In this document: one piece after another, positions 1-58,388 of the stretch
Position numbering within the stretch: the stretch's first letter is position 1
Layout: every line of letters starts with the position of its first letter
Virus record (IMG/VR): IMGVR_UViG_3300043331_000279
Span: 1 to 58,388 of that record
Source of the DNA: a virus
DNA: 58,388 bases
Reading direction: 5' to 3' (one strand)
The notes under the pieces: model-generated
Seen by the model: the letters and a program-made list of their open reading frames with translations, nothing else
The model's database searches: none
What the model was told of the DNA's origin: nothing
Translations under genes and position numbers: made by a program

Positions 1-942
1 GTGCAGGGGCCGGGCGCGGCGAAGATCGCGTGGGGCACCCCCGGCGACTTCAACCGGTGCCGCGCCAACCTCGCCAAGTACGTCAAGCCGCAGCACCTCG
101 CCGGGTACTGCGCCAACCGGCACTACGACGCGCTCGGGTTCTGGCCCGGTCAGCACCACGCACTCCAGCGTCTGGTCGCCTCCGCCGACACCCCGGCGCT
201 GCGTCTGGTGGACCTCTCCAACGGCGAGCGCCCGCCGCTGGAGTGGTTCACCGACCCGCACCTGACCGGTCCCTCACCGGTCGTGGTCACGGAGGACCGG
301 CGCATCTTCGGGCACCTCGCCCAGTGGGGCACCTGCCACATCGGCCTCGGTGGGGTCTGCGTCACCGCGCCACCGTCCGTCACCGACTACGCCTACTTCC
401 GCACCGGGGCGGTGCTGACGGACGAGGGCGAGGTGGCGGTGGGCCACATCACCATGGGCACCGGGCACGCCAAGGAGCGGTGCAGCCACCGGGTGGCGGT
501 GGCGCACTACGACGACACCGGGTTCTGCGTCGCCGACGTCGCGGCCGGTGACGACGAGCACGGCGTGTGGATCGCCGGGATGGTCCGCCCGAGCGCCACG
601 GAGGAGCAGGTGTACGCGCTGCGTTCCGCCGCCCTGTCCGGCGACTGGCGGGACATCGGCGGCAACCTCGAACTGGTGGCCGCGCTCGCCGTGAACGTTC
701 CCGGGTTCCCCATCCCACGCACCTCCCTCGCGGCGTCCGGCGGGCGGCAGATCAGCCTCGTCGCCGCCGGTGTGGTCCCCCCCGGTTACACCGTGCAACC
801 GAAGGATATCGGTGTCATCGTGGCCGCCGCCCTCGACGAGTACGAGGCCCGCCAGCGGCGCAGGGCGACCATGGCCCGGCTCCGGGAGAAGGCGCATCGT
901 GACCCGAGGTCGCGGATGGCGGCATTGGCGCAGCGGCGATGA
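1..942 (+). CDS. C-terminal part of MuF-protease fusion protein (cut by left edge)
   Basis: The frame is open at base 1, so only the last 313 residues are visible. It begins with the motif WGTPGDFNRC followed by YCANRHYDALG, and later has HLAQWGTCHIG and GNLELVAALAVNVPGFPIPR. These are recalled from the C-terminal regions of actinophage capsid-maturation/MuF proteins. The other end of the window carries the MuF and protease part of a similar gene, so this is very probably its tail. Joined directly, however, the two ends are out of frame by one base. The 3' end overlaps the next gene by ATGA. A 15-bp repeated site lies within the coding sequence at 785-799. Confidence 0.75.
   Translation: MQGPGAAKIAWGTPGDFNRCRANLAKYVKPQHLAGYCANRHYDALGFWPGQHHALQRLVASADTPALRLVDLSNGERPPLEWFTDPHLTGPSPVVVTEDRRIFGHLAQWGTCHIGLGGVCVTAPPSVTDYAYFRTGAVLTDEGEVAVGHITMGTGHAKERCSHRVAVAHYDDTGFCVADVAAGDDEHGVWIAGMVRPSATEEQVYALRSAALSGDWRDIGGNLELVAALAVNVPGFPIPRTSLAASGGRQISLVAAGVVPPGYTVQPKDIGVIVAAALDEYEARQRRRATMARLREKAHRDPRSRMAALAQRR
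785..799. promoter_or_regulatory. 15-bp near-palindrome, copy 1
   Basis: GTTACACCGTGCAAC, one mismatch from the perfect palindrome. It lies inside the C-terminal coding part of the fusion protein and encodes GYTVQ. Confidence 0.55.
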
Positions 943-1055
943 AGAAGTTCCGGTGGCCCCGCAGGACCCCGCCTCCCGACCCGGCTCAGCCCCCGCCCAC
1001 GTGGCGGCAGCGGGTGGCCGAGAAGGCGTCTGGGGTCCGGCGACGGAAGAAGTGA
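939..1055 (+). CDS. Small basic protein, 38 aa
   Basis: The ATG overlaps the previous stop (ATGA). The product is very basic (starts MKKFRWPRR, ends VRRRKK) and proline-rich in the middle. Its stop overlaps the GTG of the next gene, so it is translationally coupled on both sides. No family is recognised. The tight coupling inside the head operon is the main support. Confidence 0.5.
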   Translation: MKKFRWPRRTPPPDPAQPPPTWRQRVAEKASGVRRRKK

Positions 1056-1249
1056 AGCGGGTCAGGAGGGATGTCCATGGAGTCTGGCGGTGCCCATACT
1101 GCGGCAGCGACCACTTCACCAACCGGGACGCCAGCAACGGGAGGGTCTGGGTCGGAGGTCCGGCACATGTCGGGCGGCGGCTCCCGCCCCGGTTGAGGTG
1201 CGGAATGTGCAACCGGAAGTTGAAGGGCGGCAAGAAAGGGAAAGCGTGA
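1052..1249 (+). CDS. Small zinc-ribbon protein, 65 aa
   Basis: A GTG start overlaps the upstream stop (GTGA). Two CxxC pairs (CPYC near residue 14, CGMC near residue 50) suggest a single zinc ribbon, followed by a lysine-rich tail (KGGKKGKA). It lies between the capsid maturation gene and the small Gly/Gln-rich head gene, and its stop overlaps the next ATG. Function unknown; the metal-binding role is inferred from the cysteines. Confidence 0.6.
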   Translation: MKRVRRDVHGVWRCPYCGSDHFTNRDASNGRVWVGGPAHVGRRLPPRLRCGMCNRKLKGGKKGKA

Positions 1250-1419
1250 TGAGGAGTCTCACGGGCGGCTGCGGGTGTGGCGGCACCAAGGCGAAGAAGC
1301 AGCAGTTCGTCTACACCAACAGCAGCGGGCAGCAGCAGCAGTACAAGACCGAGTTGGAGGCAAGGGCGGCCCAGATACGGGCCGGGGGCGGGGGTTCGAT
1401 CCGAGTGGTTCCCCGGTAG
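1249..1419 (+). CDS. Small phage head-region protein, 56 aa
   Basis: ATG overlaps the upstream TGA. The N-terminus is Gly/Cys-rich (GGCGCGGTK), followed by a segment of the type QFVYTNSSGQ and a TELEARAAQIRAGGGGSIR end. Short proteins of this pattern are common just before the major capsid gene in actinophages, but I know no experimentally proven role. It is followed by a strong hairpin, so it probably ends this transcription unit. Confidence 0.6.
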   Translation: MRSLTGGCGCGGTKAKKQQFVYTNSSGQQQQYKTELEARAAQIRAGGGGSIRVVPR

Positions 1420-1444
1420 CGCGGCGCGACCAGAACGTGCCGCC

Positions 1445-1483
1445 CGACAGCCCCTTCCCCTCATGGCGGGGGAGGGGCTGTCG
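1445..1483 (+). terminator. Hairpin between protease and capsid genes
   Basis: A GC-rich stem of about 15 bp (CGACAGCCCC... pairing with ...GGGGCTGTCG) with one unpaired T. There is no U-tract. The gap 1420-1613 holds no gene and probably also carries the leader of the capsid gene. Confidence 0.5.
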
Positions 1484-1613
1484 CCTGTCGGTGGCCGGGG
1501 GTACTGTCGTCTCAGAGCCTCCGGCCTGCTCGGACCTAGTTCGGTAGCCACCGCTTGATGCCTATGCGTCGCGGACCAGCGCAACGACCGACTTCCGAGT
1601 CAGGAGACCAGTC

Positions 1614-3233
1614 ATGGACTTCACCGTCAACGACGACCTCTCGGCCTACACGCCGGACGAGATTGCCGACCTCATCACGGCGGGCAACGAGGCGCTGGAC
1701 GCCCTGTTCGCCATCGAGGACCCCACCGACGAGCAGGTGGCGGAGGCGGAGCGGATCACCGCAGCCATCGCCGCACTCCACGCCGAGCAGGCATCCCGCA
1801 CCTCCCGGGTCGAGCGGATGGCCGCCCTGCGCGAGTCGCGCACCGAGGCGACCCTCCCGCCGGAGCCGCCGGAGCCCGACCCCGCGCCCGACCCCGCACC
1901 GGAGGAGACGGCACCGGAGCCCGTGCCGGAGCCGCAACCGGAGCCCGTGCAGGCATCCGCGAGGGAGTCCGCGCGAGCGACCCTCGCCCGGCGCACCACG
2001 CGCCCGCGCGTACCGGAGCGCACCGAGGCCCGGCTCACCATCACCGCCGCAGCGGACGTGCCCGACTTCGCCACCGGCGCGGGGATCGACGACATGGTGG
2101 GCGTCGCACAGGCCACGATCAACCGGATGCGCGGGTTCCCCGACGTGTACGGCATCGAGGGTGCGCAGATGCAGAAGTACCCGGTCGCCACGTTCCGCAC
2201 CGAGTTCCCCGAGGAACTGGTGATCGACCGCAACAGCGACGACATGGAGGTCCTCGCCTATGCGGCACGTGAGGCACGCCTCCCGGGTGGCTCCCTCCGC
2301 GCGGCCGGTGGCTGGTGCGCCCCGTCCGAGACGCTGTACGACTTCTGCGGTGGGGCGACCGCCGACGGTCTCATCGACCTCCCCGAGGTCAACGCCCGGC
2401 GTGGCGGCATCCGCTACACCGAAGGCCCGAAGTTCTCCGACATCTACGCCGACGTGGGCTTCTGCCAGACGGAGGCGCAGGCGATCGCCGGGACCCCCAA
2501 GACCTGCTACACGGTCGAGTGCCCGGCGTTCGTGGAGACCCGGCTCGATGCGTGTGGCATCTGCGTGAAGGTGCCGATCCTCACCAACGCCGCCTACCCG
2601 GAACTCGTCTCCGACGTGCTCAGCCAGTCGCTCCTCGCGCACCAGCACAAGATGTCGGTGAAGGCGATCACCGCGATGGTCGCCGCCTCCGGGTCTGCCG
2701 TCGCCGTGGCCGACTTGAAGGCCACCTCCTCCGGCACGCTCGACGCGGTGGAACTCATCGCCAACACCACCCGGCAGGACTGGCGGCTCGGGTTCAACGA
2801 GACGCTGGAGGTCGTGGCCCCGTTCTGGCTCCGTGGTGCGATCCGCGCCGACCTCGCCAACCGCAACGGTGTCGACCTGCTCGCCGTCTCCGACGGGCAG
2901 ATCGACTCGTACTTCTCGGCCCGCAACGTGCGGGTCCAGTACATCTACAACTGGCAGCCGCTGGGAGCCGGTCAGGAGGGCTACCCGGCCACGGTGCAGG
3001 TCCTGATCTACCCGGCGGGCACCTTCATCAAGGCGACCAACGACGTCATCAACCTCTCCGCCGTCTACGACGCGGCCTCGCTGGTGGCCAACGAGTACAC
3101 CGGTCTGTTCGTGGAGGAGGGCATCGCGGTCATCAAGCGGTGCTTCGAGTCCAAGTTGGTCACGATCCCGGTCTGCGCAGGCGGTATCACCGGAGCGGCG
3201 AACAACACGGCCTGCTTCTCGCTGACCCCGTGA
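1614..3233 (+). CDS. Major capsid protein (HK97-fold) with N-terminal scaffold-like domain
   Basis: 539 aa. Residues 1-75 are acidic and helical and read like a coiled-coil delta/scaffold domain. Residues about 83-110 are a Pro-Glu-Asp linker of PEP repeats. From about residue 135 the sequence has features of an HK97-type coat protein: a long alpha/beta region with ETLEVVAPFWLRG and a YPAGTF segment near the C-terminus. The order protease - capsid - tail supports the call. The N-terminal domain is probably cleaved off by the upstream protease; no cleavage site can be fixed from sequence. A good Shine-Dalgarno (CAGGAG) precedes the ATG. Confidence 0.85.
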   Translation: MDFTVNDDLSAYTPDEIADLITAGNEALDALFAIEDPTDEQVAEAERITAAIAALHAEQASRTSRVERMAALRESRTEATLPPEPPEPDPAPDPAPEETAPEPVPEPQPEPVQASARESARATLARRTTRPRVPERTEARLTITAAADVPDFATGAGIDDMVGVAQATINRMRGFPDVYGIEGAQMQKYPVATFRTEFPEELVIDRNSDDMEVLAYAAREARLPGGSLRAAGGWCAPSETLYDFCGGATADGLIDLPEVNARRGGIRYTEGPKFSDIYADVGFCQTEAQAIAGTPKTCYTVECPAFVETRLDACGICVKVPILTNAAYPELVSDVLSQSLLAHQHKMSVKAITAMVAASGSAVAVADLKATSSGTLDAVELIANTTRQDWRLGFNETLEVVAPFWLRGAIRADLANRNGVDLLAVSDGQIDSYFSARNVRVQYIYNWQPLGAGQEGYPATVQVLIYPAGTFIKATNDVINLSAVYDAASLVANEYTGLFVEEGIAVIKRCFESKLVTIPVCAGGITGAANNTACFSLTP

Positions 3234-3265
3234 CCCGGCAGCCCGACAGACAGGAGGCCGCGATC

Positions 3266-3490
3266 ATGGCCAAGGGCAAGGGCAGGAGCAGCAGCACCCC
3301 GCAGAAGCCGCAGGGCGAGGTGCGGGTGCCCGTCGGAACCGACAACGCCGTCCTGTTGCTGGCGGCAGCAGAGGAGGCGGGACTGGACCCCGGCATCGTG
3401 CGAGTCGAGAACGGCAACTTCGTCGTACCCGCCGAGGTCGCCGACAAGGCCGGGGTGGAATCCATCCCCGACGACACGAAGGAGAAGTGA
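3266..3490 (+). CDS. Small head-region protein, 74 aa
   Basis: Starts after CAGGAGG with good spacing. Basic, Ser-rich N-terminus (MAKGKGRSSS), then a compact domain with LLLAAAEEAGLDPG and VRVENGNFVVPAEVADKAG. It sits between the capsid and tail-tube genes, where decoration or connector proteins are often found, but no family is recognised. Confidence 0.65.
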   Translation: MAKGKGRSSSTPQKPQGEVRVPVGTDNAVLLLAAAEEAGLDPGIVRVENGNFVVPAEVADKAGVESIPDDTKEK

Positions 3491-3493
3491 GCC

Positions 3494-4378
3494 ATGGCAG
3501 GCAAGTGCTTCCCACTGGTCCGTGGCCGTGCCATGCGCGCCACGCGGCTCGATGGCTGCGGGAGGCTCGATCCGGGAGCGTGCTCGGCCATCGTCTCGGA
3601 TGGGTTCGTCTCCGTGGCGTTCACCGCCAACATCGACGAGGGCGAGGAAATCAACCTCACGAACGCCGCAGGGCGGACGTGCGTGAAGGACACCCCGACC
3701 CCCACCCTGACCGGGTACAGCCTCACGATCACCTTCTGCGAGGTGAACCCGGACCTGTACGCCATGCTGACCGGTCAGTCCACGGTGTTCGACGCCAATG
3801 GCGACGCGGTCGGCTTCCGGGTCAACGGCGACGTGGACGCCTCCTCCTCCGGCTTCGCGCTGGAGGTCTGGAGCAACGTTCCCGGCGTCGCCTGCGAGGC
3901 GGGGGCGGAGGGCTCGTTCGGCTACCTGCTGGTGCCGTTCGTCCAAGGCGGCGTGCTCGGCGACTTCACGCTGGAGAACGCTGCGGTCACCTTCACCCTC
4001 CAGAACGCCACCACCAAGTCCGGCTCGGGCTGGGGCAAGGGTCCGTACAACGTCGTCGAGCAGGAGGCCGGAGGTGCCGGGCCGCTGCTGGAGGACATCG
4101 CGTCCGGTGACTTCCTGCACGTCCAGTTGACCACGATCGCGCCACCCGACCCCGACTGCGAGTGCACCGCATCCGGTCCACCGGCCACCGGAGCCACCGC
4201 CGGGTCCCCCGGCACGTGGACCCCCGTGGACTCCTACCCGCCGGAGACGCTGCCCGAACTGGTCGCCGGGTCCGTGACGGCATCGCCCGCCACGGCATGG
4301 ACGGCCGGGCAGTACGTCGTCCTCGGGGACGGCAGCCACGCGAAGTGGAGCGGTACTGCATGGCAGGCGGCCACGTAG
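3494..4378 (+). CDS. Probable major tail protein
   Basis: 294 aa. It begins MAGKCFPLVRGRAMR and continues with a beta-rich domain containing INLTNAAGRTCVK, LTITFCEVNPDLYAMLTG and GSGWGKGPYNV. I recall this pattern from actinophage tail-tube proteins that follow the capsid gene. After a Gly/Thr/Pro linker (about residues 225-250) a short C-terminal module ends TAWTAGQYVVLGDGSHAKWS, resembling small carbohydrate-binding or surface modules. The tail role is inferred from recall and position. A strong hairpin follows the stop codon. Confidence 0.7.
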   Translation: MAGKCFPLVRGRAMRATRLDGCGRLDPGACSAIVSDGFVSVAFTANIDEGEEINLTNAAGRTCVKDTPTPTLTGYSLTITFCEVNPDLYAMLTGQSTVFDANGDAVGFRVNGDVDASSSGFALEVWSNVPGVACEAGAEGSFGYLLVPFVQGGVLGDFTLENAAVTFTLQNATTKSGSGWGKGPYNVVEQEAGGAGPLLEDIASGDFLHVQLTTIAPPDPDCECTASGPPATGATAGSPGTWTPVDSYPPETLPELVAGSVTASPATAWTAGQYVVLGDGSHAKWSGTAWQAAT

Positions 4379-4387
4379 CAAGGGCAC

Positions 4388-4422
4388 CTCTGGCCGGGGA
4401 GAGCAGCACTCCCCGGCCAGAG
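4388..4422 (+). terminator. Hairpin after tail-tube gene
   Basis: A perfect 13-bp stem (CTCTGGCCGGGGA / TCCCCGGCCAGAG) with a 9-nt loop just after the tail protein stop and before the HNH gene. No U-tract. It probably terminates or attenuates transcription of the abundant capsid/tail message. Confidence 0.6.
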
Positions 4423-4460
4423 TCCTGTGGGGCCTACCCTGATGGCGTCAGGAGGTCACG

Positions 4461-5048
4461 ATGAGCGTTCCCGCCCTGCCGGACTACTGTCCGTATACAC
4501 TCGACAATATGTGCTGCGATGGGTGCGGACGAGAGACGGACAAGACATGGCCTGCCAAGGACGGGACGGAAGGGCGCTGGTGCTCCCGCTGTGACGCCCG
4601 CTACCGGAGGCATGGTGACGTGAACCACACGGCGTTCAAGGAACGGACCGACTGTCGCATCTGCGGCGATCCGGGTTTGGTTGGCGACCTCTGCAACCGG
4701 CACTACCTTCGTGCGCTGCGTCACGGTGACCCCAAGGCTGGCGGCTCCGAGCGACGCGGCGTCCTCGCCAACGTCATCTACACCCAGCACGGCTGGGAAT
4801 GGGTAGGGGCAAAGCATCGGGTTCATGGGATCGTCTACGGCCGGTACAACCACGAGACCGCGCACCGGGTGATCTACCGGCTGTTCGTGGGTCCGATTCC
4901 TGCTGACGATGACTATGTTGTGGACCATCTGCCCGCCTGCCCAAAAACCTGCGTGACGCCAACCCACCTGCGACTGCTCCGGCGTGGTGACCACACCCGT
5001 CTTGGCTTCGCCAGAGGAGAGATTGGAGGTGGTCAGATATGGCAGTAG
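4461..5048 (+). CDS. HNH homing-type endonuclease
   Basis: 195 aa. Two Cys-pair zinc sites in the N-terminal half (CCDGCG, CSRCDARYRRHG, CRICGDPG, CNRHYLRALRHG) are followed by an HNH-like core, VVDHLPACPKTCVTPTHLRLL, ending in a DH pair. Free-standing nucleases of this build act as homing endonucleases in phages. Its 3' end overlaps the ATG (5039) of the head-tail adaptor reading frame. Its N-terminus (VPALPDYC, then MCCDGC) resembles the adaptor N-terminus (VAPLPDYC, then GCCPDF). This suggests it invaded the structural operon and captured or mimics the neighbouring 5' end. Confidence 0.8.
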   Translation: MSVPALPDYCPYTLDNMCCDGCGRETDKTWPAKDGTEGRWCSRCDARYRRHGDVNHTAFKERTDCRICGDPGLVGDLCNRHYLRALRHGDPKAGGSERRGVLANVIYTQHGWEWVGAKHRVHGIVYGRYNHETAHRVIYRLFVGPIPADDDYVVDHLPACPKTCVTPTHLRLLRRGDHTRLGFARGEIGGGQIWQ

Positions 5049-5083
5049 ACCCGGTTGCACCCCTTCCCGACTACTGCTGGTAG
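5039..5083 (+). other. 5' fragment of adaptor gene ending at an in-frame amber codon
   Basis: A good Shine-Dalgarno (TTGGAGG) precedes ATG 5039. Fourteen codons (MAVDPVAPLPDYCW) lead to TAG at 5081-5083. The frame then continues without a break into the adaptor (RPVDEGCCPDFG...). From recall, related adaptors read directly from DYCW into P-x-D, so TAG CGG looks like two extra codons. It could be a nonsense change, a programmed readthrough stop or a sequencing artefact. Confidence 0.6.
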
Positions 5084-5134
5084 CGGCCCGTCGACGAGGG
5101 GTGCTGCCCGGACTTCGGCACGCACCCGCTGGAG

Positions 5135-6178
5135 GTGCAGGACCGGGCGAAGGCCCTCGCCGCCCAGACGATGCGGGCGCTGACCGCCTACCGGGTCGGC
5201 GGCTGCCCGGTCACGGTGCGCCCCTGCAAGCGGGGCTGCGTGGAGGGCTCCGCGCACTGGCTGTGGACCGGGGTCACGTTCCGGCCGGTGGCGTGGGGCG
5301 GGCAGTGGGTCAACTCCTGCGGCTGCAACAGCACCTGCTCGTGCGGGCCGCTGGAGGAGATGGCGCTACCGGCCCCGGTGGGGCGCGTGGACAGGGTCCT
5401 CGTGGACGGACAGCCCCTCCCGGTCACCGCGTACCGGGTCGACAACGGGAACCGTCTGGTGCGGCTGGACGGGGGCCTGTGGCCGGTCTGCCAGAACATG
5501 GACAAGCCCGATACCGAGGTCGGCACCATGTCGGTGACGTACCTCAACGCCTACGCGGTCGACGGGCTCGGGGCGTACGCGGCCGGGGTGCTGGCGTGCG
5601 AGTACGCCAAGGCGTGCGCCGGTGCCAAGTGCCGCCTCCCCTCCGGGGTGACCGACATCGCCCGCCGGGGCATCTCCATGACCATCACGACCGGCCTGTT
5701 CCCGGACGGGGTGACCGGCATCCGCGAGGTGGACGCCTACATCCTCCGCTGGAACCCCAACGGCCTGCGGATGGCACCGCGCGTCTGGTCCCCGGACCAG
5801 CGCCCCATCCGGGTGGTCACCCCGCCCGCCCCCGCCCTGCTGCAAGCCCCGACCCAGCAGGACCTCCGGCTCCGGCAGGGGGACGACTACCACGGCACCA
5901 TCAGCGTCACCACCGCCGGTGGGGGACCGGCCAACCTGACCGGGTACACCGCGCTGGCCCAACTCCGCCGGGACGTGGCCGACGCCGACCCCACCGTGGA
6001 CGCCACGTTCACCACCTCCGTGACCGGGGACCAAGTCACCCTGTTCCTGCCGGGAGCCACCACGGCGACGCTCACCGGGGACTACGTGTGGGACGTCGAG
6101 GTGACCTCCGGGACCGGTGAGACGACCACCCTCATGTACGGGCGGGCACTGGTCGAGTCGCAGGTGAGCCGGGTATGA
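5135..6178 (+). CDS. Head-to-tail adaptor fused to a BppU-like C-terminal domain
   Basis: 347 aa from the first start codon after the amber stop (GTG 5135, poorly placed Shine-Dalgarno). The natural start is more likely ATG 5039, giving 379 codons with TAG at codon 15. The body (VGGCPVTVRPC, NSCGCNSTCSCGP, EVDAYILRWNPNGLR) fits actinophage head-to-tail connector proteins. From about residue 245 (LRLRQGDDYHG) a second domain has the pattern of BppU/receptor-binding N-terminal domains: LTGYTALAQLRRD, YVWDVEV and a final VSRV. Its fusion to a connector is unusual. The stop overlaps the next ATG. Confidence 0.65.
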   Translation: MQDRAKALAAQTMRALTAYRVGGCPVTVRPCKRGCVEGSAHWLWTGVTFRPVAWGGQWVNSCGCNSTCSCGPLEEMALPAPVGRVDRVLVDGQPLPVTAYRVDNGNRLVRLDGGLWPVCQNMDKPDTEVGTMSVTYLNAYAVDGLGAYAAGVLACEYAKACAGAKCRLPSGVTDIARRGISMTITTGLFPDGVTGIREVDAYILRWNPNGLRMAPRVWSPDQRPIRVVTPPAPALLQAPTQQDLRLRQGDDYHGTISVTTAGGGPANLTGYTALAQLRRDVADADPTVDATFTTSVTGDQVTLFLPGATTATLTGDYVWDVEVTSGTGETTTLMYGRALVESQVSRV

Positions 6179-6363
6179 GCGAGGACCTGCACGCCACCCT
6201 GTCCCAGCAGGGCATGACGGCGACCATGCCGCAGCCCCCGGTCATGAGCGCCCACCTCGTGCAGGGACCACCCGCCCCCGCGCCGGTGGTGATCCTCACG
6301 CAGGCCGAGTACGACGGCCTCCCCGGCAAGGACCCCGACATCCTCTACGTCATCGTCAACTAG
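6175..6363 (+). CDS. Small virion-region protein, 62 aa
   Basis: ATG overlaps the upstream stop. The protein is Pro/Met-rich and ends in the motif LTQAEYDGLPGKDPDILYVIVN, which recurs at the ends of phage tail and fibre proteins. A short accessory of the connector/tail is likely, but its exact role is unknown. Confidence 0.6.
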   Translation: MSEDLHATLSQQGMTATMPQPPVMSAHLVQGPPAPAPVVILTQAEYDGLPGKDPDILYVIVN

Positions 6364-6371
6364 GAGAGACC

Positions 6372-6920
6372 ATGGCCGCCATCACCTCGGGCGAAATCCT
6401 GTTCAAGTACAGCATCAAGACGGGCTCCGCCGGGAACAGCACCGCCTCCGCCCCGAGCACCTCGCTGGGCAAGTACATCAGCACCAGCGCGTGGGCCGGT
6501 GGCGCGGCCAACGACCTGTTCGACGACATCAGCGGCGCGGAGAACGCGGCCAGCACCGTCGACTACCGCTGCATCTTCGTGCACAACAGCAACGGCGCGA
6601 ACACCCTCCAGAACGCCGTGGTCTACCTGTCGGCGGAGACCGCCGGAGGCGCGGCCATCGCCATCGCCACCGACAACGTCGCCGCCAGCGCGCTCGCCTC
6701 GGCCAGCCCGCAGGCCGCCGAGATTGTCAACGAGACCACGGCACCCTCCAGCGTCAGCGCCTTCTCCAGCCCCACCTCCGCAGGCACCGGCCTCAGCCTC
6801 GGCAACATCCCGTCCGGGCAGGTCAAGGCGTTCTGGGTGCGCCGCACGGCGGCCAACACGGCGGCCCTGTCCAACGACGGCGTGACGATAGCCGTCACGG
6901 GGGACACCGGCAGCCTCTGA
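6372..6920 (+). CDS. Virion structural protein, probable minor tail protein
   Basis: 182 aa after AGGAGAG. The sequence is Ala/Ser/Thr-rich with low charge and reads as beta-strands: ILFKYSIKTGSAGNST, VDYRCIFVHNSNGANTLQNAVVYL, and VKAFWVRRTA before the end. This is typical of phage surface proteins. It lies directly before the repeat-rich tail protein, so a fibre, decoration or baseplate role is inferred. No specific family is recognised. Confidence 0.6.
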   Translation: MAAITSGEILFKYSIKTGSAGNSTASAPSTSLGKYISTSAWAGGAANDLFDDISGAENAASTVDYRCIFVHNSNGANTLQNAVVYLSAETAGGAAIAIATDNVAASALASASPQAAEIVNETTAPSSVSAFSSPTSAGTGLSLGNIPSGQVKAFWVRRTAANTAALSNDGVTIAVTGDTGSL

Positions 6921-6939
6921 CCCCTGAGAGGGGGCGGTC

Positions 6940-9720
6940 GTGGCCCTCGGCACGCCCACCCAACTGGGCAGCACGCAGGCTGGCACCTCCAGCCCGCAGA
7001 CCATCAGCAGCATCAGCCCGGCTGCCAATGCGCTGATCCTCGTCTGCGCTGGCATCAGCGGCAGCGCCACCACCACCGGCGACATCACCGTCTCCACGAC
7101 CATCAGCGGCCTGTCGTTCACCGAGGTGGAGGTGGGTGGCGGGGCGGGTACCAGCCAGCGCATCATCGTGGCCTATGGCGTGACCGGGTCCTCCCCCGGC
7201 ACCGGCAACATCACCGTGACCTATGCGGGCACCCCGACCCACGCCCGCTCGTTCGTGCTCCAAATCACGGGGGCGGACACGACCACCCCCGTCGTCGGGA
7301 CCGTCTCCATCGGCAACCAGACCGCCACCAGTCTGTCCCAGACCGTCACGACGGCCCCCGCCACCAGCGACATCCTGTTCGCCCTCGCCGGGTCCCGGAA
7401 CGACACCAACGGCATCACCCTCGGGGCCTCGTTCACGTCCATCGTCAACGCCTTCTCAGGCAGTCCCTCCGCCTCGCTCCTCGCGCAGTACCGCACCGGC
7501 ACCACCAGCACCACGGTCGATGCCTCCGGCATGTCCACGAGCAGCAACTCGATCATCGGGTTCGTCGTCAAGCAGGCTGCCGCAGGTGGCACCACCCCGG
7601 TCACCGGCTCACGGGTCACCACATGGACCGTCGGGGCGACCGTCACGCCCGCCAGCCGGGCCACCACGTGGACCGTCCGCACCCCTGTTACACCGAGTAA
7701 CAGAGCCACCACATGGCACACCGGGCTGAGCGACTACGACAAGGCCGTGGTGGTCGACAACCCCCGGGCGTACTTCCGCGTGACCGGGTCGGCCGAGAAC
7801 GACCTCGCGGGCAACGGGCACACCATCACCTACACCGGCTCCCCCACCACCACGACCATGCCCAACGGCGACACCATCGCCAAGTTCAACGGCACCACCC
7901 AGTACGCCGACATCGCGGACGCCGACGACCTGTCCGTGCCCACCACCGGCATCCTCACCCTTGAAGTGTGGATGCGGCCCGACAGCATCGGCCCGTTCCA
8001 GACGTTCACCGGGACCGGGAACTACGTCAACTGGATCGGCAAGGGCGACAACGACAGCCCCGGCAACAACGAGTACCTCGGGCGCATGTACCCGGTGAAC
8101 TACGCGCCACGGCCCAACCGCATCAGCGGCTACGCCTTCAACCCCACCGGTGGCACGGGTGTCGGCTCGTACTTCGAGGGCGGCATCAGCGGCACTCCGT
8201 ACCTGCAAGTGGGCGACTGGGTCCAGTGGACGCTCATCATCGACACCACGGACCTCGGCGACGGCTGGGGCACCACGAAGTTGTACCGCAACGGCGTCCT
8301 CAAAGACACCGACACCCTCATCACGCTCAGCATCGACCCCCAGAACGGGGACGCCCCGCTGCGCGTCGCCACCTCCGACCTCGCCGCCTTCTTCGAGGGT
8401 GCCATCGGCAAGGTCGCGGTCTACGACTACGCCCTGAGCACCACCCGGATGCTCGCCCACCGCTCGGCCATGTACGCGGGGATCACCGCGCTGGCATCCC
8501 CGGCCACCCGAGCCACGACGTGGAGTGTCGCCGAGCCCGGTGGTGGCACCACCCCGGTCACCGGGAGCCGGGCGACGACGTGGTCCGTGGCCGCCACCGT
8601 CGCAGCCAGCCGGGCCACGACATGGACGGCGCGCGCCGTGGTCGCCGGGACGAGGGCCACCTCGTGGGTCGTCCGCAGCGTCGCCACCTCCACACGCGCC
8701 ACGACGTGGCAGGTGCGGACCCCGGTCGCATCGACCCGGGCCACGACATGGTCGGTGCTCACCCCGGCCTCGTCCACGAGGGCCACCACATGGACGGTGC
8801 GCACCCCCGTCACCGCCGCCACCCGGGCGACGACGTGGCAGGTGCGGGCTGCCGTCAGCGGCACGCGGGCCACGACGTGGGTGACGCGGGTGCAGGTCGC
8901 CTCGACCCGTGGCACCTCGTGGCTGGTGCTCTCCCCGGTCTCCGGCAGTCGCTCCACCCTGTGGCACACCCGGGCCGCACCCGCCGCCACGCGGGTCACG
9001 ACGTGGTCCGTGCTCACCCCGGTCGCGGCCAGCAGCAGGGCCACCACATGGCGGGCGCTGGCCCCCGTCACGACCACCCGCGCCACCACATGGCACACCG
9101 ACGGCAACCTCACCGTGGTCTCCGCCACCCGGGCGACCACGTGGGAGGTCATCGGGCGGATCAGCGGCAGCCGGGCCACCACGTGGACCGTGCGGACCCC
9201 GCTCACGGTCAACCGCTCGACGACGTGGACGGCGTCCGGCCTCGTCACCGTCAGCCGGGCCACCACATGGGCCGCCCGCTCCCTCATCTCCGGCACCCGT
9301 GCCACCACGTGGAACCAGCGCGCCGTCACCGGCACCGCCCGGACCACCACGTGGGACGTCGCCGGGGCGCTCACCACCGTCACCGCCAGCCGCGCCACCA
9401 CATGGGACGTGGTCGGCGCGGTTGCGGCGCTTGTCCCCGTCACCGGCACCCGCGCCACGACGTGGTCCACCCTCCTCGTCGTCACGGCCCACCGGTCCAC
9501 GCTGTGGGCGGTGGGCGTTGGGGTGACCGCCGACCGCACCACCGTGTGGGTGCTCGCCGCTGGCGTCACCGCCGTCCGGGACACCCGATGGGCCGTTTTC
9601 TCCGACCTCGTCACCGGCTGGCTGATCGAGGACGTGATCGACGTCCGGCTGGGCACCGTGCAGGCCACGGCCATGTATGTCGGGGACGTCAAGGTGTGGC
9701 AGCCCGAGGGTACCTTCTAG
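6940..9720 (+). CDS. Large repetitive tail protein with LamG-like domain and RATTW repeats
   Basis: 926 aa from a GTG start. Residues 1-220 are a Thr/Ser-rich beta domain. Three repeats of the form xRATTWxV follow (about 224-258). Residues about 262-515 resemble a concanavalin-like/LamG domain (AYFRVTGSAENDLAGNG, LTLEVWMRPDS, KVAVYDYALS). From about residue 522 to 885 there are about 25 further repeats of 12-18 residues with core [ST]RATTW. The C-terminal 40 residues (ending VGDVKVWQPEGTF) look like a separate cap. A glycan-binding side-fibre role is inferred. A 15-bp palindrome lies at 7687-7701, between repeat 2 and repeat 3. Confidence 0.7.
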   Translation: MALGTPTQLGSTQAGTSSPQTISSISPAANALILVCAGISGSATTTGDITVSTTISGLSFTEVEVGGGAGTSQRIIVAYGVTGSSPGTGNITVTYAGTPTHARSFVLQITGADTTTPVVGTVSIGNQTATSLSQTVTTAPATSDILFALAGSRNDTNGITLGASFTSIVNAFSGSPSASLLAQYRTGTTSTTVDASGMSTSSNSIIGFVVKQAAAGGTTPVTGSRVTTWTVGATVTPASRATTWTVRTPVTPSNRATTWHTGLSDYDKAVVVDNPRAYFRVTGSAENDLAGNGHTITYTGSPTTTTMPNGDTIAKFNGTTQYADIADADDLSVPTTGILTLEVWMRPDSIGPFQTFTGTGNYVNWIGKGDNDSPGNNEYLGRMYPVNYAPRPNRISGYAFNPTGGTGVGSYFEGGISGTPYLQVGDWVQWTLIIDTTDLGDGWGTTKLYRNGVLKDTDTLITLSIDPQNGDAPLRVATSDLAAFFEGAIGKVAVYDYALSTTRMLAHRSAMYAGITALASPATRATTWSVAEPGGGTTPVTGSRATTWSVAATVAASRATTWTARAVVAGTRATSWVVRSVATSTRATTWQVRTPVASTRATTWSVLTPASSTRATTWTVRTPVTAATRATTWQVRAAVSGTRATTWVTRVQVASTRGTSWLVLSPVSGSRSTLWHTRAAPAATRVTTWSVLTPVAASSRATTWRALAPVTTTRATTWHTDGNLTVVSATRATTWEVIGRISGSRATTWTVRTPLTVNRSTTWTASGLVTVSRATTWAARSLISGTRATTWNQRAVTGTARTTTWDVAGALTTVTASRATTWDVVGAVAALVPVTGTRATTWSTLLVVTAHRSTLWAVGVGVTADRTTVWVLAAGVTAVRDTRWAVFSDLVTGWLIEDVIDVRLGTVQATAMYVGDVKVWQPEGTF
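7687..7701. promoter_or_regulatory. 15-bp near-palindrome, copy 2
   Basis: GTTACACCGAGTAAC, flanked by T and A so that it reads as a 17-bp near-palindrome. It is inside the repetitive tail gene and encodes VTPSN, the same peptide that copy 8 encodes from the opposite strand. Confidence 0.6.
8505..9597 (+). repeat. Tandem RATTW-coding repeats
   Basis: About 25 units of 36-54 bp, each coding an Arg-x-Thr-x-Trp core (ACSMGSGCSACSACRTGG-like at DNA level) separated by degenerate strand-forming residues ending in Val. Three more units lie upstream of the LamG-like domain. At DNA level the units differ mainly at third positions and in spacers, so this is an old, selected array and not a recent tandem expansion. 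Confidence 0.8.
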
Positions 9721-9738
9721 GTAGTTGAGAGGAGCCCC

Positions 9739-10002
9739 ATGTCCTACAACGACATCGCCGACATGGCGGTCAATGCGCAGTTGCAGAACCGGGTGATCGC
9801 CTGCGCGGCCGTCGAGGGTGAGCCCAACCCGGTGTCGTGGCTGTCGTCGAACATGTGGGCCATTGCCGCCTCACCGGGCTGGGGCGATGCGTGGGAGTAC
9901 GGGCTCGCCACCGGCATCCCGCCGGAGGAGATAGGGGCGAACGAGGCCGTCATCTCCGACGCCATGATCCTCGCTGCCGTGCAGGTGGTCAGGAGCGAAT
10001 GA
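9739..10002 (+). CDS. Conserved small structural-operon protein, 87 aa
   Basis: Starts after GAGAGGAG. The pattern IADMAVNAQLQNRVIACAAVEG, then SSNMWAIAASPGWGDAWEYG and AVISDAMILAAVQVVR, is one I recall as common in tail gene clusters of actinophages. No biochemical role is known to me. Its stop overlaps the next start (ATGATG). Confidence 0.7.
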   Translation: MSYNDIADMAVNAQLQNRVIACAAVEGEPNPVSWLSSNMWAIAASPGWGDAWEYGLATGIPPEEIGANEAVISDAMILAAVQVVRSE

Positions 10003-10505
10003 TGCGTTCCGACCACCACTTCTGGCCGACGATGCTCTCGCTCGCGGAGTGCCTGTGCCAGCAGATCACCGACTCGGAACTGCCGGACGTGTGCTTCTGC
10101 GGGGTGCTGCCCGGCGACCTCACTCTCGAATACTGCACCTCCTGCGACGGCGGAGCCTGCGGGCAGGCATGGGTGCGACTGGTCGGGGTCAGCGTGCTTG
10201 CCGGTGTCGAGGAGGCCGCCAACCCGTGCACCGCCCCGTTGCAGGCCCTCGTCGAGGTCGGCATCGCCCGCTGCGCACCCACGGGTGGGGACGACGGGAG
10301 CCCGCCCACTCTCGCGCAGCAACTGGATGCGGCGGCACTCCAGACGGCGGACATGGCCGCCGCGCTGCGCGCCATCCGATGCTGCGAGGCGCTCAGCCCG
10401 AAGGACTTCGCCATCACGCAGTGGACGCCCATCGGCCCCGAGGGTGTCTGCCTCGGCGGTGCGTGGGCCGTCCTCCTGTTCGAGGGGGACTCGTGGCCTC
10501 CGTAA
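9999..10505 (+). CDS. Head-tail connector/tail-completion-type protein
   Basis: 168 aa. I place the start at the ATG overlapping the upstream TGA; a second ATG follows immediately. Cys-rich segments (LAECLCQQITDSELPDVCFCG, YCTSCDGGACGQAWVRL) and QLDAAALQTADMAAALRAIRCC are typical of a connector-operon protein. The position just before an HK97-gp10-like gene and the tail chaperones supports a head-tail joining or tail terminator role. Confidence 0.6.
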   Translation: MMRSDHHFWPTMLSLAECLCQQITDSELPDVCFCGVLPGDLTLEYCTSCDGGACGQAWVRLVGVSVLAGVEEAANPCTAPLQALVEVGIARCAPTGGDDGSPPTLAQQLDAAALQTADMAAALRAIRCCEALSPKDFAITQWTPIGPEGVCLGGAWAVLLFEGDSWPP

Positions 10506-10921
10506 GCACCCGGGTCGTGGTCTACGACTCCAAGATCACCGCCATGTCCCTGCCCGGTGGACAGGTGTGGCGGTGGGCCTACCAGCGCCGTCAGCGGGTG
10601 CTGCACCTTGCCAAGTTGAGGTGCCCGCAGGGAAAGACCGGACGGCTCCGGGAGTCCATCACGGCCTACTACGACCCGGCCGCTCCCCGCGACCACATCA
10701 TCATGCAGGTCGCCGCCGAGACGCCCTACGCCGCAGCCGTCCACGAGGGGGCCGAGCCGCACCTGATCTACCCGAGTAAGTCCCCACGTCTGGTGTTCTG
10801 GTGGGAGCGCGAGGGCCGGAAGTTCGTGGGCCGTGTCGGGCAGCCGGTGCACCACCCCGGTATCAGGCATCCGCAACCGTTCCTGCGGGAGGCGCTGGAG
10901 GCCGTCATGCGCGATCTGTAG
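10493..10921 (+). CDS. HK97 gp10-like / tail-completion protein
   Basis: 142 aa from GTG 10493, overlapping the previous gene by 13 bases. The sequence KTGRLRESITAYY, AETPYAAAVHEGAEPH and HPGIRHPQPFLREALEAV matches the general pattern of HK97 gp10-like proteins (TGxLRxSI; YAxxVHEG; P..FLR.A). These sit in the head-tail joining operon. The call rests on motif pattern and position. Confidence 0.7.
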   Translation: MASVSTRVVVYDSKITAMSLPGGQVWRWAYQRRQRVLHLAKLRCPQGKTGRLRESITAYYDPAAPRDHIIMQVAAETPYAAAVHEGAEPHLIYPSKSPRLVFWWEREGRKFVGRVGQPVHHPGIRHPQPFLREALEAVMRDL

Positions 10922-10948
10922 TGCCGAGGTCACCGCTAGTCTGCTGGT

Positions 10949-10963
10949 GTTACACGGGGTAAC
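10949..10963. promoter_or_regulatory. 15-bp near-palindrome, copy 3
   Basis: GTTACACGGGGTAAC in the short gap 23 bp upstream of the tail assembly chaperone ATG. It is the only copy in a non-coding gap of the structural arm before the lysis genes. Confidence 0.7.
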
Positions 10964-10985
10964 AACGCCCCAGAAAGGGTCACCG

Positions 10986-11396
10986 ATGACATACAAGGAG
11001 TTTGTCACCTCCGCTCAGGCGGACCGCGCATCCGGTGAGGTAGGCAGGCCGATCACCGTACTGGTGGACGGTGAGGAAATCACCTTCGAGGGGGCCACCG
11101 AGTCGCAGATCGCACTGCTCATCGCCGCCACCTCGGCCACCGCCACCAACATCACCAGCGGCATCGCGGACGTCATCAACTTCTTCTTCTCGCTCCTCAG
11201 CGAGGAGGACAGCCGCACGTTGCGGCACCGCCTGTTCGACCGGGACGACCCGTTTGACGTGGAGAACATCACCGACATCCTCATGTACCTCGTCGAGGAG
11301 TGGTCCGCCCGCCCTACCCAGTCGCCCTCCGACTCCACGCCATCGCCGAACTCCGCTGGTCAGAAATCGACGGCGAGGCTGCGGCGCACGGGGTGA
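10986..11396 (+). CDS. Tail assembly chaperone, first frame
   Basis: 136 aa. The order gp10-like - this gene - overlapping ORF - tape measure is the canonical tail assembly chaperone layout. The sequence has a VLVDGEEITFEGATESQIALLIA segment and a C-terminal low-complexity Ser/Pro/Thr tail (WSARPTQSPSDSTPS). The second ORF overlaps in the -1 frame, as in most siphophages. A repeated 15-bp site lies just upstream. Confidence 0.75.
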   Translation: MTYKEFVTSAQADRASGEVGRPITVLVDGEEITFEGATESQIALLIAATSATATNITSGIADVINFFFSLLSEEDSRTLRHRLFDRDDPFDVENITDILMYLVEEWSARPTQSPSDSTPSPNSAGQKSTARLRRTG

Positions 11397-11599
11397 GTCC
11401 GATGGCGATGCGACCCGACCGTTTCTGCAACTACGTCTATGCGTGGTCAGTGGCCCGCGTCGAGGATCGCGCCGACTTCGACACGAACCTGCTGGCCCCC
11501 CTGCCGGGGCAGCGGCGGCGTACGGAACCCAGCCAGAGCGTGACCCAGAGCGAGGGCGAAGGGTTCATGGAGTTCATGTCCGCCGTCACCAGCACGTAG
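11300..11599 (+). CDS. Tail assembly chaperone, -1 frame extension
   Basis: About 99 aa. This frame is -1 relative to the first chaperone, overlaps it by almost 100 bases, and contains FCNYVYAWSVARVEDRADFD, typical of the second chaperone part. It is probably made only as a fusion by -1 frameshifting. GTG 11300 is the track-style start but is unlikely to be used. No classic heptamer is obvious; slippage must occur between about 11,258 and 11,396. The AAA codon at 11,364-11,366 is one candidate. Confidence 0.7.
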   Translation: MVRPPYPVALRLHAIAELRWSEIDGEAAAHGVSPMAMRPDRFCNYVYAWSVARVEDRADFDTNLLAPLPGQRRRTEPSQSVTQSEGEGFMEFMSAVTST

Positions 11600-11609
11600 G
11601 AGGGCCGCG

Positions 11610-14195
11610 ATGCCAGCCCGGGGCGACCTCGTCGGCGATGCGTACGTCCGCATCCACGCGGACACCACCTTCATGCGTCGGGCCATCAAGCGCCGGGTCG
11701 ATGCCGATATCGCAGACCTCGGCAAGAGTTTCGAGCGCGAGATGGCCCGCGCGGGTGACCAGATCGAGCAGAACTGGCGTCGCAATCTTGCCCGCATGGT
11801 CGTCTCCGCCGACTTCTCCCCACTGGTCAAGCAGTTCGGCACCGTTGACAAGGCCGTGGACTCGGTTGAGGTGTCACTGCTGCACTTGGTGCAGGCCAAC
11901 GCCATCTCCATGAAGTCGTTCCGGGAGGCGCAGAAGATACTCGAAGAATGGAAGGTGCCCGCCAAGCAGGCGGAGGCCGCCAAGCAGGCGGCCAAGGCTG
12001 TGGAGGAGGCGGCGAAGCAGCAGAGGGTCTACAACGCGGAGTTGCGGAAGGCCGAGCCCCAGCAGGTCAGAGCCATGACCTCCTCGTTGGAGGCTCTCGG
12101 TGATGCGTTGCGCAAGGACAACGTCAACCGGGCGTACAACGTCGACCTGTTGAAGCGACACCGGGTGAACGTCGAAACCCTGACGAAGAAACTCGCCAAG
12201 AATGAGAACAGCATGGCCTCCTTCTCCAAGGAGACCGAGAAGTTCGCGCTGCGACTGGACCGGACCGGCAGTGCGGTGGGTCGGTTGTTCGGCAAGGGTT
12301 CGCGCAACGATGCCATCAACTTCTTTGGGTCGGTCATCGGGGGCTTCACCAAACTCGTCATCAGCGGTGGTGGCCTCGTACACCTGTTCTCCTCGTTGAC
12401 CAGCAGTGTCGGTAACCTGTTCGAGAAGTTCAACATTCTGCGTGCGTCCGGTGACGGGTTCGCCTCGGCGTTCACCAAGACCTTCGGGCAGGCGGCCCTC
12501 GCCGGACTCGGTGGCTTCATCGTCTCCATCGGCGTCCTCGCGTTCCTGATGGAGAGCCTCGTCGTCATCTCTGGTCTCCTCGCTTCCTCGTTGGCCCTGC
12601 TGACCGGTGCCCTCACCGCAGCGGCCGCAGCCGTCACGTTCGGGCTGGTCGGTGCACTGCTGCCGCTCGTCCCGTTGCTGCTGACCCTCGGCCCCGCGAT
12701 CCAGACGTTCACCGCCGTCTGGGGCAAGTTGAGCGCTGACGTCAAGCAGCAGACCCCGGAGGTCAGGAAACTGTCGAAGGCGTGGTCCGAGGTCAGCAAG
12801 GCCATGGACCCGATCGCCGACAAGATCGTCAAGTCCATCTCCACCATCACCCCGGCGCTGGTCGACTTCTGGAAGCCGCTGGTCGTCGCCACCGGAGAGG
12901 CCGCCGCACGGGTCGTCGAGGACTTCGGTGGCATCTTCACCGACCCGGCCATGAAGGGGTTCCTGAGCGAGTGGCAGGACACCCTGCCCCGACTGTTCGA
13001 GAGTCTCGGGCACACCCTCACCGACCTGACTGCCGGGTTCATCGCCTTCTTCGGTCCCGTCCTCGACTACTCGGAGAAGTTTGCGGAGGCGCTCGGCGGG
13101 ATCGCGGAGGACTTCCGGGACTGGGCCACCTCCGCCGAAGGCCAGAACGCCATCGAGGAGTTCATGCTCCTCGCGTGGGAGTCGGCCAAGACGTTGTGGG
13201 ACATCGTCACGCAACTCGGCGAAGCGCTCGGCAAGGTCTTCATGTCCGGCGAGACCACCGGTCAGGGCTTCCTCCAGTACCTCGCCGATCTGGCGGAGAG
13301 GTTCAACCAGTGGCTCTCCACCACCGAGGGTCAGGAGACGATGCGGAACTTCTGGCGGGACGTGCAGGACTTCGCGAAGCAGGGCAAGGACCTCATCGCG
13401 GCGCTGTTCAAGTTGTTCGACGAACTCGACACCGCGCAGTCCCGCAAGCAGGTGAGCCTGTTCATCAACGGTCTGACCACCATCGTCGGCTGGCTCTCCA
13501 GCATCGTCGAATGGATCGGCACGTGGGCCGGGGCGATGACGGCGCTCGGCCTTGCCATCGGGCGTGCGGTCAGCCTCGGAGTGACGGCGTTCCGCATATT
13601 CTTCACCGTGGTCACCGGGGTGTTCCAAGGCATCCTCGTGGCGGCAACCATCGCCCTTGGCTGGATGCCCGGCCTCGGTGAGAAGTTGCGTGTCGCCGCT
13701 GGGAACTTCTCCCGGTTCCGGTCCAGTGCGAACGCCGAGTTGGCGAAGATCGACCGGACCCTCTCCGTCACGATCCAGACCGCTGAGGCCATGGCGAGCA
13801 TGACCGCTCTCCAGCGGCAGATGGCGAAGTTGCAGGACAAGACCGTCGTCGTCACCGTCAAGGGTCAGGTCGTCGGGGCCGGTGCCGGGCGAGCCATGGT
13901 CGGCGGTCAGGTCATGCAGTCCGGCGGCATCCTCACCGGGCCGACCCACATCCTCGCCGGTGAGGCCGGTCGGGAGGCCGTCGTCCCGCTCGACCGCCCA
14001 CTGTCCCTGATCGACCCGGCGGTGCGCGCTCTCGCCGCGTTCGCGCAGGGCATCCCGTATCTGGCCCGAGGCGGGATCGGTGGTGGCAGGTCCATCAACA
14101 TCAGCCAAGGTGCCATCACGGTGAACTCGCCAGCGGCGGACCCGAGACACGTCGCCATGTCCGTCATCGACCAGATCGCAGCGTCTGCATACTAG
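11610..14195 (+). CDS. Tape measure protein
   Basis: 861 aa, the longest helical protein of the operon, directly after the chaperones with AGGAGGG. The N-terminal 220 residues are charged coiled coil. Residues about 285-370 form a hydrophobic multi-pass-like stretch (FIVSIGVLAFLMESLVVISG, LLPLVPLLLTLGP). The C-terminal part has the common tape-measure signature LAGEAGREAVVPLDRP. If about 0.15 nm of tail per residue applies (a general rule, not measured here), the tail would be near 130 nm. Confidence 0.9.
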   Translation: MPARGDLVGDAYVRIHADTTFMRRAIKRRVDADIADLGKSFEREMARAGDQIEQNWRRNLARMVVSADFSPLVKQFGTVDKAVDSVEVSLLHLVQANAISMKSFREAQKILEEWKVPAKQAEAAKQAAKAVEEAAKQQRVYNAELRKAEPQQVRAMTSSLEALGDALRKDNVNRAYNVDLLKRHRVNVETLTKKLAKNENSMASFSKETEKFALRLDRTGSAVGRLFGKGSRNDAINFFGSVIGGFTKLVISGGGLVHLFSSLTSSVGNLFEKFNILRASGDGFASAFTKTFGQAALAGLGGFIVSIGVLAFLMESLVVISGLLASSLALLTGALTAAAAAVTFGLVGALLPLVPLLLTLGPAIQTFTAVWGKLSADVKQQTPEVRKLSKAWSEVSKAMDPIADKIVKSISTITPALVDFWKPLVVATGEAAARVVEDFGGIFTDPAMKGFLSEWQDTLPRLFESLGHTLTDLTAGFIAFFGPVLDYSEKFAEALGGIAEDFRDWATSAEGQNAIEEFMLLAWESAKTLWDIVTQLGEALGKVFMSGETTGQGFLQYLADLAERFNQWLSTTEGQETMRNFWRDVQDFAKQGKDLIAALFKLFDELDTAQSRKQVSLFINGLTTIVGWLSSIVEWIGTWAGAMTALGLAIGRAVSLGVTAFRIFFTVVTGVFQGILVAATIALGWMPGLGEKLRVAAGNFSRFRSSANAELAKIDRTLSVTIQTAEAMASMTALQRQMAKLQDKTVVVTVKGQVVGAGAGRAMVGGQVMQSGGILTGPTHILAGEAGREAVVPLDRPLSLIDPAVRALAAFAQGIPYLARGGIGGGRSINISQGAITVNSPAADPRHVAMSVIDQIAASAY

Positions 14196-14203
14196 GAGGC
14201 ATC

Positions 14204-17200
14204 ATGGCCTTCCCCGGGTGGCTCACCTTCGCTGGTGCCGAGGTCATCAACATCGAGCGGGTGACCACGTACGCCAAGGCGCTCGTGCCCCAGTTGGCTG
14301 TTACACCGTGTGACGACTGCGACGACCTGCACAGCATCCTCGGGCAGGCGGAGTACACCCTCCCCGCCGAGGACAACGCGCCGTGGTACGACGCCGCCGT
14401 ACCGGACAGCCACGGGTTCGCCGGGCTCTACCCGCTGTCGGTGACCGGGCTGGACGACGACACCCGGGAGGCGGAGGTCACCCAGTCCACCTTCGACGGC
14501 GGGTACGTCGGCAACCTCCGACGCAAGACCCGAGAGGTGCGGGTGTCGGGCCTGCTCATCGGCGAGGACCAAGGCTGTGTGGACTACGGCCTGTTCTGGT
14601 TGCGGTCGCTGCTCGACGCGGAGGTGCGCAAGGCGAAGATCGGCCGGGCCGACCCGGGCTCGGAGACGATGGCGTCCATCCCCGACATCTGTTCGCAGGA
14701 GAAGGGCGACATCCAGTTCCTCGCCGCCTGCCCGGAACTGGGCTGCGGCAAGCACTGCGGCCACACCTCCTCCGGCAAGGACGTCGCGCACCCGGTCGAC
14801 CTGTCCACGCTCAAACCGACCTCCGGCACCTACCAGCAGGTGGGCGGGCAGTGGACGTTCACCCCTGCCAGTGGCGTTGACGAACTGCGGACGCCACTGC
14901 TGCCGGACACGGAGACCTGCCCGGTGCGGTACGTGTGGGTCTTGAAGGAGGGCTCGCCCGGTGCCACCGCCACCGGCATGGGGGTTCGTGACGGGAAGTT
15001 CACGTACCAGACCGACGCGGAGTTGCAGTACGAGCGGTTGAACCTCGCAACCAACCCGCAGTGGAAAACGACCTCCGGCACGGTTGAGGTGCGGCGCAAC
15101 CTTGCCATCAACCCGTCGATGCGGAAACTGGCCCCACCCAACGTGACGATGACCAACCGGGTCGTCAACCCGCGCGGCCACACGAACACCACGGGCTGGA
15201 TTCTCTCCTCTGGCACCGGCGGTACCTCCGCACTGACACGAGCGAGCACGGGCGGGCCGGACACCCGGTCGCCGTCGTACGTGCGGCAGACATGGAGCGC
15301 ACCGCAGAGCGGTACCACGCAGCAGAACTTCCTCGGCTTCGGCAACCTCACCGGCGGCACCGACGAACTGGTCGTGGTGGCCGGGGAGCGGGTGTTCTTC
15401 TCCGGTGCCTTCCGCACCTCACTGAGCGGTCAGGCGTACTCCGCCCGCATCTGGTTCTACAACGCCTCCGACACCCTGCTCGGGACCGAGCACGAAGGCG
15501 TGACGGTGGCTGCCACGGCCAACGTGTGGCACCACGTCGAGGTGTCGGGCATCGTCCCGGCGACGGCGACGGCAGCCCGCATCGTCATCCAGAAGGTGTC
15601 CGGCGGGCTCCAGCAGACCAACTCCAAGTTCGACGCCTCGGCGTTCATCTTCATCCGCAACCAGCACTCCTCCATCGCCTACTTCGACGGCTCCTCCACG
15701 TCCATCGGCGGGCAGACCTACTCGTGGGTCGGCACCGCGCAGGCTTCCGCCTCGAACGCCACCGGCAACATCAACACCATCCGCACGAACACCTTCGTCA
15801 ACCCGGCCCTGACGACCACCGCCTCGTACTACTCCAACATCGAGAACGGTCAGGGCACCATCACCGGGACGCGCGAACTGGCACCCGGGCTGGTCTTGCA
15901 GGGCACCACGATCCCGGCGTTCTACCGGGGCAAGTGGACCGCCATCACCGGGGGCGCACCGGCCGGGACCGGCATCTTCATCGGCTCGACGGCGAGCCTC
16001 GCGATCAAGGTGCAGGCGAACCAGCCGATGGCGTTCAGTGTCTACGCGCGCAGCAGCCACTTCGACCGGACGGCCCAACTGACCGCCACCTATTACGACG
16101 CGGTCGGCATACCGATCGGTGCGGTGGACTCCGGGCCGGAGACGCCCATCGGCGGACAGGGTTGGAGCCGCCTGACGGTCACGACCGCCGACGTGCCCAT
16201 CGGAGCCGAGAGCGTCATCCTCCGGGCTCTCGGCGTGGGTGGCAGCAACTGGGTGCTCAACGACACCATGGACGTCACGGCCGTCCTGAGCGAGATTGGC
16301 ACGCTCGTGCAGACGTACTTCGATGGCAGCACCCCGGACACGGCTGGCATCGACTACGCATGGAGCGGTGGTGCCGCAGGGACGGTCCCGTCGGAGGCCC
16401 GGTCCACCGTCTCGGGGGCCGAGGTCGTCGCCCGCATCAACTACGCCCTGAACCCGATGCAGCACGCCTCCTACCCGTCCGGCATCATCACCTCCTCGAC
16501 GCCGCTGTACCCGCTCACGCAGAACGCCGTGCAGAACCGGACGCTGACCACGCGCACCGCCACGTCCCCGAGCCCGACCGTCAGCGACGTGGCCGTGGAG
16601 GGTGGGACGACCACGGCCACCCAGCCAGCGGCCCCCGGTGAGACGTTCACCATCTCCGTCGACGTGACCACCACCGCCGCCAACCGGAACTGGAGCGCGT
16701 ACATCAGTTTCCTCAACGCGGCGCTGGTCGAGGTGGGTACCGGGACGCTGCGCTCCGGGAACATCGCCACCGCTGGCAGCACCTCCGGCCCGACCCGGTT
16801 GTGGGCGATAGGGACGGCACCGGCCACCACCGCATGGGTCCGGCTGCGGGTGAACATCGCCACCACCTCCGGCAACGCCCCGACGAACGAGGTCGTCTAC
16901 TACGACCGGCTGCTGGTGGAAAAGACGTCCGGGCTGCGGCCCTACTTCGCCGGTGAGTCGATCAGCCCCTCCGTCTCCGGGCTCGACCCGATCTGGGAGG
17001 GCGCGGCCCACATGTCGCGCACCATCGCCGTCGGCTCCTCGATCACCAGCACCATCACCGGCTCGCCGCTGTGGCAGTCCACGGCACGGACCCCCGGTGG
17101 CGGGTACGCCGCGTCCACGTTCGTCACCGACGGTGCCGGGGTCCTCGTCACCGGTGCCTCCGACACCGCCGCTGTGGCCACCCAGTTCTACTCGGGTCGC

Positions 17201-19021
17201 TTCCAGATGCGGGTGATCGGAGTGCCCTACAACGCGGCCAGCCAGATCACGGTGGAGGCGTTCTTCCACGACGCCGGAGGTGCCAGTCTCGGCGCGGCCG
17301 TCGCCAGCCAGACCATCGCCCCGACCAATGACTGGCAGGAAATCTCGCTGCTGTCCTCCGCCGCCGCCCCCACCAACACGGCCTCGGTGCGCCTGAAACT
17401 GACCCGTACCGGGACATGGTCCGACAACAACGCGCGGCTGGAGTTGGGCGACGTCCTGTGGGAGCGGGTCGTCGCCATCGGCAACGAGGCGGGTCGTTTC
17501 TTCGACGGCACGTTCACGGACACCGTGGACCTCGACTTCCTCTGGACCGGCACCGCAGATGCTTCGGCCTCGGCGGTCAACGGCAAGAAGGCCGTGACCG
17601 GGCTCCAGTCCACGTTCCCGTCCGTCTACCAGTCGATCGAGCACGCCAGCAGCGGCTACTCCGTGGTGCTGGTGGGGGAGACCTCCTACGTCTACCCGGT
17701 CTACAACACCCCACCCCACCTCAACGGGCTGACTCCCGGCGAGTCGACGATCCTCTCGTTCGACGCCTACCGGGAGTCGGACGGTGTGGTCACGGCATCG
17801 CTGTCCTACAAGACGGTCGGCGACCCGGACTACTACACCATCGACACCGTGTTCCAGAGCCCGCTGGACGGCCGGTACGAGGCGTATGCCGACGTGCCCT
17901 CCGATGCCGAGTCTGCGGCGTGGGTCATCACCAACACGACCGCATCGAACCCGACGTACATCTCCCGGGTGATGATCGAGTCCGACGTGACCTCCGCTGG
18001 GGAGTTCTTCGACGGCTCGATGCCGCCCGCCGTCTGGAACGGCACGGCCAACGCCTCGACCTCGTCGTTGGACCCGGAGCCGGTGGTCGTGCTGCTGCCA
18101 CAGGGCCAGTTCAACGACGGGCTCCCGTCCTACTCGGCCATCACCTCCGAGGGGCAGGTCGTGGTCGACTCCGTCACGGCGTACTACTACGACCCGGAGA
18201 CGGTGAGCGCGTCCTCGGCCCGGTACTGGCGGACGCTGCGGCAGGCCACCTGTGTCAGCGGCCCGTCCGTCACCCGCGAGTTCGCCGCCAACAGCGCCGT
18301 CTTGAAGCAGGTGGAGTTCCTCATCACCTGCCCGGACCCGTGGGCATACGGGACGACGGAGACCGCAGCGGTCGTCGTCAACGGCTCGGCGACCTCGACG
18401 TTACCCGGTGTAACAGTCACCTCGTACAACCCCGGGTCGGTGGACCTCATCTGCTACGCGGAGGACATCGCCTACGTCCCGACCGACCCGAACTGCGGCA
18501 CCATCCCCCGGCCGCCGAGGCCCGCCCCGATCAACCCCTGCGGGACGATCACGCTCAACCGTGGGCTGCTGTTCTTCATCCCACCGTCCCTGCTGGAGGA
18601 GAGCGCCGGGACCTACCCGACGCTGGTGATGAAGTCGCAGGCCACGTCCCGGGACCGGGTGGTCGTCCGGTGCTGGCCGCTGCCGTCCGCGTCGGCAACG
18701 CTGGAGGACGTCAGCGCCTGTGACACGAGAGGTTGGCTGACCGTCGGCAAGATCGACGCCAACCGGGGCTTCATCCTCGACTGCGCCGCCCAGCGCGGGA
18801 CGATCACGAACGTCCCGGTGACCGGTGGCACGCTCTCGTTGGAGGCCACCCACTTCATCTACCCGCCGATCGCGGTACCCGTCGTTCCGGGCAACCCGTA
18901 CGACATGATCCCGTTGGTGTGGCCGGAGATGTACGGCGGGAACTACGGCTACTTCCTGCTCGTCGAGTACGCCTCCACCGCGAACATGACCTGTGACCTG
19001 CTGCTGGTGACCCGTCGATGA
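14204..19021 (+). CDS. Distal tail/minor tail protein with inserted beta-sandwich modules
   Basis: 1605 aa. Residues 1-190 match an actinophage Dit-like minor tail protein (CDDCDDLHSILG, NAPWYDAAVPDS, STFDGGYVGN). The matching second half of that fold (SARYWRTLRQATCVSGPSV, EFLITCPDPWAYG) appears only after about residue 1330. Between them lie five modules ending in [YF]F[DA]G...W.G at about residues 492, 704, 913, 1098 and 1267. They resemble carbohydrate-binding jelly-roll domains with NLA-NP starts. A host-surface glycan-binding role is inferred. It contains two 15-bp sites (14300, 18400). Confidence 0.75.
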   Translation: MAFPGWLTFAGAEVINIERVTTYAKALVPQLAVTPCDDCDDLHSILGQAEYTLPAEDNAPWYDAAVPDSHGFAGLYPLSVTGLDDDTREAEVTQSTFDGGYVGNLRRKTREVRVSGLLIGEDQGCVDYGLFWLRSLLDAEVRKAKIGRADPGSETMASIPDICSQEKGDIQFLAACPELGCGKHCGHTSSGKDVAHPVDLSTLKPTSGTYQQVGGQWTFTPASGVDELRTPLLPDTETCPVRYVWVLKEGSPGATATGMGVRDGKFTYQTDAELQYERLNLATNPQWKTTSGTVEVRRNLAINPSMRKLAPPNVTMTNRVVNPRGHTNTTGWILSSGTGGTSALTRASTGGPDTRSPSYVRQTWSAPQSGTTQQNFLGFGNLTGGTDELVVVAGERVFFSGAFRTSLSGQAYSARIWFYNASDTLLGTEHEGVTVAATANVWHHVEVSGIVPATATAARIVIQKVSGGLQQTNSKFDASAFIFIRNQHSSIAYFDGSSTSIGGQTYSWVGTAQASASNATGNINTIRTNTFVNPALTTTASYYSNIENGQGTITGTRELAPGLVLQGTTIPAFYRGKWTAITGGAPAGTGIFIGSTASLAIKVQANQPMAFSVYARSSHFDRTAQLTATYYDAVGIPIGAVDSGPETPIGGQGWSRLTVTTADVPIGAESVILRALGVGGSNWVLNDTMDVTAVLSEIGTLVQTYFDGSTPDTAGIDYAWSGGAAGTVPSEARSTVSGAEVVARINYALNPMQHASYPSGIITSSTPLYPLTQNAVQNRTLTTRTATSPSPTVSDVAVEGGTTTATQPAAPGETFTISVDVTTTAANRNWSAYISFLNAALVEVGTGTLRSGNIATAGSTSGPTRLWAIGTAPATTAWVRLRVNIATTSGNAPTNEVVYYDRLLVEKTSGLRPYFAGESISPSVSGLDPIWEGAAHMSRTIAVGSSITSTITGSPLWQSTARTPGGGYAASTFVTDGAGVLVTGASDTAAVATQFYSGRFQMRVIGVPYNAASQITVEAFFHDAGGASLGAAVASQTIAPTNDWQEISLLSSAAAPTNTASVRLKLTRTGTWSDNNARLELGDVLWERVVAIGNEAGRFFDGTFTDTVDLDFLWTGTADASASAVNGKKAVTGLQSTFPSVYQSIEHASSGYSVVLVGETSYVYPVYNTPPHLNGLTPGESTILSFDAYRESDGVVTASLSYKTVGDPDYYTIDTVFQSPLDGRYEAYADVPSDAESAAWVITNTTASNPTYISRVMIESDVTSAGEFFDGSMPPAVWNGTANASTSSLDPEPVVVLLPQGQFNDGLPSYSAITSEGQVVVDSVTAYYYDPETVSASSARYWRTLRQATCVSGPSVTREFAANSAVLKQVEFLITCPDPWAYGTTETAAVVVNGSATSTLPGVTVTSYNPGSVDLICYAEDIAYVPTDPNCGTIPRPPRPAPINPCGTITLNRGLLFFIPPSLLEESAGTYPTLVMKSQATSRDRVVVRCWPLPSASATLEDVSACDTRGWLTVGKIDANRGFILDCAAQRGTITNVPVTGGTLSLEATHFIYPPIAVPVVPGNPYDMIPLVWPEMYGGNYGYFLLVEYASTANMTCDLLLVTRR
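14300..14314. promoter_or_regulatory. 15-bp near-palindrome, copy 4
   Basis: GTTACACCGTGTGAC near the 5' end of the large minor tail gene (about 96 bp after the ATG), encoding part of AVTPCDD. Confidence 0.55.
18400..18414. promoter_or_regulatory. 15-bp near-palindrome, copy 5
   Basis: GTTACCCGGTGTAAC, the commonest form, inside the 3' part of the large minor tail gene where it encodes LPGVT. Confidence 0.65.
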
Positions 19022-20154
19022 GTTCTGGGACCGCGTCCCTCCAGTGTGGGGACTACCACTTCTACATCACCGACAGGGGCGGGCAACTTCGCTACTTCGA
19101 GTTGAACCCGGTCATCCGGTACCGGTGGACGAGGGTGCGGGACGGCATCTCCGAGGGGCACGTGTTCGTCTCGACCGAGTCGGCGGAGTGCTGTTCCTAC
19201 ATGGAGCGCATGGAGTGCGGCCGTCACGAGTTGGTGGTCGAGCGCAACGGGGAGCGGGTGTGGGAGGGGCCGCTGACCCGGCTGGCGTTCCACCGGACCT
19301 TCGTCGAGGTCGAGGCCCACGACATCTGGCACTACCCCTACCGGGCCATCATGAAGGCGAAGTACGACAACGCCTACCCACGGATCGGCAAGGCGGTCAT
19401 CCGCATCAAGACCATCCTCCAAGCGGAACTGGCCCGGTTCGAGGCGTTGACGCCACCGATCAACGTCCTGCCGGGGCTGGTCGTGTACGACACCACCGGC
19501 ACGGCCAAGACCTCGGCGCTCACGCTCGCCTACCAGCGGACGGTGTGGGAGGAGGTCGACGGGCTCGCCGCTCGTGGCGGCATCGACTACACCTGCGTTG
19601 GCCGGAAGATGCTGGTGTTCGACGTGGACGACGTCATCGGCAAGACCAAGCAGATGACCGAGGCGGACTTCCTCGACGACATCGTGGTCACCCAGTACGG
19701 GCTGGAACTGGCGACCTACTCGGCGGTCACGGACGGTGAGGGGCACTGGGGTGCCATCGGCAAGACCGCCGACCCGTTCTACGGCATCTGCGAGATTCTG
19801 GAGACGACGTTCGACCAGACCGCCTCGGCCAAGACGAACTCCACCCCGACGGTCGCGGAGATGTCGGAGCAGGCGAAGCGCAACGGGATCGGGCGGCTGC
19901 CCGCTCCGGTGGTGGTGCGGGTGCCGGACGGGGCGACACTGGCCGAGACCTCCGGGGTGCTGCTGACCGATCTGGTGCCCGGTGTCCGCATCCCACTGTC
20001 GGCGACGCAGACCTGTCGGAAGGTCTCGCAGGAGCAGAAACTCGACAAACTGGTGGTCGAAGGTGAGCAGGGCACGGAGACGTTCCGGGTCACCCTGTCG
20101 CCCGCGCCGGGCGTCTCACCGTGGTCGGACTCGGAGAAGGAGGACTCTGGATGA
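19018..20154 (+). CDS. Minor tail protein (tail hub-like)
   Basis: 378 aa; ATG overlaps the previous stop. It starts with a beta-rich domain (CGDYHFYITDRGGQLRYFEL, HELVVERNGERVWEGPLTRL) resembling the N-terminal part of siphophage tail-hub proteins (gp27-like). A central segment (WEEVDGLAARGGIDYTCVGRKM) and a C-terminal domain follow, the latter with VVRVPDGATLAETSGVLLTDLVPGVRIPL. Position after the Dit-like gene supports baseplate hub function. Confidence 0.7.
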   Translation: MSSGTASLQCGDYHFYITDRGGQLRYFELNPVIRYRWTRVRDGISEGHVFVSTESAECCSYMERMECGRHELVVERNGERVWEGPLTRLAFHRTFVEVEAHDIWHYPYRAIMKAKYDNAYPRIGKAVIRIKTILQAELARFEALTPPINVLPGLVVYDTTGTAKTSALTLAYQRTVWEEVDGLAARGGIDYTCVGRKMLVFDVDDVIGKTKQMTEADFLDDIVVTQYGLELATYSAVTDGEGHWGAIGKTADPFYGICEILETTFDQTASAKTNSTPTVAEMSEQAKRNGIGRLPAPVVVRVPDGATLAETSGVLLTDLVPGVRIPLSATQTCRKVSQEQKLDKLVVEGEQGTETFRVTLSPAPGVSPWSDSEKEDSG

Positions 20155-20618
20155 GCGGGGCCTCGGCAAACGTCGTGCCGAAGGACGGGCCGGACTGGTT
20201 CCAGTGGGTGCAGTCACGGTTACGCCTGTTGGAGCGACACCGCCATGCAGGCCCCGACATCGCCACCACCGTGCAGGCCGAAATCTTCTCGGCCGTCGCA
20301 TCCGGGTGGAGCATCAGCACCTGTGCCCTCGTCCGTGCCGGTGACGTCGTCTCGTTCTCGGCGACCGTCCAGCGCACCGGCACCGGTCTGACGTCCGCGT
20401 CGGACGGCAACATCGGCAACAGCAACATCGGCACCCTCCAGCCGGAGTTCCGTCCCAACCTCGCTGCGCCGGTCACCACCACCCACACCGGCTTCATGGC
20501 GACCTGCTACGTGGACGCCGCCGGGCTGTTCACGGTGTCCGCGCTGCCACCGTCGGTTCCGTGGAACACCAACGTGAGCATCGCCCTCGGCGGCACATGG
20601 GTCGCACAGAAAAGGTAG
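20151..20618 (+). CDS. Minor tail / fibre-tip protein
   Basis: 155 aa, ATG overlapping the preceding stop with AAGGAGGA upstream. A short helical N-terminus (WFQWVQSRLRLLERHRH) is followed by a Thr/Ser-rich beta domain with low charge, typical of tail-tip proteins. It is the last clear virion gene before the zinc-ribbon and lysis genes. No specific family recognised. Confidence 0.6.
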   Translation: MSGASANVVPKDGPDWFQWVQSRLRLLERHRHAGPDIATTVQAEIFSAVASGWSISTCALVRAGDVVSFSATVQRTGTGLTSASDGNIGNSNIGTLQPEFRPNLAAPVTTTHTGFMATCYVDAAGLFTVSALPPSVPWNTNVSIALGGTWVAQKR

Positions 20619-20623
20619 GTGCC

Positions 20624-20848
20624 GTGAAACCTCGCAAGCAGCCACCCCCGATGCCACTGTCCAACGGCGAGGAGGTGTGCACGCTGTGCGCCTCGTGGGT
20701 GTGCAGCGGCTGCAACTGGAAACGGGAGCACGCTGATCCAAGGAAGAAGCAGGTATGCCACTACTGCGGTGGGACGCTGGGTGAGTTCCGACCAGTGCGA
20801 CACTCGTCGTGGCGAAGGTACGGGCACAACCCACAGAACCGTGCCTGA
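20624..20848 (+). CDS. Small zinc-binding protein, 74 aa
   Basis: GTG start after GGTAGGTGCC. Cysteines CTLC, CSGC, CHYC suggest a three-pair zinc ribbon (CTLCASWVCSGCNWK, VCHYCGG). Basic and Pro-rich at the N-terminus. It lies between the tail genes and an acidic small protein; role unknown. Confidence 0.6.
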   Translation: MKPRKQPPPMPLSNGEEVCTLCASWVCSGCNWKREHADPRKKQVCHYCGGTLGEFRPVRHSSWRRYGHNPQNRA

Positions 20849-20865
20849 CCGGAGAGAGGAGAGAC

Positions 20866-21069
20866 ATGGGCAAGGATAGGAAGGACGACGAGCGGGAGCG
20901 GGATGTCGAGGCGGTCCCCCATGTTCCCGACAACGAGGAGCACCCGGACAGCGAGGAACTGTCCGAGGACGACGTGAAGTACGACGTCGCGGTGAAGGCC
21001 GAACTCGGTGAGTACGTGCCGGACGCCGACGGGGTGCCCGACTACGACGACGAGGGGAACGTGATCTGA
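20866..21069 (+). CDS. Small acidic protein, 67 aa
   Basis: ATG preceded by GGAGAGAGGAGAG. The protein is strongly acidic (DERERDVEAVPHVPD, PDSEELSEDD, DADGVPDYDDEGNVI) with a Lys-rich first ten residues, and probably mostly disordered. Its stop overlaps the endolysin ATG, so it is coupled to lysis gene translation. Function unknown. Confidence 0.6.
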   Translation: MGKDRKDDERERDVEAVPHVPDNEEHPDSEELSEDDVKYDVAVKAELGEYVPDADGVPDYDDEGNVI

Positions 21070-21656
21070 TGGCCCTCTACACCCCCACCCAGCGGATCGC
21101 CAACCTGAAAGCGTTGGGCTTCCGGGGCACCGAGAAAACGATGACCCTCAACTTCCAGCGCGGCTGGAACCTCGGGGCGTGGCTGGTCACGGATGGGCTC
21201 TACGGTCCCAAGACAGACAGCGCACTGAGAACCTCGACGGCCAACCTGTCGGCTGGTCGCGGCACGGCCAGCCTCAACTTCTCGTTCAGCGAGTTCCAGT
21301 GCAAGTGCGGTGGACGCTACGCGGGCTGTCAGGGTGTCTGGATCAACCGGGTGCACGTCAAGCGGCTACAGACGCTGCGGGCCAAGATCGGGCCGCTGTC
21401 CATCGTCTCTGGTTGCCGGTGCAACGGGCACAACGCGGCGGTGGGCGGGGCCTCGTCCAGCCAGCACATGTTCGGCGTGGCCTGCGACATCCCCGGCACC
21501 CAGACGCTGGCGCGCATCCGTTCGTTCGGCCTGTTCGCCGGGATCGGTTACAGCCGGTCCTCCGGCAAGGTGCTGCATGTGGACAGCCGCGACGTCGGCG
21601 GCCACAACACCACGAACGGGATTCCGTCGGCACCCACCACGTGGCAGTACGCCTGA
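21069..21656 (+). CDS. Endolysin with M15-type peptidase domain
   Basis: 195 aa. Residues 1-85 carry a helical peptidoglycan-binding-like region (RIANLKALGF, WLVTDGLYGPKTDSALR). Residues about 88-195 are a peptidase M15A-like domain with the zinc site SQHMFGVACDI (H, D) and a later HVD motif (VLHVDSRD), preceded by SGCRCNGHN. It would cleave peptide crosslinks in host peptidoglycan. Followed immediately by three small membrane genes, as expected of a lysis cassette. Confidence 0.85.
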   Translation: MALYTPTQRIANLKALGFRGTEKTMTLNFQRGWNLGAWLVTDGLYGPKTDSALRTSTANLSAGRGTASLNFSFSEFQCKCGGRYAGCQGVWINRVHVKRLQTLRAKIGPLSIVSGCRCNGHNAAVGGASSSQHMFGVACDIPGTQTLARIRSFGLFAGIGYSRSSGKVLHVDSRDVGGHNTTNGIPSAPTTWQYA

Positions 21657-21669
21657 GAAGGAGGACGCG

Positions 21670-21762
21670 ATGAACGACCCGAGGCTCCTGTTCGTGATCT
21701 GCCTGCTGACGCTGGTGGGCGTGGTGCTGCTGCTGTTCGGCGTCGGGGTCAGCCCGACATAG
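21670..21762 (+). CDS. Very small membrane protein, 30 aa (holin-like)
   Basis: MNDPRLLFVICLLTLVGVVL begins a single hydrophobic helix of about 22 residues, with GVGVSPT at the end. Preceded by GAAGGAGG. Directly after the endolysin, so a small holin or holin partner is plausible; the size is at the low limit of known ones. Confidence 0.5.
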   Translation: MNDPRLLFVICLLTLVGVVLLLFGVGVSPT

Positions 21763-21777
21763 GAGAGGAGGTGGGCC

Positions 21778-22002
21778 ATGAGCGACCATTCGCTGGCGGA
21801 GTACCGCAAGGGCATCTTGGCTGCGGTGGGTCTCGCGCTGGTCGTCCTGACCGGCCTGACGGACGCGCTCGGCTCGGAGGTGCCGAACTGGATTCCCATT
21901 GCCATCTCGGTGCTGACGGCGGTAAGCGTCTACTACGTGCCGAACGAGCGTCCGACGCCCCCGCCTGACCCGATCGACCCCGTCGACCAGACTCCGGTGT
22001 GA
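21778..22002 (+). CDS. Holin candidate, 74 aa
   Basis: Preceded by GGAGAGGAGG. Two predicted membrane segments ([20 protein letters not shown] and [17 protein letters not shown]) with a Pro/Asp-rich cytoplasmic tail ([12 protein letters not shown]). Two-helix phage holins next to endolysins have this build. Stop overlaps the next GTG. Confidence 0.65.
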
Positions 22003-22280
22003 CCAGACTCCGGGACCGGACGACGGGCGACCTGTTGGTGATGCTCATTGCCAGCACGGTCTGCTTCCTCGTGGTCGGGACCGGCGTGACGATCATGGTG
22101 GTGGAGATACTGAACCCGCAGGTCGACACGGAGGGGGCCGTCGGGCAGGTCTCCGACGTGGTGAACACCCTGATCGGCCTGCTTGCCGGGTTCCTCGCCG
22201 GGCGCAGCGACGTGGCGAAGATCGAGCAGGAGACCAGACGTCGCATCGAGAGGGAGCAGGAACAGAGTGGCACTGCGTGA
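21999..22280 (+). CDS. Membrane protein in lysis cassette, 93 aa
   Basis: GTG start overlapping the holin stop. Two hydrophobic segments ([40 protein letters not shown]) and a charged coiled-coil tail ([17 protein letters not shown]). A holin partner or antiholin is inferred from position and topology. It overlaps the collagen-like gene by 14 bases. Confidence 0.6.
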
Positions 22281-22785
22281 CTCACCGATCACCGGGTTCG
22301 TGGTGGCCGGGGTGCTGATGATGATCGCGTTCGGTGGCGCTCTGCTCGGACCCGAGACGACCACCTCTCGGTCCTCCGACAGTCCGGTGACGGTCGGCCC
22401 TCCGGGGCCACAGGGGCCGCCCGGATCGGCGGGGCCGAGAGGACCGGCGGGACCGGCCGGGACACCGGGGGTTCGTGGCCCGGCCGGTCCTCGGGGGGTG
22501 CGAGGATCACCGGGACCGATAGGCGAGCAGGGGCCACCGGGTGAGGCGGCGGTGCAGGGTGTCGGACCGAGAGGACCGGTTGGTGCGCGCGGTCCTGCTG
22601 GCGCGCGTGGTCCTGCGGGTGCTCGTGGTCCTGCTGGCCCACCGGGTGCGCCGGGTCCGCGTGGGCCTGCTGGCCCCGGGGCGACGACGGTGACCTGTCC
22701 CACCGGGTTCGAGTGGAGGCAGGTCGTCGTCGAGCGGGGGGACGGCGAGGGTCGTCACGTCCTTGCCGTGTGCGTGCAGCGCTAG
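22267..22785 (+). CDS. Membrane-anchored collagen-like protein, 172 aa
   Basis: GTG start inside the previous gene. Residues 9-28 are a membrane anchor ([20 protein letters not shown]). Residues about 42-140 are nearly uninterrupted Gly-x-y collagen triplets rich in GPP, GPR, GPA and GAR. The C-terminal 30 residues contain two Cys ([15 protein letters not shown]) and look like a trimerising cap. Collagen-like repeats are known in phage fibres, but an N-terminal anchor in the lysis cassette is unusual; a spanin-like or surface role is speculation. Its stop codon overlaps that of the opposing gene. Confidence 0.7.
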
Positions 22786-23198
22786 CGCACCGCAGCCCAC
22801 ATCTGCACTCTCCGCATCGCCGCGTTCCAGTCGTCCACCTGCCGCAGCGCCCGGTGGAACACGTTCTCCGGTCTGCCGACGACGACCACCCGTTTGTGCA
22901 GGGCGATGGCGATCCCCGTCTCAATGTGCCGTCCGCCGGTGTGGAACTCCGGGTCCGACCGGTTGGGTACCAGTGAGATGAGCACGTCGCAGGACTGCAC
23001 CTCGCCGATGATGCTGATGACCTCGTCCATCGCCTCGGAGTCGCTGATGGTGGGGTTCATGCCCCCGGACGCTTTGAGGTTCTCCGGTGTCCGGCGATGC
23101 CACGTGGAGACCACCTCGAACCCGGCCCGTTCCAGATCGTCGGCGGCCGTCGCGGCTCTCACCATCTGCGGCCACGGTGCGGCGATGTAGAACTTCAT
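22782..23198 (-). CDS. Nucleoside 2-deoxyribosyltransferase-like protein
   Basis: 138 aa. N-terminus [20 protein letters not shown] and a later [16 protein letters not shown] plus NVFH match the nucleoside deoxyribosyltransferase / DUF4406-like Rossmann family. The segment [13 protein letters not shown] includes the usual DxL position. A role in nucleotide salvage or in binding nucleotide signals is inferred. First gene at the convergent end of the leftward arm; start chosen by RBS GAGAGGAGAACTGGA; its start overlaps the stop of the VRR-NUC gene. Confidence 0.7.
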
Positions 23199-23533
23199 TC
23201 CAGTTCTCCTCTCAGAATCCTGTCGATCGTGCCGTCGAGCAGGTCGGACGGCCGCCACACGTACACCTCGGCGGCGGTGTTGCTGAGGGCGATCAGCCAC
23301 TCCCGCTGGGTGGGGGTCGGGTACTTCGCCTGCGCCTTCAACTCCACGAACAGCAACCGGGCTCCCTTGACCATCACGAGGTCCGGGAATCCGGGGTCGG
23401 ACCGTTCGCTGCGGTGGGTGTGGTAGATCAGCGTGAACCCGTACTGGTGGGCGTGTCGCCGGACCTTCGCCTGCAACTGCGACTCGAACATGGTCTTGGC
23501 CACGGCCTGCCGGTACTCGTCGGGCTTCATCAT
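23195..23533 (-). CDS. VRR-NUC-type endonuclease
   Basis: 112 aa. The PD-(D/E)xK core is visible: HTHRSERSDPGFPDLVMVKG followed by LLFVELKAQ, then TPTQREWLIAL and AEVYVWRPSD. The family is VRR-NUC (Holliday-junction or flap-type phage nucleases). Two ATGs in tandem; I use the outer one. In this arm with an annealing protein and a Cas4-like nuclease it probably serves recombination or DNA end processing. Confidence 0.8.
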   Translation of the reverse strand: MMKPDEYRQAVAKTMFESQLQAKVRRHAHQYGFTLIYHTHRSERSDPGFPDLVMVKGARLLFVELKAQAKYPTPTQREWLIALSNTAAEVYVWRPSDLLDGTIDRILRGELE

Positions 23534-23718
23534 GACGCCGTCATCCTCTGGATCAGCCACCGGTCCGAGCGGCAGTCGGGGCACAGGACGAGCCCGTCCC
23601 GCCTGCCCCTGCCCCGCACGGTGGTCATGTCGCGCCCGCAGCGGTCGCAGGCTTTCAGCACGGAGGATGCTGAGTAGTGCATCCTCCCGGCGAACCGGTT
23701 CACTTTCTGCTTGGCCAC
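23530..23718 (-). CDS. Small zinc-finger protein, 62 aa
   Basis: GTG start with GGGAGG upstream. One zinc knuckle: CDRCGRDM ... CPDC with a basic loop (TTVRGRGRRDG) between. Its stop overlaps the tandem ATGs of the nuclease gene. Probably nucleic-acid binding; no more can be said. Confidence 0.6.
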   Translation of the reverse strand: MAKQKVNRFAGRMHYSASSVLKACDRCGRDMTTVRGRGRRDGLVLCPDCRSDRWLIQRMTAS

Positions 23719-23897
23719 ACCACACCTCCCAAGAAGCACACGGTCAGGCCCATCCCGAACACGATGAGCCCACCTCGCAGAGCGCCGCCGTCATCGGTGA
23801 CGACGCCGAAGAACGCCAACCCGACGGCCATCACGAGAATCACCAGACCGATGAGGAACACGAGGACCGCCAGACCTTGCCTCCCCTTGTCGTCCAT
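23700..23897 (-). CDS. Two-helix membrane protein, 65 aa
   Basis: Starts MDDKGRQGLAV, with two hydrophobic spans (VLVFLIGLVILVMAVGLAFF; GLIVFGMGLTVCFLGGVVW) and a short basic end (PSRK). Overlaps neighbours on both sides. Unknown function. Confidence 0.55.
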   Translation of the reverse strand: MDDKGRQGLAVLVFLIGLVILVMAVGLAFFGVVTDDGGALRGGLIVFGMGLTVCFLGGVVWPSRK

Positions 23898-24133
23898 CAG
23901 AACAGCCGGTGGAAGCCGCGCTTCATGGCGGCGTACCGGGCGGCGAAGTTGCTGACCCCGACCACTTCGCCGATCCGGTCGGGGCTGATGCCGCTGTTCA
24001 CCGCCTGATCGACGTGTTGCAGGAACCGCTGACCTTCCTCGCTGTTCCAGTCGTAGGTGGTGGTGGTCTTGCGGGGCACCGCATCGAAGGCCCGTCGCAG
24101 GCCCCGTTCCACCATGGGCGGGATGTCCGCCAT
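23897..24133 (-). CDS. Small HTH-like protein, 78 aa
   Basis: C-terminal part ISPDRIGEVVGVSNFAARYA reads like a helix-turn-helix (SPDRIGEVVGVS). The N-terminal half is helical with GLRRAFDAVPRK. Gene leader contains a 15-bp palindrome 14 bp before the ATG, so it is probably under that control. A DNA-binding regulator is plausible. Confidence 0.55.
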   Translation of the reverse strand: MADIPPMVERGLRRAFDAVPRKTTTTYDWNSEEGQRFLQHVDQAVNSGISPDRIGEVVGVSNFAARYAAMKRGFHRLF

Positions 24134-24146
24134 GACGATCCTCTCT

Positions 24147-24161
24147 GTTACCCGGTGTAAC
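24147..24161. promoter_or_regulatory. 15-bp near-palindrome, copy 6
   Basis: GTTACCCGGTGTAAC, 14 bp upstream of the HTH-like gene start, partly covering the Shine-Dalgarno zone. Its left end meets the stop codon of the next upstream gene (24161). Confidence 0.75.
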
Positions 24162-24424
24162 TAAGTGGCCCCCTCCGCCTCCCGGCGTTCCTGCGTGTGC
24201 CGGTGGCAGAGGAAGGTGCGGCCGACGGCATCGGTCCTGACGTAGGCGGCAGCCGTCGCCACCCACCGGGACCGACCCGCAGCGATGTCGCGGATGCAGT
24301 CGTCGCACGAGAGACGGCTCCCGTGGTAGTGCCGCCAGATCGGCCACGCCTGCTCGCGCTTCGGCGGTCGGTACCGTGGCGGCACCTCGAACAGGGGCTC
24401 GTCCCAGTCGTGCGGCTTGGTCAT
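24161..24424 (-). CDS. Small HNH/zinc-like protein, 87 aa
   Basis: Starts MTKPHDWDEPLFEVPPRYRP, with a possible zinc site (CDDC ... C.RH: SCDDCIRDIAAG, TFLCHRHTQER). Its layout (Trp-rich N-terminus, CxxC, CxxH) recurs in phage small proteins of unknown function. Stop codon abuts the 15-bp site. Confidence 0.55.
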   Translation of the reverse strand: MTKPHDWDEPLFEVPPRYRPPKREQAWPIWRHYHGSRLSCDDCIRDIAAGRSRWVATAAAYVRTDAVGRTFLCHRHTQERREAEGAT

Positions 24425-24426
24425 GC

Positions 24427-24912
24427 CTACATCTGGCGTTCGATGAGGTCCGCGATGATGCGGAAGGGGACCCCGGCATCGTTGAGTTCGGCAAGGCCCA
24501 CAACCTCTCCCTCCCGGTAGTCGTCCAGTTCGACGGTCTCCCGGATCGCCTCCGCTCCCGGGCCGTCGATGACTACGTGCGGGTTCAGGGAACTTTCCCG
24601 GATGCCCAACCAGCGACACACCGCCGGGGGGAGGTACTGACACATGGCGTCGTAGTACCTCAGCCCGTCGGACCCGTACTTGCGGTCCATTCTCACGTCC
24701 TGCTGGAACGCCACCTCGCACGCCACGCCGAGGCAGCAGAACCTCTCCCCGCTGCACAGTGCGTTCTGGCCTTGCCGGTACTCATGGCTGCGCAGGGCTC
24801 TCAGCCACACGCCCTTCGCCGCCGGGTTCAGCATGTCCGGCGTCACCAGATTCTCCAGCACCTCCTGCGCCTTGATCTGTTCCAGCACTGCCGCCTCTGT
24901 CTCGGTCGTCAT
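24427..24912 (-). CDS. Conserved phage protein, 161 aa
   Basis: Contains the motif VWLRALRSHEYRQGQNALC followed by FCCLGVACEVAFQ, YYDAMCQYLPPAVCRWLG and FRIIADLIERQM. I recall this pattern as common in phages of many hosts but without assigned function. It overlaps the 3' end of the Cas4-like nuclease gene by about 130 bases in another frame. Confidence 0.7.
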   Translation of the reverse strand: MTTETEAAVLEQIKAQEVLENLVTPDMLNPAAKGVWLRALRSHEYRQGQNALCSGERFCCLGVACEVAFQQDVRMDRKYGSDGLRYYDAMCQYLPPAVCRWLGIRESSLNPHVVIDGPGAEAIRETVELDDYREGEVVGLAELNDAGVPFRIIADLIERQM

Positions 24913-25915
24913 GACCGTTCCTCCTCTGCTTCCTCTCTGGCTTCTTCCTCTCCGTCACCGGTCGCACGTCGATGCGCCGGTACCCGGAACGGTGCTGCTC
25001 CGGGATGATGGTCGGCCCCACCTCGATCCACCGGACCTTGTGGTGGCCGACCGTGCCGCTCACGTCCCGCAGGACGGACTCGGCAGACTTCTTGTCCTTC
25101 TCCGCCGCTGCGATGGCGGCTCGCGCCTCCATGTAGACCCGCACCGCGTCGACCAGTACCGGGTCGTCGGTGTACCCCTCCACGTCGGTGTCGTCGTCAC
25201 CCCGGCAGGCCGGTGCGAACGGGCAGCACGCCCAGCACCACTCCCTCGGCTTGTCGCGGCTCGCCTCCTCGCCGTGCTCGACGGCGTAGATGGCATCGGC
25301 CAGCCACTCCCGGGCCTCCTCCACCACGGACCGGTCGAACCGCTCCGACCACACCACCGGTTCGCTGTCCGCACCCGACCGGTCGACGTAGACGTTGTGC
25401 AGCCAGCAGTCCTCGTCCATCCGGCCGGAGTCGATGAGGGCGGCGGCGTACAGCGTCCGTTGGAACCGCTCCTGCTGGGTCGGCCCCGACCGGCGCACCG
25501 TGCCCAGACCGTCCTTCGTCTTGAAGTCGATGAGGTCGGTGCGGCAGTACAGGTCGGGGTGCCCGGGGATGTTGAGGATGTACCCGCGCACTCGGATCGA
25601 GATGGTGACCGACGCCTGCTTGACCCACGTCGTCTCGGGGTGGGTGGCGATCCACGCCTCCTCCAGATGGTCACCCACGGCGGTCCCGACGAACGCCGCC
25701 AGATCGTACCCGTGCGGCTCCTGCGTGGGGCTCTCCGCGACGATCACGCGCCGGACGTACTCTCGGCACCCTCCGACGTCTGAGACGCCCAGAAGCCCGG
25801 ATTTGGCCTGTCTCGATCGGTCACTGTCGTTGGTTGTCCTGTCAACGACATCGGCCACCGCCGACGCCAGCAGCGCCTGCCGTTCCACCGCACTCAGGTC
25901 GGTCGTCTCAGCCAT
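24782..25915 (-). CDS. Cas4/RecB-like exonuclease (PD-(D/E)xK)
   Basis: 377 aa. Motifs: GVSDVGGCREYVRR (first Fe-S/entry motif), HLEEAW, GYILNIPGHPDLY then LIDFKTK (catalytic GHPD ... DxK), QERFQRTLYAAAL, and a C-terminal Cys cluster CWACCPFAPAC that could close a 4Fe-4S site. Phage nucleases of this kind pair with single-strand annealing proteins, and a Rad52-like gene is two genes upstream. The last 43 codons overlap the next gene and are low-complexity (RDRGGSAGTDQG...); there is no earlier stop. Confidence 0.8.
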   Translation of the reverse strand: MAETTDLSAVERQALLASAVADVVDRTTNDSDRSRQAKSGLLGVSDVGGCREYVRRVIVAESPTQEPHGYDLAAFVGTAVGDHLEEAWIATHPETTWVKQASVTISIRVRGYILNIPGHPDLYCRTDLIDFKTKDGLGTVRRSGPTQQERFQRTLYAAALIDSGRMDEDCWLHNVYVDRSGADSEPVVWSERFDRSVVEEAREWLADAIYAVEHGEEASRDKPREWCWACCPFAPACRGDDDTDVEGYTDDPVLVDAVRVYMEARAAIAAAEKDKKSAESVLRDVSGTVGHHKVRWIEVGPTIIPEQHRSGYRRIDVRPVTERKKPERKQRRNGHDDRDRGGSAGTDQGAGGAGESGDAGHAEPGGEGRVAESPAQP

Positions 25916-26196
25916 GTCTTGTCCGCTCTCCTCGGTGGTTCGATCGGGATGGTGCCGGGGGCGTCGGTGGGGATCGCCTTGATCGCCTCGTCGTAGAGCA
26001 CGCTGACTGCTCGGTACAGGAGGGTCGACGCGCCGGGGTCGTTCGCTCCAATCTCGTCGGCCACGCTCTCCACCTGCTCGGACAGGACCCCGATGCGGGA
26101 GGCACGGGACCCCACCGCCTGCGGGCACCAGCGCCAGTGTGAACCCCTGCCCTGACAGCCTCCGCACTCCCTCCCTCGGTACACGGGGCGGCTCAC
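25894..26196 (-). CDS. Small protein with zinc-like N-terminus, 100 aa
   Basis: GTG start overlapping the preceding stop (GTGA). N-terminal CGGCQGRGSHWRWCPQ suggests a metal site; the rest is helical (RIGVLSEQVESVADEIG, LLYRAVSVLYDEAIKAI). It lies between recombination genes and may be an accessory to them. Family not recognised. Confidence 0.55.
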   Translation of the reverse strand: MSRPVYRGRECGGCQGRGSHWRWCPQAVGSRASRIGVLSEQVESVADEIGANDPGASTLLYRAVSVLYDEAIKAIPTDAPGTIPIEPPRRADKTWLRRPT

Positions 26197-26438
26197 AGTT
26201 CGCTCACCTCCACCTCGTGCCCGACCACCTTCGTCATCGCCAGTGCCACCTCGAACGCCTCCGCCGGGGTGGCCTCGATGATGAAGCCGTTGTCCGCCGA
26301 GGTGAAGTCGGTGCCGCCGTACTCCTCCAGCACCGGGTAGCCGTACTCCTCCAGCACCCCGCGCGCCTGTGCCAGCATCTGGGTGTCGTACCGCTCGGTT
26401 GCCGTGGAGACCCACTCCAACTTGAAGGTCCCGTTCAT
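26193..26438 (-). CDS. Small protein between annealing and nuclease genes, 81 aa
   Basis: Starts MNGTFKLEWVSTATERYD; alpha/beta composition with RGVLEEYGYPVLEEYGG and PAEAFEVALAMTKVVG. Overlaps neighbours at both ends (start inside the stop region of the Rad52-like gene). Function unknown. Confidence 0.55.
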   Translation of the reverse strand: MNGTFKLEWVSTATERYDTQMLAQARGVLEEYGYPVLEEYGGTDFTSADNGFIIEATPAEAFEVALAMTKVVGHEVEVSEL

Positions 26439-27214
26439 GAGTAGTCGCTCTGCGGTGCGACCACCGTGCCACCCAGTGCAGCGGTCACCTGCTTGGCCGC
26501 CTCGGGGTTCTTCTCCGCCTCCCGCTTCTCCCGCCACGAGGTGAGGAGCGCCTTCTGCTCCGGCTCCAGCAGCACCCGCACCACATCGGCCTTGCTGCCG
26601 TTCGCGTACAGCGACAGGCCCAGTTGCGTGCCGAGGAAGATGGCGCAGCGCTTGAAGGCGTCCGAGGCGGCGGACTTGATGGCGTTGTCGGCGATGTCCC
26701 CGATGGTCCAGCCGTCGTTGGTCCCGACGGCGGTCTCGGTGTAGTGGACGTCCTGCCCGGCGGGACCGATGTTGTGGATGGTCAGCCGCACGGTGGCCTG
26801 CGCCATCACGTAGGGGGTCTTGTCCTGCCCCTCCTTGTCGCCGCTGGTGAACTTCCCCTGCCTGCCGTTGTCCCGGATGTCGATGATGCGGGACTCGATG
26901 ACCTCGGAGGAGAACCCGCCGAACCCGAAGATGCGGATGAGGGCTGCCTTGCACTCGTACGCCTCGACGTAGGAGAGGTCCTTGCCCTGCATTCTGCGGG
27001 TGGACACCCGGTGTGGGTTGAGGTCCGCCATCAGCGCACCGATCTGCTCCTCGGTCAGCGCTCTGCGGTAGCCCGGTGGCCGGAAGTCCGGCGGTGGGCC
27101 GAGGAGGCTGCGGGGACCCTCCTCGGCGGCCTTGACGTCGGATGCGTCGATGGCGTCGGTGATCTGCTCTATCGTCGCCGCTTCGTCTGCTGCGGCTGCC
27201 TTGCGTGTGGTCAT
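26435..27214 (-). CDS. Rad52/Rad22-like single-strand annealing protein
   Basis: 259 aa. The core RMQGKDLSYVEAYECKAALI, SSEVIES, TVRLTIHNIG, IKSAASDAFKRCAIFLGTQLGLSLY has the pattern of phage Rad52-type annealing proteins (the SAASDAFKRCA...LG motif is typical). It would anneal complementary strands in recombination-dependent replication with the downstream Cas4-like nuclease. It is preceded by the best-looking sigma70-type promoter of the window and by copy 7 of the 15-bp site. Confidence 0.8.
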   Translation of the reverse strand: MTTRKAAAADEAATIEQITDAIDASDVKAAEEGPRSLLGPPPDFRPPGYRRALTEEQIGALMADLNPHRVSTRRMQGKDLSYVEAYECKAALIRIFGFGGFSSEVIESRIIDIRDNGRQGKFTSGDKEGQDKTPYVMAQATVRLTIHNIGPAGQDVHYTETAVGTNDGWTIGDIADNAIKSAASDAFKRCAIFLGTQLGLSLYANGSKADVVRVLLEPEQKALLTSWREKREAEKNPEAAKQVTAALGGTVVAPQSDYS

Positions 27215-27230
27215 GCCTGATCCTCTCGGA

Positions 27231-27247
27231 GGCCACTGACAGTGGCC
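27231..27247. promoter_or_regulatory. 17-bp perfect inverted repeat in Rad52-like leader
   Basis: GGCCACTG-A-CAGTGGCC, 8-bp arms with a single central base, immediately upstream of the Shine-Dalgarno of the annealing protein gene. Could be a separate operator or a leader hairpin. Confidence 0.55.
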
Positions 27248-27252
27248 GTTCG

Positions 27253-27267
27253 GTTACGCCGTGTAAC
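27253..27267. promoter_or_regulatory. 15-bp near-palindrome, copy 7
   Basis: GTTACGCCGTGTAAC, about 44 bp downstream of the -10 box of the promoter at 27,311-27,339 and 39 bp before the gene start: a position suited to blocking elongation or initiation. Confidence 0.75.
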
Positions 27268-27310
27268 AGATGGAGAAGTGTGCACAAAGTTCAAGTCGGG
27301 GTATACCCCT

Positions 27311-27339
27311 AGTTTACTCCTCGATGTCCATTATGTCAA
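27311..27339 (-). promoter_or_regulatory. Sigma70-type promoter for Rad52-like/recombination operon
   Basis: On the minus strand TTGACA (27,334-27,339) is followed after exactly 17 bp by TAAACT (27,311-27,316). This is the closest match to the vegetative consensus I found. It lies about 100 bp upstream of the Rad52-like ATG. Confidence 0.7.
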
Positions 27340-27707
27340 GTTCCGATGACCATCGGTATCCCTTCGTCGAGCACCACGTTGCGATCCTGCAAGGACCTTG
27401 CCCCACCCTCGCAGTCCAGTTCCCACCAGCCGTCGATCATCTTCACCGGCACCATCCACGGGCACTCGCAGAACCGGGACACGATCAGCCCCAGCATCCG
27501 CGACGCCTCCGGCATCCGGTGCGCAACCGAGTGGCAGGTCCGGCACAGCAGCACCCCGTTGCAGGGGCAGTGCCGGTGCCGGTCGTCCACGGCGCGCGTC
27601 CTGCGGTGGTGCCAGTCCGCGCCGAAGTGCCTGCACCGCACGCACAGCAGCCCGTCCCTGCTCTCCACCGCAATACGCGCCTCGATCGGGATGTCAGTCG
27701 TTGCCAT
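27336..27707 (-). CDS. HNH endonuclease
   Basis: 123 aa. Contains CVRCRHFG, WHHRRTRAVDDRHRH, NGVLLCRTCHSVAHRMP: a treble-clef HNH with two CxxC pairs, the HH, N and H catalytic positions. Such small phage HNH proteins nick or cut DNA in packaging or mobility. C-terminal half (DGWWELDCEGGARSLQD) is specific. Its stop codon overlaps the -35 of the promoter at 27.3 kb. Confidence 0.8.
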   Translation of the reverse strand: MATTDIPIEARIAVESRDGLLCVRCRHFGADWHHRRTRAVDDRHRHCPCNGVLLCRTCHSVAHRMPEASRMLGLIVSRFCECPWMVPVKMIDGWWELDCEGGARSLQDRNVVLDEGIPMVIGT

Positions 27708-28089
27708 GGGGAAGGACCACCCTCACCGGGATACCGGCACGTCGTGCCTTGGCGATGGTGTCGGCGGTGCCGTGGCTGGTGCCGTTCCAGAACGCGAGGC
27801 AGATGTCCGCTCCGAGCGCCACCATCTGCGTGTTGCGCAGGAACCCGGCGGTCCTCCCGTACCGGTCCCAGTCCGCCGGGTGCGGCTCCGTCTTGATGTC
27901 GTTCATGAAGCAGAACCGTTCGGCGATCATGTCCGCTCCGATGGGACAGTCACCGTGTACCACCACCACGTCGTGCAGCGACACCGAGTTCTCGGTGGCG
28001 ACCCGCACGATTTCGGCGGCGACCATGCCCTTGTCCCACCACTCACGGCTCCCGGTGACCAGAACCCGCAGCGGCTTCTGGCCGGTCAT
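27694..28089 (-). CDS. SLOG-family (YspA/DUF2493-like) protein
   Basis: 131 aa. N-terminal VLVTGSREWWDKG, central VVVHGDCPIGADMIAERF and RNTQMVALGADICLAFWNG fit the DUF2493/SLOG Rossmann family (GSR and GxxxGAD motifs) thought to bind nucleotide-like ligands. The role in phage is unknown; sensing or depleting a host nucleotide signal is an inference. Overlaps the HNH gene at its 3' end. Confidence 0.75.
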   Translation of the reverse strand: MTGQKPLRVLVTGSREWWDKGMVAAEIVRVATENSVSLHDVVVVHGDCPIGADMIAERFCFMNDIKTEPHPADWDRYGRTAGFLRNTQMVALGADICLAFWNGTSHGTADTIAKARRAGIPVRVVLPHGND

Positions 28090-28346
28090 CGTCCACCCTC
28101 CAACACGTCGCGGAGGTCCTTGGCGAACGTCTCACCGATGGGCACATTCCACTCCAATGCAACCTTGCGCGCTCCTGACTCCCACCCTTCGGCCAGCGCC
28201 TCCACCTTGGCCCGCAGGTCCGCCAGAGCAGCCTCGGCAGCCCAAGCGTGGTCCTCCAACTCAACCGCTCGCTCAGCCAGCGTGTCGGCGAGGCGCTCTA
28301 GCCGGTTCGCCCGGTCGGTGACTAGCAGCCGAAGCGGCCTACTCAT
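28086..28346 (-). CDS. Coiled-coil protein, 86 aa
   Basis: Helical with heptad-like pattern (RANRLERLADTLAERAVELEDHAW... ALADLRAKVEALAEGW), then a C-terminal SARKVALEWNVPIGETFAKDLRDVL. ATG/stop overlap with the SLOG gene. Unknown function. Confidence 0.6.
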   Translation of the reverse strand: MSRPLRLLVTDRANRLERLADTLAERAVELEDHAWAAEAALADLRAKVEALAEGWESGARKVALEWNVPIGETFAKDLRDVLEGGR

Positions 28347-28530
28347 GACCGGCCATCCAGCAGGGGCAGGGCGCGGGCTCGTCCCTCACGTCGTCCCACG
28401 TCGAGCCGTCGCAGTTCCCACACTTGCCAACTCTGCACTCGGGGCAGGGCTCCAGCGTCGGGTCGTGCTCGCCGTGGTGCGGACGCACGCACTCGTGGAC
28501 CTCAAACTCCAACAGGGGGTCAACAGACAT
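28339..28530 (-). CDS. Small Cys-rich protein, 63 aa
   Basis: Begins MSVDPLLEFEVHECVRPHHG; cysteine pattern CPECRVGKCGNCDG and CPCWMAGHE suggests a zinc-binding fold. Overlaps both neighbours. Function unknown. Confidence 0.55.
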   Translation of the reverse strand: MSVDPLLEFEVHECVRPHHGEHDPTLEPCPECRVGKCGNCDGSTWDDVRDEPAPCPCWMAGHE

Positions 28531-28819
28531 CGTTCTTCAATCCGAATCCGGGCGTGTTTCGCAGTGCCCTCTTGCGGTTGTGGGTCACCGCGAGGATGAC
28601 CTCTAGGTACGCATCGGCGTTGCCGTGGTTGATGTTCACCAGCAGCGCCTCCACGTCTGACGGCACACCCTTCATCGAGAAGGTGTGCACCGCCTTGTCG
28701 GCGGCGTCCTGTAGCCGCAGCGTCTCCCACGAATGTCGCGGGGTCGGGTGCCCTCGAACATAGGTGCAAGGGATCATCTCTCCGCCACGGTCGTACATCT
28801 CTCGACACATCTCCGCCAT
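28520..28819 (-). CDS. Conserved small phage protein, 99 aa
   Basis: The N-terminus CREMYDRGGEMIPCTYVRGH with HSWETLRLQD has a Cys/His pattern I recall from many actinophage proteins. C-terminal part VEALLVNINHGNADAYLEVIL is helical. ATG preceded by AGAGAGGAA. Located just downstream of the primase-helicase gene. Confidence 0.6.
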   Translation of the reverse strand: MAEMCREMYDRGGEMIPCTYVRGHPTPRHSWETLRLQDAADKAVHTFSMKGVPSDVEALLVNINHGNADAYLEVILAVTHNRKRALRNTPGFGLKNDVC

Positions 28820-28837
28820 CGTGCTGTTCCTCTCTAC

Positions 28838-30406
28838 TTACCCCTGCCTCCTCATCGGGATGACAACGCCACCCTCCTCCGGTCCAGCGTCCTCCCACGG
28901 GAACTCCGCCGTGTTCGGTGCACCCCAGCGCAGCCTCTCCGGCCACACCCGCGTCCGCTTCCGTGAGCCACGGAACTGTTCAAGTCGGTAGACGGACGGT
29001 TCGGTGGTCTGGGTGAGGCCGAACCCGAAGTCGGGCCATCGCATGAACACACTGCTCCCGACCGGGCGCATCACCCGTTTCGGGTCAGTGGGTGCCTTGT
29101 GCGGTGCGTGGTGCTCGATGATCCATGCGGTGTGGCAGATGCCCGAGGCCCGGGAGAGGCAGCGCTCCAGTTCCAGCACCGACTCGTCGTCCCTCACGTC
29201 CCGGTGCAGCAACTTGTAGATCGGCCCGAGGCAGGCGACCGCCGGACGGTACGTCTCCACCCAGCCCATCAGGAACGACTGGCCCACCTCCGAGAGCAGG
29301 TTCACCTCGGTGCCCTTGCACTGGACGATGTGCAGCCGACCCTCCGGCCGGACGTGGTGGTGCGCCGCCAGCCCGAGCAGGTCACGCCACTCGTCCGTCA
29401 CGTCGTCGTTCTCGGCGTCCACCACCAGCACCGACAGCGGGTCCATCGCCCCCAGCGAGAACGGCTTCAACCCACAGGCCGCCTGCATGGCGATCTGCCG
29501 GATCAGCGTGGACTTGCCGTGACCCTCCGGCCCGACCAGCAGTACGACGTTCTTCTCCGCCAACATGCCGGGGATGACCTCTCGCCGTCGCTCGATGGGG
29601 GCGTCGATGAGGTCCTCCACCGTCCATGCCTGCGTGATCGGTCGGTGCGCCCGGCTGTCCCACAGCACGGTCAGCGTGGTGTAGGTGCCGCCGTGCTCGA
29701 CGTGGTCGGTGTAGTCCTTGCAGTCATGGATCGCCGTCTCCATGATCCGCACCGTGCACCCGGCCTGCACCAGCGCCGCCTTCACGCGCTCCGCGTAGGT
29801 GCGTCCGGGTGGGTCCGCGTCCTCGACGATCACCACATCCGCTCCCGCCAGCGTGCGGGTGTAGTCCTCCAGCCATGGGGCACTCGCCCCGTTCGGTGCG
29901 CAGGTGGCGTCCAGTCCGTCCTGCATGGCTCGCTGGGCGTCCTTCTCGCCCTCGACCAACCAGATGGTCCGTCCTGCCGCGACCGCCTCGACCACCCGGG
30001 GCAACCCGTACAGGACCCGTCGGGCGCTGCCCATGCCGGGCACGTACCGACCGTTGCTCCACCGCTGCATCTCGAAGTGCTTGCCGGTGAACCGAACCTG
30101 CCGGTAGAGGGGTGCGCCGTTCTCGTCGGTGTAGACGTAGTAGGCCAGCACCACCTCGTTGTCACGGTTCCTCGCACGCTCGTTCTCCTCCAGCGGACGG
30201 CACACCTCCGACCATTCCAGTCCCTCCGCCGTGACGATCTGCTGCGGCTCGCACCCGGCGTGGCAGTGGAAGATCACCGGCTGCTGGTCACCGGGGCGCA
30301 CCGCCAGCGAGGCTCTGCCATCCTCGTGGGAGGGGCACTTCACCATCACCGCCTCTCCGTGACGAGCGGCGTCAATGGCGGTGGGCAGATCGGGTGCGGT
30401 CCTCAT
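28838..30406 (-). CDS. Primase-helicase (Toprim + RecA-like ATPase)
   Basis: 522 aa. Residues 19-60 resemble a CHC2-like zinc ribbon (VKCPSHEDGRASLAV ... FHCHAGC). Residues about 145-215 are a Toprim domain (IWLVEGEKDA; VVIVEDADPPGR). Residues about 265-420 are a RecA/RepA-type ATPase with Walker A GPEGHGKST and Walker B LSVLVVDAEND. This is the central replication protein: it primes and probably unwinds DNA. No phage DNA polymerase is present, so the host polymerase is likely used. Confidence 0.85.
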   Translation of the reverse strand: MRTAPDLPTAIDAARHGEAVMVKCPSHEDGRASLAVRPGDQQPVIFHCHAGCEPQQIVTAEGLEWSEVCRPLEENERARNRDNEVVLAYYVYTDENGAPLYRQVRFTGKHFEMQRWSNGRYVPGMGSARRVLYGLPRVVEAVAAGRTIWLVEGEKDAQRAMQDGLDATCAPNGASAPWLEDYTRTLAGADVVIVEDADPPGRTYAERVKAALVQAGCTVRIMETAIHDCKDYTDHVEHGGTYTTLTVLWDSRAHRPITQAWTVEDLIDAPIERRREVIPGMLAEKNVVLLVGPEGHGKSTLIRQIAMQAACGLKPFSLGAMDPLSVLVVDAENDDVTDEWRDLLGLAAHHHVRPEGRLHIVQCKGTEVNLLSEVGQSFLMGWVETYRPAVACLGPIYKLLHRDVRDDESVLELERCLSRASGICHTAWIIEHHAPHKAPTDPKRVMRPVGSSVFMRWPDFGFGLTQTTEPSVYRLEQFRGSRKRTRVWPERLRWGAPNTAEFPWEDAGPEEGGVVIPMRRQG

Positions 30407-31260
30407 TGGGGTTCCTCTGGTGGTGGTCCGTACGTGCGAGGCGGCATCCGGTTGCTCCGCATCTCAAACTCGTCCCAGTCCTCACGGGCTTGGATGGCCC
30501 GTGCCTGTGCCGTGAACGCGACGCTCTCGTGGAGCCGACGCTTTCGGTAGAAGCCCTCCCACTTCCACGGGTTGGGTCGGTGGCCGTTCGTGCGGCAGTC
30601 GAACAGGTAGCCGTCGAGGTGGTCACCGGGTGGGTAGGGCACCCCGGGCTCGGTGTCGTTGTGGGCGTGTACGCGCTCCCATGCGGCGTGCCAGTCGTCG
30701 AAGCCCGTGATGGACAGGCTGGCGAGGCGGCGCTCCGCGACGAGCGGGAAGGGCGGGGTGTTACTCGGGGTAACAAGGTCATCCGTGGTCGTCGTGGTGG
30801 TCTCCCCCGAGGAGGAGGGGGAGGAGCGAAGCGACGACCCCGACGACGAGGAGGTTTCTTCTTGGTTTTCTTCTACAGTGTTCTTATATAGAGCCCGGGA
30901 ATCCGGCGACCGGGATTCCGGCGACCGGTCCACCGACGACTGGTTTCCCGTCCCCGGTGCATCTCCATAGGGGTAGAGGTCGAGGTGCCCGACCATCCGC
31001 CCACTCTCGTCACGGGTCTGGTAGCGACGCACATAGCCTGCTCCCTCTAGTTCGCGCACCACCTTGCGCACAGCCTCACGACCCTCCCCTCCCCCTTCTG
31101 CAATCTCGTCAGCGTTGGTGATGTCCCAGCCTTCCCGCTGGCTGAGGAGGAACGTCAGAACGCCCCGAGCGCGGAACGTCAGGCGGGTGTCCCGGGCGGT
31201 CTCGTTCGGGATCATGGCGAAGGACTGGTGGGGTTGTCGCCCGGCGTGGTGAATCTTCAC
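30403..31260 (-). CDS. Winged-helix replication protein (helicase-loader/initiator type)
   Basis: 285 aa from GTG 31260 (GTGA overlap with the upstream gene). The N-terminal winged helix (ETARDTRLTFRARGVLTFLL, NADEIAEGGGEGREAVRKV, VRELEGAGYVRRY) resembles replication-initiation HTH proteins of phages and plasmids. A long Ser/Glu/Thr linker (about residues 140-180, with poly-Ser and poly-Thr runs) joins a C-terminal helical domain (FDDWHAAWERVHAHN, NPWKWEGFYRKRR). It precedes the primase-helicase gene and probably helps load it. Contains a 15-bp site within the linker coding region. Confidence 0.7.
   Translation of the reverse strand: MKIHHAGRQPHQSFAMIPNETARDTRLTFRARGVLTFLLSQREGWDITNADEIAEGGGEGREAVRKVVRELEGAGYVRRYQTRDESGRMVGHLDLYPYGDAPGTGNQSSVDRSPESRSPDSRALYKNTVEENQEETSSSSGSSLRSSPSSSGETTTTTTDDLVTPSNTPPFPLVAERRLASLSITGFDDWHAAWERVHAHNDTEPGVPYPPGDHLDGYLFDCRTNGHRPNPWKWEGFYRKRRLHESVAFTAQARAIQAREDWDEFEMRSNRMPPRTYGPPPEEPQ
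30760..30774. promoter_or_regulatory. 15-bp near-palindrome, copy 8
   Basis: GTTACTCGGGGTAAC inside the linker-coding part of the winged-helix replication gene, where it encodes VTPSN on the minus strand. Confidence 0.6.
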
Positions 31261-31607
31261 GGCTTCACCTGCTCGATCAGGCCCTCGGCCTCCAACTCCG
31301 CGATGACCTCCTCCATCGTCGGACGGTCCGGGTCCCAGTGCACCGTCCACGCATTGCGTGAGCCGGGACCCTCGGAGAGGCGGCTGGTCAGGATGCCAGC
31401 CTCACGCAGAGCGGTGGTGTGTCGCTCGATGCGGTGCTGCGACAGTCGCAGGCGGCGGGCCATCTCGGGGTAGGAGACGAGGGCCTCGCCGTTGTCGTCT
31501 CTGGCGGACCAGAGCATCTCGATGATGAGCGCCCGGACCACGGCATCCTCGGTGCCACCGAGGGCGTCGCACAGGTTGGGGCGGAACGTGATCGGTCGTT
31601 GTTTCAC
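31257..31607 (-). CDS. Small winged-helix DNA-binding protein, 116 aa
   Basis: GTG start with AGAGAAAGAGAA upstream. The sequence SYPEMARRLRLSQHRIERHTTALREAGILTS is a clear winged helix-turn-helix (MarR/replication-initiator style). It is the first gene of the replication module, overlapping the larger winged-helix protein by GTGA. It could be an initiator, helicase-loader partner or transcription regulator. Confidence 0.65.
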   Translation of the reverse strand: MKQRPITFRPNLCDALGGTEDAVVRALIIEMLWSARDDNGEALVSYPEMARRLRLSQHRIERHTTALREAGILTSRLSEGPGSRNAWTVHWDPDRPTMEEVIAELEAEGLIEQVKP

Positions 31608-31745
31608 TTCTCTTTCTCTCCCGTGTGGTGGAGGAAAGTGCACTCGACCCTTTACACTTGAAGCAACGAAGTACGAAAGCGGACGGCTCAGTGGCCTTGC
31701 ACTTGACTGCTTCGGGACGCAGTGGGTCTTGGAACCTCCCTCTGC

Positions 31746-31782
31746 TGGCCCCCCCGGTGAAGGGTATCCACCGGGGGGGCCA
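31746..31782. terminator. GC-rich hairpin in replication leader
   Basis: Perfect 13-bp stem TGGCCCCCCCGGT / ACCGGGGGGGCCA with an 11-nt loop, followed on the + strand by TTGCGTTT. It lies in the non-coding gap 31,608-31,882. Direction of use is unclear; on the minus strand it would be a leader hairpin of the winged-helix gene. Confidence 0.5.
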
Positions 31783-31849
31783 TTGCGTTTACTTGTGGAA
31801 GGTTTCATGCTACACCCGTGCGGGTACCCAAGTCTAGTTTCGGATGACG

Positions 31850-31878
31850 CCAATTGCGTTGGGACACAACGGAATTGG
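31850..31878 (-). terminator. Imperfect hairpin after 52-aa gene
   Basis: CCAATTGCGTTG / CAACGGAATTGG: 12-bp arms, one mismatch, 5-nt loop, just downstream (minus strand) of the stop of the 52-aa zinc protein. No T-run. Confidence 0.4.
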
Positions 31879-31882
31879 GGCT

Positions 31883-32041
31883 CTAGCGGACAGACATTCC
31901 TGATCCTCTACAGACCTGAGTCCACTCGCGACTGAACGGGTGGATGATCCTGTGCCTTGCCAGCCTCTCACCCTTGACGACGGGCACCAAGCGGCGGCAG
32001 TCAGGGCAGATCGCGCGGTCATGAAGTCTCAGATGGGGCAT
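31883..32041 (-). CDS. Short zinc-finger protein, 52 aa
   Basis: MPHLRLHDRAICPDCRRLVP, then VVKGERLARHRIIHP and VCRGSG. The CPDC...HR..H...C pattern recurs in short phage proteins with one zinc site. Good Shine-Dalgarno (GGGAGGGGA) before the ATG; overlaps the upstream gene by about 20 bases. Easily missed because of its size. Confidence 0.6.
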   Translation of the reverse strand: MPHLRLHDRAICPDCRRLVPVVKGERLARHRIIHPFSREWTQVCRGSGMSVR

Positions 32042-32366
32042 TCCCCTCCCTCTCCAGAATCTCGTCGATGGCCCGCTGGATGGCCTGCTGCCCCGCCGCC
32101 GGGTCGAGCAGGTCGACCTCCACGATGGCGTCGGCGGCCCGAGCCAACTTCTCCGGCACCACCGAGCCCGGCGTGACGGCGATGATGAGCGGCTTGTCGA
32201 GCAGCATCATGAACCCAATCTCGACCGCCTGCTTGGCGTCCGGCTCGCCACCGGACACGAGCGCCACCATGAAGTGCGACCTACGCATCATCGGTTTCAA
32301 CGTCACGTTCGCCCGGCGAAGCCACTCCCTCGCCTCTGCGCTGGTCCACCACTCCTTCTCCTGCAT
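32019..32366 (-). CDS. Nucleoside deoxyribosyltransferase-like protein, 115 aa
   Basis: Contains MMRRSHFMVALVSGGEPDAK, then QAVEIGFMMLLDKPLIIAV and LARAADAIVEVDLLDPAAG. The E-x-G..L.KP pattern fits the deoxyribosyltransferase/SLOG-like Rossmann family. N-terminus WWTSAEAREWLRRANVTL differs from standard enzymes. RBS AGGAGG upstream of the ATG. Second family member besides 22,782-23,198. Confidence 0.6.
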   Translation of the reverse strand: MQEKEWWTSAEAREWLRRANVTLKPMMRRSHFMVALVSGGEPDAKQAVEIGFMMLLDKPLIIAVTPGSVVPEKLARAADAIVEVDLLDPAAGQQAIQRAIDEILEREGNAPSETS

Positions 32367-32598
32367 GGTCCCTCCTCTGTCGGTACGCCTCGATGACTGC
32401 CTCGGCCACCTTCTGGTCACGGTGTAGCCCGTCCCGCCATGCTCTGCCGCAGGTGCACAGCGTGCCGATCTGGCGGTCGCTGGGACTGAGGCTCCACCGG
32501 CTGCCCACATCCTGCTGGTGCAGGGCCTCCGCTGCTGCCGCTGCGGCCACCTCGAACGGTGTCGCCTTGACGCTGGTGGTGGGGGAGTTGGTTGCCAT
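32281..32598 (-). CDS. Small phage protein, 105 aa
   Basis: Starts MATNSPTTSVKATPFEVAAA; middle part LCTCGRAWRDGLHRDQKVAEAVIEAY with one CxC. C-terminal 30 residues overlap the next gene and may be loosely constrained. It is the first gene downstream of the iteron-like repeats on this strand. Function unknown. Confidence 0.5.
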   Translation of the reverse strand: MATNSPTTSVKATPFEVAAAAAAEALHQQDVGSRWSLSPSDRQIGTLCTCGRAWRDGLHRDQKVAEAVIEAYRQRRDHAGEGVVDQRRGEGVASPGERDVETDDA

Positions 32599-32641
32599 GG
32601 TGGGTGTTCCTTCTCGTCGGGGGTACTGACTGATATTTTTC

Positions 32642-32705
32642 TGCAAACTGGACACCTAAAGTATGCAAACTGGACACCTAAAAGATGCAAACTGGTCAAC
32701 TTTAG
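32642..32705. repeat. Three 22-bp iteron-like direct repeats (candidate replication origin)
   Basis: TGCAAACTGGACACCTAAA at 32,642 and again at 32,664, then a diverged third copy TGCAAACTGGTCAACTTTAG at 32,686: exact 22-bp period, about two helical turns. The surrounding gap (32,599-32,715) is AT-rich (GATATTTTTCT, TAGACTAGAATTATG) in an otherwise GC-rich genome and lies about 1 kb from the winged-helix replication genes. Iterons of an origin or a cooperative operator are both possible. Confidence 0.65.
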
Positions 32706-32715
32706 TAGACTAGAA

Positions 32716-32949
32716 TTATGGGTACTCCTCCGAATCGTCCTTGTCGAAGATTTCCACGTACCGCTTCCAGCAATCGGCGTCGGTTCCGGTGAGCAACAGT
32801 TCCCGGTCCGCCGCCGAACCCTCCGGCCAAGCCTTCTGGAGCAGCATGCCCTCCCTGTGCCAGCGGGTGAAGGCATCCTCCGGCATCCTCACCATGGACC
32901 GCCTCCCGCAGTACATGCAGGGGTCGGTCGTGATGACGACCAATCTCAT
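32716..32949 (-). CDS. Conserved small zinc-type phage protein, 77 aa
   Basis: MRLVVITTDPCMYCGRRSMV begins a domain with FTRWHREGMLLQKAWPEGSAADRELLLTGTDADCW, a pattern I recall as common in actinophages (CxxC, then ALIQDAFPxMSxDDRELLISGTHPxCW in others). Start chosen at ATG 32949 because GAGAGGA lies 9 bases upstream; GTG 32955 is the alternative. Confidence 0.7.
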   Translation of the reverse strand: MRLVVITTDPCMYCGRRSMVRMPEDAFTRWHREGMLLQKAWPEGSAADRELLLTGTDADCWKRYVEIFDKDDSEEYP

Positions 32950-33060
32950 GACCACACTTCCTCTCCGGTGCCACCCCTCCGGTAGCGTTGTGTCTTGCCG
33001 TGCAAGGGCTCATTCCTCTCGCCCCGCACGGACCTCCAGCCGGGGTTCGCCGCCCGGCAA

Positions 33061-33096
33061 ACGGAGCCCGCCGAAGTCATGCCCGGCGGGCTCCGT
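33061..33096 (-). terminator. Strong hairpin terminator
   Basis: Perfect 13-bp stem ACGGAGCCCGCCG / CGGCGGGCTCCGT, 10-nt loop, followed on the minus strand by TTTGCC. Downstream of the DUF3846 gene. The 15-bp site copy 9 lies between the gene and the hairpin. Confidence 0.65.
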
Positions 33097-33100
33097 TCCT

Positions 33101-33115
33101 GTTACCCGGTGTAAC
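33101..33115. promoter_or_regulatory. 15-bp near-palindrome, copy 9
   Basis: GTTACCCGGTGTAAC in the gap between the DUF3846 gene stop (33,121) and the 33,061 hairpin; about 150 bp before the next gene start. Confidence 0.75.
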
Positions 33116-33120
33116 AAGGG

Positions 33121-33495
33121 CTACTCACCACTCGCCGTCTCGAACGGTTCGAGGATGAGTTTGGCGACCCTGTCGGTGACGGAGGTGTCGTAACCCTCCT
33201 CATCGGTAGGCCCGCACATGAGTACGGGACCACAGATGAAGTCGCCGTACTGGATACCCTTCCAGCCGAGGACGGTGACGACGGCGCAGGCCAACATGTT
33301 GACCTCCCTGCCCTTCATCTTGCCTTCCTCGTCCATGTAGCAGGTCCACTCCTCACCTCCTATGGCCTCCAGCCAGCCACCGATCAGTTGTCGCATCCGG
33401 TCGATGGTGGTGACGTCGATCTGCACCCGCATCGGGATGCCCCGGGTGGGGATGTAGATCATGTCGACGGGGTATGCCTCACTGTCGTCCGTCAT
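33121..33495 (-). CDS. DUF3846-like protein, 124 aa
   Basis: Pattern IGGWLEAIGGEEWTCYMDEEGKMKG followed by NMLACAVV and GDFICGPVLMCG matches the DUF3846 family found on phages and plasmids (I/L-GG-x-E-x...D-E-x-G/A-...N..A). Role unknown; the family is linked to accessory regions of mobile elements. Overlaps the next upstream gene at its start. Confidence 0.75.
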   Translation of the reverse strand: MTDDSEAYPVDMIYIPTRGIPMRVQIDVTTIDRMRQLIGGWLEAIGGEEWTCYMDEEGKMKGREVNMLACAVVTVLGWKGIQYGDFICGPVLMCGPTDEEGYDTSVTDRVAKLILEPFETASGE

Positions 33496-33899
33496 CGCTC
33501 CTCCCCTTGCTCGTCGCCTGCCGCAGCCCTCTCCGCTGCGGCCCTGACTTCCTCTCTCGACACCGCGCGTGCCGTCTTGCGGACAAAGTTCTCATTCTTG
33601 TAGAACGCCTCGCCGCTGTCGGGGATCGAGACGATCGTGACCGAGAACGACGTGAGCGGTCGGTTGGGCGCACCATCCGCCCGCAGCGGTCGGACCGATG
33701 ACTGCTGCCTCCAGCAGTCCCACGCAGCCCCGACGGAGTCGAAGCGCAGGGCCTCGAAGATGTTCTCCGTGGTGGTGACCGAGCCACGGCCACTGAACGC
33801 ATCGGGGTAATACTCCTGCACGTAGTAGTCCGTCTCGGGGTTCAGTTTCGGAGCGTTCGGTGTCGGTCCCACCGCACCCAGTATCTGGATCGCGAACAC
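33492..33899 (-). CDS. Hypothetical protein, 135 aa
   Basis: N-terminal alpha/beta domain (MFAIQILGAVGPTPNAP, YYVQEYYPDAF) with FEALRFDSVGAAWDCWR, then an Ala/Glu/Arg-rich helical tail (AAAERAAAGDEQGEER). No family recognised. ATG overlaps nothing; the gap to the next gene is 2 bp. Confidence 0.55.
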   Translation of the reverse strand: MFAIQILGAVGPTPNAPKLNPETDYYVQEYYPDAFSGRGSVTTTENIFEALRFDSVGAAWDCWRQQSSVRPLRADGAPNRPLTSFSVTIVSIPDSGEAFYKNENFVRKTARAVSREEVRAAAERAAAGDEQGEER

Positions 33900-33901
33900 G
33901 G

Positions 33902-34114
33902 TCAGTGCCTGATTCTCGCCGCGCCGATCATCTTGGCTTGCGCGATGTCGACGTGGGTCTGGGCGAGTTCGAGCAGGCTCGGGTGACGCTCCTCATCGAA
34001 CCGTTCCAGCAGGTCGCATGCCTCGTGGATGTGCTCCCATGCCTTCCAGTCCCGCATCCTCGTAGTGCTGCGGTGGTGGTCTGCAAGGATGGGTGCCTTC
34101 GTGGTGTCACTCAT
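33902..34114 (-). CDS. Small helical protein, 70 aa
   Basis: MSDTTKAPILADHHRSTTRM then an alpha-helical body (WEHIHEACDLLERFDEERHPSLLELAQTHVDIAQAK). Preceded by GAGAGGAAGAAAG. Unknown. Confidence 0.5.
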   Translation of the reverse strand: MSDTTKAPILADHHRSTTRMRDWKAWEHIHEACDLLERFDEERHPSLLELAQTHVDIAQAKMIGAARIRH

Positions 34115-34141
34115 GCTTTCTTCCTCTCTTTCTGGTACCGC

Positions 34142-34176
34142 GCGACGGTGGGGATGTGGGGTTCACCCACCGTCGC
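34142..34176 (-). terminator. Hairpin between small genes
   Basis: Perfect 11-bp stem GCGACGGTGGG / CCCACCGTCGC, 13-nt loop, between the stop at 34,204 and the leader of the gene starting at 34,114. No T-run. Confidence 0.5.
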
Positions 34177-34203
34177 ACGGCGGTTTCAACTATGGCAGTT
34201 CAC

Positions 34204-34395
34204 TCAGGCGTCGCTCTCACTCCACTCCTTCCGAGTTCGCCGCTCATCCATGTCCCACTCCGGGTGCTCGATGGCAGTGGAGGAGATGGCCTCCATCGCC
34301 ATGAACGGGTTGATGGGGATCATCTCCTCGGCGCACCGGGCGTAGAGGCGCTCGGTCAGCCACCTGTGGCGGGTGATCCTCTCCGTCTCGTTCAC
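34204..34395 (-). CDS. Small charged protein, 63 aa
   Basis: GTG start overlapping the upstream stop (GTGA). VNETERITRHRWLTERLYAR, then EEMIPINPFMAMEAISS, ending in a charged tail. No family. Confidence 0.5.
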   Translation of the reverse strand: MNETERITRHRWLTERLYARCAEEMIPINPFMAMEAISSTAIEHPEWDMDERRTRKEWSESDA

Positions 34396-34919
34396 ACCGA
34401 CACCAGTTCCTTGACGGGGACCGGCTTCGGGTCCTCCATGACCGGGATGAACTCCGGTACCCGTGGACGCTGCACCCTCAGACGACGCACGCCCACGACG
34501 TGACATGCGATGTCGTGGGACTTGCCCCACGACGTGCCGATGTCCTGATAGGTCTGGAGCATGTTGAGGTACCTCAGCGCGGCGGGCTCTGCCGAGATGC
34601 GGAGGGGGTGCCTCGCCACCAAGTCGTCGATGCTGACCGCGTTGTCGGTGTACGTGCCCCGCACCAACGCTGGCTGAACAAGGTGACACAGGACCCCGAG
34701 CCGGGCGAGGATCGCGCCGACGGCACAGGCCGGGGTCCCCACGTCCTCGGGCTTGGTGAACCCGTTCTCGACGTCCTGTTCCGACCACCTGTAGTGGCAG
34801 ATGGGGTTGTTGCGGTTGACCCGGACTGCGCTCGCGCCCGGGTAGCAGTAGTCGCTGCCGCGCTCCGTGATGGCCTCCTCCATGGCGGAGATGCAGGCGT
34901 ACAGGGTGATGTGTGTCAT
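34392..34919 (-). CDS. Hypothetical protein, 175 aa
   Basis: MTHITLYACISAMEEAITERG begins a protein with several Cys (ICHYRWSEQD, TPACAVGAILARLGVLCH) and a middle helical domain (RISAEPAALRYLNMLQTYQD). The phrase ACAVGAILARLG recalls a family of phage proteins that act on short cofactors, but I cannot name it. Followed by GTGA-coupled small gene. Confidence 0.55.
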   Translation of the reverse strand: MTHITLYACISAMEEAITERGSDYCYPGASAVRVNRNNPICHYRWSEQDVENGFTKPEDVGTPACAVGAILARLGVLCHLVQPALVRGTYTDNAVSIDDLVARHPLRISAEPAALRYLNMLQTYQDIGTSWGKSHDIACHVVGVRRLRVQRPRVPEFIPVMEDPKPVPVKELVSV

Positions 34920-34933
34920 GACGTTCCCTTCTG

Positions 34934-35305
34934 TTAAGGCGCGGTTGATGCGCTCGATGCGCAGGCCCTGTCGAAAACCTGCTTGTCGTCGCTCCACTGG
35001 TAGAGGCAGAGACTCCGAGTGAGTCCCGGGATGGGCTCATCCCCCGGAGGGGTGAACACGGACGGACGACCGCAGTGCACGCATTTGCCGCCGTCGATGA
35101 CCCGCTCGCACAGGTCGAATAGGGCACGGTCCGGTGCCAGCGCAGAGCCGACCACGTACCTGTCGCCCGTGAACTTGGCGAGTGCGTTCCAGACGACCGG
35201 GTCCTGCTCCTCGTCGAAACGGAGTTGGAACTCGGTCATGCCGGTCCGTCTCAGCAGTTCCACACCCCCGATGAACCTCGGGTCGTCGGGCTTCATGGCT
35301 TCCAT
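34934..35305 (-). CDS. Conserved actinophage protein with zinc-like site, 123 aa
   Basis: Contains FIGGVELLRRTGMTEFQLRFDEEQDPVVW and CERVIDGGKCVHCGRPS, which I recall as common in actinophages (a domain of this form appears in many Mycobacterium and Streptomyces phages). No biochemical function known to me. The 15-bp site copy 10 occupies the leader 12 bp before the ATG. Confidence 0.75.
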   Translation of the reverse strand: MEAMKPDDPRFIGGVELLRRTGMTEFQLRFDEEQDPVVWNALAKFTGDRYVVGSALAPDRALFDLCERVIDGGKCVHCGRPSVFTPPGDEPIPGLTRSLCLYQWSDDKQVFDRACASSASTAP

Positions 35306-35316
35306 CGCTTCTCCTT

Positions 35317-35331
35317 GTTTCACCGTGTAAC
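35317..35331. promoter_or_regulatory. 15-bp near-palindrome, copy 10
   Basis: GTTTCACCGTGTAAC, 12 bp upstream of the ATG at 35,305 and containing the stop codon (35,320-35,322) of the previous gene, whose last residues KRVTR it helps to encode. Part of a duplicated segment with copy 11. Confidence 0.7.
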
Positions 35332-35727
35332 CCGCTTGATCCGCCATGCGGCGAGCAGGCAACCGACCGTCAGGGCGACGGCCAGCGGGATGCGAAGCCG
35401 GGCGAGAACTCTCTTGCCCGGCTGACGGCCGACGCTCGCCCGCTGCACCCGCTCCAGCGTCCCCTCGTAGGTGGTGGCCATGCGCTCGGCCTCCCCGTCC
35501 GGCTTGGAGAGCAGACCGGCCTTGACCAGTGCGGACTCCGCCAGCCTCGGGTCGATGCTGGCGTGTATGGCCTCGGCGTAGATGGCCTGTCGCGAGGCGG
35601 TCAGCGCATCCTCTAGGTAGTTGCTCACGGCGTCGATGATCGGGTCGTAGTACGGGTCGCCCACGACGAACCCGTTGCCGGTGTTGTGCAGCGCCTCCTC
35701 GATGGCGGGCCTGACGATGTTGCTCAT
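35320..35727 (-). CDS. Hypothetical protein with C-terminal membrane helix, 135 aa
   Basis: MSNIVRPAIEEALHNTGNGF, helical body, then a C-terminal hydrophobic helix LRIPLAVALTVGCLLAAWRI and a basic end. The last 25 residues closely match those of the next upstream gene product (AVALTAGCLLAAWRVTR), evidence of a local duplication. The middle region (ASIDPRLAESALVKAGLL) recalls small phage proteins. Confidence 0.6.
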   Translation of the reverse strand: MSNIVRPAIEEALHNTGNGFVVGDPYYDPIIDAVSNYLEDALTASRQAIYAEAIHASIDPRLAESALVKAGLLSKPDGEAERMATTYEGTLERVQRASVGRQPGKRVLARLRIPLAVALTVGCLLAAWRIKRVTR

Positions 35728-35744
35728 GGTGTGTCCTCTCTGTT

Positions 35745-35759
35745 GTTTCACCGTGTAAC
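35745..35759. promoter_or_regulatory. 15-bp near-palindrome, copy 11
   Basis: GTTTCACCGTGTAAC again, 17 bp before the ATG at 35,727 and containing the stop codon of the next gene. Identical to copies 10 and 13. Confidence 0.7.
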
Positions 35760-36059
35760 CCGCCATGCGGCGAGTAGGCAGCCAGCCGTCAGGGCGACGG
35801 CTGCCGGGACGCCGAGGTGCGTGGGCAGGGTCGCCCCGTCCCCGGCGCTGTTGCCGTACAGCCACAGCGGGGCGAGCAGTCCGAGCGGACACATCGCCAC
35901 CGTTGCCTTCCACCCCGGCGGTCTCTCGACCGCCAAGATCGCCACACCCACCAGCCAGAACAGCGGATGGATCAGCGGTGCCACGATCAGCATCAGGACC
36001 GTGACCAGCGGCAGCCGCACACGGTCAGCAGTAGCCTCCATGAACTCCTCCGTTCCCAT
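35748..36059 (-). CDS. Membrane protein, 103 aa
   Basis: Three hydrophobic segments (LPLVTVLMLIVAPLIHPLFWL; KATVAMCPLGLLAPLWLYG; AAVALTAGCLLAAWRV). Start at ATG 36059; ATG 36041 with GGAGGAG just upstream is an alternative. Its C-terminus duplicates that of the downstream gene. Function unknown. Confidence 0.55.
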   Translation of the reverse strand: MGTEEFMEATADRVRLPLVTVLMLIVAPLIHPLFWLVGVAILAVERPPGWKATVAMCPLGLLAPLWLYGNSAGDGATLPTHLGVPAAVALTAGCLLAAWRVTR

Positions 36060-36612
36060 GGAAGGTCGCTTGGTTCGTGAGGCGGAACAGGTCCGGGCTG
36101 TGGCCGATGGTGAACCGGGCCTGTAGGACGTGGTACCACCACAGGTGGCTGCTGGTGCAGAAGCCGCTACTGTTCACGTCCCACTGCCGGAACGAGTAGC
36201 CCCAGTTCCCCCACGCCTGCGACAGGTCGATCGGCGTGATCGAGTGGTAGATGCGGTCCGTGGTGCACACCCGCGCCTTGTTGCGGACCTGCATCAGCAC
36301 CCAGCCGACGCCGTTCTTCCGGTAGGTGTTCCGCTGGACGTGGTAGCAGGTGTCGGCGACCGCCCGCAGGGAGGCGTTATCCTCGACCGTGCTCACCGTC
36401 TCAGTGCTGACCGGCGTCGTGATGAGGTCCCTCACCCGTGGGGGCAGGCGAGGCAGGTCCGCTGGCCGGATGGCGGCAAGGTCCGCCCGGGTCAGGGTGG
36501 TCGGGTCGACGTCCCGGTCGAACGCGCGGTTGCCGTCCGCCTGAGCGGGTGCGGCGGTGGCGAGGGCGACAACCATCGCCCCCACCACGACATGGATCAG
36601 TCGTGTCATCAT
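36025..36612 (-). CDS. Secreted protein with signal peptide, 195 aa
   Basis: N-terminal signal peptide MTRLIHVVVGAMVVALATAAPAQA, cleavable at AQA-DG; no lipobox. The mature part has a charged linker and a beta-rich C-terminal domain with Cys (VADTCYHVQRNTYRKNG, ARVCTTDRIYHSITPIDL, GFCTSSHLWWYHVLQARF). It resembles secreted Streptomyces-type small proteins but no enzyme motif is visible. A role outside the membrane (superinfection exclusion, host surface change) is possible. Overlaps the membrane protein gene by about 35 bases. Confidence 0.65.
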   Translation of the reverse strand: MMTRLIHVVVGAMVVALATAAPAQADGNRAFDRDVDPTTLTRADLAAIRPADLPRLPPRVRDLITTPVSTETVSTVEDNASLRAVADTCYHVQRNTYRKNGVGWVLMQVRNKARVCTTDRIYHSITPIDLSQAWGNWGYSFRQWDVNSSGFCTSSHLWWYHVLQARFTIGHSPDLFRLTNQATFHGNGGVHGGYC

Positions 36613-36785
36613 CCTTCTTCCTCTCTCGGTTCATCGGTGCTGAACGGGTCGTAGTCGTCCGCCGCCGGTGAGGCAGCGATCACATAGGGCTGGTCGTCGG
36701 GTGCGGCCAGCGCGGCCAACGCCTCCATCGAGGCATAGCCCCGCAGTTCGATGCCCTCGCCTCGGATCGTCACGCGGAACCTCAT
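36609..36785 (-). CDS. Small protein, 58 aa
   Basis: MRFRVTIRGEGIELRGYASM, then EALAALAAPDDQPYVIAAS and an acidic tail (DDYDPFSTDEPREEEG). The N-terminal beta pattern (RFRVTIRGEGIELRGYA) is seen in many phage small proteins. ATGA overlap with the secreted protein start and overlap with the upstream gene stop confirm the frame. Confidence 0.6.
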   Translation of the reverse strand: MRFRVTIRGEGIELRGYASMEALAALAAPDDQPYVIAASPAADDYDPFSTDEPREEEG

Positions 36786-37207
36786 ACCCGATCACCCTCG
36801 CCATCGACGACGAAGGAGAGGTCGCTGTCGAAGTCGCTGCCGACCACGTAGAGGCCGATCGACTTCAACCCATCCCGCAGTGCCACCGCCTCCGGGGTGC
36901 TGGCACGCAGCCGCTGGTAGTGGAACGAGTCGTCGGTTCGGAACACGACGTACGAGTAGTTCAAGGCGATGGGTGACAGCCCGACCTTCATCAGGGCCTC
37001 GTTCACCTCCTGCCTGCCGTCGGCACACCAGTCGCTGCCGTACTGCCCGACCAGTTCTGTGATCGTGTCGTCGATGTCCCTGACCTGCTGCCGCAGTCGC
37101 TCAACCTCGGCCATCAGGTCCGGTCCCTTGACGGTCGCCGCCGCCTTCTTCGTGATCGCTCGACCCTCGACGGCTGCTCCCCGTCGACGGGGCGTGGTGG
37201 TGGTCAT
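36782..37207 (-). CDS. Hypothetical protein, 141 aa
   Basis: Basic N-terminus (RRRGAAVEGRAITKKAAAT), coiled coil (AEVERLRQQVRDIDDTITELVGQYGSDWC), C-terminal domain NEALMKVGLSPIALNYSYVVF and VVGSDFDSDLSFVVDGEG. No family recognised. Confidence 0.55.
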   Translation of the reverse strand: MTTTTPRRRGAAVEGRAITKKAAATVKGPDLMAEVERLRQQVRDIDDTITELVGQYGSDWCADGRQEVNEALMKVGLSPIALNYSYVVFRTDDSFHYQRLRASTPEAVALRDGLKSIGLYVVGSDFDSDLSFVVDGEGDRV

Positions 37208-37238
37208 GGTGTTTCCTCTCGGTTCTGCCGTGGATTGG

Positions 37239-37275
37239 CGCAGCCCCCGGCATATGAGTGCGACCGGGGGCTGCG
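37239..37275 (-). terminator. Hairpin between small genes
   Basis: Perfect 12-bp stem CGCAGCCCCCGG / CCGGGGGCTGCG, 13-nt loop, between the stop of the 78-aa gene (37,286) and the leader of the next gene. Confidence 0.55.
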
Positions 37276-37285
37276 GCTGGTGGGC

Positions 37286-37522
37286 TCAGGCGTTGGCGTT
37301 CAGGAACTTCTCCCGGAGTTCCGGGAACCGGGCCAGCAGGTCAGCCACCTCCTGCTCGGCCTTCTGCTCCTCCGTCGGTCTGGGCGACCAGTTGACTCCT
37401 CTCTTGCCCATCTCCTCGATGAGCAGTTCGTTGAACCTCTGCCGGAACTCGTCCCTCAGCCGGGTCGTGGCCGCGCTGTACGCCTCCCGCTTCGGGTCCT
37501 TCCTGCCGGTGGTCTGGGTCAT
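37286..37522 (-). CDS. Small conserved phage protein, 78 aa
   Basis: Helical: YSAATTRLRDEFRQRFNELLIEEMGKRG, then NWSPRPTEEQKAEQEVADLL. The LR.E...RF..L...E...RGV...PRLTPEQKA pattern recurs in phages. Copy 12 of the 15-bp site sits 14 bp before the ATG. Confidence 0.6.
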   Translation of the reverse strand: MTQTTGRKDPKREAYSAATTRLRDEFRQRFNELLIEEMGKRGVNWSPRPTEEQKAEQEVADLLARFPELREKFLNANA

Positions 37523-37535
37523 GGTTCTTCTTCCT

Positions 37536-37550
37536 GTTACACGGTGAAAC
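37536..37550. promoter_or_regulatory. 15-bp near-palindrome, copy 12
   Basis: GTTACACGGTGAAAC, ending on the stop codon of ssb and 14 bp before the start of the 78-aa gene. Shares the GTTTCAC half with copies 10, 11, 13 and 15. Confidence 0.7.
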
Positions 37551-38101
37551 TAGGTACCTGCGGGGATGACGAAGCCCGGGGCCGCGAACGGTGGTTCGTC
37601 GTACTGGGGGGGTGGTCCCTGCTGGGGCATCTGCTGCGGCCAGCCCTGTTGGGCCTGCTGCGGCTGCTGTGGGGGCTGCTGCGGCTGTTGTGGGGGGTGC
37701 TGGGGTGTTGCCCACGGGTCGGCAACTTGCGGCCCCTGAGTGCGCTCCGTGCGCTGCGCACGCGCCGTGGCGTAGCGCAGGTCTGGACCCACCGCATCGG
37801 CGTCGACCTGATAGGCGAACTGCCTCTGACCGTCCCGCTCGTACTCGCGCTGGGACAACCTCCCTTCCACCAGCACCGGGTCCCCCCGGTGCAGTGACTC
37901 GACCACGTTCTCCGCCATGTCTCGCCATGCCGTGACCGAGAGGAAGCACTCCTTGTCGTCCTCCCACTGGTTGGTCTGCTGGTTCAACTTCCTCTGGGAG
38001 GCGGCGACCCGGAAGTTCGCCACCGCGACGCCGCTGGGGAGGAATCGAAGTTCGGGCTCAGTCGCCATCCGACCCTGCATCACCACTCGGGGTAGTGGCA
38101 T
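37550..38101 (-). CDS. ssb: Single-stranded DNA-binding protein
   Basis: 183 aa. The OB-fold is clear: RVVMQGRMATEPELRFLPSGVAVANFRVA, WEDDKECFLSVTAWRDMAENV, GDPVLVEGRLSQREYERDG, FAYQVDADAVGPDL. The C-terminal third is Pro/Gln-rich. The acidic tip motif appears as DEPPF but is followed by another ten residues (AAPGFVIPAGT), so it is not terminal as in standard SSBs. It protects ssDNA in replication and recombination. Start overlaps the upstream gene. Confidence 0.85.
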   Translation of the reverse strand: MPLPRVVMQGRMATEPELRFLPSGVAVANFRVAASQRKLNQQTNQWEDDKECFLSVTAWRDMAENVVESLHRGDPVLVEGRLSQREYERDGQRQFAYQVDADAVGPDLRYATARAQRTERTQGPQVADPWATPQHPPQQPQQPPQQPQQAQQGWPQQMPQQGPPPQYDEPPFAAPGFVIPAGT

Positions 38102-38366
38102 CCTCACTCTCCTTCTTGCGTCGAGCCGACATCCAGATGTCGGCCCGTGTTCCGTTGGTGTTGCGGGTCCGCACGATGTACTCCCACTTCTCGTCGTCCC
38201 GCAGGTGTGAAATCCGTCCTCTGCGGATAGCACTCTGGATCGAACGCGATCCCTGCTCCCGTACCAGTAGCCATCGGCCCGGCTTGGTCCGTAGTTTCGC
38301 CGTGATGGCGGGCCAGTCGTAACCACCGATACGGGTTGTAGGCGGAGCGTTCTGCCATTCGTCCAT
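38058..38366 (-). CDS. Small protein upstream of ssb, 102 aa
   Basis: MDEWQNAPPTTRIGGYDWPA, then ITAKLRTKPGRWLLVREQGSRSIQSAIRRG and ADIWMSARRKKE. Basic helical core that could bind DNA. Similar short proteins are frequent in actinophages. Preceded by a -10-like TATACT at 38,421-38,426. Confidence 0.6.
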   Translation of the reverse strand: MDEWQNAPPTTRIGGYDWPAITAKLRTKPGRWLLVREQGSRSIQSAIRRGRISHLRDDEKWEYIVRTRNTNGTRADIWMSARRKKESEDATTPSGDAGSDGD

Positions 38367-38420
38367 ACCGTTCCCTCTCGTCCAACGAAGGTGTCCTCTG
38401 GTTGACCCCTTCTGGCACCC

Positions 38421-38426
38421 AGTATA
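38421..38426 (-). promoter_or_regulatory. Candidate -10 box upstream of ssb operon
   Basis: TATACT on the minus strand (AGTATA at 38,421-38,426), about 55 bp before the ATG at 38,366. The -35 region (about ACCGAG at 17 bp) is weak. The gap 38,367-38,464 holds no 15-bp site. Confidence 0.4.
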
Positions 38427-38464
38427 GTTCCTGCTGCTCACTTCTCGGTGACCGTCTGCATACC

Positions 38465-38773
38465 TCACTCCCTCGTGTTGGCCTCTCTCTCCTGCTGTCT
38501 GCGCTCGTGCTCGGCGAGGTACTCGTCGACCACCTCGGCATGCTCCTCCCGGTACCGAGCGGCATCGGCGACCGCCATGATCCGCTCCTCCGGGGTGGAG
38601 AACGGCAGGTCCCGGACCTTCGCCCAGTGCTGTGCCATCGACTGTGCCCGGCGGGCCATCCACGCCCGGCGGGACGGCACCATGTCCTGCCCGTTCAGCG
38701 CGAGGATCACCTCGTACTCGGTGACGACGTACGCCAGCCCTGCCATGCGATGTGCCGCACTCATCTCCGTCAT
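38465..38773 (-). CDS. Hypothetical protein, 102 aa
   Basis: Helical: EMSAAHRMAGLAYVVTEYEVILALNG, RRAWMARRAQSMAQHWAKVRDLP, EYLAEHERRQQEREANTRE. No family. Start overlaps the stop of the 390-aa gene. Confidence 0.5.
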   Translation of the reverse strand: MTEMSAAHRMAGLAYVVTEYEVILALNGQDMVPSRRAWMARRAQSMAQHWAKVRDLPFSTPEERIMAVADAARYREEHAEVVDEYLAEHERRQQEREANTRE

Positions 38774-39942
38774 GACTGCTCGGGCTCCTCGTTCAGCATC
38801 TCCCGCAGGGCGCTGAGTGAACCGACCGCCCGCTCGGCCCGCGCCTCGGCGGCGGCACGCGAGGCGTTCGCCTCGGCCAGCGCCTCGCCCAACCGCGTCA
38901 CCTGCTGGTGCATCTCCGCCAGCCTGCCCCGGTCCACCAGCGCCTCGATGCGGCGCAGCACCTGCTCATCGGTCAGCGGCTCCGTGCTCAGGTGCTGCTC
39001 CGGTCGGTTCTCCACGATCCGGTGAGCGGCGATGTCGGCAAGGGCGGCGGCATCCATCGACTGCCAGTTCTCGATCCCATCCAGCGCCATCACGAGGTCG
39101 TGGGCCAGTTTGCGGATCGCGCGAGCGTTCGGGTGGGTGATGTCCGACGGCTCGTAGTGCTCCGTCCGCAGCAGCGGTGGCTCCGGCTCGCTCGCCACGG
39201 CCGTGGTGTGTGACCGGGCGGCGTGCATCTTGACCGAGCGCGGGTTGGGGTTCGCCGGGTGGTCGCAGAACTTGCACCGGTAGGTGACGGTACCGTCCTC
39301 CAGCGTGACCTCCAGCACCCCCCGGGACTCGTAGACCTTCCCGGTGGAACCCTTCTTGCCGCCTCGTCGGGCCAGCCACGGCGTGATCGACACGACCTTC
39401 TTGCCCTCGATGACGTCGTCCTGTTTCACCGTGTAACTCTCCGGCTGGCGCAGTTCCGTCACCGTCGCCACCGGCTCCGGCTCCTCCTCCTTCCTCTCCT
39501 CGCGCTCGGCTGCTGCCTTCTCGGCTTCCTCCATGGCGGCAGCCACAGCGGTCTTTCTTGTCACGACGCTCTCCTTCTCATCTTCTTCTTTGACCCACTC
39601 CTTGGTCTTTTCGACCAGATCGACGCCGAACGTCGCCACCAGTTGTGCGATGTCGGGTTCCTTCTTCATGTCGTAGCCACCCTGAACGAGGTTGGTGACG
39701 GCGAGTGGGTCCGAATGCCGCACCATCTGGTTCACCCACGACCTGATCCGGTTGTGGTTGACGTTCGTGGTGGGGATGTTGATGGCCCTTGCGCTGATCG
39801 GTGAGTGCAGGATCGCCATCTTCTGCTCTTGATTCCCCCAACGGACAGTCCACCCCAACACTCGGGCCATGGCGATGACTCTGCGTGCGTCCGGTGTGAA
39901 ACGCTTAGTGTCCGACTCGGTGAACTGTGGGGTTCTGGACAT
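38770..39942 (-). CDS. Large accessory protein with HicA-like and C2H2-like regions, 390 aa
   Basis: N-terminal VIAMARVLGWTVRWGNQEQKM, then NIPTTNVNHNRIRSWVNQMV resembles HicA-type RNA-binding folds (a short alpha-beta-beta unit ending in NxxxxRSW). Middle: charged coiled coil (EEAEKAAAEREERKEEEPEP). Then a C2H2-like finger YRCKFCDHPANPNPRSVKMH with ARSH. The C-terminal 90 residues are coiled coil (LVDRGRLAEMHQQVTRLGEALAEANAS). A regulator or RNA-binding effector is inferred. The 15-bp site copy 13 lies within. Confidence 0.6.
   Translation of the reverse strand: MSRTPQFTESDTKRFTPDARRVIAMARVLGWTVRWGNQEQKMAILHSPISARAINIPTTNVNHNRIRSWVNQMVRHSDPLAVTNLVQGGYDMKKEPDIAQLVATFGVDLVEKTKEWVKEEDEKESVVTRKTAVAAAMEEAEKAAAEREERKEEEPEPVATVTELRQPESYTVKQDDVIEGKKVVSITPWLARRGGKKGSTGKVYESRGVLEVTLEDGTVTYRCKFCDHPANPNPRSVKMHAARSHTTAVASEPEPPLLRTEHYEPSDITHPNARAIRKLAHDLVMALDGIENWQSMDAAALADIAAHRIVENRPEQHLSTEPLTDEQVLRRIEALVDRGRLAEMHQQVTRLGEALAEANASRAAAEARAERAVGSLSALREMLNEEPEQS
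39423..39437. promoter_or_regulatory. 15-bp near-palindrome, copy 13
   Basis: GTTTCACCGTGTAAC inside the 390-aa gene, encoding part of SYTVKQ. Identical to copies 10 and 11. Confidence 0.6.
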
Positions 39943-39959
39943 TGGTTCCTCTCCTTCCT

Positions 39960-39998
39960 GCCATGGCGGCGACCGGGTGTGGTGGTCGCCGCCATGGC
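39960..39998 (-). terminator. Strong hairpin before the 390-aa gene
   Basis: Perfect 15-bp stem GCCATGGCGGCGACC / GGTCGCCGCCATGGC, 9-nt loop. It ends directly before the Shine-Dalgarno AGGAAGGAGAGG of the 390-aa gene, so it is both a terminator candidate for the upstream gene and a leader hairpin. Confidence 0.6.
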
Positions 39999-40006
39999 AT
40001 TGTGAC

Positions 40007-40720
40007 TCAGGTCGAGAGCATCGGGGCGTTGGCGTTGGGCTCCGCCTCCAGCGACTCGACGCGGAAGGCCGAATGAGAGATGAAGGACGTCGGGGAGTTC
40101 TTGATCTGCGCCAGCACGTCCGGGTCGGAGAGGTCGTACCCGCTCAACTCGACCCGGAACGTGGCGGTCCCGGTGATGAACCCCTTGTGCTTCCTCGGTG
40201 GCAACCCGTTGCTGTCGAGGATCGGGTCGAACTCGCTGCACCAGTTCCGGTACACGCCCTCGGCGACCATCCGGTTCCGCAGCCCCATCTCGATGCGCTC
40301 CTTCTCACGCATCAGGCGGGCCACCGCCTCCTCCGGCGTCTCCGTGGCCGGGTTCAGCATCGGTGCCAGAGCGGCGACGGCGTTGCTGTTCCAGTGCTGG
40401 GTCATCTGGCCGGGCATCGCGACCAGTGGCTCGATCGACGACCACCCGTCGATCCGGCAGTCGTACCCGGGCCACGACCCGGGCGGGATGCACACCGCCT
40501 TGTCGTATCCGAAGCCGTAGTACGCCGGGGTGAGCGCCTCGAACGTGTCGGCGTCGTACTCCTCGGTGCTCCCCTGCACGGAGAACTTCGTGTCCCCGAG
40601 CCACCCGTCGAACCGCAGCAGCGGGGAGTGATGCGTCCCGTCCGGCGGAATCTGCCTGACGTACGCCCCCTGCTTCGGGGAGACGGGGTACACCTCAGCC
40701 TGCTTGACCTTGCTTGCCAT
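40007..40720 (-). CDS. Hypothetical protein, 237 aa
   Basis: Starts MASKVKQAEVYPVSPKQGAY; beta-rich with DTKFSVQGSTEEYDADTFEAL and a long middle. C-terminal ATFRVELSGYDLSDPDVLAQIKNSPTSFISHSAFRVESLE looks like a barrel domain. No recognised family; possibly a phage-encoded binding protein. The start ATG follows GAGAGGAAAAAGCAGAC. Confidence 0.55.
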   Translation of the reverse strand: MASKVKQAEVYPVSPKQGAYVRQIPPDGTHHSPLLRFDGWLGDTKFSVQGSTEEYDADTFEALTPAYYGFGYDKAVCIPPGSWPGYDCRIDGWSSIEPLVAMPGQMTQHWNSNAVAALAPMLNPATETPEEAVARLMREKERIEMGLRNRMVAEGVYRNWCSEFDPILDSNGLPPRKHKGFITGTATFRVELSGYDLSDPDVLAQIKNSPTSFISHSAFRVESLEAEPNANAPMLST

Positions 40721-40774
40721 GTCTGCTTTTTCCTCTCTCAGAAGTCGTTCAACACCGATCAGAAGCCACCGGGT

Positions 40775-40789
40775 GTTACCCGGTGTAAC
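40775..40789. promoter_or_regulatory. 15-bp near-palindrome, copy 14
   Basis: GTTACCCGGTGTAAC in the 80-bp gap between the 141-aa and 237-aa genes, 55 bp upstream of the 40,720 start. Confidence 0.75.
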
Positions 40790-40800
40790 GAGTTCGGTCA

Positions 40801-41226
40801 TCAGTGCCACGACGACGCGCCGACCTCACGCATCGCCTCAACCGCCGCAAGCATCTGGTTGGTGGGGTCGAGTTCCACCATGTCGCCGCTCTGCCGCATG
40901 TGCCGGAACATGGACATGCCGCCGTCCTTGTGGATGACGATCGCGTCACGGAAGTCCTGCTCCCGCCCGTCTGGGAAGTGCATCGAACCCTCCACGGTGA
41001 GGGCCAACGTCTCCACCGGGACGTCCTTCTCTCCTGCGGTGAGGTGCTCACGCCAGTGCATGGCGAACGGGATGAGCGTCTCCAAGTCCGGCAGGATGAT
41101 CGCCGGGGTGATGATGACCGGGTCCTCGGACAGCAGTGCCCACAGGATCGGCGGTGCGTCCCACGACCACAGCGGGGACACCGACAGCGCCCGCAGCACT
41201 GTCGGGAAAACATCGGCGTCGTTCAT
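40801..41226 (-). CDS. Hypothetical protein, 141 aa
   Basis: MNDADVFPTVLRALSVSPLW, then PVIITPAIILPDLETLIPFAMHWREHL and IVIHKDGGMSMFRHMR. Alpha/beta, no family recognised. Follows GTGA-type overlap with the upstream gene. Confidence 0.5.
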   Translation of the reverse strand: MNDADVFPTVLRALSVSPLWSWDAPPILWALLSEDPVIITPAIILPDLETLIPFAMHWREHLTAGEKDVPVETLALTVEGSMHFPDGREQDFRDAIVIHKDGGMSMFRHMRQSGDMVELDPTNQMLAAVEAMREVGASSWH

Positions 41227-41621
41227 CGCTTCGTTCCCTTCTGTTCTGGATGGTTGGCGGGCCACCGCAAGGGTCCGGGGTCGTCCCCGCGCTCCAGCAG
41301 TTCACTGACTAGGGTCACGGCCTGCTTCACCCGGTGGTCCGTGAAGGCGCAGTAGCCGCAGAGCCGGAACTCACGGCCCTCCTCGTCGGTGAGGACGACG
41401 AGTTCGTGACGTTCCATCTGTTTCAGGGTGGTGCCGTCGGCGGTGGCCCACAGGGTGCGCGAGCAGACGAGGCAGCATCCGTAGAAGAACACGTCGTACG
41501 GTTGACCGTTGCAGATGAACACCTGCCAGCGGTCCTCCAGACGAGGCGTTCCCGAACTGAGGACATCGAAATACTTGCCCATCGGTTTCGGCTGCTTCGG
41601 GAATCGCAAGTTCTCGCTCAC
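41223..41621 (-). CDS. Zinc-binding hypothetical protein, 132 aa
   Basis: GTG start (41,621) with AAGGAAGGA upstream; the further GTG at 41,642 lies inside the 15-bp site and is less likely. CCLVCSRTLW and CGYCAFTDH give two Cys pairs. Conserved-looking middle LVVLTDEEGREFRLCGYC. Confidence 0.55.
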   Translation of the reverse strand: MSENLRFPKQPKPMGKYFDVLSSGTPRLEDRWQVFICNGQPYDVFFYGCCLVCSRTLWATADGTTLKQMERHELVVLTDEEGREFRLCGYCAFTDHRVKQAVTLVSELLERGDDPGPLRWPANHPEQKGTKR

Positions 41622-41635
41622 TGTTCCTTCCTTTC

Positions 41636-41650
41636 GTTTCACGGTGTAAC
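41636..41650. promoter_or_regulatory. 15-bp near-palindrome, copy 15
   Basis: GTTTCACGGTGTAAC, 15 bp upstream of the GTG at 41,621, overlapping an alternative start codon. Confidence 0.7.
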
Positions 41651-41701
41651 AACCGAGGAGGTGGGGGGCCGACCCACCACAGGCGACCCCCCACCTCGGT
41701 T
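41651..41701 (-). terminator. Long hairpin with bulge
   Basis: AACCGAGG(AGG)TGGGGGG pairs with CCCCCCACCTCGGTT, a stem of about 15 bp with a 3-nt bulge, adjacent to copy 15. Confidence 0.55.
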
Positions 41702-41712
41702 CGTGAAGGGGA

Positions 41713-42057
41713 CTAGCCCCGTCGCTCCAGCGCGTCCATCCGGTCCATCAGGGTGCGTGCCCACTGGGGCATGTCGTCGCTCTCGACCTCGCCGTTGGTC
41801 GGCGGGGCGGGCATGAGCCCGCACTCGATGAGCGCGTTCTGAACCTTCCTCGGGTCGAGGTCCTCGTCCCTCGCCTCGTCGAGGAGGAAGGTGCAGATCG
41901 CCCGGTCCCGGGCCTCCAGCCGCTCGATCACCACGTCGATCGCACCCATGTAGGGGCGAGCCGCCCCGCCGATGCGGGCGGTGACCACGTCCATGACGAT
42001 GTCACGGATGCTGGTGATCCCGTCGTCCCGGATAGCGAACTCGTTCTGCTGCGTCAT
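41713..42057 (-). CDS. Hypothetical protein, 114 aa
   Basis: MTQQNEFAIRDDGITSIRDI, then VVIERLEARDRAICTFLLDEARDEDLDPRKV and PQWARTLMDRMDALERRG. Helical, unknown. Preceded by CGAGAGGAACAACCTG. Confidence 0.5.
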   Translation of the reverse strand: MTQQNEFAIRDDGITSIRDIVMDVVTARIGGAARPYMGAIDVVIERLEARDRAICTFLLDEARDEDLDPRKVQNALIECGLMPAPPTNGEVESDDMPQWARTLMDRMDALERRG

Positions 42058-42086
42058 CAGGTTGTTCCTCTCGGTGTGTTTGTGTC

Positions 42087-42120
42087 TGGGGTGGGGCACC
42101 CCCTCCGATGCCCCACCCCA
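42087..42120 (-). terminator. Hairpin in leader of the 114-aa gene
   Basis: Perfect 12-bp stem TGGGGTGGGGCA / TGCCCCACCCCA, 10-nt loop. The gap 42,058-42,251 otherwise holds no gene I can support. Confidence 0.55.
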
Positions 42121-42251
42121 CGGTGCGCTGCGGTGCAACCTCTCCTTCCTCTCGTCGCCCATGCCCGTGGCATGAACGGCCGGACGGCCGATGGCTCCTG
42201 TAGTCCACCGGCCGCCCGACCTCTCCCACCACAGGAGAAGATTGTGGGAAC

Positions 42252-42497
42252 CTACGGGCTCAACTTCTCGACCGGCGACAGGATGGACATCACCGTCTCG
42301 TTGACAAGCACCGCCACCGCCTCCAGCACCGGATTACCATCGTCGTCCTCCATCGAAGCGACGATGACGGCCACGTCACCGCCGTTGATCTGCGCCCGGA
42401 GCAGGATGGGCCTGACGTCCGAGAACTTGCCGTCGAGCAGCGCCAAGAGTTGGTGGCTCCGTAGTATCTCGTCATCCCTGATGTCTCTGGAGGTCAC
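42252..42497 (-). CDS. Small protein, 81 aa
   Basis: GTG start (VTSRDIRDDEILRSHQLLAL), with GGAGG 7 bases upstream. Sequence ILLRAQINGGDVAVIVASMEDDDGNPVLEAVAVLVN looks like a small alpha/beta domain. Copy 16 of the 15-bp site directly abuts the Shine-Dalgarno. Confidence 0.55.
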   Translation of the reverse strand: MTSRDIRDDEILRSHQLLALLDGKFSDVRPILLRAQINGGDVAVIVASMEDDDGNPVLEAVAVLVNETVMSILSPVEKLSP

Positions 42498-42655
42498 GAC
42501 CCTGCCTCCGTTACACCGGGTAACACCGGCGGCGGCTCCGGCTCCGGCTCGGTCAGCGCGTTGGCGATCTGCTCCAGCGCGCACGCGGTGCGCTCTGTGT
42601 TGCGCACGATGTGGTCGACGTCCCGGTAGAACCCGGCCTCGTATCCGGTGACCAT
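42494..42655 (-). CDS. Small protein, 53 aa
   Basis: MVTGYEAGFYRDVDHIVRNT then ERTACALEQIANALTEPEPE and a tail that includes the peptide encoded by copy 16 (VLPGVT). Its stop overlaps the next GTG (GTGA). The helical N-terminal part is of a type frequent in phage small proteins. Confidence 0.55.
   Translation of the reverse strand: MVTGYEAGFYRDVDHIVRNTERTACALEQIANALTEPEPEPPPVLPGVTEAGS
42510..42524. promoter_or_regulatory. 15-bp near-palindrome, copy 16
   Basis: GTTACACCGGGTAAC, 13 bp before the GTG at 42,497 and within the 3' coding end of the 53-aa gene. Confidence 0.75.
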
Positions 42656-42723
42656 CACCGCTCACCCAGCGGGTCGAAGCCGTGGTCCGCCACCGTCTCC
42701 GCGTACACGTCACGCTCCGCCAT
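42655..42723 (-). CDS. Possible 22-aa peptide
   Basis: ATG 42723 encodes MAERDVYAETVADHGFDPLG plus ER and its stop overlaps the next ATG (TGATG). It sits inside the 3' end of the upstream gene and has no clear Shine-Dalgarno, so it could be a coupling peptide or chance. Confidence 0.3.
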   Translation of the reverse strand: MAERDVYAETVADHGFDPLGER

Positions 42724-43144
42724 CTGTGACAACATCTGCGTCGACAAAGTCGGCAACCGGTCGACCGCTTGCCCGACTGAGGGCGGCTGCCAGTCTCTCG
42801 GAGAGCGGTGGCCGTGGGCCAGATGAGATTTGGAGCGGCTCTGCTGCTTCTCCACCGCCATTCTGCTCCGCTGCCTCGCCTTGCGCCTTCTTCCTCCTGC
42901 GCCCATGCTTCTTTGCCTTCCAGTCGTCCGGTGTGGTGTTGCCTGCTTGCATGACCAGTACGGCGGCGAATGCGTCGTCGTACGTCTCGTGCCATGACAC
43001 GAGTTCGAGTTCCACCTTCCACCGGGTGACGGTGGGTGCGCACAACGCGGCGCGTGGGTCACCCATGCTCTGGAGGATGGCCCAGCCGTACCTGATGGTG
43101 ATGGTCATTTCCTCGCCGATGAGCGAGTACCTGCGTTCAGTCAT
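42710..43144 (-). CDS. Hypothetical protein, 144 aa
   Basis: MTERRYSLIGEEMTITIRYG, then SWHETYDDAFAAVLVMQAGNT, a lysine-rich stretch (WKAKKHGRRRKKAQGEAA) and a helical end (LSERLAAALSRASG). No family. Preceded by ACGAGAGAGGAAGC. Confidence 0.55.
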   Translation of the reverse strand: MTERRYSLIGEEMTITIRYGWAILQSMGDPRAALCAPTVTRWKVELELVSWHETYDDAFAAVLVMQAGNTTPDDWKAKKHGRRRKKAQGEAAEQNGGGEAAEPLQISSGPRPPLSERLAAALSRASGRPVADFVDADVVTDGGA

Positions 43145-43310
43145 CGGGTGCTTCCTCTCTCGTGGTGGGAGTTTCCGTTACATGGTGTAACGGAGGCTGT
43201 TGCCGCTCGTCGGCCTCGACCGCTCGGAGCCGACGGCGGTACGACGGGAACGCGCTCATGACGAGCAGCGCGACCCCGTGCGGGTGGAGCGGGTGGCGAC
43301 GGTCAGGCAT
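43137..43310 (-). CDS. Small membrane-like protein, 57 aa
   Basis: MPDRRHPLHPHGVALLVMSA, then a basic middle (YRRRLRAVEADERQQPP) and a tail including LHHVTETP, the peptide encoded by copy 17. Its stop overlaps the start of the 144-aa gene. Confidence 0.45.
   Translation of the reverse strand: MPDRRHPLHPHGVALLVMSAFPSYRRRLRAVEADERQQPPLHHVTETPTTREEAPDD
43177..43191. promoter_or_regulatory. 15-bp near-palindrome, copy 17
   Basis: GTTACATGGTGTAAC in the 3' coding end of the 57-aa gene, 33 bp upstream of the 144-aa gene start. Confidence 0.7.
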
Positions 43311-43677
43311 CGAACCCACCCGCCCGCAGCAGGTCCGGCCAGTCGAGCATGGTCGACAGGCAGTGGAACCCGTCGCCCGGGTCGTCACCCCACGTCGAAC
43401 CGCCGCAGACCAGCAGCCTGATGCCTCTGACGGGAATCACCATCGAGTCGCGCCACTGGTCGTTGGTGTCCAGCGACCCGACGAGTTCCTTGAAGTCGAC
43501 CAGTTGCTGCACCCAGAAGGCACGCCCGTCCTCCGGCTCGTCGGAGTAGTACACCCCGCCCGGGTCGGCCAGCAGCAGGGCGTCGGGGGTGGCCTCGTCG
43601 ACCCACCGTTCCATCGCCTGCCAGTCGACGGCCCGCTCCGGCAGCACCATCCATGCGAGGACGAGGTCCATGCCCAT
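43303..43677 (-). CDS. Hypothetical protein, 124 aa
   Basis: MGMDLVLAWMVLPERAVDWQ, then YYSDEPEDGRAFWVQQLVDF, IRLLVCGGSTWGDDPGDGF and LSTMLDWPDLLRAGGF. I recall similar proteins as widespread in actinophage early regions without known role. TGATG overlap with the upstream gene. Confidence 0.65.
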   Translation of the reverse strand: MGMDLVLAWMVLPERAVDWQAMERWVDEATPDALLLADPGGVYYSDEPEDGRAFWVQQLVDFKELVGSLDTNDQWRDSMVIPVRGIRLLVCGGSTWGDDPGDGFHCLSTMLDWPDLLRAGGFDA

Positions 43678-43844
43678 CAGGACACCCCCGCCCAGTCGAT
43701 CGGCGGGTGGCCCCGTCGGGCCAGCGCATCGTCGAGCAGCCGGTCCGCCTCGCTGACGCCGTGCTCCCGCTCGTACCAGCCGACGGAGTCGCTGGTGAGG
43801 ATGCTGACGCAGAGCAATGTCCACAGGGCTCGCAGCGCGCTCAT
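43677..43844 (-). CDS. Small protein, 55 aa
   Basis: MSALRALWTLLCVSILTSDS (hydrophobic N-terminus) then EREHGVSEADRLLDDALARR. Stop overlaps the next start (TGATG), start overlaps the preceding stop. Unknown. Confidence 0.5.
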   Translation of the reverse strand: MSALRALWTLLCVSILTSDSVGWYEREHGVSEADRLLDDALARRGHPPIDWAGVS

Positions 43845-44128
43845 GCCGTCTCCTCCTCGTCGCCGACGGTGGCACCGGCCAGCGGTCGCTGCTGCACGTC
43901 GTCAGCGAACCGCTGCGCCCAGCCACGGAACGCCTCCTTCGTGCTGCCCCACCGCCCGAACCGGGTCGGTGACGCGACGCGCCCGTAGTCGTGCTCGCCG
44001 TGCTGGATGCGCGGCTTCGTGCTGCCGGGCACCGCCCGGTACACCGCCCACGGGACCGGGTCGTCGTCGACGAACCACGCGAACGCCCACACGTTGGGCA
44101 GTGAGACGTCGTGCAGTTTGGTTGGCAT
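43841..44128 (-). CDS. Hypothetical protein, 95 aa
   Basis: Start at ATG 44128 (AAGGA nine bases upstream). VWAFAWFVDDDPVPWAVYRA, GSTKPRIQHGEHDYGR, TKEAFRGWAQRFADDVQQ. Beta then helix; not recognised. Confidence 0.55.
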   Translation of the reverse strand: MPTKLHDVSLPNVWAFAWFVDDDPVPWAVYRAVPGSTKPRIQHGEHDYGRVASPTRFGRWGSTKEAFRGWAQRFADDVQQRPLAGATVGDEEETA

Positions 44129-44157
44129 CGGGGATTGTCCTTCCATGGTGGGTTTCA

Positions 44158-44355
44158 TCACTGGCTCCGGTCTCGCGGCACGCCGCACGCGGCGAGGAAC
44201 AGGTCACGGTCGAATCTCGGGTTCCTCTGGAACGTGTCCGCCAGTGAGGTGGCGACCGAGTCCAGAGCGGTGAGCGCCTCCGCGTTCGCGGCATCCCGTC
44301 GATGGGCGAGGATCACCGTCGCGATGGCGAGGTAGTCCCGCTTCGACATGCTCAT
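44158..44355 (-). CDS. Conserved small actinophage protein, 65 aa
   Basis: SKRDYLAIATVILAHRRDAA, then LDSVATSLADTFQRNPRFDRDLFLAACGV. This build (DYV.IA..L...; AR.LAD.F...N.RFDR.RFL.A.GV) recurs in early regions of many actinophages. Function unknown. Confidence 0.7.
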   Translation of the reverse strand: MSMSKRDYLAIATVILAHRRDAANAEALTALDSVATSLADTFQRNPRFDRDLFLAACGVPRDRSQ

Positions 44356-44759
44356 CCCCGCCTCCTCATCGGGTCCCTGTCGTTGGGGCACTCACCGAGG
44401 TTGAGGTAGGTCGGGTCCGGCACGGTGAAGTGCTGGGCGAAGTCCGCCTCGGTGTGGAGGTGCTCGCCGCACCCCGAGCAGTCCAAGTTGCACGGTGTAA
44501 CAGCGAGCGACTCGCGGTGCTCGGCGTCGATGAGGTGCCACTTCGTGACGATGCCGCCGGGGTGGTGCTTGCGTGCCCACTGCCACATCTGCCATCGCAC
44601 ATGCAACGGGATGGGCTCGTGGGTGGCGTGGGGCATCCCGTCCGTGCAGAATCCGCCGAACGTCGTGGCCCTCTCGTCCCTCCACTCCCCCGTCCCGGTC
44701 GCCGGGTCGAAGGTGTAGGTGATGGCAGCCTCGCAGCGGCGACAGACGATGGCGCTCAT
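44352..44759 (-). CDS. Cys-rich hypothetical protein, 135 aa
   Basis: CRRCEAAITYTFDPATG at the N-terminus and LDCSGCGEHLHTEADFAQHF near the C-terminus suggest two zinc sites. Copy 18 of the 15-bp site lies in the coding sequence before CSGC and contributes VTPCN. Confidence 0.6.
   Translation of the reverse strand: MSAIVCRRCEAAITYTFDPATGTGEWRDERATTFGGFCTDGMPHATHEPIPLHVRWQMWQWARKHHPGGIVTKWHLIDAEHRESLAVTPCNLDCSGCGEHLHTEADFAQHFTVPDPTYLNLGECPNDRDPMRRRG
44487..44501. promoter_or_regulatory. 15-bp near-palindrome, copy 18
   Basis: GTTGCACGGTGTAAC inside the Cys-rich gene, encoding VTPCN on the minus strand. Confidence 0.6.
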
Positions 44760-44962
44760 GACAGCCACTCCACGATCGTGTGGGCGACGGACCCACGGGT
44801 GGTTCCCTCGACGGTCTCGCTGGTGGAGGTGGTGATGCCGAGCCACTGCCCCTCGTGAATCTTGACGATCACCGCCACCGGCAGGTCGTCGAGGTACAGG
44901 GTGTAGGCGTCGGTCTCCCGCTTGACGAACCGGGTGTTACCCGGTGTAACGGCGGCGCTCAC
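44756..44962 (-). CDS. Small protein, 68 aa
   Basis: GTG start (GTGA overlap); GTG 44968 is an alternative. Residues 5-10 (VTPGNT) are encoded by copy 19. Then RFVKRETDAYTLYLDDLPVAVIVKIHEGQW, a small beta domain. Unknown. Confidence 0.55.
   Translation of the reverse strand: MSAAVTPGNTRFVKRETDAYTLYLDDLPVAVIVKIHEGQWLGITTSTSETVEGTTRGSVAHTIVEWLS
44936..44950. promoter_or_regulatory. 15-bp near-palindrome, copy 19
   Basis: GTTACCCGGTGTAAC, 12-26 bases inside the start of the 68-aa gene, so binding here would affect its earliest codons. Confidence 0.7.
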
Positions 44963-45339
44963 AGCCACTCCTGAGCGCCGAAGCCGAAGGTGTCGTCGTC
45001 GGCGAGCGCCTCGGCCGCCGCCTCCTGCGGGGTCATGCCCGAGTCGTAGGCGTCCCGGTAGGACCAGTCGGAGATGTCACGGGAGAACACACCGACAGTG
45101 GCGCACAGGGCCTTGTCGACCCGGCCCATCCACTGATGGAAGGGGAGTGCCTGCTCGACCTTCGGTGGGCTGAGTTCCAGCCGCACGGCGGGCTGGCGGC
45201 CCCACCGGTCGAAGCACGCCTGACACATGTAGGCGTGCGGCCCGACGACGGTGGCCGCGTCGTACAGGGCGGGCGTGTCACCCGCCGGGTTGAGGTGGGT
45301 CTGACACATCGGGATGACGTGGACCTTCACGGTTTTCAT
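44959..45339 (-). CDS. Hypothetical protein, 126 aa
   Basis: MKTVKVHVIPMCQTHLNPAG, then AYMCQACFDRWGRQPAV (zinc-like CxxC) and MTPQEAAAEALADDDTFGFG. Leader carries the conserved AACCCACCACAACAGAAGGAA box. No family known to me. Confidence 0.55.
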   Translation of the reverse strand: MKTVKVHVIPMCQTHLNPAGDTPALYDAATVVGPHAYMCQACFDRWGRQPAVRLELSPPKVEQALPFHQWMGRVDKALCATVGVFSRDISDWSYRDAYDSGMTPQEAAAEALADDDTFGFGAQEWL

Positions 45340-45387
45340 GGCTGGTTCCTTCTGTTGTGGTGGGTTGGTACTGCGCATGGGTGGAGC

Positions 45388-45433
45388 GGCTGGCCCCGAC
45401 CCCGTGGAGGGTATGCGCCTGTCGGGGCCAGCC
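45388..45433 (-). terminator. Hairpin in leader of the 126-aa gene
   Basis: Perfect 13-bp stem GGCTGGCCCCGAC / GTCGGGGCCAGCC with a 20-nt loop. Confidence 0.5.
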
Positions 45434-45442
45434 TGACTGTGG

Positions 45443-45457
45443 GTTACACGGGGTAAC
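45443..45457. promoter_or_regulatory. 15-bp near-palindrome, copy 20
   Basis: GTTACACGGGGTAAC between two hairpins in the gap 45,340-45,512. Confidence 0.75.
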
Positions 45458-45468
45458 ACATGCCGAAT

Positions 45469-45502
45469 GGGGGTCGGGCGCGAGGAGGCGGACCCGACCC
45501 CC
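45469..45502 (-). terminator. Hairpin after 85-aa gene
   Basis: Perfect 10-bp stem GGGGGTCGGG / CCCGACCCCC, 14-nt loop, directly downstream of the stop at 45,513. Confidence 0.5.
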
Positions 45503-45512
45503 ATCCGGGGTC

Positions 45513-45770
45513 TCACTGGTCGAGCATGTCGTCGTTGGGGTGCTCGGCGAGGAAGCGGTACGCCCACTCCTCGTCCGCCTTGCGACGGGCCTCGGCGAGC
45601 GCCGCCTTGTCACGTTCGGCCTGATGGCACAGTTCGCACACCGGCATCCCGTACTGGTTCTTCGTGACCGACGGGGCACTGCCGCACTCGGTGCACGGTT
45701 TGGGGTCGGCGGCCAGCGCCCGCGCGACCCGGGGGGACATGGGCAGTCGCGCCTTGCTGTGGTCGGTCAT
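45513..45770 (-). CDS. Zinc-finger-like protein, 85 aa
   Basis: PCTECGSAPSVTKNQYGMPVCELC: a CxxC...CxxC ribbon, then a long helix (ERDKAALAEARRKADEEWAYRFL). DksA/TraR-like zinc finger architecture is possible but not certain. ATG/stop overlap with the next gene. Confidence 0.6.
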   Translation of the reverse strand: MTDHSKARLPMSPRVARALAADPKPCTECGSAPSVTKNQYGMPVCELCHQAERDKAALAEARRKADEEWAYRFLAEHPNDDMLDQ

Positions 45771-45976
45771 GCCCCCGACACCTCCGTGTACGCGATGCGC
45801 CTGCCCGCCCGGATGCCCTTGCGGAACGCGGAGCACAGCGGGCAGACCGGGCCGAAGTGCTCCTGCCCGCGCAGGTGCATGAGCGCGGTCCACTCGGCGG
45901 TGGTCTCGGCGACCAGCGTGGGGGTGTTACCCGGTGTAACGTCCGGCTGCGTGGGGATGTTGACGACGAGCCTCAT
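45767..45976 (-). CDS. Small protein with zinc pair, 69 aa
   Basis: MRLVVNIPTQPDVTPGNTPT: residues 12-17 come from copy 21. Then EWTALMHLRGQEHFGPVCPLCSAFRKG (one CxxC). Unknown function; stop overlaps the next start. Confidence 0.55.
   Translation of the reverse strand: MRLVVNIPTQPDVTPGNTPTLVAETTAEWTALMHLRGQEHFGPVCPLCSAFRKGIRAGRRIAYTEVSGA
45926..45940. promoter_or_regulatory. 15-bp near-palindrome, copy 21
   Basis: GTTACCCGGTGTAAC near the 5' end of the 69-aa gene (codons 12-17). Confidence 0.7.
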
Positions 45977-46353
45977 GACGTGACCACCGTCCCGTCGGAG
46001 CAGACGACCGTGGTGGTGTTGTCGATGTCCCACAGGCAGTAGGCGGCGGGCTCGTCCCAGATGGGGTGGTCGGGGCCGAAGATCGGCAGGTACTTCTCGG
46101 ACGGGAGCGGCACGTAGTTCGGGCCACAGGTGAGGTTGCCCATGGTCAGGCAGTTCCACCGGGGGTCCTCCTCGGTGATGCCTGCCGCTGCCGCCTCGGC
46201 CGCGATGCACTCGGCATCGGAGCCGCAGGTGGCGGTGACCTGCGGCCGGGTGGGCGCGAGGTCCGGGTCATGGTCGATGCCGTAGACGAGACCGACGGCG
46301 GCGGTCGCTCCGAGCGCGAGCCCGAAGGTCAGGGACAGCAGTGATGTGCGCAT
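45973..46353 (-). CDS. Membrane-anchored or secreted protein, 126 aa
   Basis: N-terminal signal/anchor MRTSLLSLTFGLALGATAAV GLVYG. The mature part has four or more Cys (TCGSDAECIAAEA, WNCLTMGNLTCGPNY, YCLWDIDN, VCSDGT), which suggests disulfides outside the membrane. Controlled by the promoter at 46.47 kb with two 15-bp sites. Function unknown. Confidence 0.6.
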   Translation of the reverse strand: MRTSLLSLTFGLALGATAAVGLVYGIDHDPDLAPTRPQVTATCGSDAECIAAEAAAAGITEEDPRWNCLTMGNLTCGPNYVPLPSEKYLPIFGPDHPIWDEPAAYCLWDIDNTTTVVCSDGTVVTS

Positions 46354-46399
46354 GGTGTGGTGGGTTCCTTCTGCGTGGTGGGTTGAGGTGTATTCGGTT

Positions 46400-46414
46400 G
46401 TTATTCGGTGTAAC
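46400..46414. promoter_or_regulatory. 15-bp near-palindrome, copy 22
   Basis: GTTATTCGGTGTAAC, the second of a tandem pair downstream of the 46.47-kb promoter; 47 bp before the ATG. Confidence 0.7.
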
Positions 46415-46417
46415 CGT

Positions 46418-46432
46418 GTTACTCGGTGTAAC
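46418..46432. promoter_or_regulatory. 15-bp near-palindrome, copy 23
   Basis: GTTACTCGGTGTAAC, 18 bp centre-to-centre from copy 22 and about 35 bp downstream of the -10 box: a tandem operator arrangement. Confidence 0.75.
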
Positions 46433-46452
46433 ACAGGTCTGGCCGGGTTTTC

Positions 46453-46469
46453 ACTTGCATACTGCAAGT
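46453..46469. repeat. 17-bp inverted repeat at promoter
   Basis: ACTTGCA-TAC-TGCAAGT, 7-bp arms, overlapping the -10 and start region of the promoter at 46,467-46,495. A possible second operator type. Confidence 0.45.
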
Positions 46470-46495
46470 ATACCAGAAGATGTCCGATTTGTCCA
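46467..46495 (-). promoter_or_regulatory. Sigma70-type promoter of 126-aa gene
   Basis: On the minus strand TGGACA (46,490-46,495), 17 bp, TATACT (46,467-46,472). Drives the leftward gene at 46,353. The preceding hairpin (46,509-46,541) separates it from the upstream gene. Confidence 0.65.
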
Positions 46496-46508
46496 GTTTG
46501 TGAAAACG

Positions 46509-46541
46509 GGGGGTCGGGAGGCTGGTTACCTCCCGACCCCC
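46509..46541 (-). terminator. Hairpin after 98-aa gene
   Basis: Perfect 13-bp stem GGGGGTCGGGAGG / CCTCCCGACCCCC with a 7-nt loop, directly after the stop at 46,547; followed on the minus strand by CGTTTTCAC. Confidence 0.65.
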
Positions 46542-46546
46542 TTCGG

Positions 46547-46843
46547 TCATCGGACGACCCAGAGGACTGCCGTGCGCACGGCACCGCTCGGGTCGCGGCT
46601 CACGAGGTGCATGCTCACGCTCTCCTCGTGCGGCAGGAGGACCGGACGGTGCGAGGCGGCGAGGTGGGCGGCAACCCCCTCCAGCGTGAGCACGATGGGG
46701 AAGGTGAGGTCACGGCGGAACGCCATCCGCCATCCCCCGAACTCGTTGTGGAACGTGGCGCAGGTGTCCACGCTCCACCGGCCGTCGACCAGTTCGGGTC
46801 GGGCCTGCTCGGTGGTGCCGGTCAGGGTGAGGGTGTGGGTCAT
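46547..46843 (-). CDS. Hypothetical protein, 98 aa
   Basis: MTHTLTLTGTTEQARPELVD, TCATFHNEFGGWRMAFRRDL, LEGVAAHLAASHRPVLLPH. Compact alpha/beta; the leader has the CCACCACGAAAGAGG box. Unknown. Confidence 0.55.
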   Translation of the reverse strand: MTHTLTLTGTTEQARPELVDGRWSVDTCATFHNEFGGWRMAFRRDLTFPIVLTLEGVAAHLAASHRPVLLPHEESVSMHLVSRDPSGAVRTAVLWVVR

Positions 46844-46875
46844 GGGTGGAACCTCTTTCGTGGTGGGTTGGGTTG

Positions 46876-47133
46876 TCAGTGGGTCGGGGTGTTGTGGATG
46901 ACGACGACGCGGTCACCGCTGCCGCACGCCATGACGAGCGCGATGACCCAGCCGATCATCGTCCACCCCGTGAGGAAGTTGACGATGAACGTGCCCAGCG
47001 GGTTGTGCTTGCGGAGGAGCGCGATGACGGTGGGGATGAAGTAGGCGACGAACATGAACAGCAGCAGCAACACGCCCATGATGACGTCGGTGGTGCTGGT
47101 GGTGTCGGTGGTGGCTGTGACGAGGGTGTGCAT
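46876..47133 (-). CDS. Superinfection-immunity-type membrane protein, 85 aa
   Basis: Sequence FVAYFIPTVIALLRKHNPLG then FIVNFLTGWTMIGWVIALVMAC fits the superinfection immunity family typified by T4 Imm (YxLPtivA...N...GWt.iGWv.AL). Two membrane spans plus a Thr-rich N-terminus. Such proteins block DNA entry by related phages at the membrane. Leader has copy 24 of the 15-bp site 30 bp upstream. Confidence 0.75.
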   Translation of the reverse strand: MHTLVTATTDTTSTTDVIMGVLLLLFMFVAYFIPTVIALLRKHNPLGTFIVNFLTGWTMIGWVIALVMACGSGDRVVVIHNTPTH

Positions 47134-47162
47134 GGGTGGAGCCTTTCGTGGTGGGTTGGTTT

Positions 47163-47177
47163 GTTGCACGGTGTAAC
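47163..47177. promoter_or_regulatory. 15-bp near-palindrome, copy 24
   Basis: GTTGCACGGTGTAAC, 30 bp upstream of the Imm-like gene start and next to a hairpin. Confidence 0.7.
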
Positions 47178-47178
47178 A

Positions 47179-47210
47179 GGGGGGAGGCTGGGGCTTGCCA
47201 GCCTCCCCCC
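47179..47210 (-). terminator. Hairpin between Imm-like and 67-aa genes
   Basis: Perfect 13-bp stem GGGGGGAGGCTGG / CCAGCCTCCCCCC, 6-nt loop, directly downstream of the stop at 47,217. Confidence 0.6.
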
Positions 47211-47216
47211 GTTGCG

Positions 47217-47420
47217 TCATCGGACGCGGGTGACCACGCCGCCGACGACGTCCACCGTGGCGTACCACGTGTGACCGCCGACACCCCATGGGCCTTCCAC
47301 GGCGTCGGTGCCGTCGGTGATCGCCTCGAAGGGACCGGGCTGCCACACGGTGACGCGGTCGCCGCGCGTGACGGCCTCGCGCAGTGCCTTCTTGGTCTTG
47401 AAGTTGGGTCGGACGTACAT
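47217..47420 (-). CDS. Small protein, 67 aa
   Basis: MYVRPNFKTKKALREAVTRG, TVWQPGPFEAITDGTDAVEG and a beta-hairpin end (WYATVDVVGGVVTRV). Basic N-terminal helix. Similar short proteins occur in actinophage early regions. Two 15-bp sites lie upstream. Confidence 0.6.
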   Translation of the reverse strand: MYVRPNFKTKKALREAVTRGDRVTVWQPGPFEAITDGTDAVEGPWGVGGHTWYATVDVVGGVVTRVR

Positions 47421-47473
47421 GGGAATCTCCTGTGGTGTGGTGAGTGGTGAGGTGATGTGGTGGGAGGTGATTC

Positions 47474-47488
47474 GTTACACCGAGTAAC
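47474..47488. promoter_or_regulatory. 15-bp near-palindrome, copy 25
   Basis: GTTACACCGAGTAAC, 54 bp upstream of the 67-aa gene; exact match to copies 2 and 26. Confidence 0.75.
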
Positions 47489-47514
47489 ACATCCGCTCCG
47501 GGGGAGGGGGGAGT

Positions 47515-47529
47515 GTTACACCGAGTAAC
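47515..47529. promoter_or_regulatory. 15-bp near-palindrome, copy 26
   Basis: GTTACACCGAGTAAC, 41 bp from copy 25 (about four helical turns) and just past the T-tract of the 47.56-kb terminator. Confidence 0.75.
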
Positions 47530-47531
47530 AG

Positions 47532-47586
47532 GGGCAAAAAAAGCTGGCAGGGGGAAGGGGGGGAGGCCGTAGCCTCCCCCCCGCCC
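47532..47586 (-). terminator. Rho-independent terminator after 250-aa gene
   Basis: On the minus strand a GC-rich stem built on GGGGGGGAGGC / GCCTCCCCCCC, with outer GGCAGGG / CCCTGCC pairing, is followed by seven T (TTTTTTTG). The best classical terminator in the leftward arm. Confidence 0.75.
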
Positions 47587-47592
47587 TGCCCG

Positions 47593-48345
47593 TCAGGCGG
47601 TCTTGCCCGCCTGCGCCGGAGCCACCGCGAGCGCGTCCGCCCTAGCGTTGACCTTCGCCAGAATCCGGCGCAGTGCCGCGAGGTTGTCCGCCGTGATCCC
47701 GGTCGGGTCGACCGCGAGCGCGTCCGACAGCGCCTCCGCCGCCTTGACGACAGCGGCCATCGTCCGCGCCTTCGCCTCCGCCTCCGGCACCGGCACCTCG
47801 CCGGTCTCGCGGACCGCCTTGACGATGGACTTGCGGGCATCCGCGCGCGGGTTCGCCTTGACGATGGCGGCCGCCTGCGGGATGGACAGGGTCGACAGCC
47901 CGGTCCGCTTAGGGTCCTTCGCCTTTGCGGCCGCGACGTACTCGCGGGATGCCGCCCGCAATTCGATCAGCGCGCGGTCGCGGCTCATCATGGTCCGGGT
48001 GCGACCCTCCTTCGCCACCTCCGGTCCGAACATCATGACCGCGACGTCGCCCTGCGGCATGCCCGGGACGACACGGAGGATGGACTCGTGAACCCGCACC
48101 CGGTACAGGGTGTGAGCGTCATGCGCCGCCTTACCCTGCGTCAGAACCGCCTTCGCCTGCGACACAGCGGCATCAATCGCCTCCGTGTCACGGTACTCCC
48201 GCATGGCCAGCGCGACCGCCTCCGGCAGTGCCGCCCTGTCAGTGACCGCCTCCAGCGCCTTCAGCGCAGTGGTGCGGTCGGTGGCCTGCGCCTTGACAAT
48301 CTCGTCAAGGGTCGCGGGCACAACGGTGACGTCGGTGTTGCTCAT
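47593..48345 (-). CDS. First gene of leftward arm: alpha-helical protein, 250 aa
   Basis: MSNTDVTVVPATLDEIVKAQ, then long Ala/Glu/Lys-rich helices (ALPEAVALAMREYRDTEAID; ELRAASREYVAAAKAKD; SIPQAAAIVKANPRADARK). It has its own promoter (48.48 kb), two 15-bp sites and a strong terminator, so it is a single-gene unit transcribed at the head of the early arm. Possibly an abundant early or regulatory protein. No family recognised. Confidence 0.65.
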   Translation of the reverse strand: MSNTDVTVVPATLDEIVKAQATDRTTALKALEAVTDRAALPEAVALAMREYRDTEAIDAAVSQAKAVLTQGKAAHDAHTLYRVRVHESILRVVPGMPQGDVAVMMFGPEVAKEGRTRTMMSRDRALIELRAASREYVAAAKAKDPKRTGLSTLSIPQAAAIVKANPRADARKSIVKAVRETGEVPVPEAEAKARTMAAVVKAAEALSDALAVDPTGITADNLAALRRILAKVNARADALAVAPAQAGKTA

Positions 48346-48375
48346 TGTGGAACCTTCCCGCCCTCCCGGGTGGCT

Positions 48376-48390
48376 GTTACACGGCGTAAC
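48376..48390. promoter_or_regulatory. 15-bp near-palindrome, copy 27
   Basis: GTTACACGGCGTAAC, 31 bp upstream of the 250-aa gene start, about 90 bp downstream of its promoter. Confidence 0.75.
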
Positions 48391-48479
48391 AGCGGGTATC
48401 ACCCGTTGGGCATGACGGCGTACCGCGCGCGTGCGCGAGGCTGCCGCCTCCGAGGCCCTTCTGCCTGCCTCGTGATACG

Positions 48480-48509
48480 AGTCTAACACGGGTGACCCCC
48501 CGGTGTCTA
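48480..48509 (-). promoter_or_regulatory. Candidate leftward early promoter
   Basis: On the minus strand TAGACA (48,504-48,509), 18 bp, TAGACT (48,480-48,485). The -35 directly abuts copy 28 of the 15-bp site. It would start the leftward arm. Confidence 0.55.
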
Positions 48510-48524
48510 GTTACACGGGGAAAC
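48510..48524. promoter_or_regulatory. 15-bp near-palindrome, copy 28
   Basis: GTTACACGGGGAAAC next to the -35 of the leftward promoter, an activator- or repressor-like position. Confidence 0.7.
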
Positions 48525-48652
48525 ACGGTGTGACCTGCGTCACACGGTGAGAAAGTACCAGCTCCGCACCCCCCGGGGGAGGAAAGTTACAGCTGGAGGC
48601 CGGCTGGAGCGCATATGTGGTCTGGTGTGTGGTGGTGGTGTGGTGTCTGGTT

Positions 48653-48781
48653 TTGTGGTCCATGTTGGGCTTTGTTGTGGTCCAAAAACATGTTGTGGTC
48701 CACCTTCCACCTATTCCGTGGTACATCATGGATGACTAACCTGTGGTACAGGGATGACGCCGCACCTCATCCCGTGGACCA
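48653..48781 (+). promoter_or_regulatory. Operator cluster GTGGTCCA upstream of RHH gene
   Basis: TTGTGGTCCA occurs exactly three times (48,653; 48,675; 48,693) and a fourth core GTGGACCA, inverted, lies at 48,774-48,781 next to the RBS of the ribbon-helix-helix gene. The third copy extends to GTGGTCCAC, a 9-bp palindrome. This fits autoregulation by the RHH protein. Confidence 0.65.
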
Positions 48782-48796
48782 AGAAGGGAGTCCACC

Positions 48797-49114
48797 GTGG
48801 CCGGTCGACCACGAGGCACGCAGGCCCTCACCGAGGTATGGAAGATACGGCTCTCCCCCGCCGAGTCCGCCACGTACGAGCGCCGCAGAGGCACCTCCAC
48901 CCGCAGCGCCTACGTGCGCCGGGCACTGCGGGCCTACGCCGAACAGGACAAGGCCCCCCAGCCCGTTCCGCCGCAGCAGGTGGTGTTCACGGCCCCCGAC
49001 AAGACCCACCGCCACCGGCCCGTCCAACAGGTGGAGGACCGGTACGAGCAGGGTGTCCTCATGCGCCGCCACGTCTGCGACTGCGGGCACGACATGGGAT
49101 GGAGACGGGCATGA
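48797..49114 (+). CDS. Ribbon-helix-helix DNA-binding protein, 105 aa
   Basis: GTG start after GAAGGGAG. Residues 14-48 (VWKIRLSPAESATYERRRGT, RSAYVRRALRAYAEQ) match the Arc/CopG-type RHH fold: a beta strand, then two helices with the SxxxRxAL end. The C-terminal part has two Cys-x-Cys (HVCDCGHDMG). First gene of the rightward arm; repeated GTGGTCCA sequences upstream suggest it controls itself and possibly the switch between the arms. Confidence 0.7.
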   Translation: MAGRPRGTQALTEVWKIRLSPAESATYERRRGTSTRSAYVRRALRAYAEQDKAPQPVPPQQVVFTAPDKTHRHRPVQQVEDRYEQGVLMRRHVCDCGHDMGWRRA

Positions 49115-49233
49115 CCGACTGGCTGCTCGCCGCCCTGTTCACGGTCCTCGGGCTCGCCGCGCTGGGCCTCGCCGCCCTCCTCCTCGGCGGTGTCGTGATC
49201 TGGGTGTGGCTTCGCCGCAGGGCACCAGCATGA
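49111..49233 (+). CDS. Single-span membrane protein, 40 aa
   Basis: MTDWLLAALFTVLGLAALGL continues with another 12 hydrophobic residues, then WLRRRAPA. ATGA overlap at its start; next gene overlaps its stop. Unknown. Confidence 0.5.
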   Translation: MTDWLLAALFTVLGLAALGLAALLLGGVVIWVWLRRRAPA

Positions 49234-49322
49234 CCATCGACGAGGTCACCACCGCCATCACCTTCACGACGTTGGTGCTGGTGTTCGCGTTCATCGTCCT
49301 CTACTCGATCTGGCACCGCTGA
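49230..49322 (+). CDS. Single-span membrane protein, 30 aa
   Basis: MTIDEVTTAITFTTLVLVFA then FIVLYSIWHR: one hydrophobic helix. ATGA coupling on one side and a TGATG overlap on the other support translation. Unknown. Confidence 0.5.
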   Translation: MTIDEVTTAITFTTLVLVFAFIVLYSIWHR

Positions 49323-49423
49323 TGGACACGCGGACGTGGATCGTCATCGCGGTGCTGGTACTGGTCGCGGCCCTTTTCGTACTGCTGGACCCTGACCCGG
49401 TACGACTGGAGAAGCGGTGGTAA
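49322..49423 (+). CDS. Single-span membrane protein, 33 aa
   Basis: MDTRTWIVIAVLVLVAALFV then LLDPDPVRLEKRW. Third consecutive mini membrane protein; overlaps the next gene if that starts at GTG 49417. Confidence 0.5.
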   Translation: MDTRTWIVIAVLVLVAALFVLLDPDPVRLEKRW

Positions 49424-49425
49424 AG

Positions 49426-49626
49426 ATGGCCATCTCCGCCACCTGTCCCGTGTGTCAGGTAGACATACCGCTGCCGGTGCGGGAGAACACCCCCACCGAG
49501 GCGGGACTCAGCGTCGAGTTGGACGTCACCCTCGTCGCGGAGCACGGCAGGATGCACGTCCGCTGCACCTGTGCATGGCCGCACGGGAGGAGACTGCACG
49601 ACCCCACCTGCCCGGAGCACTCGTGA
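49426..49626 (+). CDS. Small zinc-ribbon protein, 66 aa
   Basis: MAISATCPVCQVDIPLPVRE then LVAEHGRMHVRCTCAWPHGR and PTCPEHS: CxxC plus CxC and C-E-H. GTG 49417 is an alternative start. GTGA overlap with the next gene. Unknown role. Confidence 0.55.
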   Translation: MAISATCPVCQVDIPLPVRENTPTEAGLSVELDVTLVAEHGRMHVRCTCAWPHGRRLHDPTCPEHS

Positions 49627-49814
49627 AAGCCGTCGTCGGCAGGCTGCTGCGGAACGCCGCCGACCTCATCGACCGCGAGCACGGACCCCGCGCCATGTGG
49701 CTGTCCTTCACGTTCCGCAAGGGCACCGGCCTCGTCCTGCACGAGGACGGCACCGGCTGCCACCTCTGGTACATGGCCGAGGACTACGACAAGGCATGGG
49801 AGAACTACCAGTGA
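49623..49814 (+). CDS. Small hypothetical protein, 63 aa
   Basis: GTG start (GTGA overlap). VKAVVGRLLRNAADLIDREH, then MWLSFTFRKGTGLVLHEDGT and WYMAEDYDKAWENYQ. Helix then beta hairpin; coupled to the methyltransferase by GTGA. Confidence 0.5.
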   Translation: MKAVVGRLLRNAADLIDREHGPRAMWLSFTFRKGTGLVLHEDGTGCHLWYMAEDYDKAWENYQ

Positions 49815-50758
49815 CCGTCGCCGACCTGTTCTGCGGGGCATCCGGCTGGTCCGTCGCCGCCCGGGACCTCGGGCTCGACACCATCGGGTACGACCTGTCC
49901 CCCGCCGCCGTCGCCACCAGCCGCGCCGCCGGGTTCACCGTCCGCCTCGTCGACCTCACCGACCACCACCCCGAACCCTGCGACGGCATCGTCGCGTCCC
50001 CGCCCTGCCAGCCGTTCTCCGTCGCCGGGCTCAAACACGGCCGCAACGACACCCGCAGCAGGCTCGCCCTCGCCGTCTGGCACTGGGCCAACCACTCCCA
50101 GCCCCGCTGGGTCGCCGTCGAACAGGTCGAGGGTGCCGCACCCATGGTCAACCGGCTCGCCGCCATGCTCACCACCATCGGCTACCACACCGCGCTCCGG
50201 CTCGTCGACGCCGAGACGTTCGGGGTCCCCCAGACCCGCCGCCGCATCGTGCTCATGGCCCACCGCGAACGCACCCCCGGCCAGCCACGCACCACCCACT
50301 CCCGCTACAACCGGCGCTACCCGCACCGGCTGCAACGCGGCCTGCCCCGCTGGGTCACCATGGCCGAGGCGCTGCACTGGGACGACGGCAGGCCGTGGGG
50401 ACCCGACGGCCACCCCGAGCAGCACTGGGTCAGCCACGGCGAAGAAGTCCTCGACCTGTCCCTGCCCGCCCGGCCGCCCGACGTCGACCCCGCCACCGCG
50501 TGGCTGCGCGAACGGCCCGCCACCACCGTCGTCTCCCGGTACCGCAGCGACGTCATCGCCTCCCCCGGCTGGCGCACCGGCGCACCCCGCCAGAACGCCC
50601 CCGGGTCCGTCACCGTCACGGTCGCCGAGGCCGGGGTGCTGCAAGGCTTCCCCCCGTGCTACCCGTGGCAGGGCAGCGCGCAGACGCAGTACCGTCTCGT
50701 CGGCAACGCCTTCCCCCCACCCGTCGCCAAGGCCGTCATCGAGGAGTTGCTGTGCTGA
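49811..50758 (+). CDS. DNA (cytosine-5) methyltransferase
   Basis: 315 aa from a GTG. Motif I DLFCGASGWSVAARDLGL, motif IV SPPCQPFSVAG with the catalytic Cys, motif VI region AVEQVEG (usual ENV is EQV here), motif VIII QTRRRIVLMA, and the C-terminal QGFPP...RLVGNAFPPPVA (motifs IX/X). No restriction enzyme is adjacent, so it is a solitary methyltransferase that probably protects phage DNA. The target site cannot be told from the sequence. Next gene starts within its stop region. Confidence 0.85.
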   Translation: MTVADLFCGASGWSVAARDLGLDTIGYDLSPAAVATSRAAGFTVRLVDLTDHHPEPCDGIVASPPCQPFSVAGLKHGRNDTRSRLALAVWHWANHSQPRWVAVEQVEGAAPMVNRLAAMLTTIGYHTALRLVDAETFGVPQTRRRIVLMAHRERTPGQPRTTHSRYNRRYPHRLQRGLPRWVTMAEALHWDDGRPWGPDGHPEQHWVSHGEEVLDLSLPARPPDVDPATAWLRERPATTVVSRYRSDVIASPGWRTGAPRQNAPGSVTVTVAEAGVLQGFPPCYPWQGSAQTQYRLVGNAFPPPVAKAVIEELLC

Positions 50759-51267
50759 CCGTCCGCTTCCACCCCGCGCTCGAACCGCTGATGGTCCCCA
50801 AGGACTCCATCACCCCCAACCCCGACAACCCCAACAACGGGGACGTCGACGAAATCATCGCCTCCATCCTGCGCAACGGCTGCTACCGCCCCATCTACGC
50901 GGCTGAGGACGGCACCATCCTCGCCGGGCACCACCTGTACGCCGCCCTGCTGGAACTGGGCTGCCTCATGGTCCCCGTCCTGTACGTCACCACCGACGCC
51001 GCCGGGGCGCGACGGATCATGCTCGCCGACAACCGCATCGCCGCGCTCGCCCGCACCGACGACGCGCTGCTGCTGGAACTGCTCGACATCGTCTCCGCCG
51101 AGGACCACGGCCTGTCCGGCACCGGCTACGACGAGCGCTATCTGGAGGCGCTGCGCGAACGCGCCCTCCTCGACGCCGGGACCCCGCTGCACACCGACCT
51201 GCCCGACACCGCCAGCACCGACCTCACCTGCCCCGCCTGCGGGCACACGTGGAAGGCCCGCACATGA
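50752..51267 (+). CDS. ParB-like domain protein with C-terminal zinc ribbon
   Basis: 171 aa from GTG 50752. MVPKDSITPNPDNPNNGDVD, ILRNGCYRPIYAAEDGTILAGHHLYAAL and MLADNRIAALARTDDALLLELL match the ParB/Srx N-terminal domain often linked to phage methyltransferases. No ParB central HTH is present. The last 20 residues form a ribbon (LTCPACGHTW). It probably partners the methyltransferase as a CTP- or DNA-binding accessory; partition is unlikely. Confidence 0.75.
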   Translation: MLTVRFHPALEPLMVPKDSITPNPDNPNNGDVDEIIASILRNGCYRPIYAAEDGTILAGHHLYAALLELGCLMVPVLYVTTDAAGARRIMLADNRIAALARTDDALLLELLDIVSAEDHGLSGTGYDERYLEALRERALLDAGTPLHTDLPDTASTDLTCPACGHTWKART

Positions 51268-51731
51268 CCGACACCTACGACCGCCCCTCCCGCGCCGAGG
51301 CCGCCATCGCGTTGAAGGTCTCCGGGGCCACCTACCACCAGATCGCGCGGACGCTGGAGTACGCCAACGCGGCACAGGCCCGCACCGCCGTCGAGATGGC
51401 GCTCGCCGCCACCGTCACCGAGGCCGACCGCACCCAGCAGCGGGAGATAGCCGCCCGCCGCATCGAGCGCCTCATGCTGTCGCTGTGGGGCAAGGCCACC
51501 GACGAGAAGAACGAGGAGCACCTGTCCGCCGTCCGCACCGCGCTCGCCCTCACCGACCGGCACATCCGGCTGTTCGGCCTCGACGCCCCGCAGCAGATGG
51601 TCGTCTACACCCCCGCCGGGGAGGAGATTGCGGAGTGGGTCGCGGGCATGGCCGAGCAGGTCCGGGGTGAACTGCCCGCCGAGGCCGACATCATCACCGG
51701 CAGCGTCGTGCCGGACGAGGAGTCCGCGTGA
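51264..51731 (+). CDS. Putative small terminase subunit / HTH protein
   Basis: 155 aa; ATG overlaps the ParB stop. AIALKVSGATYHQIARTLEYANAAQARTAV reads as a helix-turn-helix that would bind packaging DNA; then IERLMLSLWGKATDEKNEEHLSAV and HIRLFGLDAPQQMVVYTPAGEE. The build (HTH, helical core, C-terminal acidic tail) and position ahead of the large terminase fit a small terminase. Confidence 0.6.
   Translation: MTDTYDRPSRAEAAIALKVSGATYHQIARTLEYANAAQARTAVEMALAATVTEADRTQQREIAARRIERLMLSLWGKATDEKNEEHLSAVRTALALTDRHIRLFGLDAPQQMVVYTPAGEEIAEWVAGMAEQVRGELPAEADIITGSVVPDEESA

Positions 51732-58388: not shown

Follow-up and report, generated by a model that had tools for sequence, protein, structure and literature searches.

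How can a phage carry an amber codon shortly after the start of its head-tail adaptor gene, and where did this codon come from? The question is raised by IMG/VR virus record IMGVR_UViG_3300043331_000279, which was analysed at its full length of 58,388 nucleotides (the window). The reading frame in question starts at ATG 5039, passes through 14 sense codons, meets TAG at 5081-5083 and then continues through 364 sense codons (5084-6175) to TGA 6176. A first-pass annotation of the same DNA had given the 14 codons correctly and had seen that the frame is open past TAG, but had put the length of the continuation at 365 sense codons. The following features are needed here:

5024..5031, + strand: SD sequence of ATG 5039, TGGAGGTG, spacing 7, -10.6 kcal/mol
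5081..5086, + strand: six extra bases TAG CGG including the in-frame amber codon, a gap in 23/23 aligned relatives
5087..6178, + strand: body of the head-tail adaptor gene, open and of native composition (PHROG 783, PHROG 1084 / LtfC-like; GC3 0.96)
5135..5137, + strand: GTG, first possible restart past TAG, with GCTGGAG at zero spacing and no spaced SD

The adaptor frame and its relatives

The encoded protein is a PHROG 783 head-tail adaptor (E 5e-64). The good ribosome binding site that had been ascribed to ATG 5039 is indeed there, and its SD is strong compared with the gene median of -6.45 kcal/mol. For the structure model the TAG codon was entered as Gln, for folding only; the model has high confidence at residues 11-30, and the first long helix begins at residue 31. 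A solved structure for the adaptor, sought by sequence, was not found, and a fold search gave only weak matches to phage neck proteins. The C-terminal part of the protein (5849-6175) is a LtfC-like / PHROG 1084 domain, while most relatives stop at about 250-270 aa and do not have it.

One way around the amber codon would be a restart, where the 14-codon frame acts as a leader and the adaptor is reinitiated at GTG 5135, without the conserved W-P-x-D. The strong SD brings ribosomes to 5039, and the first predicted helix begins two residues before GTG 5135. Against this, GTG 5135 lies 51 nt past the stop and, as had been claimed before, lacks a spaced ribosome binding site, and the segment that would be lost is both conserved and confidently predicted; because of the high model confidence at residues 11-30, it looks structured. 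The further in-frame starts ATG 5171, GTG 5216 and GTG 5240 fall within the conserved core and have no good SD. We therefore find it rather improbable that the adaptor is made by restart.

Single-protein scans for near relatives of the adaptor and of the HNH protein encoded upstream gave none. With an alignment of three adaptors as the query, 56 IMG/VR loci and one bacterial MAG were retrieved. At the place of the TAG most of these relatives have W-P-[VI]-D or a near variant, and no stop, which agrees with the pattern "W then P-x-D" that had been given for homologues. The view that TAG CGG is inserted relative to homologues is confirmed by the 23/23 aligned relatives, in which the two codons fall in gap columns. 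In one relative (L051:2914-3120) the adaptor shows an apparent one-base frameshift at an early G run, which could be a sequencing error or a case of frameshifting.

It could be argued that TAG CGG is a consensus or assembly error, or that it belongs to a minority or dead variant of a defective genome, and that the working phage has an uninterrupted adaptor. The window is a single metagenome contig without reads, the interrupted gene is a virion gene, and the apparent one-base frameshift in the relative L051 indicates that flawed contigs occur. However, an in-frame insertion of six bases is atypical of short-read error, the remaining adaptor frame is open, and the structural genes examined look intact. 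We consider error or defect unlikely, though with an appreciable chance of being true.

An HNH gene and two adaptor-like 5' ends

The first-pass annotation overlooked the context of the amber codon, which borders an inserted HNH gene that itself seems to duplicate the 5' end of the adaptor gene. The features of this region are:

3494..4378, + strand: intact gene of the major tail protein, adjoining the insertion on its left (PHROG 792, E 2e-79)
4388..4422, + strand: terminator-like intergenic hairpin between the tail protein gene and the putative native adaptor start (17-nt inverted repeat, 94% complementary)
4461..5048, + strand: HNH endonuclease gene, 195 aa (PF13392 HNH_3, PHROG HNH families; GC3 0.72)
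4461..4490, + strand: copy A, adaptor-like 5' end MSVPALPDYC, now the start of the HNH gene, at the putative native adaptor start position
4501..4517, + strand: second repeat block, direct repeat D3, pairing with 5091-5107 (76%, spacing 590)
5039..5080, + strand: copy B, putative replacement 5' end of the adaptor gene, MAVDPVAPLPDYCW, adaptor-like but foreign in composition

The HNH gene scores 30.1 bits with PF13392 (HNH_3), above the cut-off, and its GC3 stands against 0.90 to 0.96 in the adjoining structural genes. All relatives lack an HNH gene at this place between the major tail protein, which is 44-62% identical with theirs, and the adaptor. Thus an HNH domain and presence here with absence at the same place in relatives, as expected for a free-standing HNH homing endonuclease, were both found. 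Within the HNH motif (4926-4970) the window reads CVTPTHL where CVNPxHL is expected, and at the position that is Thr here 79/79 related HNH proteins have Asn. This change makes the present HNH activity doubtful, and judged from the motif the enzyme may have lost its function and the cassette may be in decay.

The start of the HNH gene at 4461 corresponds to the position of the adaptor start in the relatives, behind the intergenic hairpin and an SD; GC-rich repeats comparable to this hairpin precede the adaptor start in relatives as well. Copy A is closest to the adaptor start MSTPALPTEC of locus L017, and when it was compared in register with adaptor starts only 2/2090 background ORF starts matched or beat it. 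The HNH start was missing from the matches of a profile of adaptor N-termini, because the profile leans on W-P-x-D, which is absent in copy A. Copy B is closest to PLPDPCW of Pam4. At the DNA level the two copies form a direct repeat (4467-4489 with 5054-5076, spacing 587), and together with D3 this gives collinear repeats flanking the C-W-P codons, where the only length change between the copies is found. The likeness of A and B is short; protein shuffles reach its score at p 0.0015 and DNA dinucleotide shuffles at p 0.00065. Both copies depart from the relatives at the C-W-P codons.

The composition of the adaptor gene changes abruptly at TAG, from a GC3 of 0.64 in the 14-codon head to 0.96 in the body. 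No 14-codon stretch elsewhere in the adaptor gene falls below 0.857, and only 1/78 gene starts has a GC3 as low as that of the head. Since 0.64 is close to the 0.72 of the HNH gene, the head groups with the HNH gene by composition.

A clean precedent in Gordonia phage Malisha

A similar arrangement is present in Gordonia phage Malisha (OP434458; L068:1414-2696), where the HNH gene 29 lies upstream of the lysin B gene. The HNH gene starts with MRVVKLRGAGESLGGRNMLSSIAGEDLP and the following lysin B gene with MTRVYKLRGAGEPLDGRNMLSSIPGHEV. The start of the HNH gene is 100% identical to lysin B of the phages Spooky and Squiddly, and the match of Malisha to Spooky stays exact between about locus position 500 and 1496, where it ends abruptly; Squiddly, like Spooky, is 100% identical as far as this break. 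The lysin B genes of Birdsong, Ecliptus and ODay come directly after the upstream gene. The second copy of the lysin B start in Malisha has 73% protein and 63% DNA identity over about 30 codons, and no DNA match to it was found elsewhere in 50,697 phage records; likewise, the window cassette has no DNA counterpart in other phage records. In Malisha, then, the cassette comprises an HNH body followed by an SD and a diverged substitute for the 5' end, and lysin B as rebuilt is open without a stop.

As appears to be the case in the window, the Malisha HNH gene opens with what is natively the 5' end of its downstream neighbour, and this neighbour has a diverged second 5' end with an SD of its own. 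The two cases differ in that the Malisha target is lysin B, that the duplication covers about 28 codons and is unmistakable, that the rebuilt gene has no stop whereas the window adaptor carries TAG 5081, and that near-identical empty-site phages (Spooky and Squiddly) exist for Malisha. As an independent case Malisha makes the cassette architecture in the window credible.

This cassette pattern is rare: of about 80 HNH loci surveyed, Malisha alone clearly stood out; the window, with a score of 39 and p 0.11 in this all-against-all survey, was not outstanding in a test made blunt by composition noise. No 5'-end copy was found in the HNH genes of Murai, DoctorDiddles, Flabslab and Sunshine924.

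Probable homing and the origin of the amber codon

We favour, somewhat more than not, the explanation that an HNH homing cassette with a replacement 5' end was inserted and that TAGCGG is a scar of its right junction, not an evolved recoding signal. The cassette would have entered the adaptor gene at its 5' end, and the leader and start of the adaptor would have passed to the HNH frame (copy A). The 3' end of the cassette would have supplied an SD and a foreign 14-codon 5' end (copy B), meant to rebuild the adaptor, and the right junction would have kept six extra bases, placing an amber codon after codon 14 of the rebuilt gene. TAGCGG may then be an insertion or repair scar at a likely homing site, a location suggested by both copies differing from the relatives at the C-W-P codons. 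Presumably homing caused the insertion, copy A is the native start and the junction gave rise to the scar, and we infer the junctions of the cassette because no empty-site genome was found for the lineage of the window.

Compared with what such a cassette should look like, the endonuclease gene does open with the 5' end of its target, on weak but supporting evidence, and a second 5' end of foreign character precedes the target body; the rebuilt target gene is not open, owing to TAG at 5081. Further points speak against the cassette reading: a start region may be low in GC for other reasons, and the changes at C-W-P in copy A itself are not explained by a simple right-junction scar alone. A possible alternative history is that the Tyr codon TAT in copy A marks the original codon at the TAG position, the stop being a later single change.

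Possible passage of the amber codon

Readthrough, suppression or restart had earlier been thought to be needed. The analysis did not bear this out, as no suppressor tRNA, no RNA structure above chance and no matched hop codons were found, and a junction scar is the simpler origin since TAG lies at the edge of the inserted HNH gene. A defective adaptor copy is possible also with such an origin, and we regard an efficient dedicated mechanism as less likely than a defective copy or readthrough or restart at a low level.

Reassignment of TAG was rejected, as TAG ends 13/78 predicted genes and is thus an ordinary stop in this genome. No tRNA, and hence no suppressor tRNA, was found in the window with ARAGORN. 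The conserved stop and stimulating 3' structure of programmed readthrough were not found, the relatives being without the stop and the downstream fold average (z -0.10). For bypass of the T4 gene 60 type, UGG before the gap and CGG at its end do not match; on the defining features tested the window is outside the gene 60 bypass class. An imperfect 30-nt inverted repeat surrounds TAG (5042-5119), with its arms in the 14-codon head and in the native gene. The hairpin has a z of -1.55, with 13/200 shuffles as good, and as all folds at TAG were within the shuffles no RNA stimulator was identified there.

Ribosomes might nevertheless pass the amber codon by readthrough, or by a six-base hop over the stop from UGG to CGG that restores W-P-V-D, with the insert shielding the homing site. 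A hop over TAGCGG would yield exactly the sequence of the relatives, an endonuclease gene lies just upstream of TAG, like mobA in T4 (PMC2988022, PMC5009743), copies A and B carry changes in the same codons, and the imperfect hairpin encloses TAG. However, the take-off and landing codons are mismatched, neither the hairpin nor the downstream fold exceeds what shuffling gives, 14 codons are too short for a nascent peptide like that of gene 60, and a suppressor tRNA is lacking in the window. Such passage appears quite improbable to us. More specifically, the endonuclease could have captured the target start together with a diverged 5' end, and a short stop-bearing insert at the target site could block cleavage while the ribosome passes, as a six-base natural analogue of the bypass in T4 gene 60; we hold this to be very unlikely.

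A self-splicing intron that joins TGT of copy A to CGG would give C-R-P-V-D and remove TAG from the mRNA. The TGT-CGG join is gapless, the U before and the G ending the removed part suit group I ends, and phage genes that are spliced and adjoin endonuclease genes have been described (PMC10448857). Still, no intron family (Rfam) was found in 4300-5400 even at E 10, or anywhere in the window, the HNH frame occupies nearly all of the 590-base insert, and an intron would have no need of the SD, start and Trp that copy B possesses. Splicing thus seems extremely unlikely.

Comparison with known systems

The proposed homing cassette with a junction scar can be compared with several described systems. 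In T4 the insert associated with mobA and gene 60 has been proposed to protect the target (PMC2988022, PMC5009743). Like the window, mobA with the 50-nt bypass of gene 60 combines an HNH endonuclease beside an interrupted essential gene with a stop within the interruption; it is the closest functional comparison. Introns in Tremella fuciformis mitochondria show N-terminal duplication of the target gene (PMC7315562), so that here, too, the mobile element carries a foreign N-terminal part of its target. The Tremella elements are predicted mitochondrial introns, whereas the window has a free-standing phage HNH gene without an intron signature; they are the closest architectural comparison outside phages. 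Free-standing phage HNH genes of the Mob type share with the window HNH_3, a sporadic presence and a place beside a conserved structural gene (PMC2988022), but differ in that the window gene has a copy of the target's 5' end at its start, carries a replacement and has Thr for Asn in the motif.

In a limited search of open-access literature the cassette design was not found for phages; it has been described for fungal mitochondrial introns. If our explanation is true, there are phage endonuclease genes that invade a gene for the virion or for lysis and bring along a diverged substitute for the part that they displace. This would be a natural home-and-rescue design, with Malisha as the clean case and the window as a flawed rebuild or one tolerated in translation.

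Finally, the ends of the contig (1-942 and 56819-58388 of the window) match different parts of PHROG 859. The two ends do not join exactly in frame, and, judged by their matches, the contig probably represents almost all of a circularly permuted genome, of which a small gap is missing.
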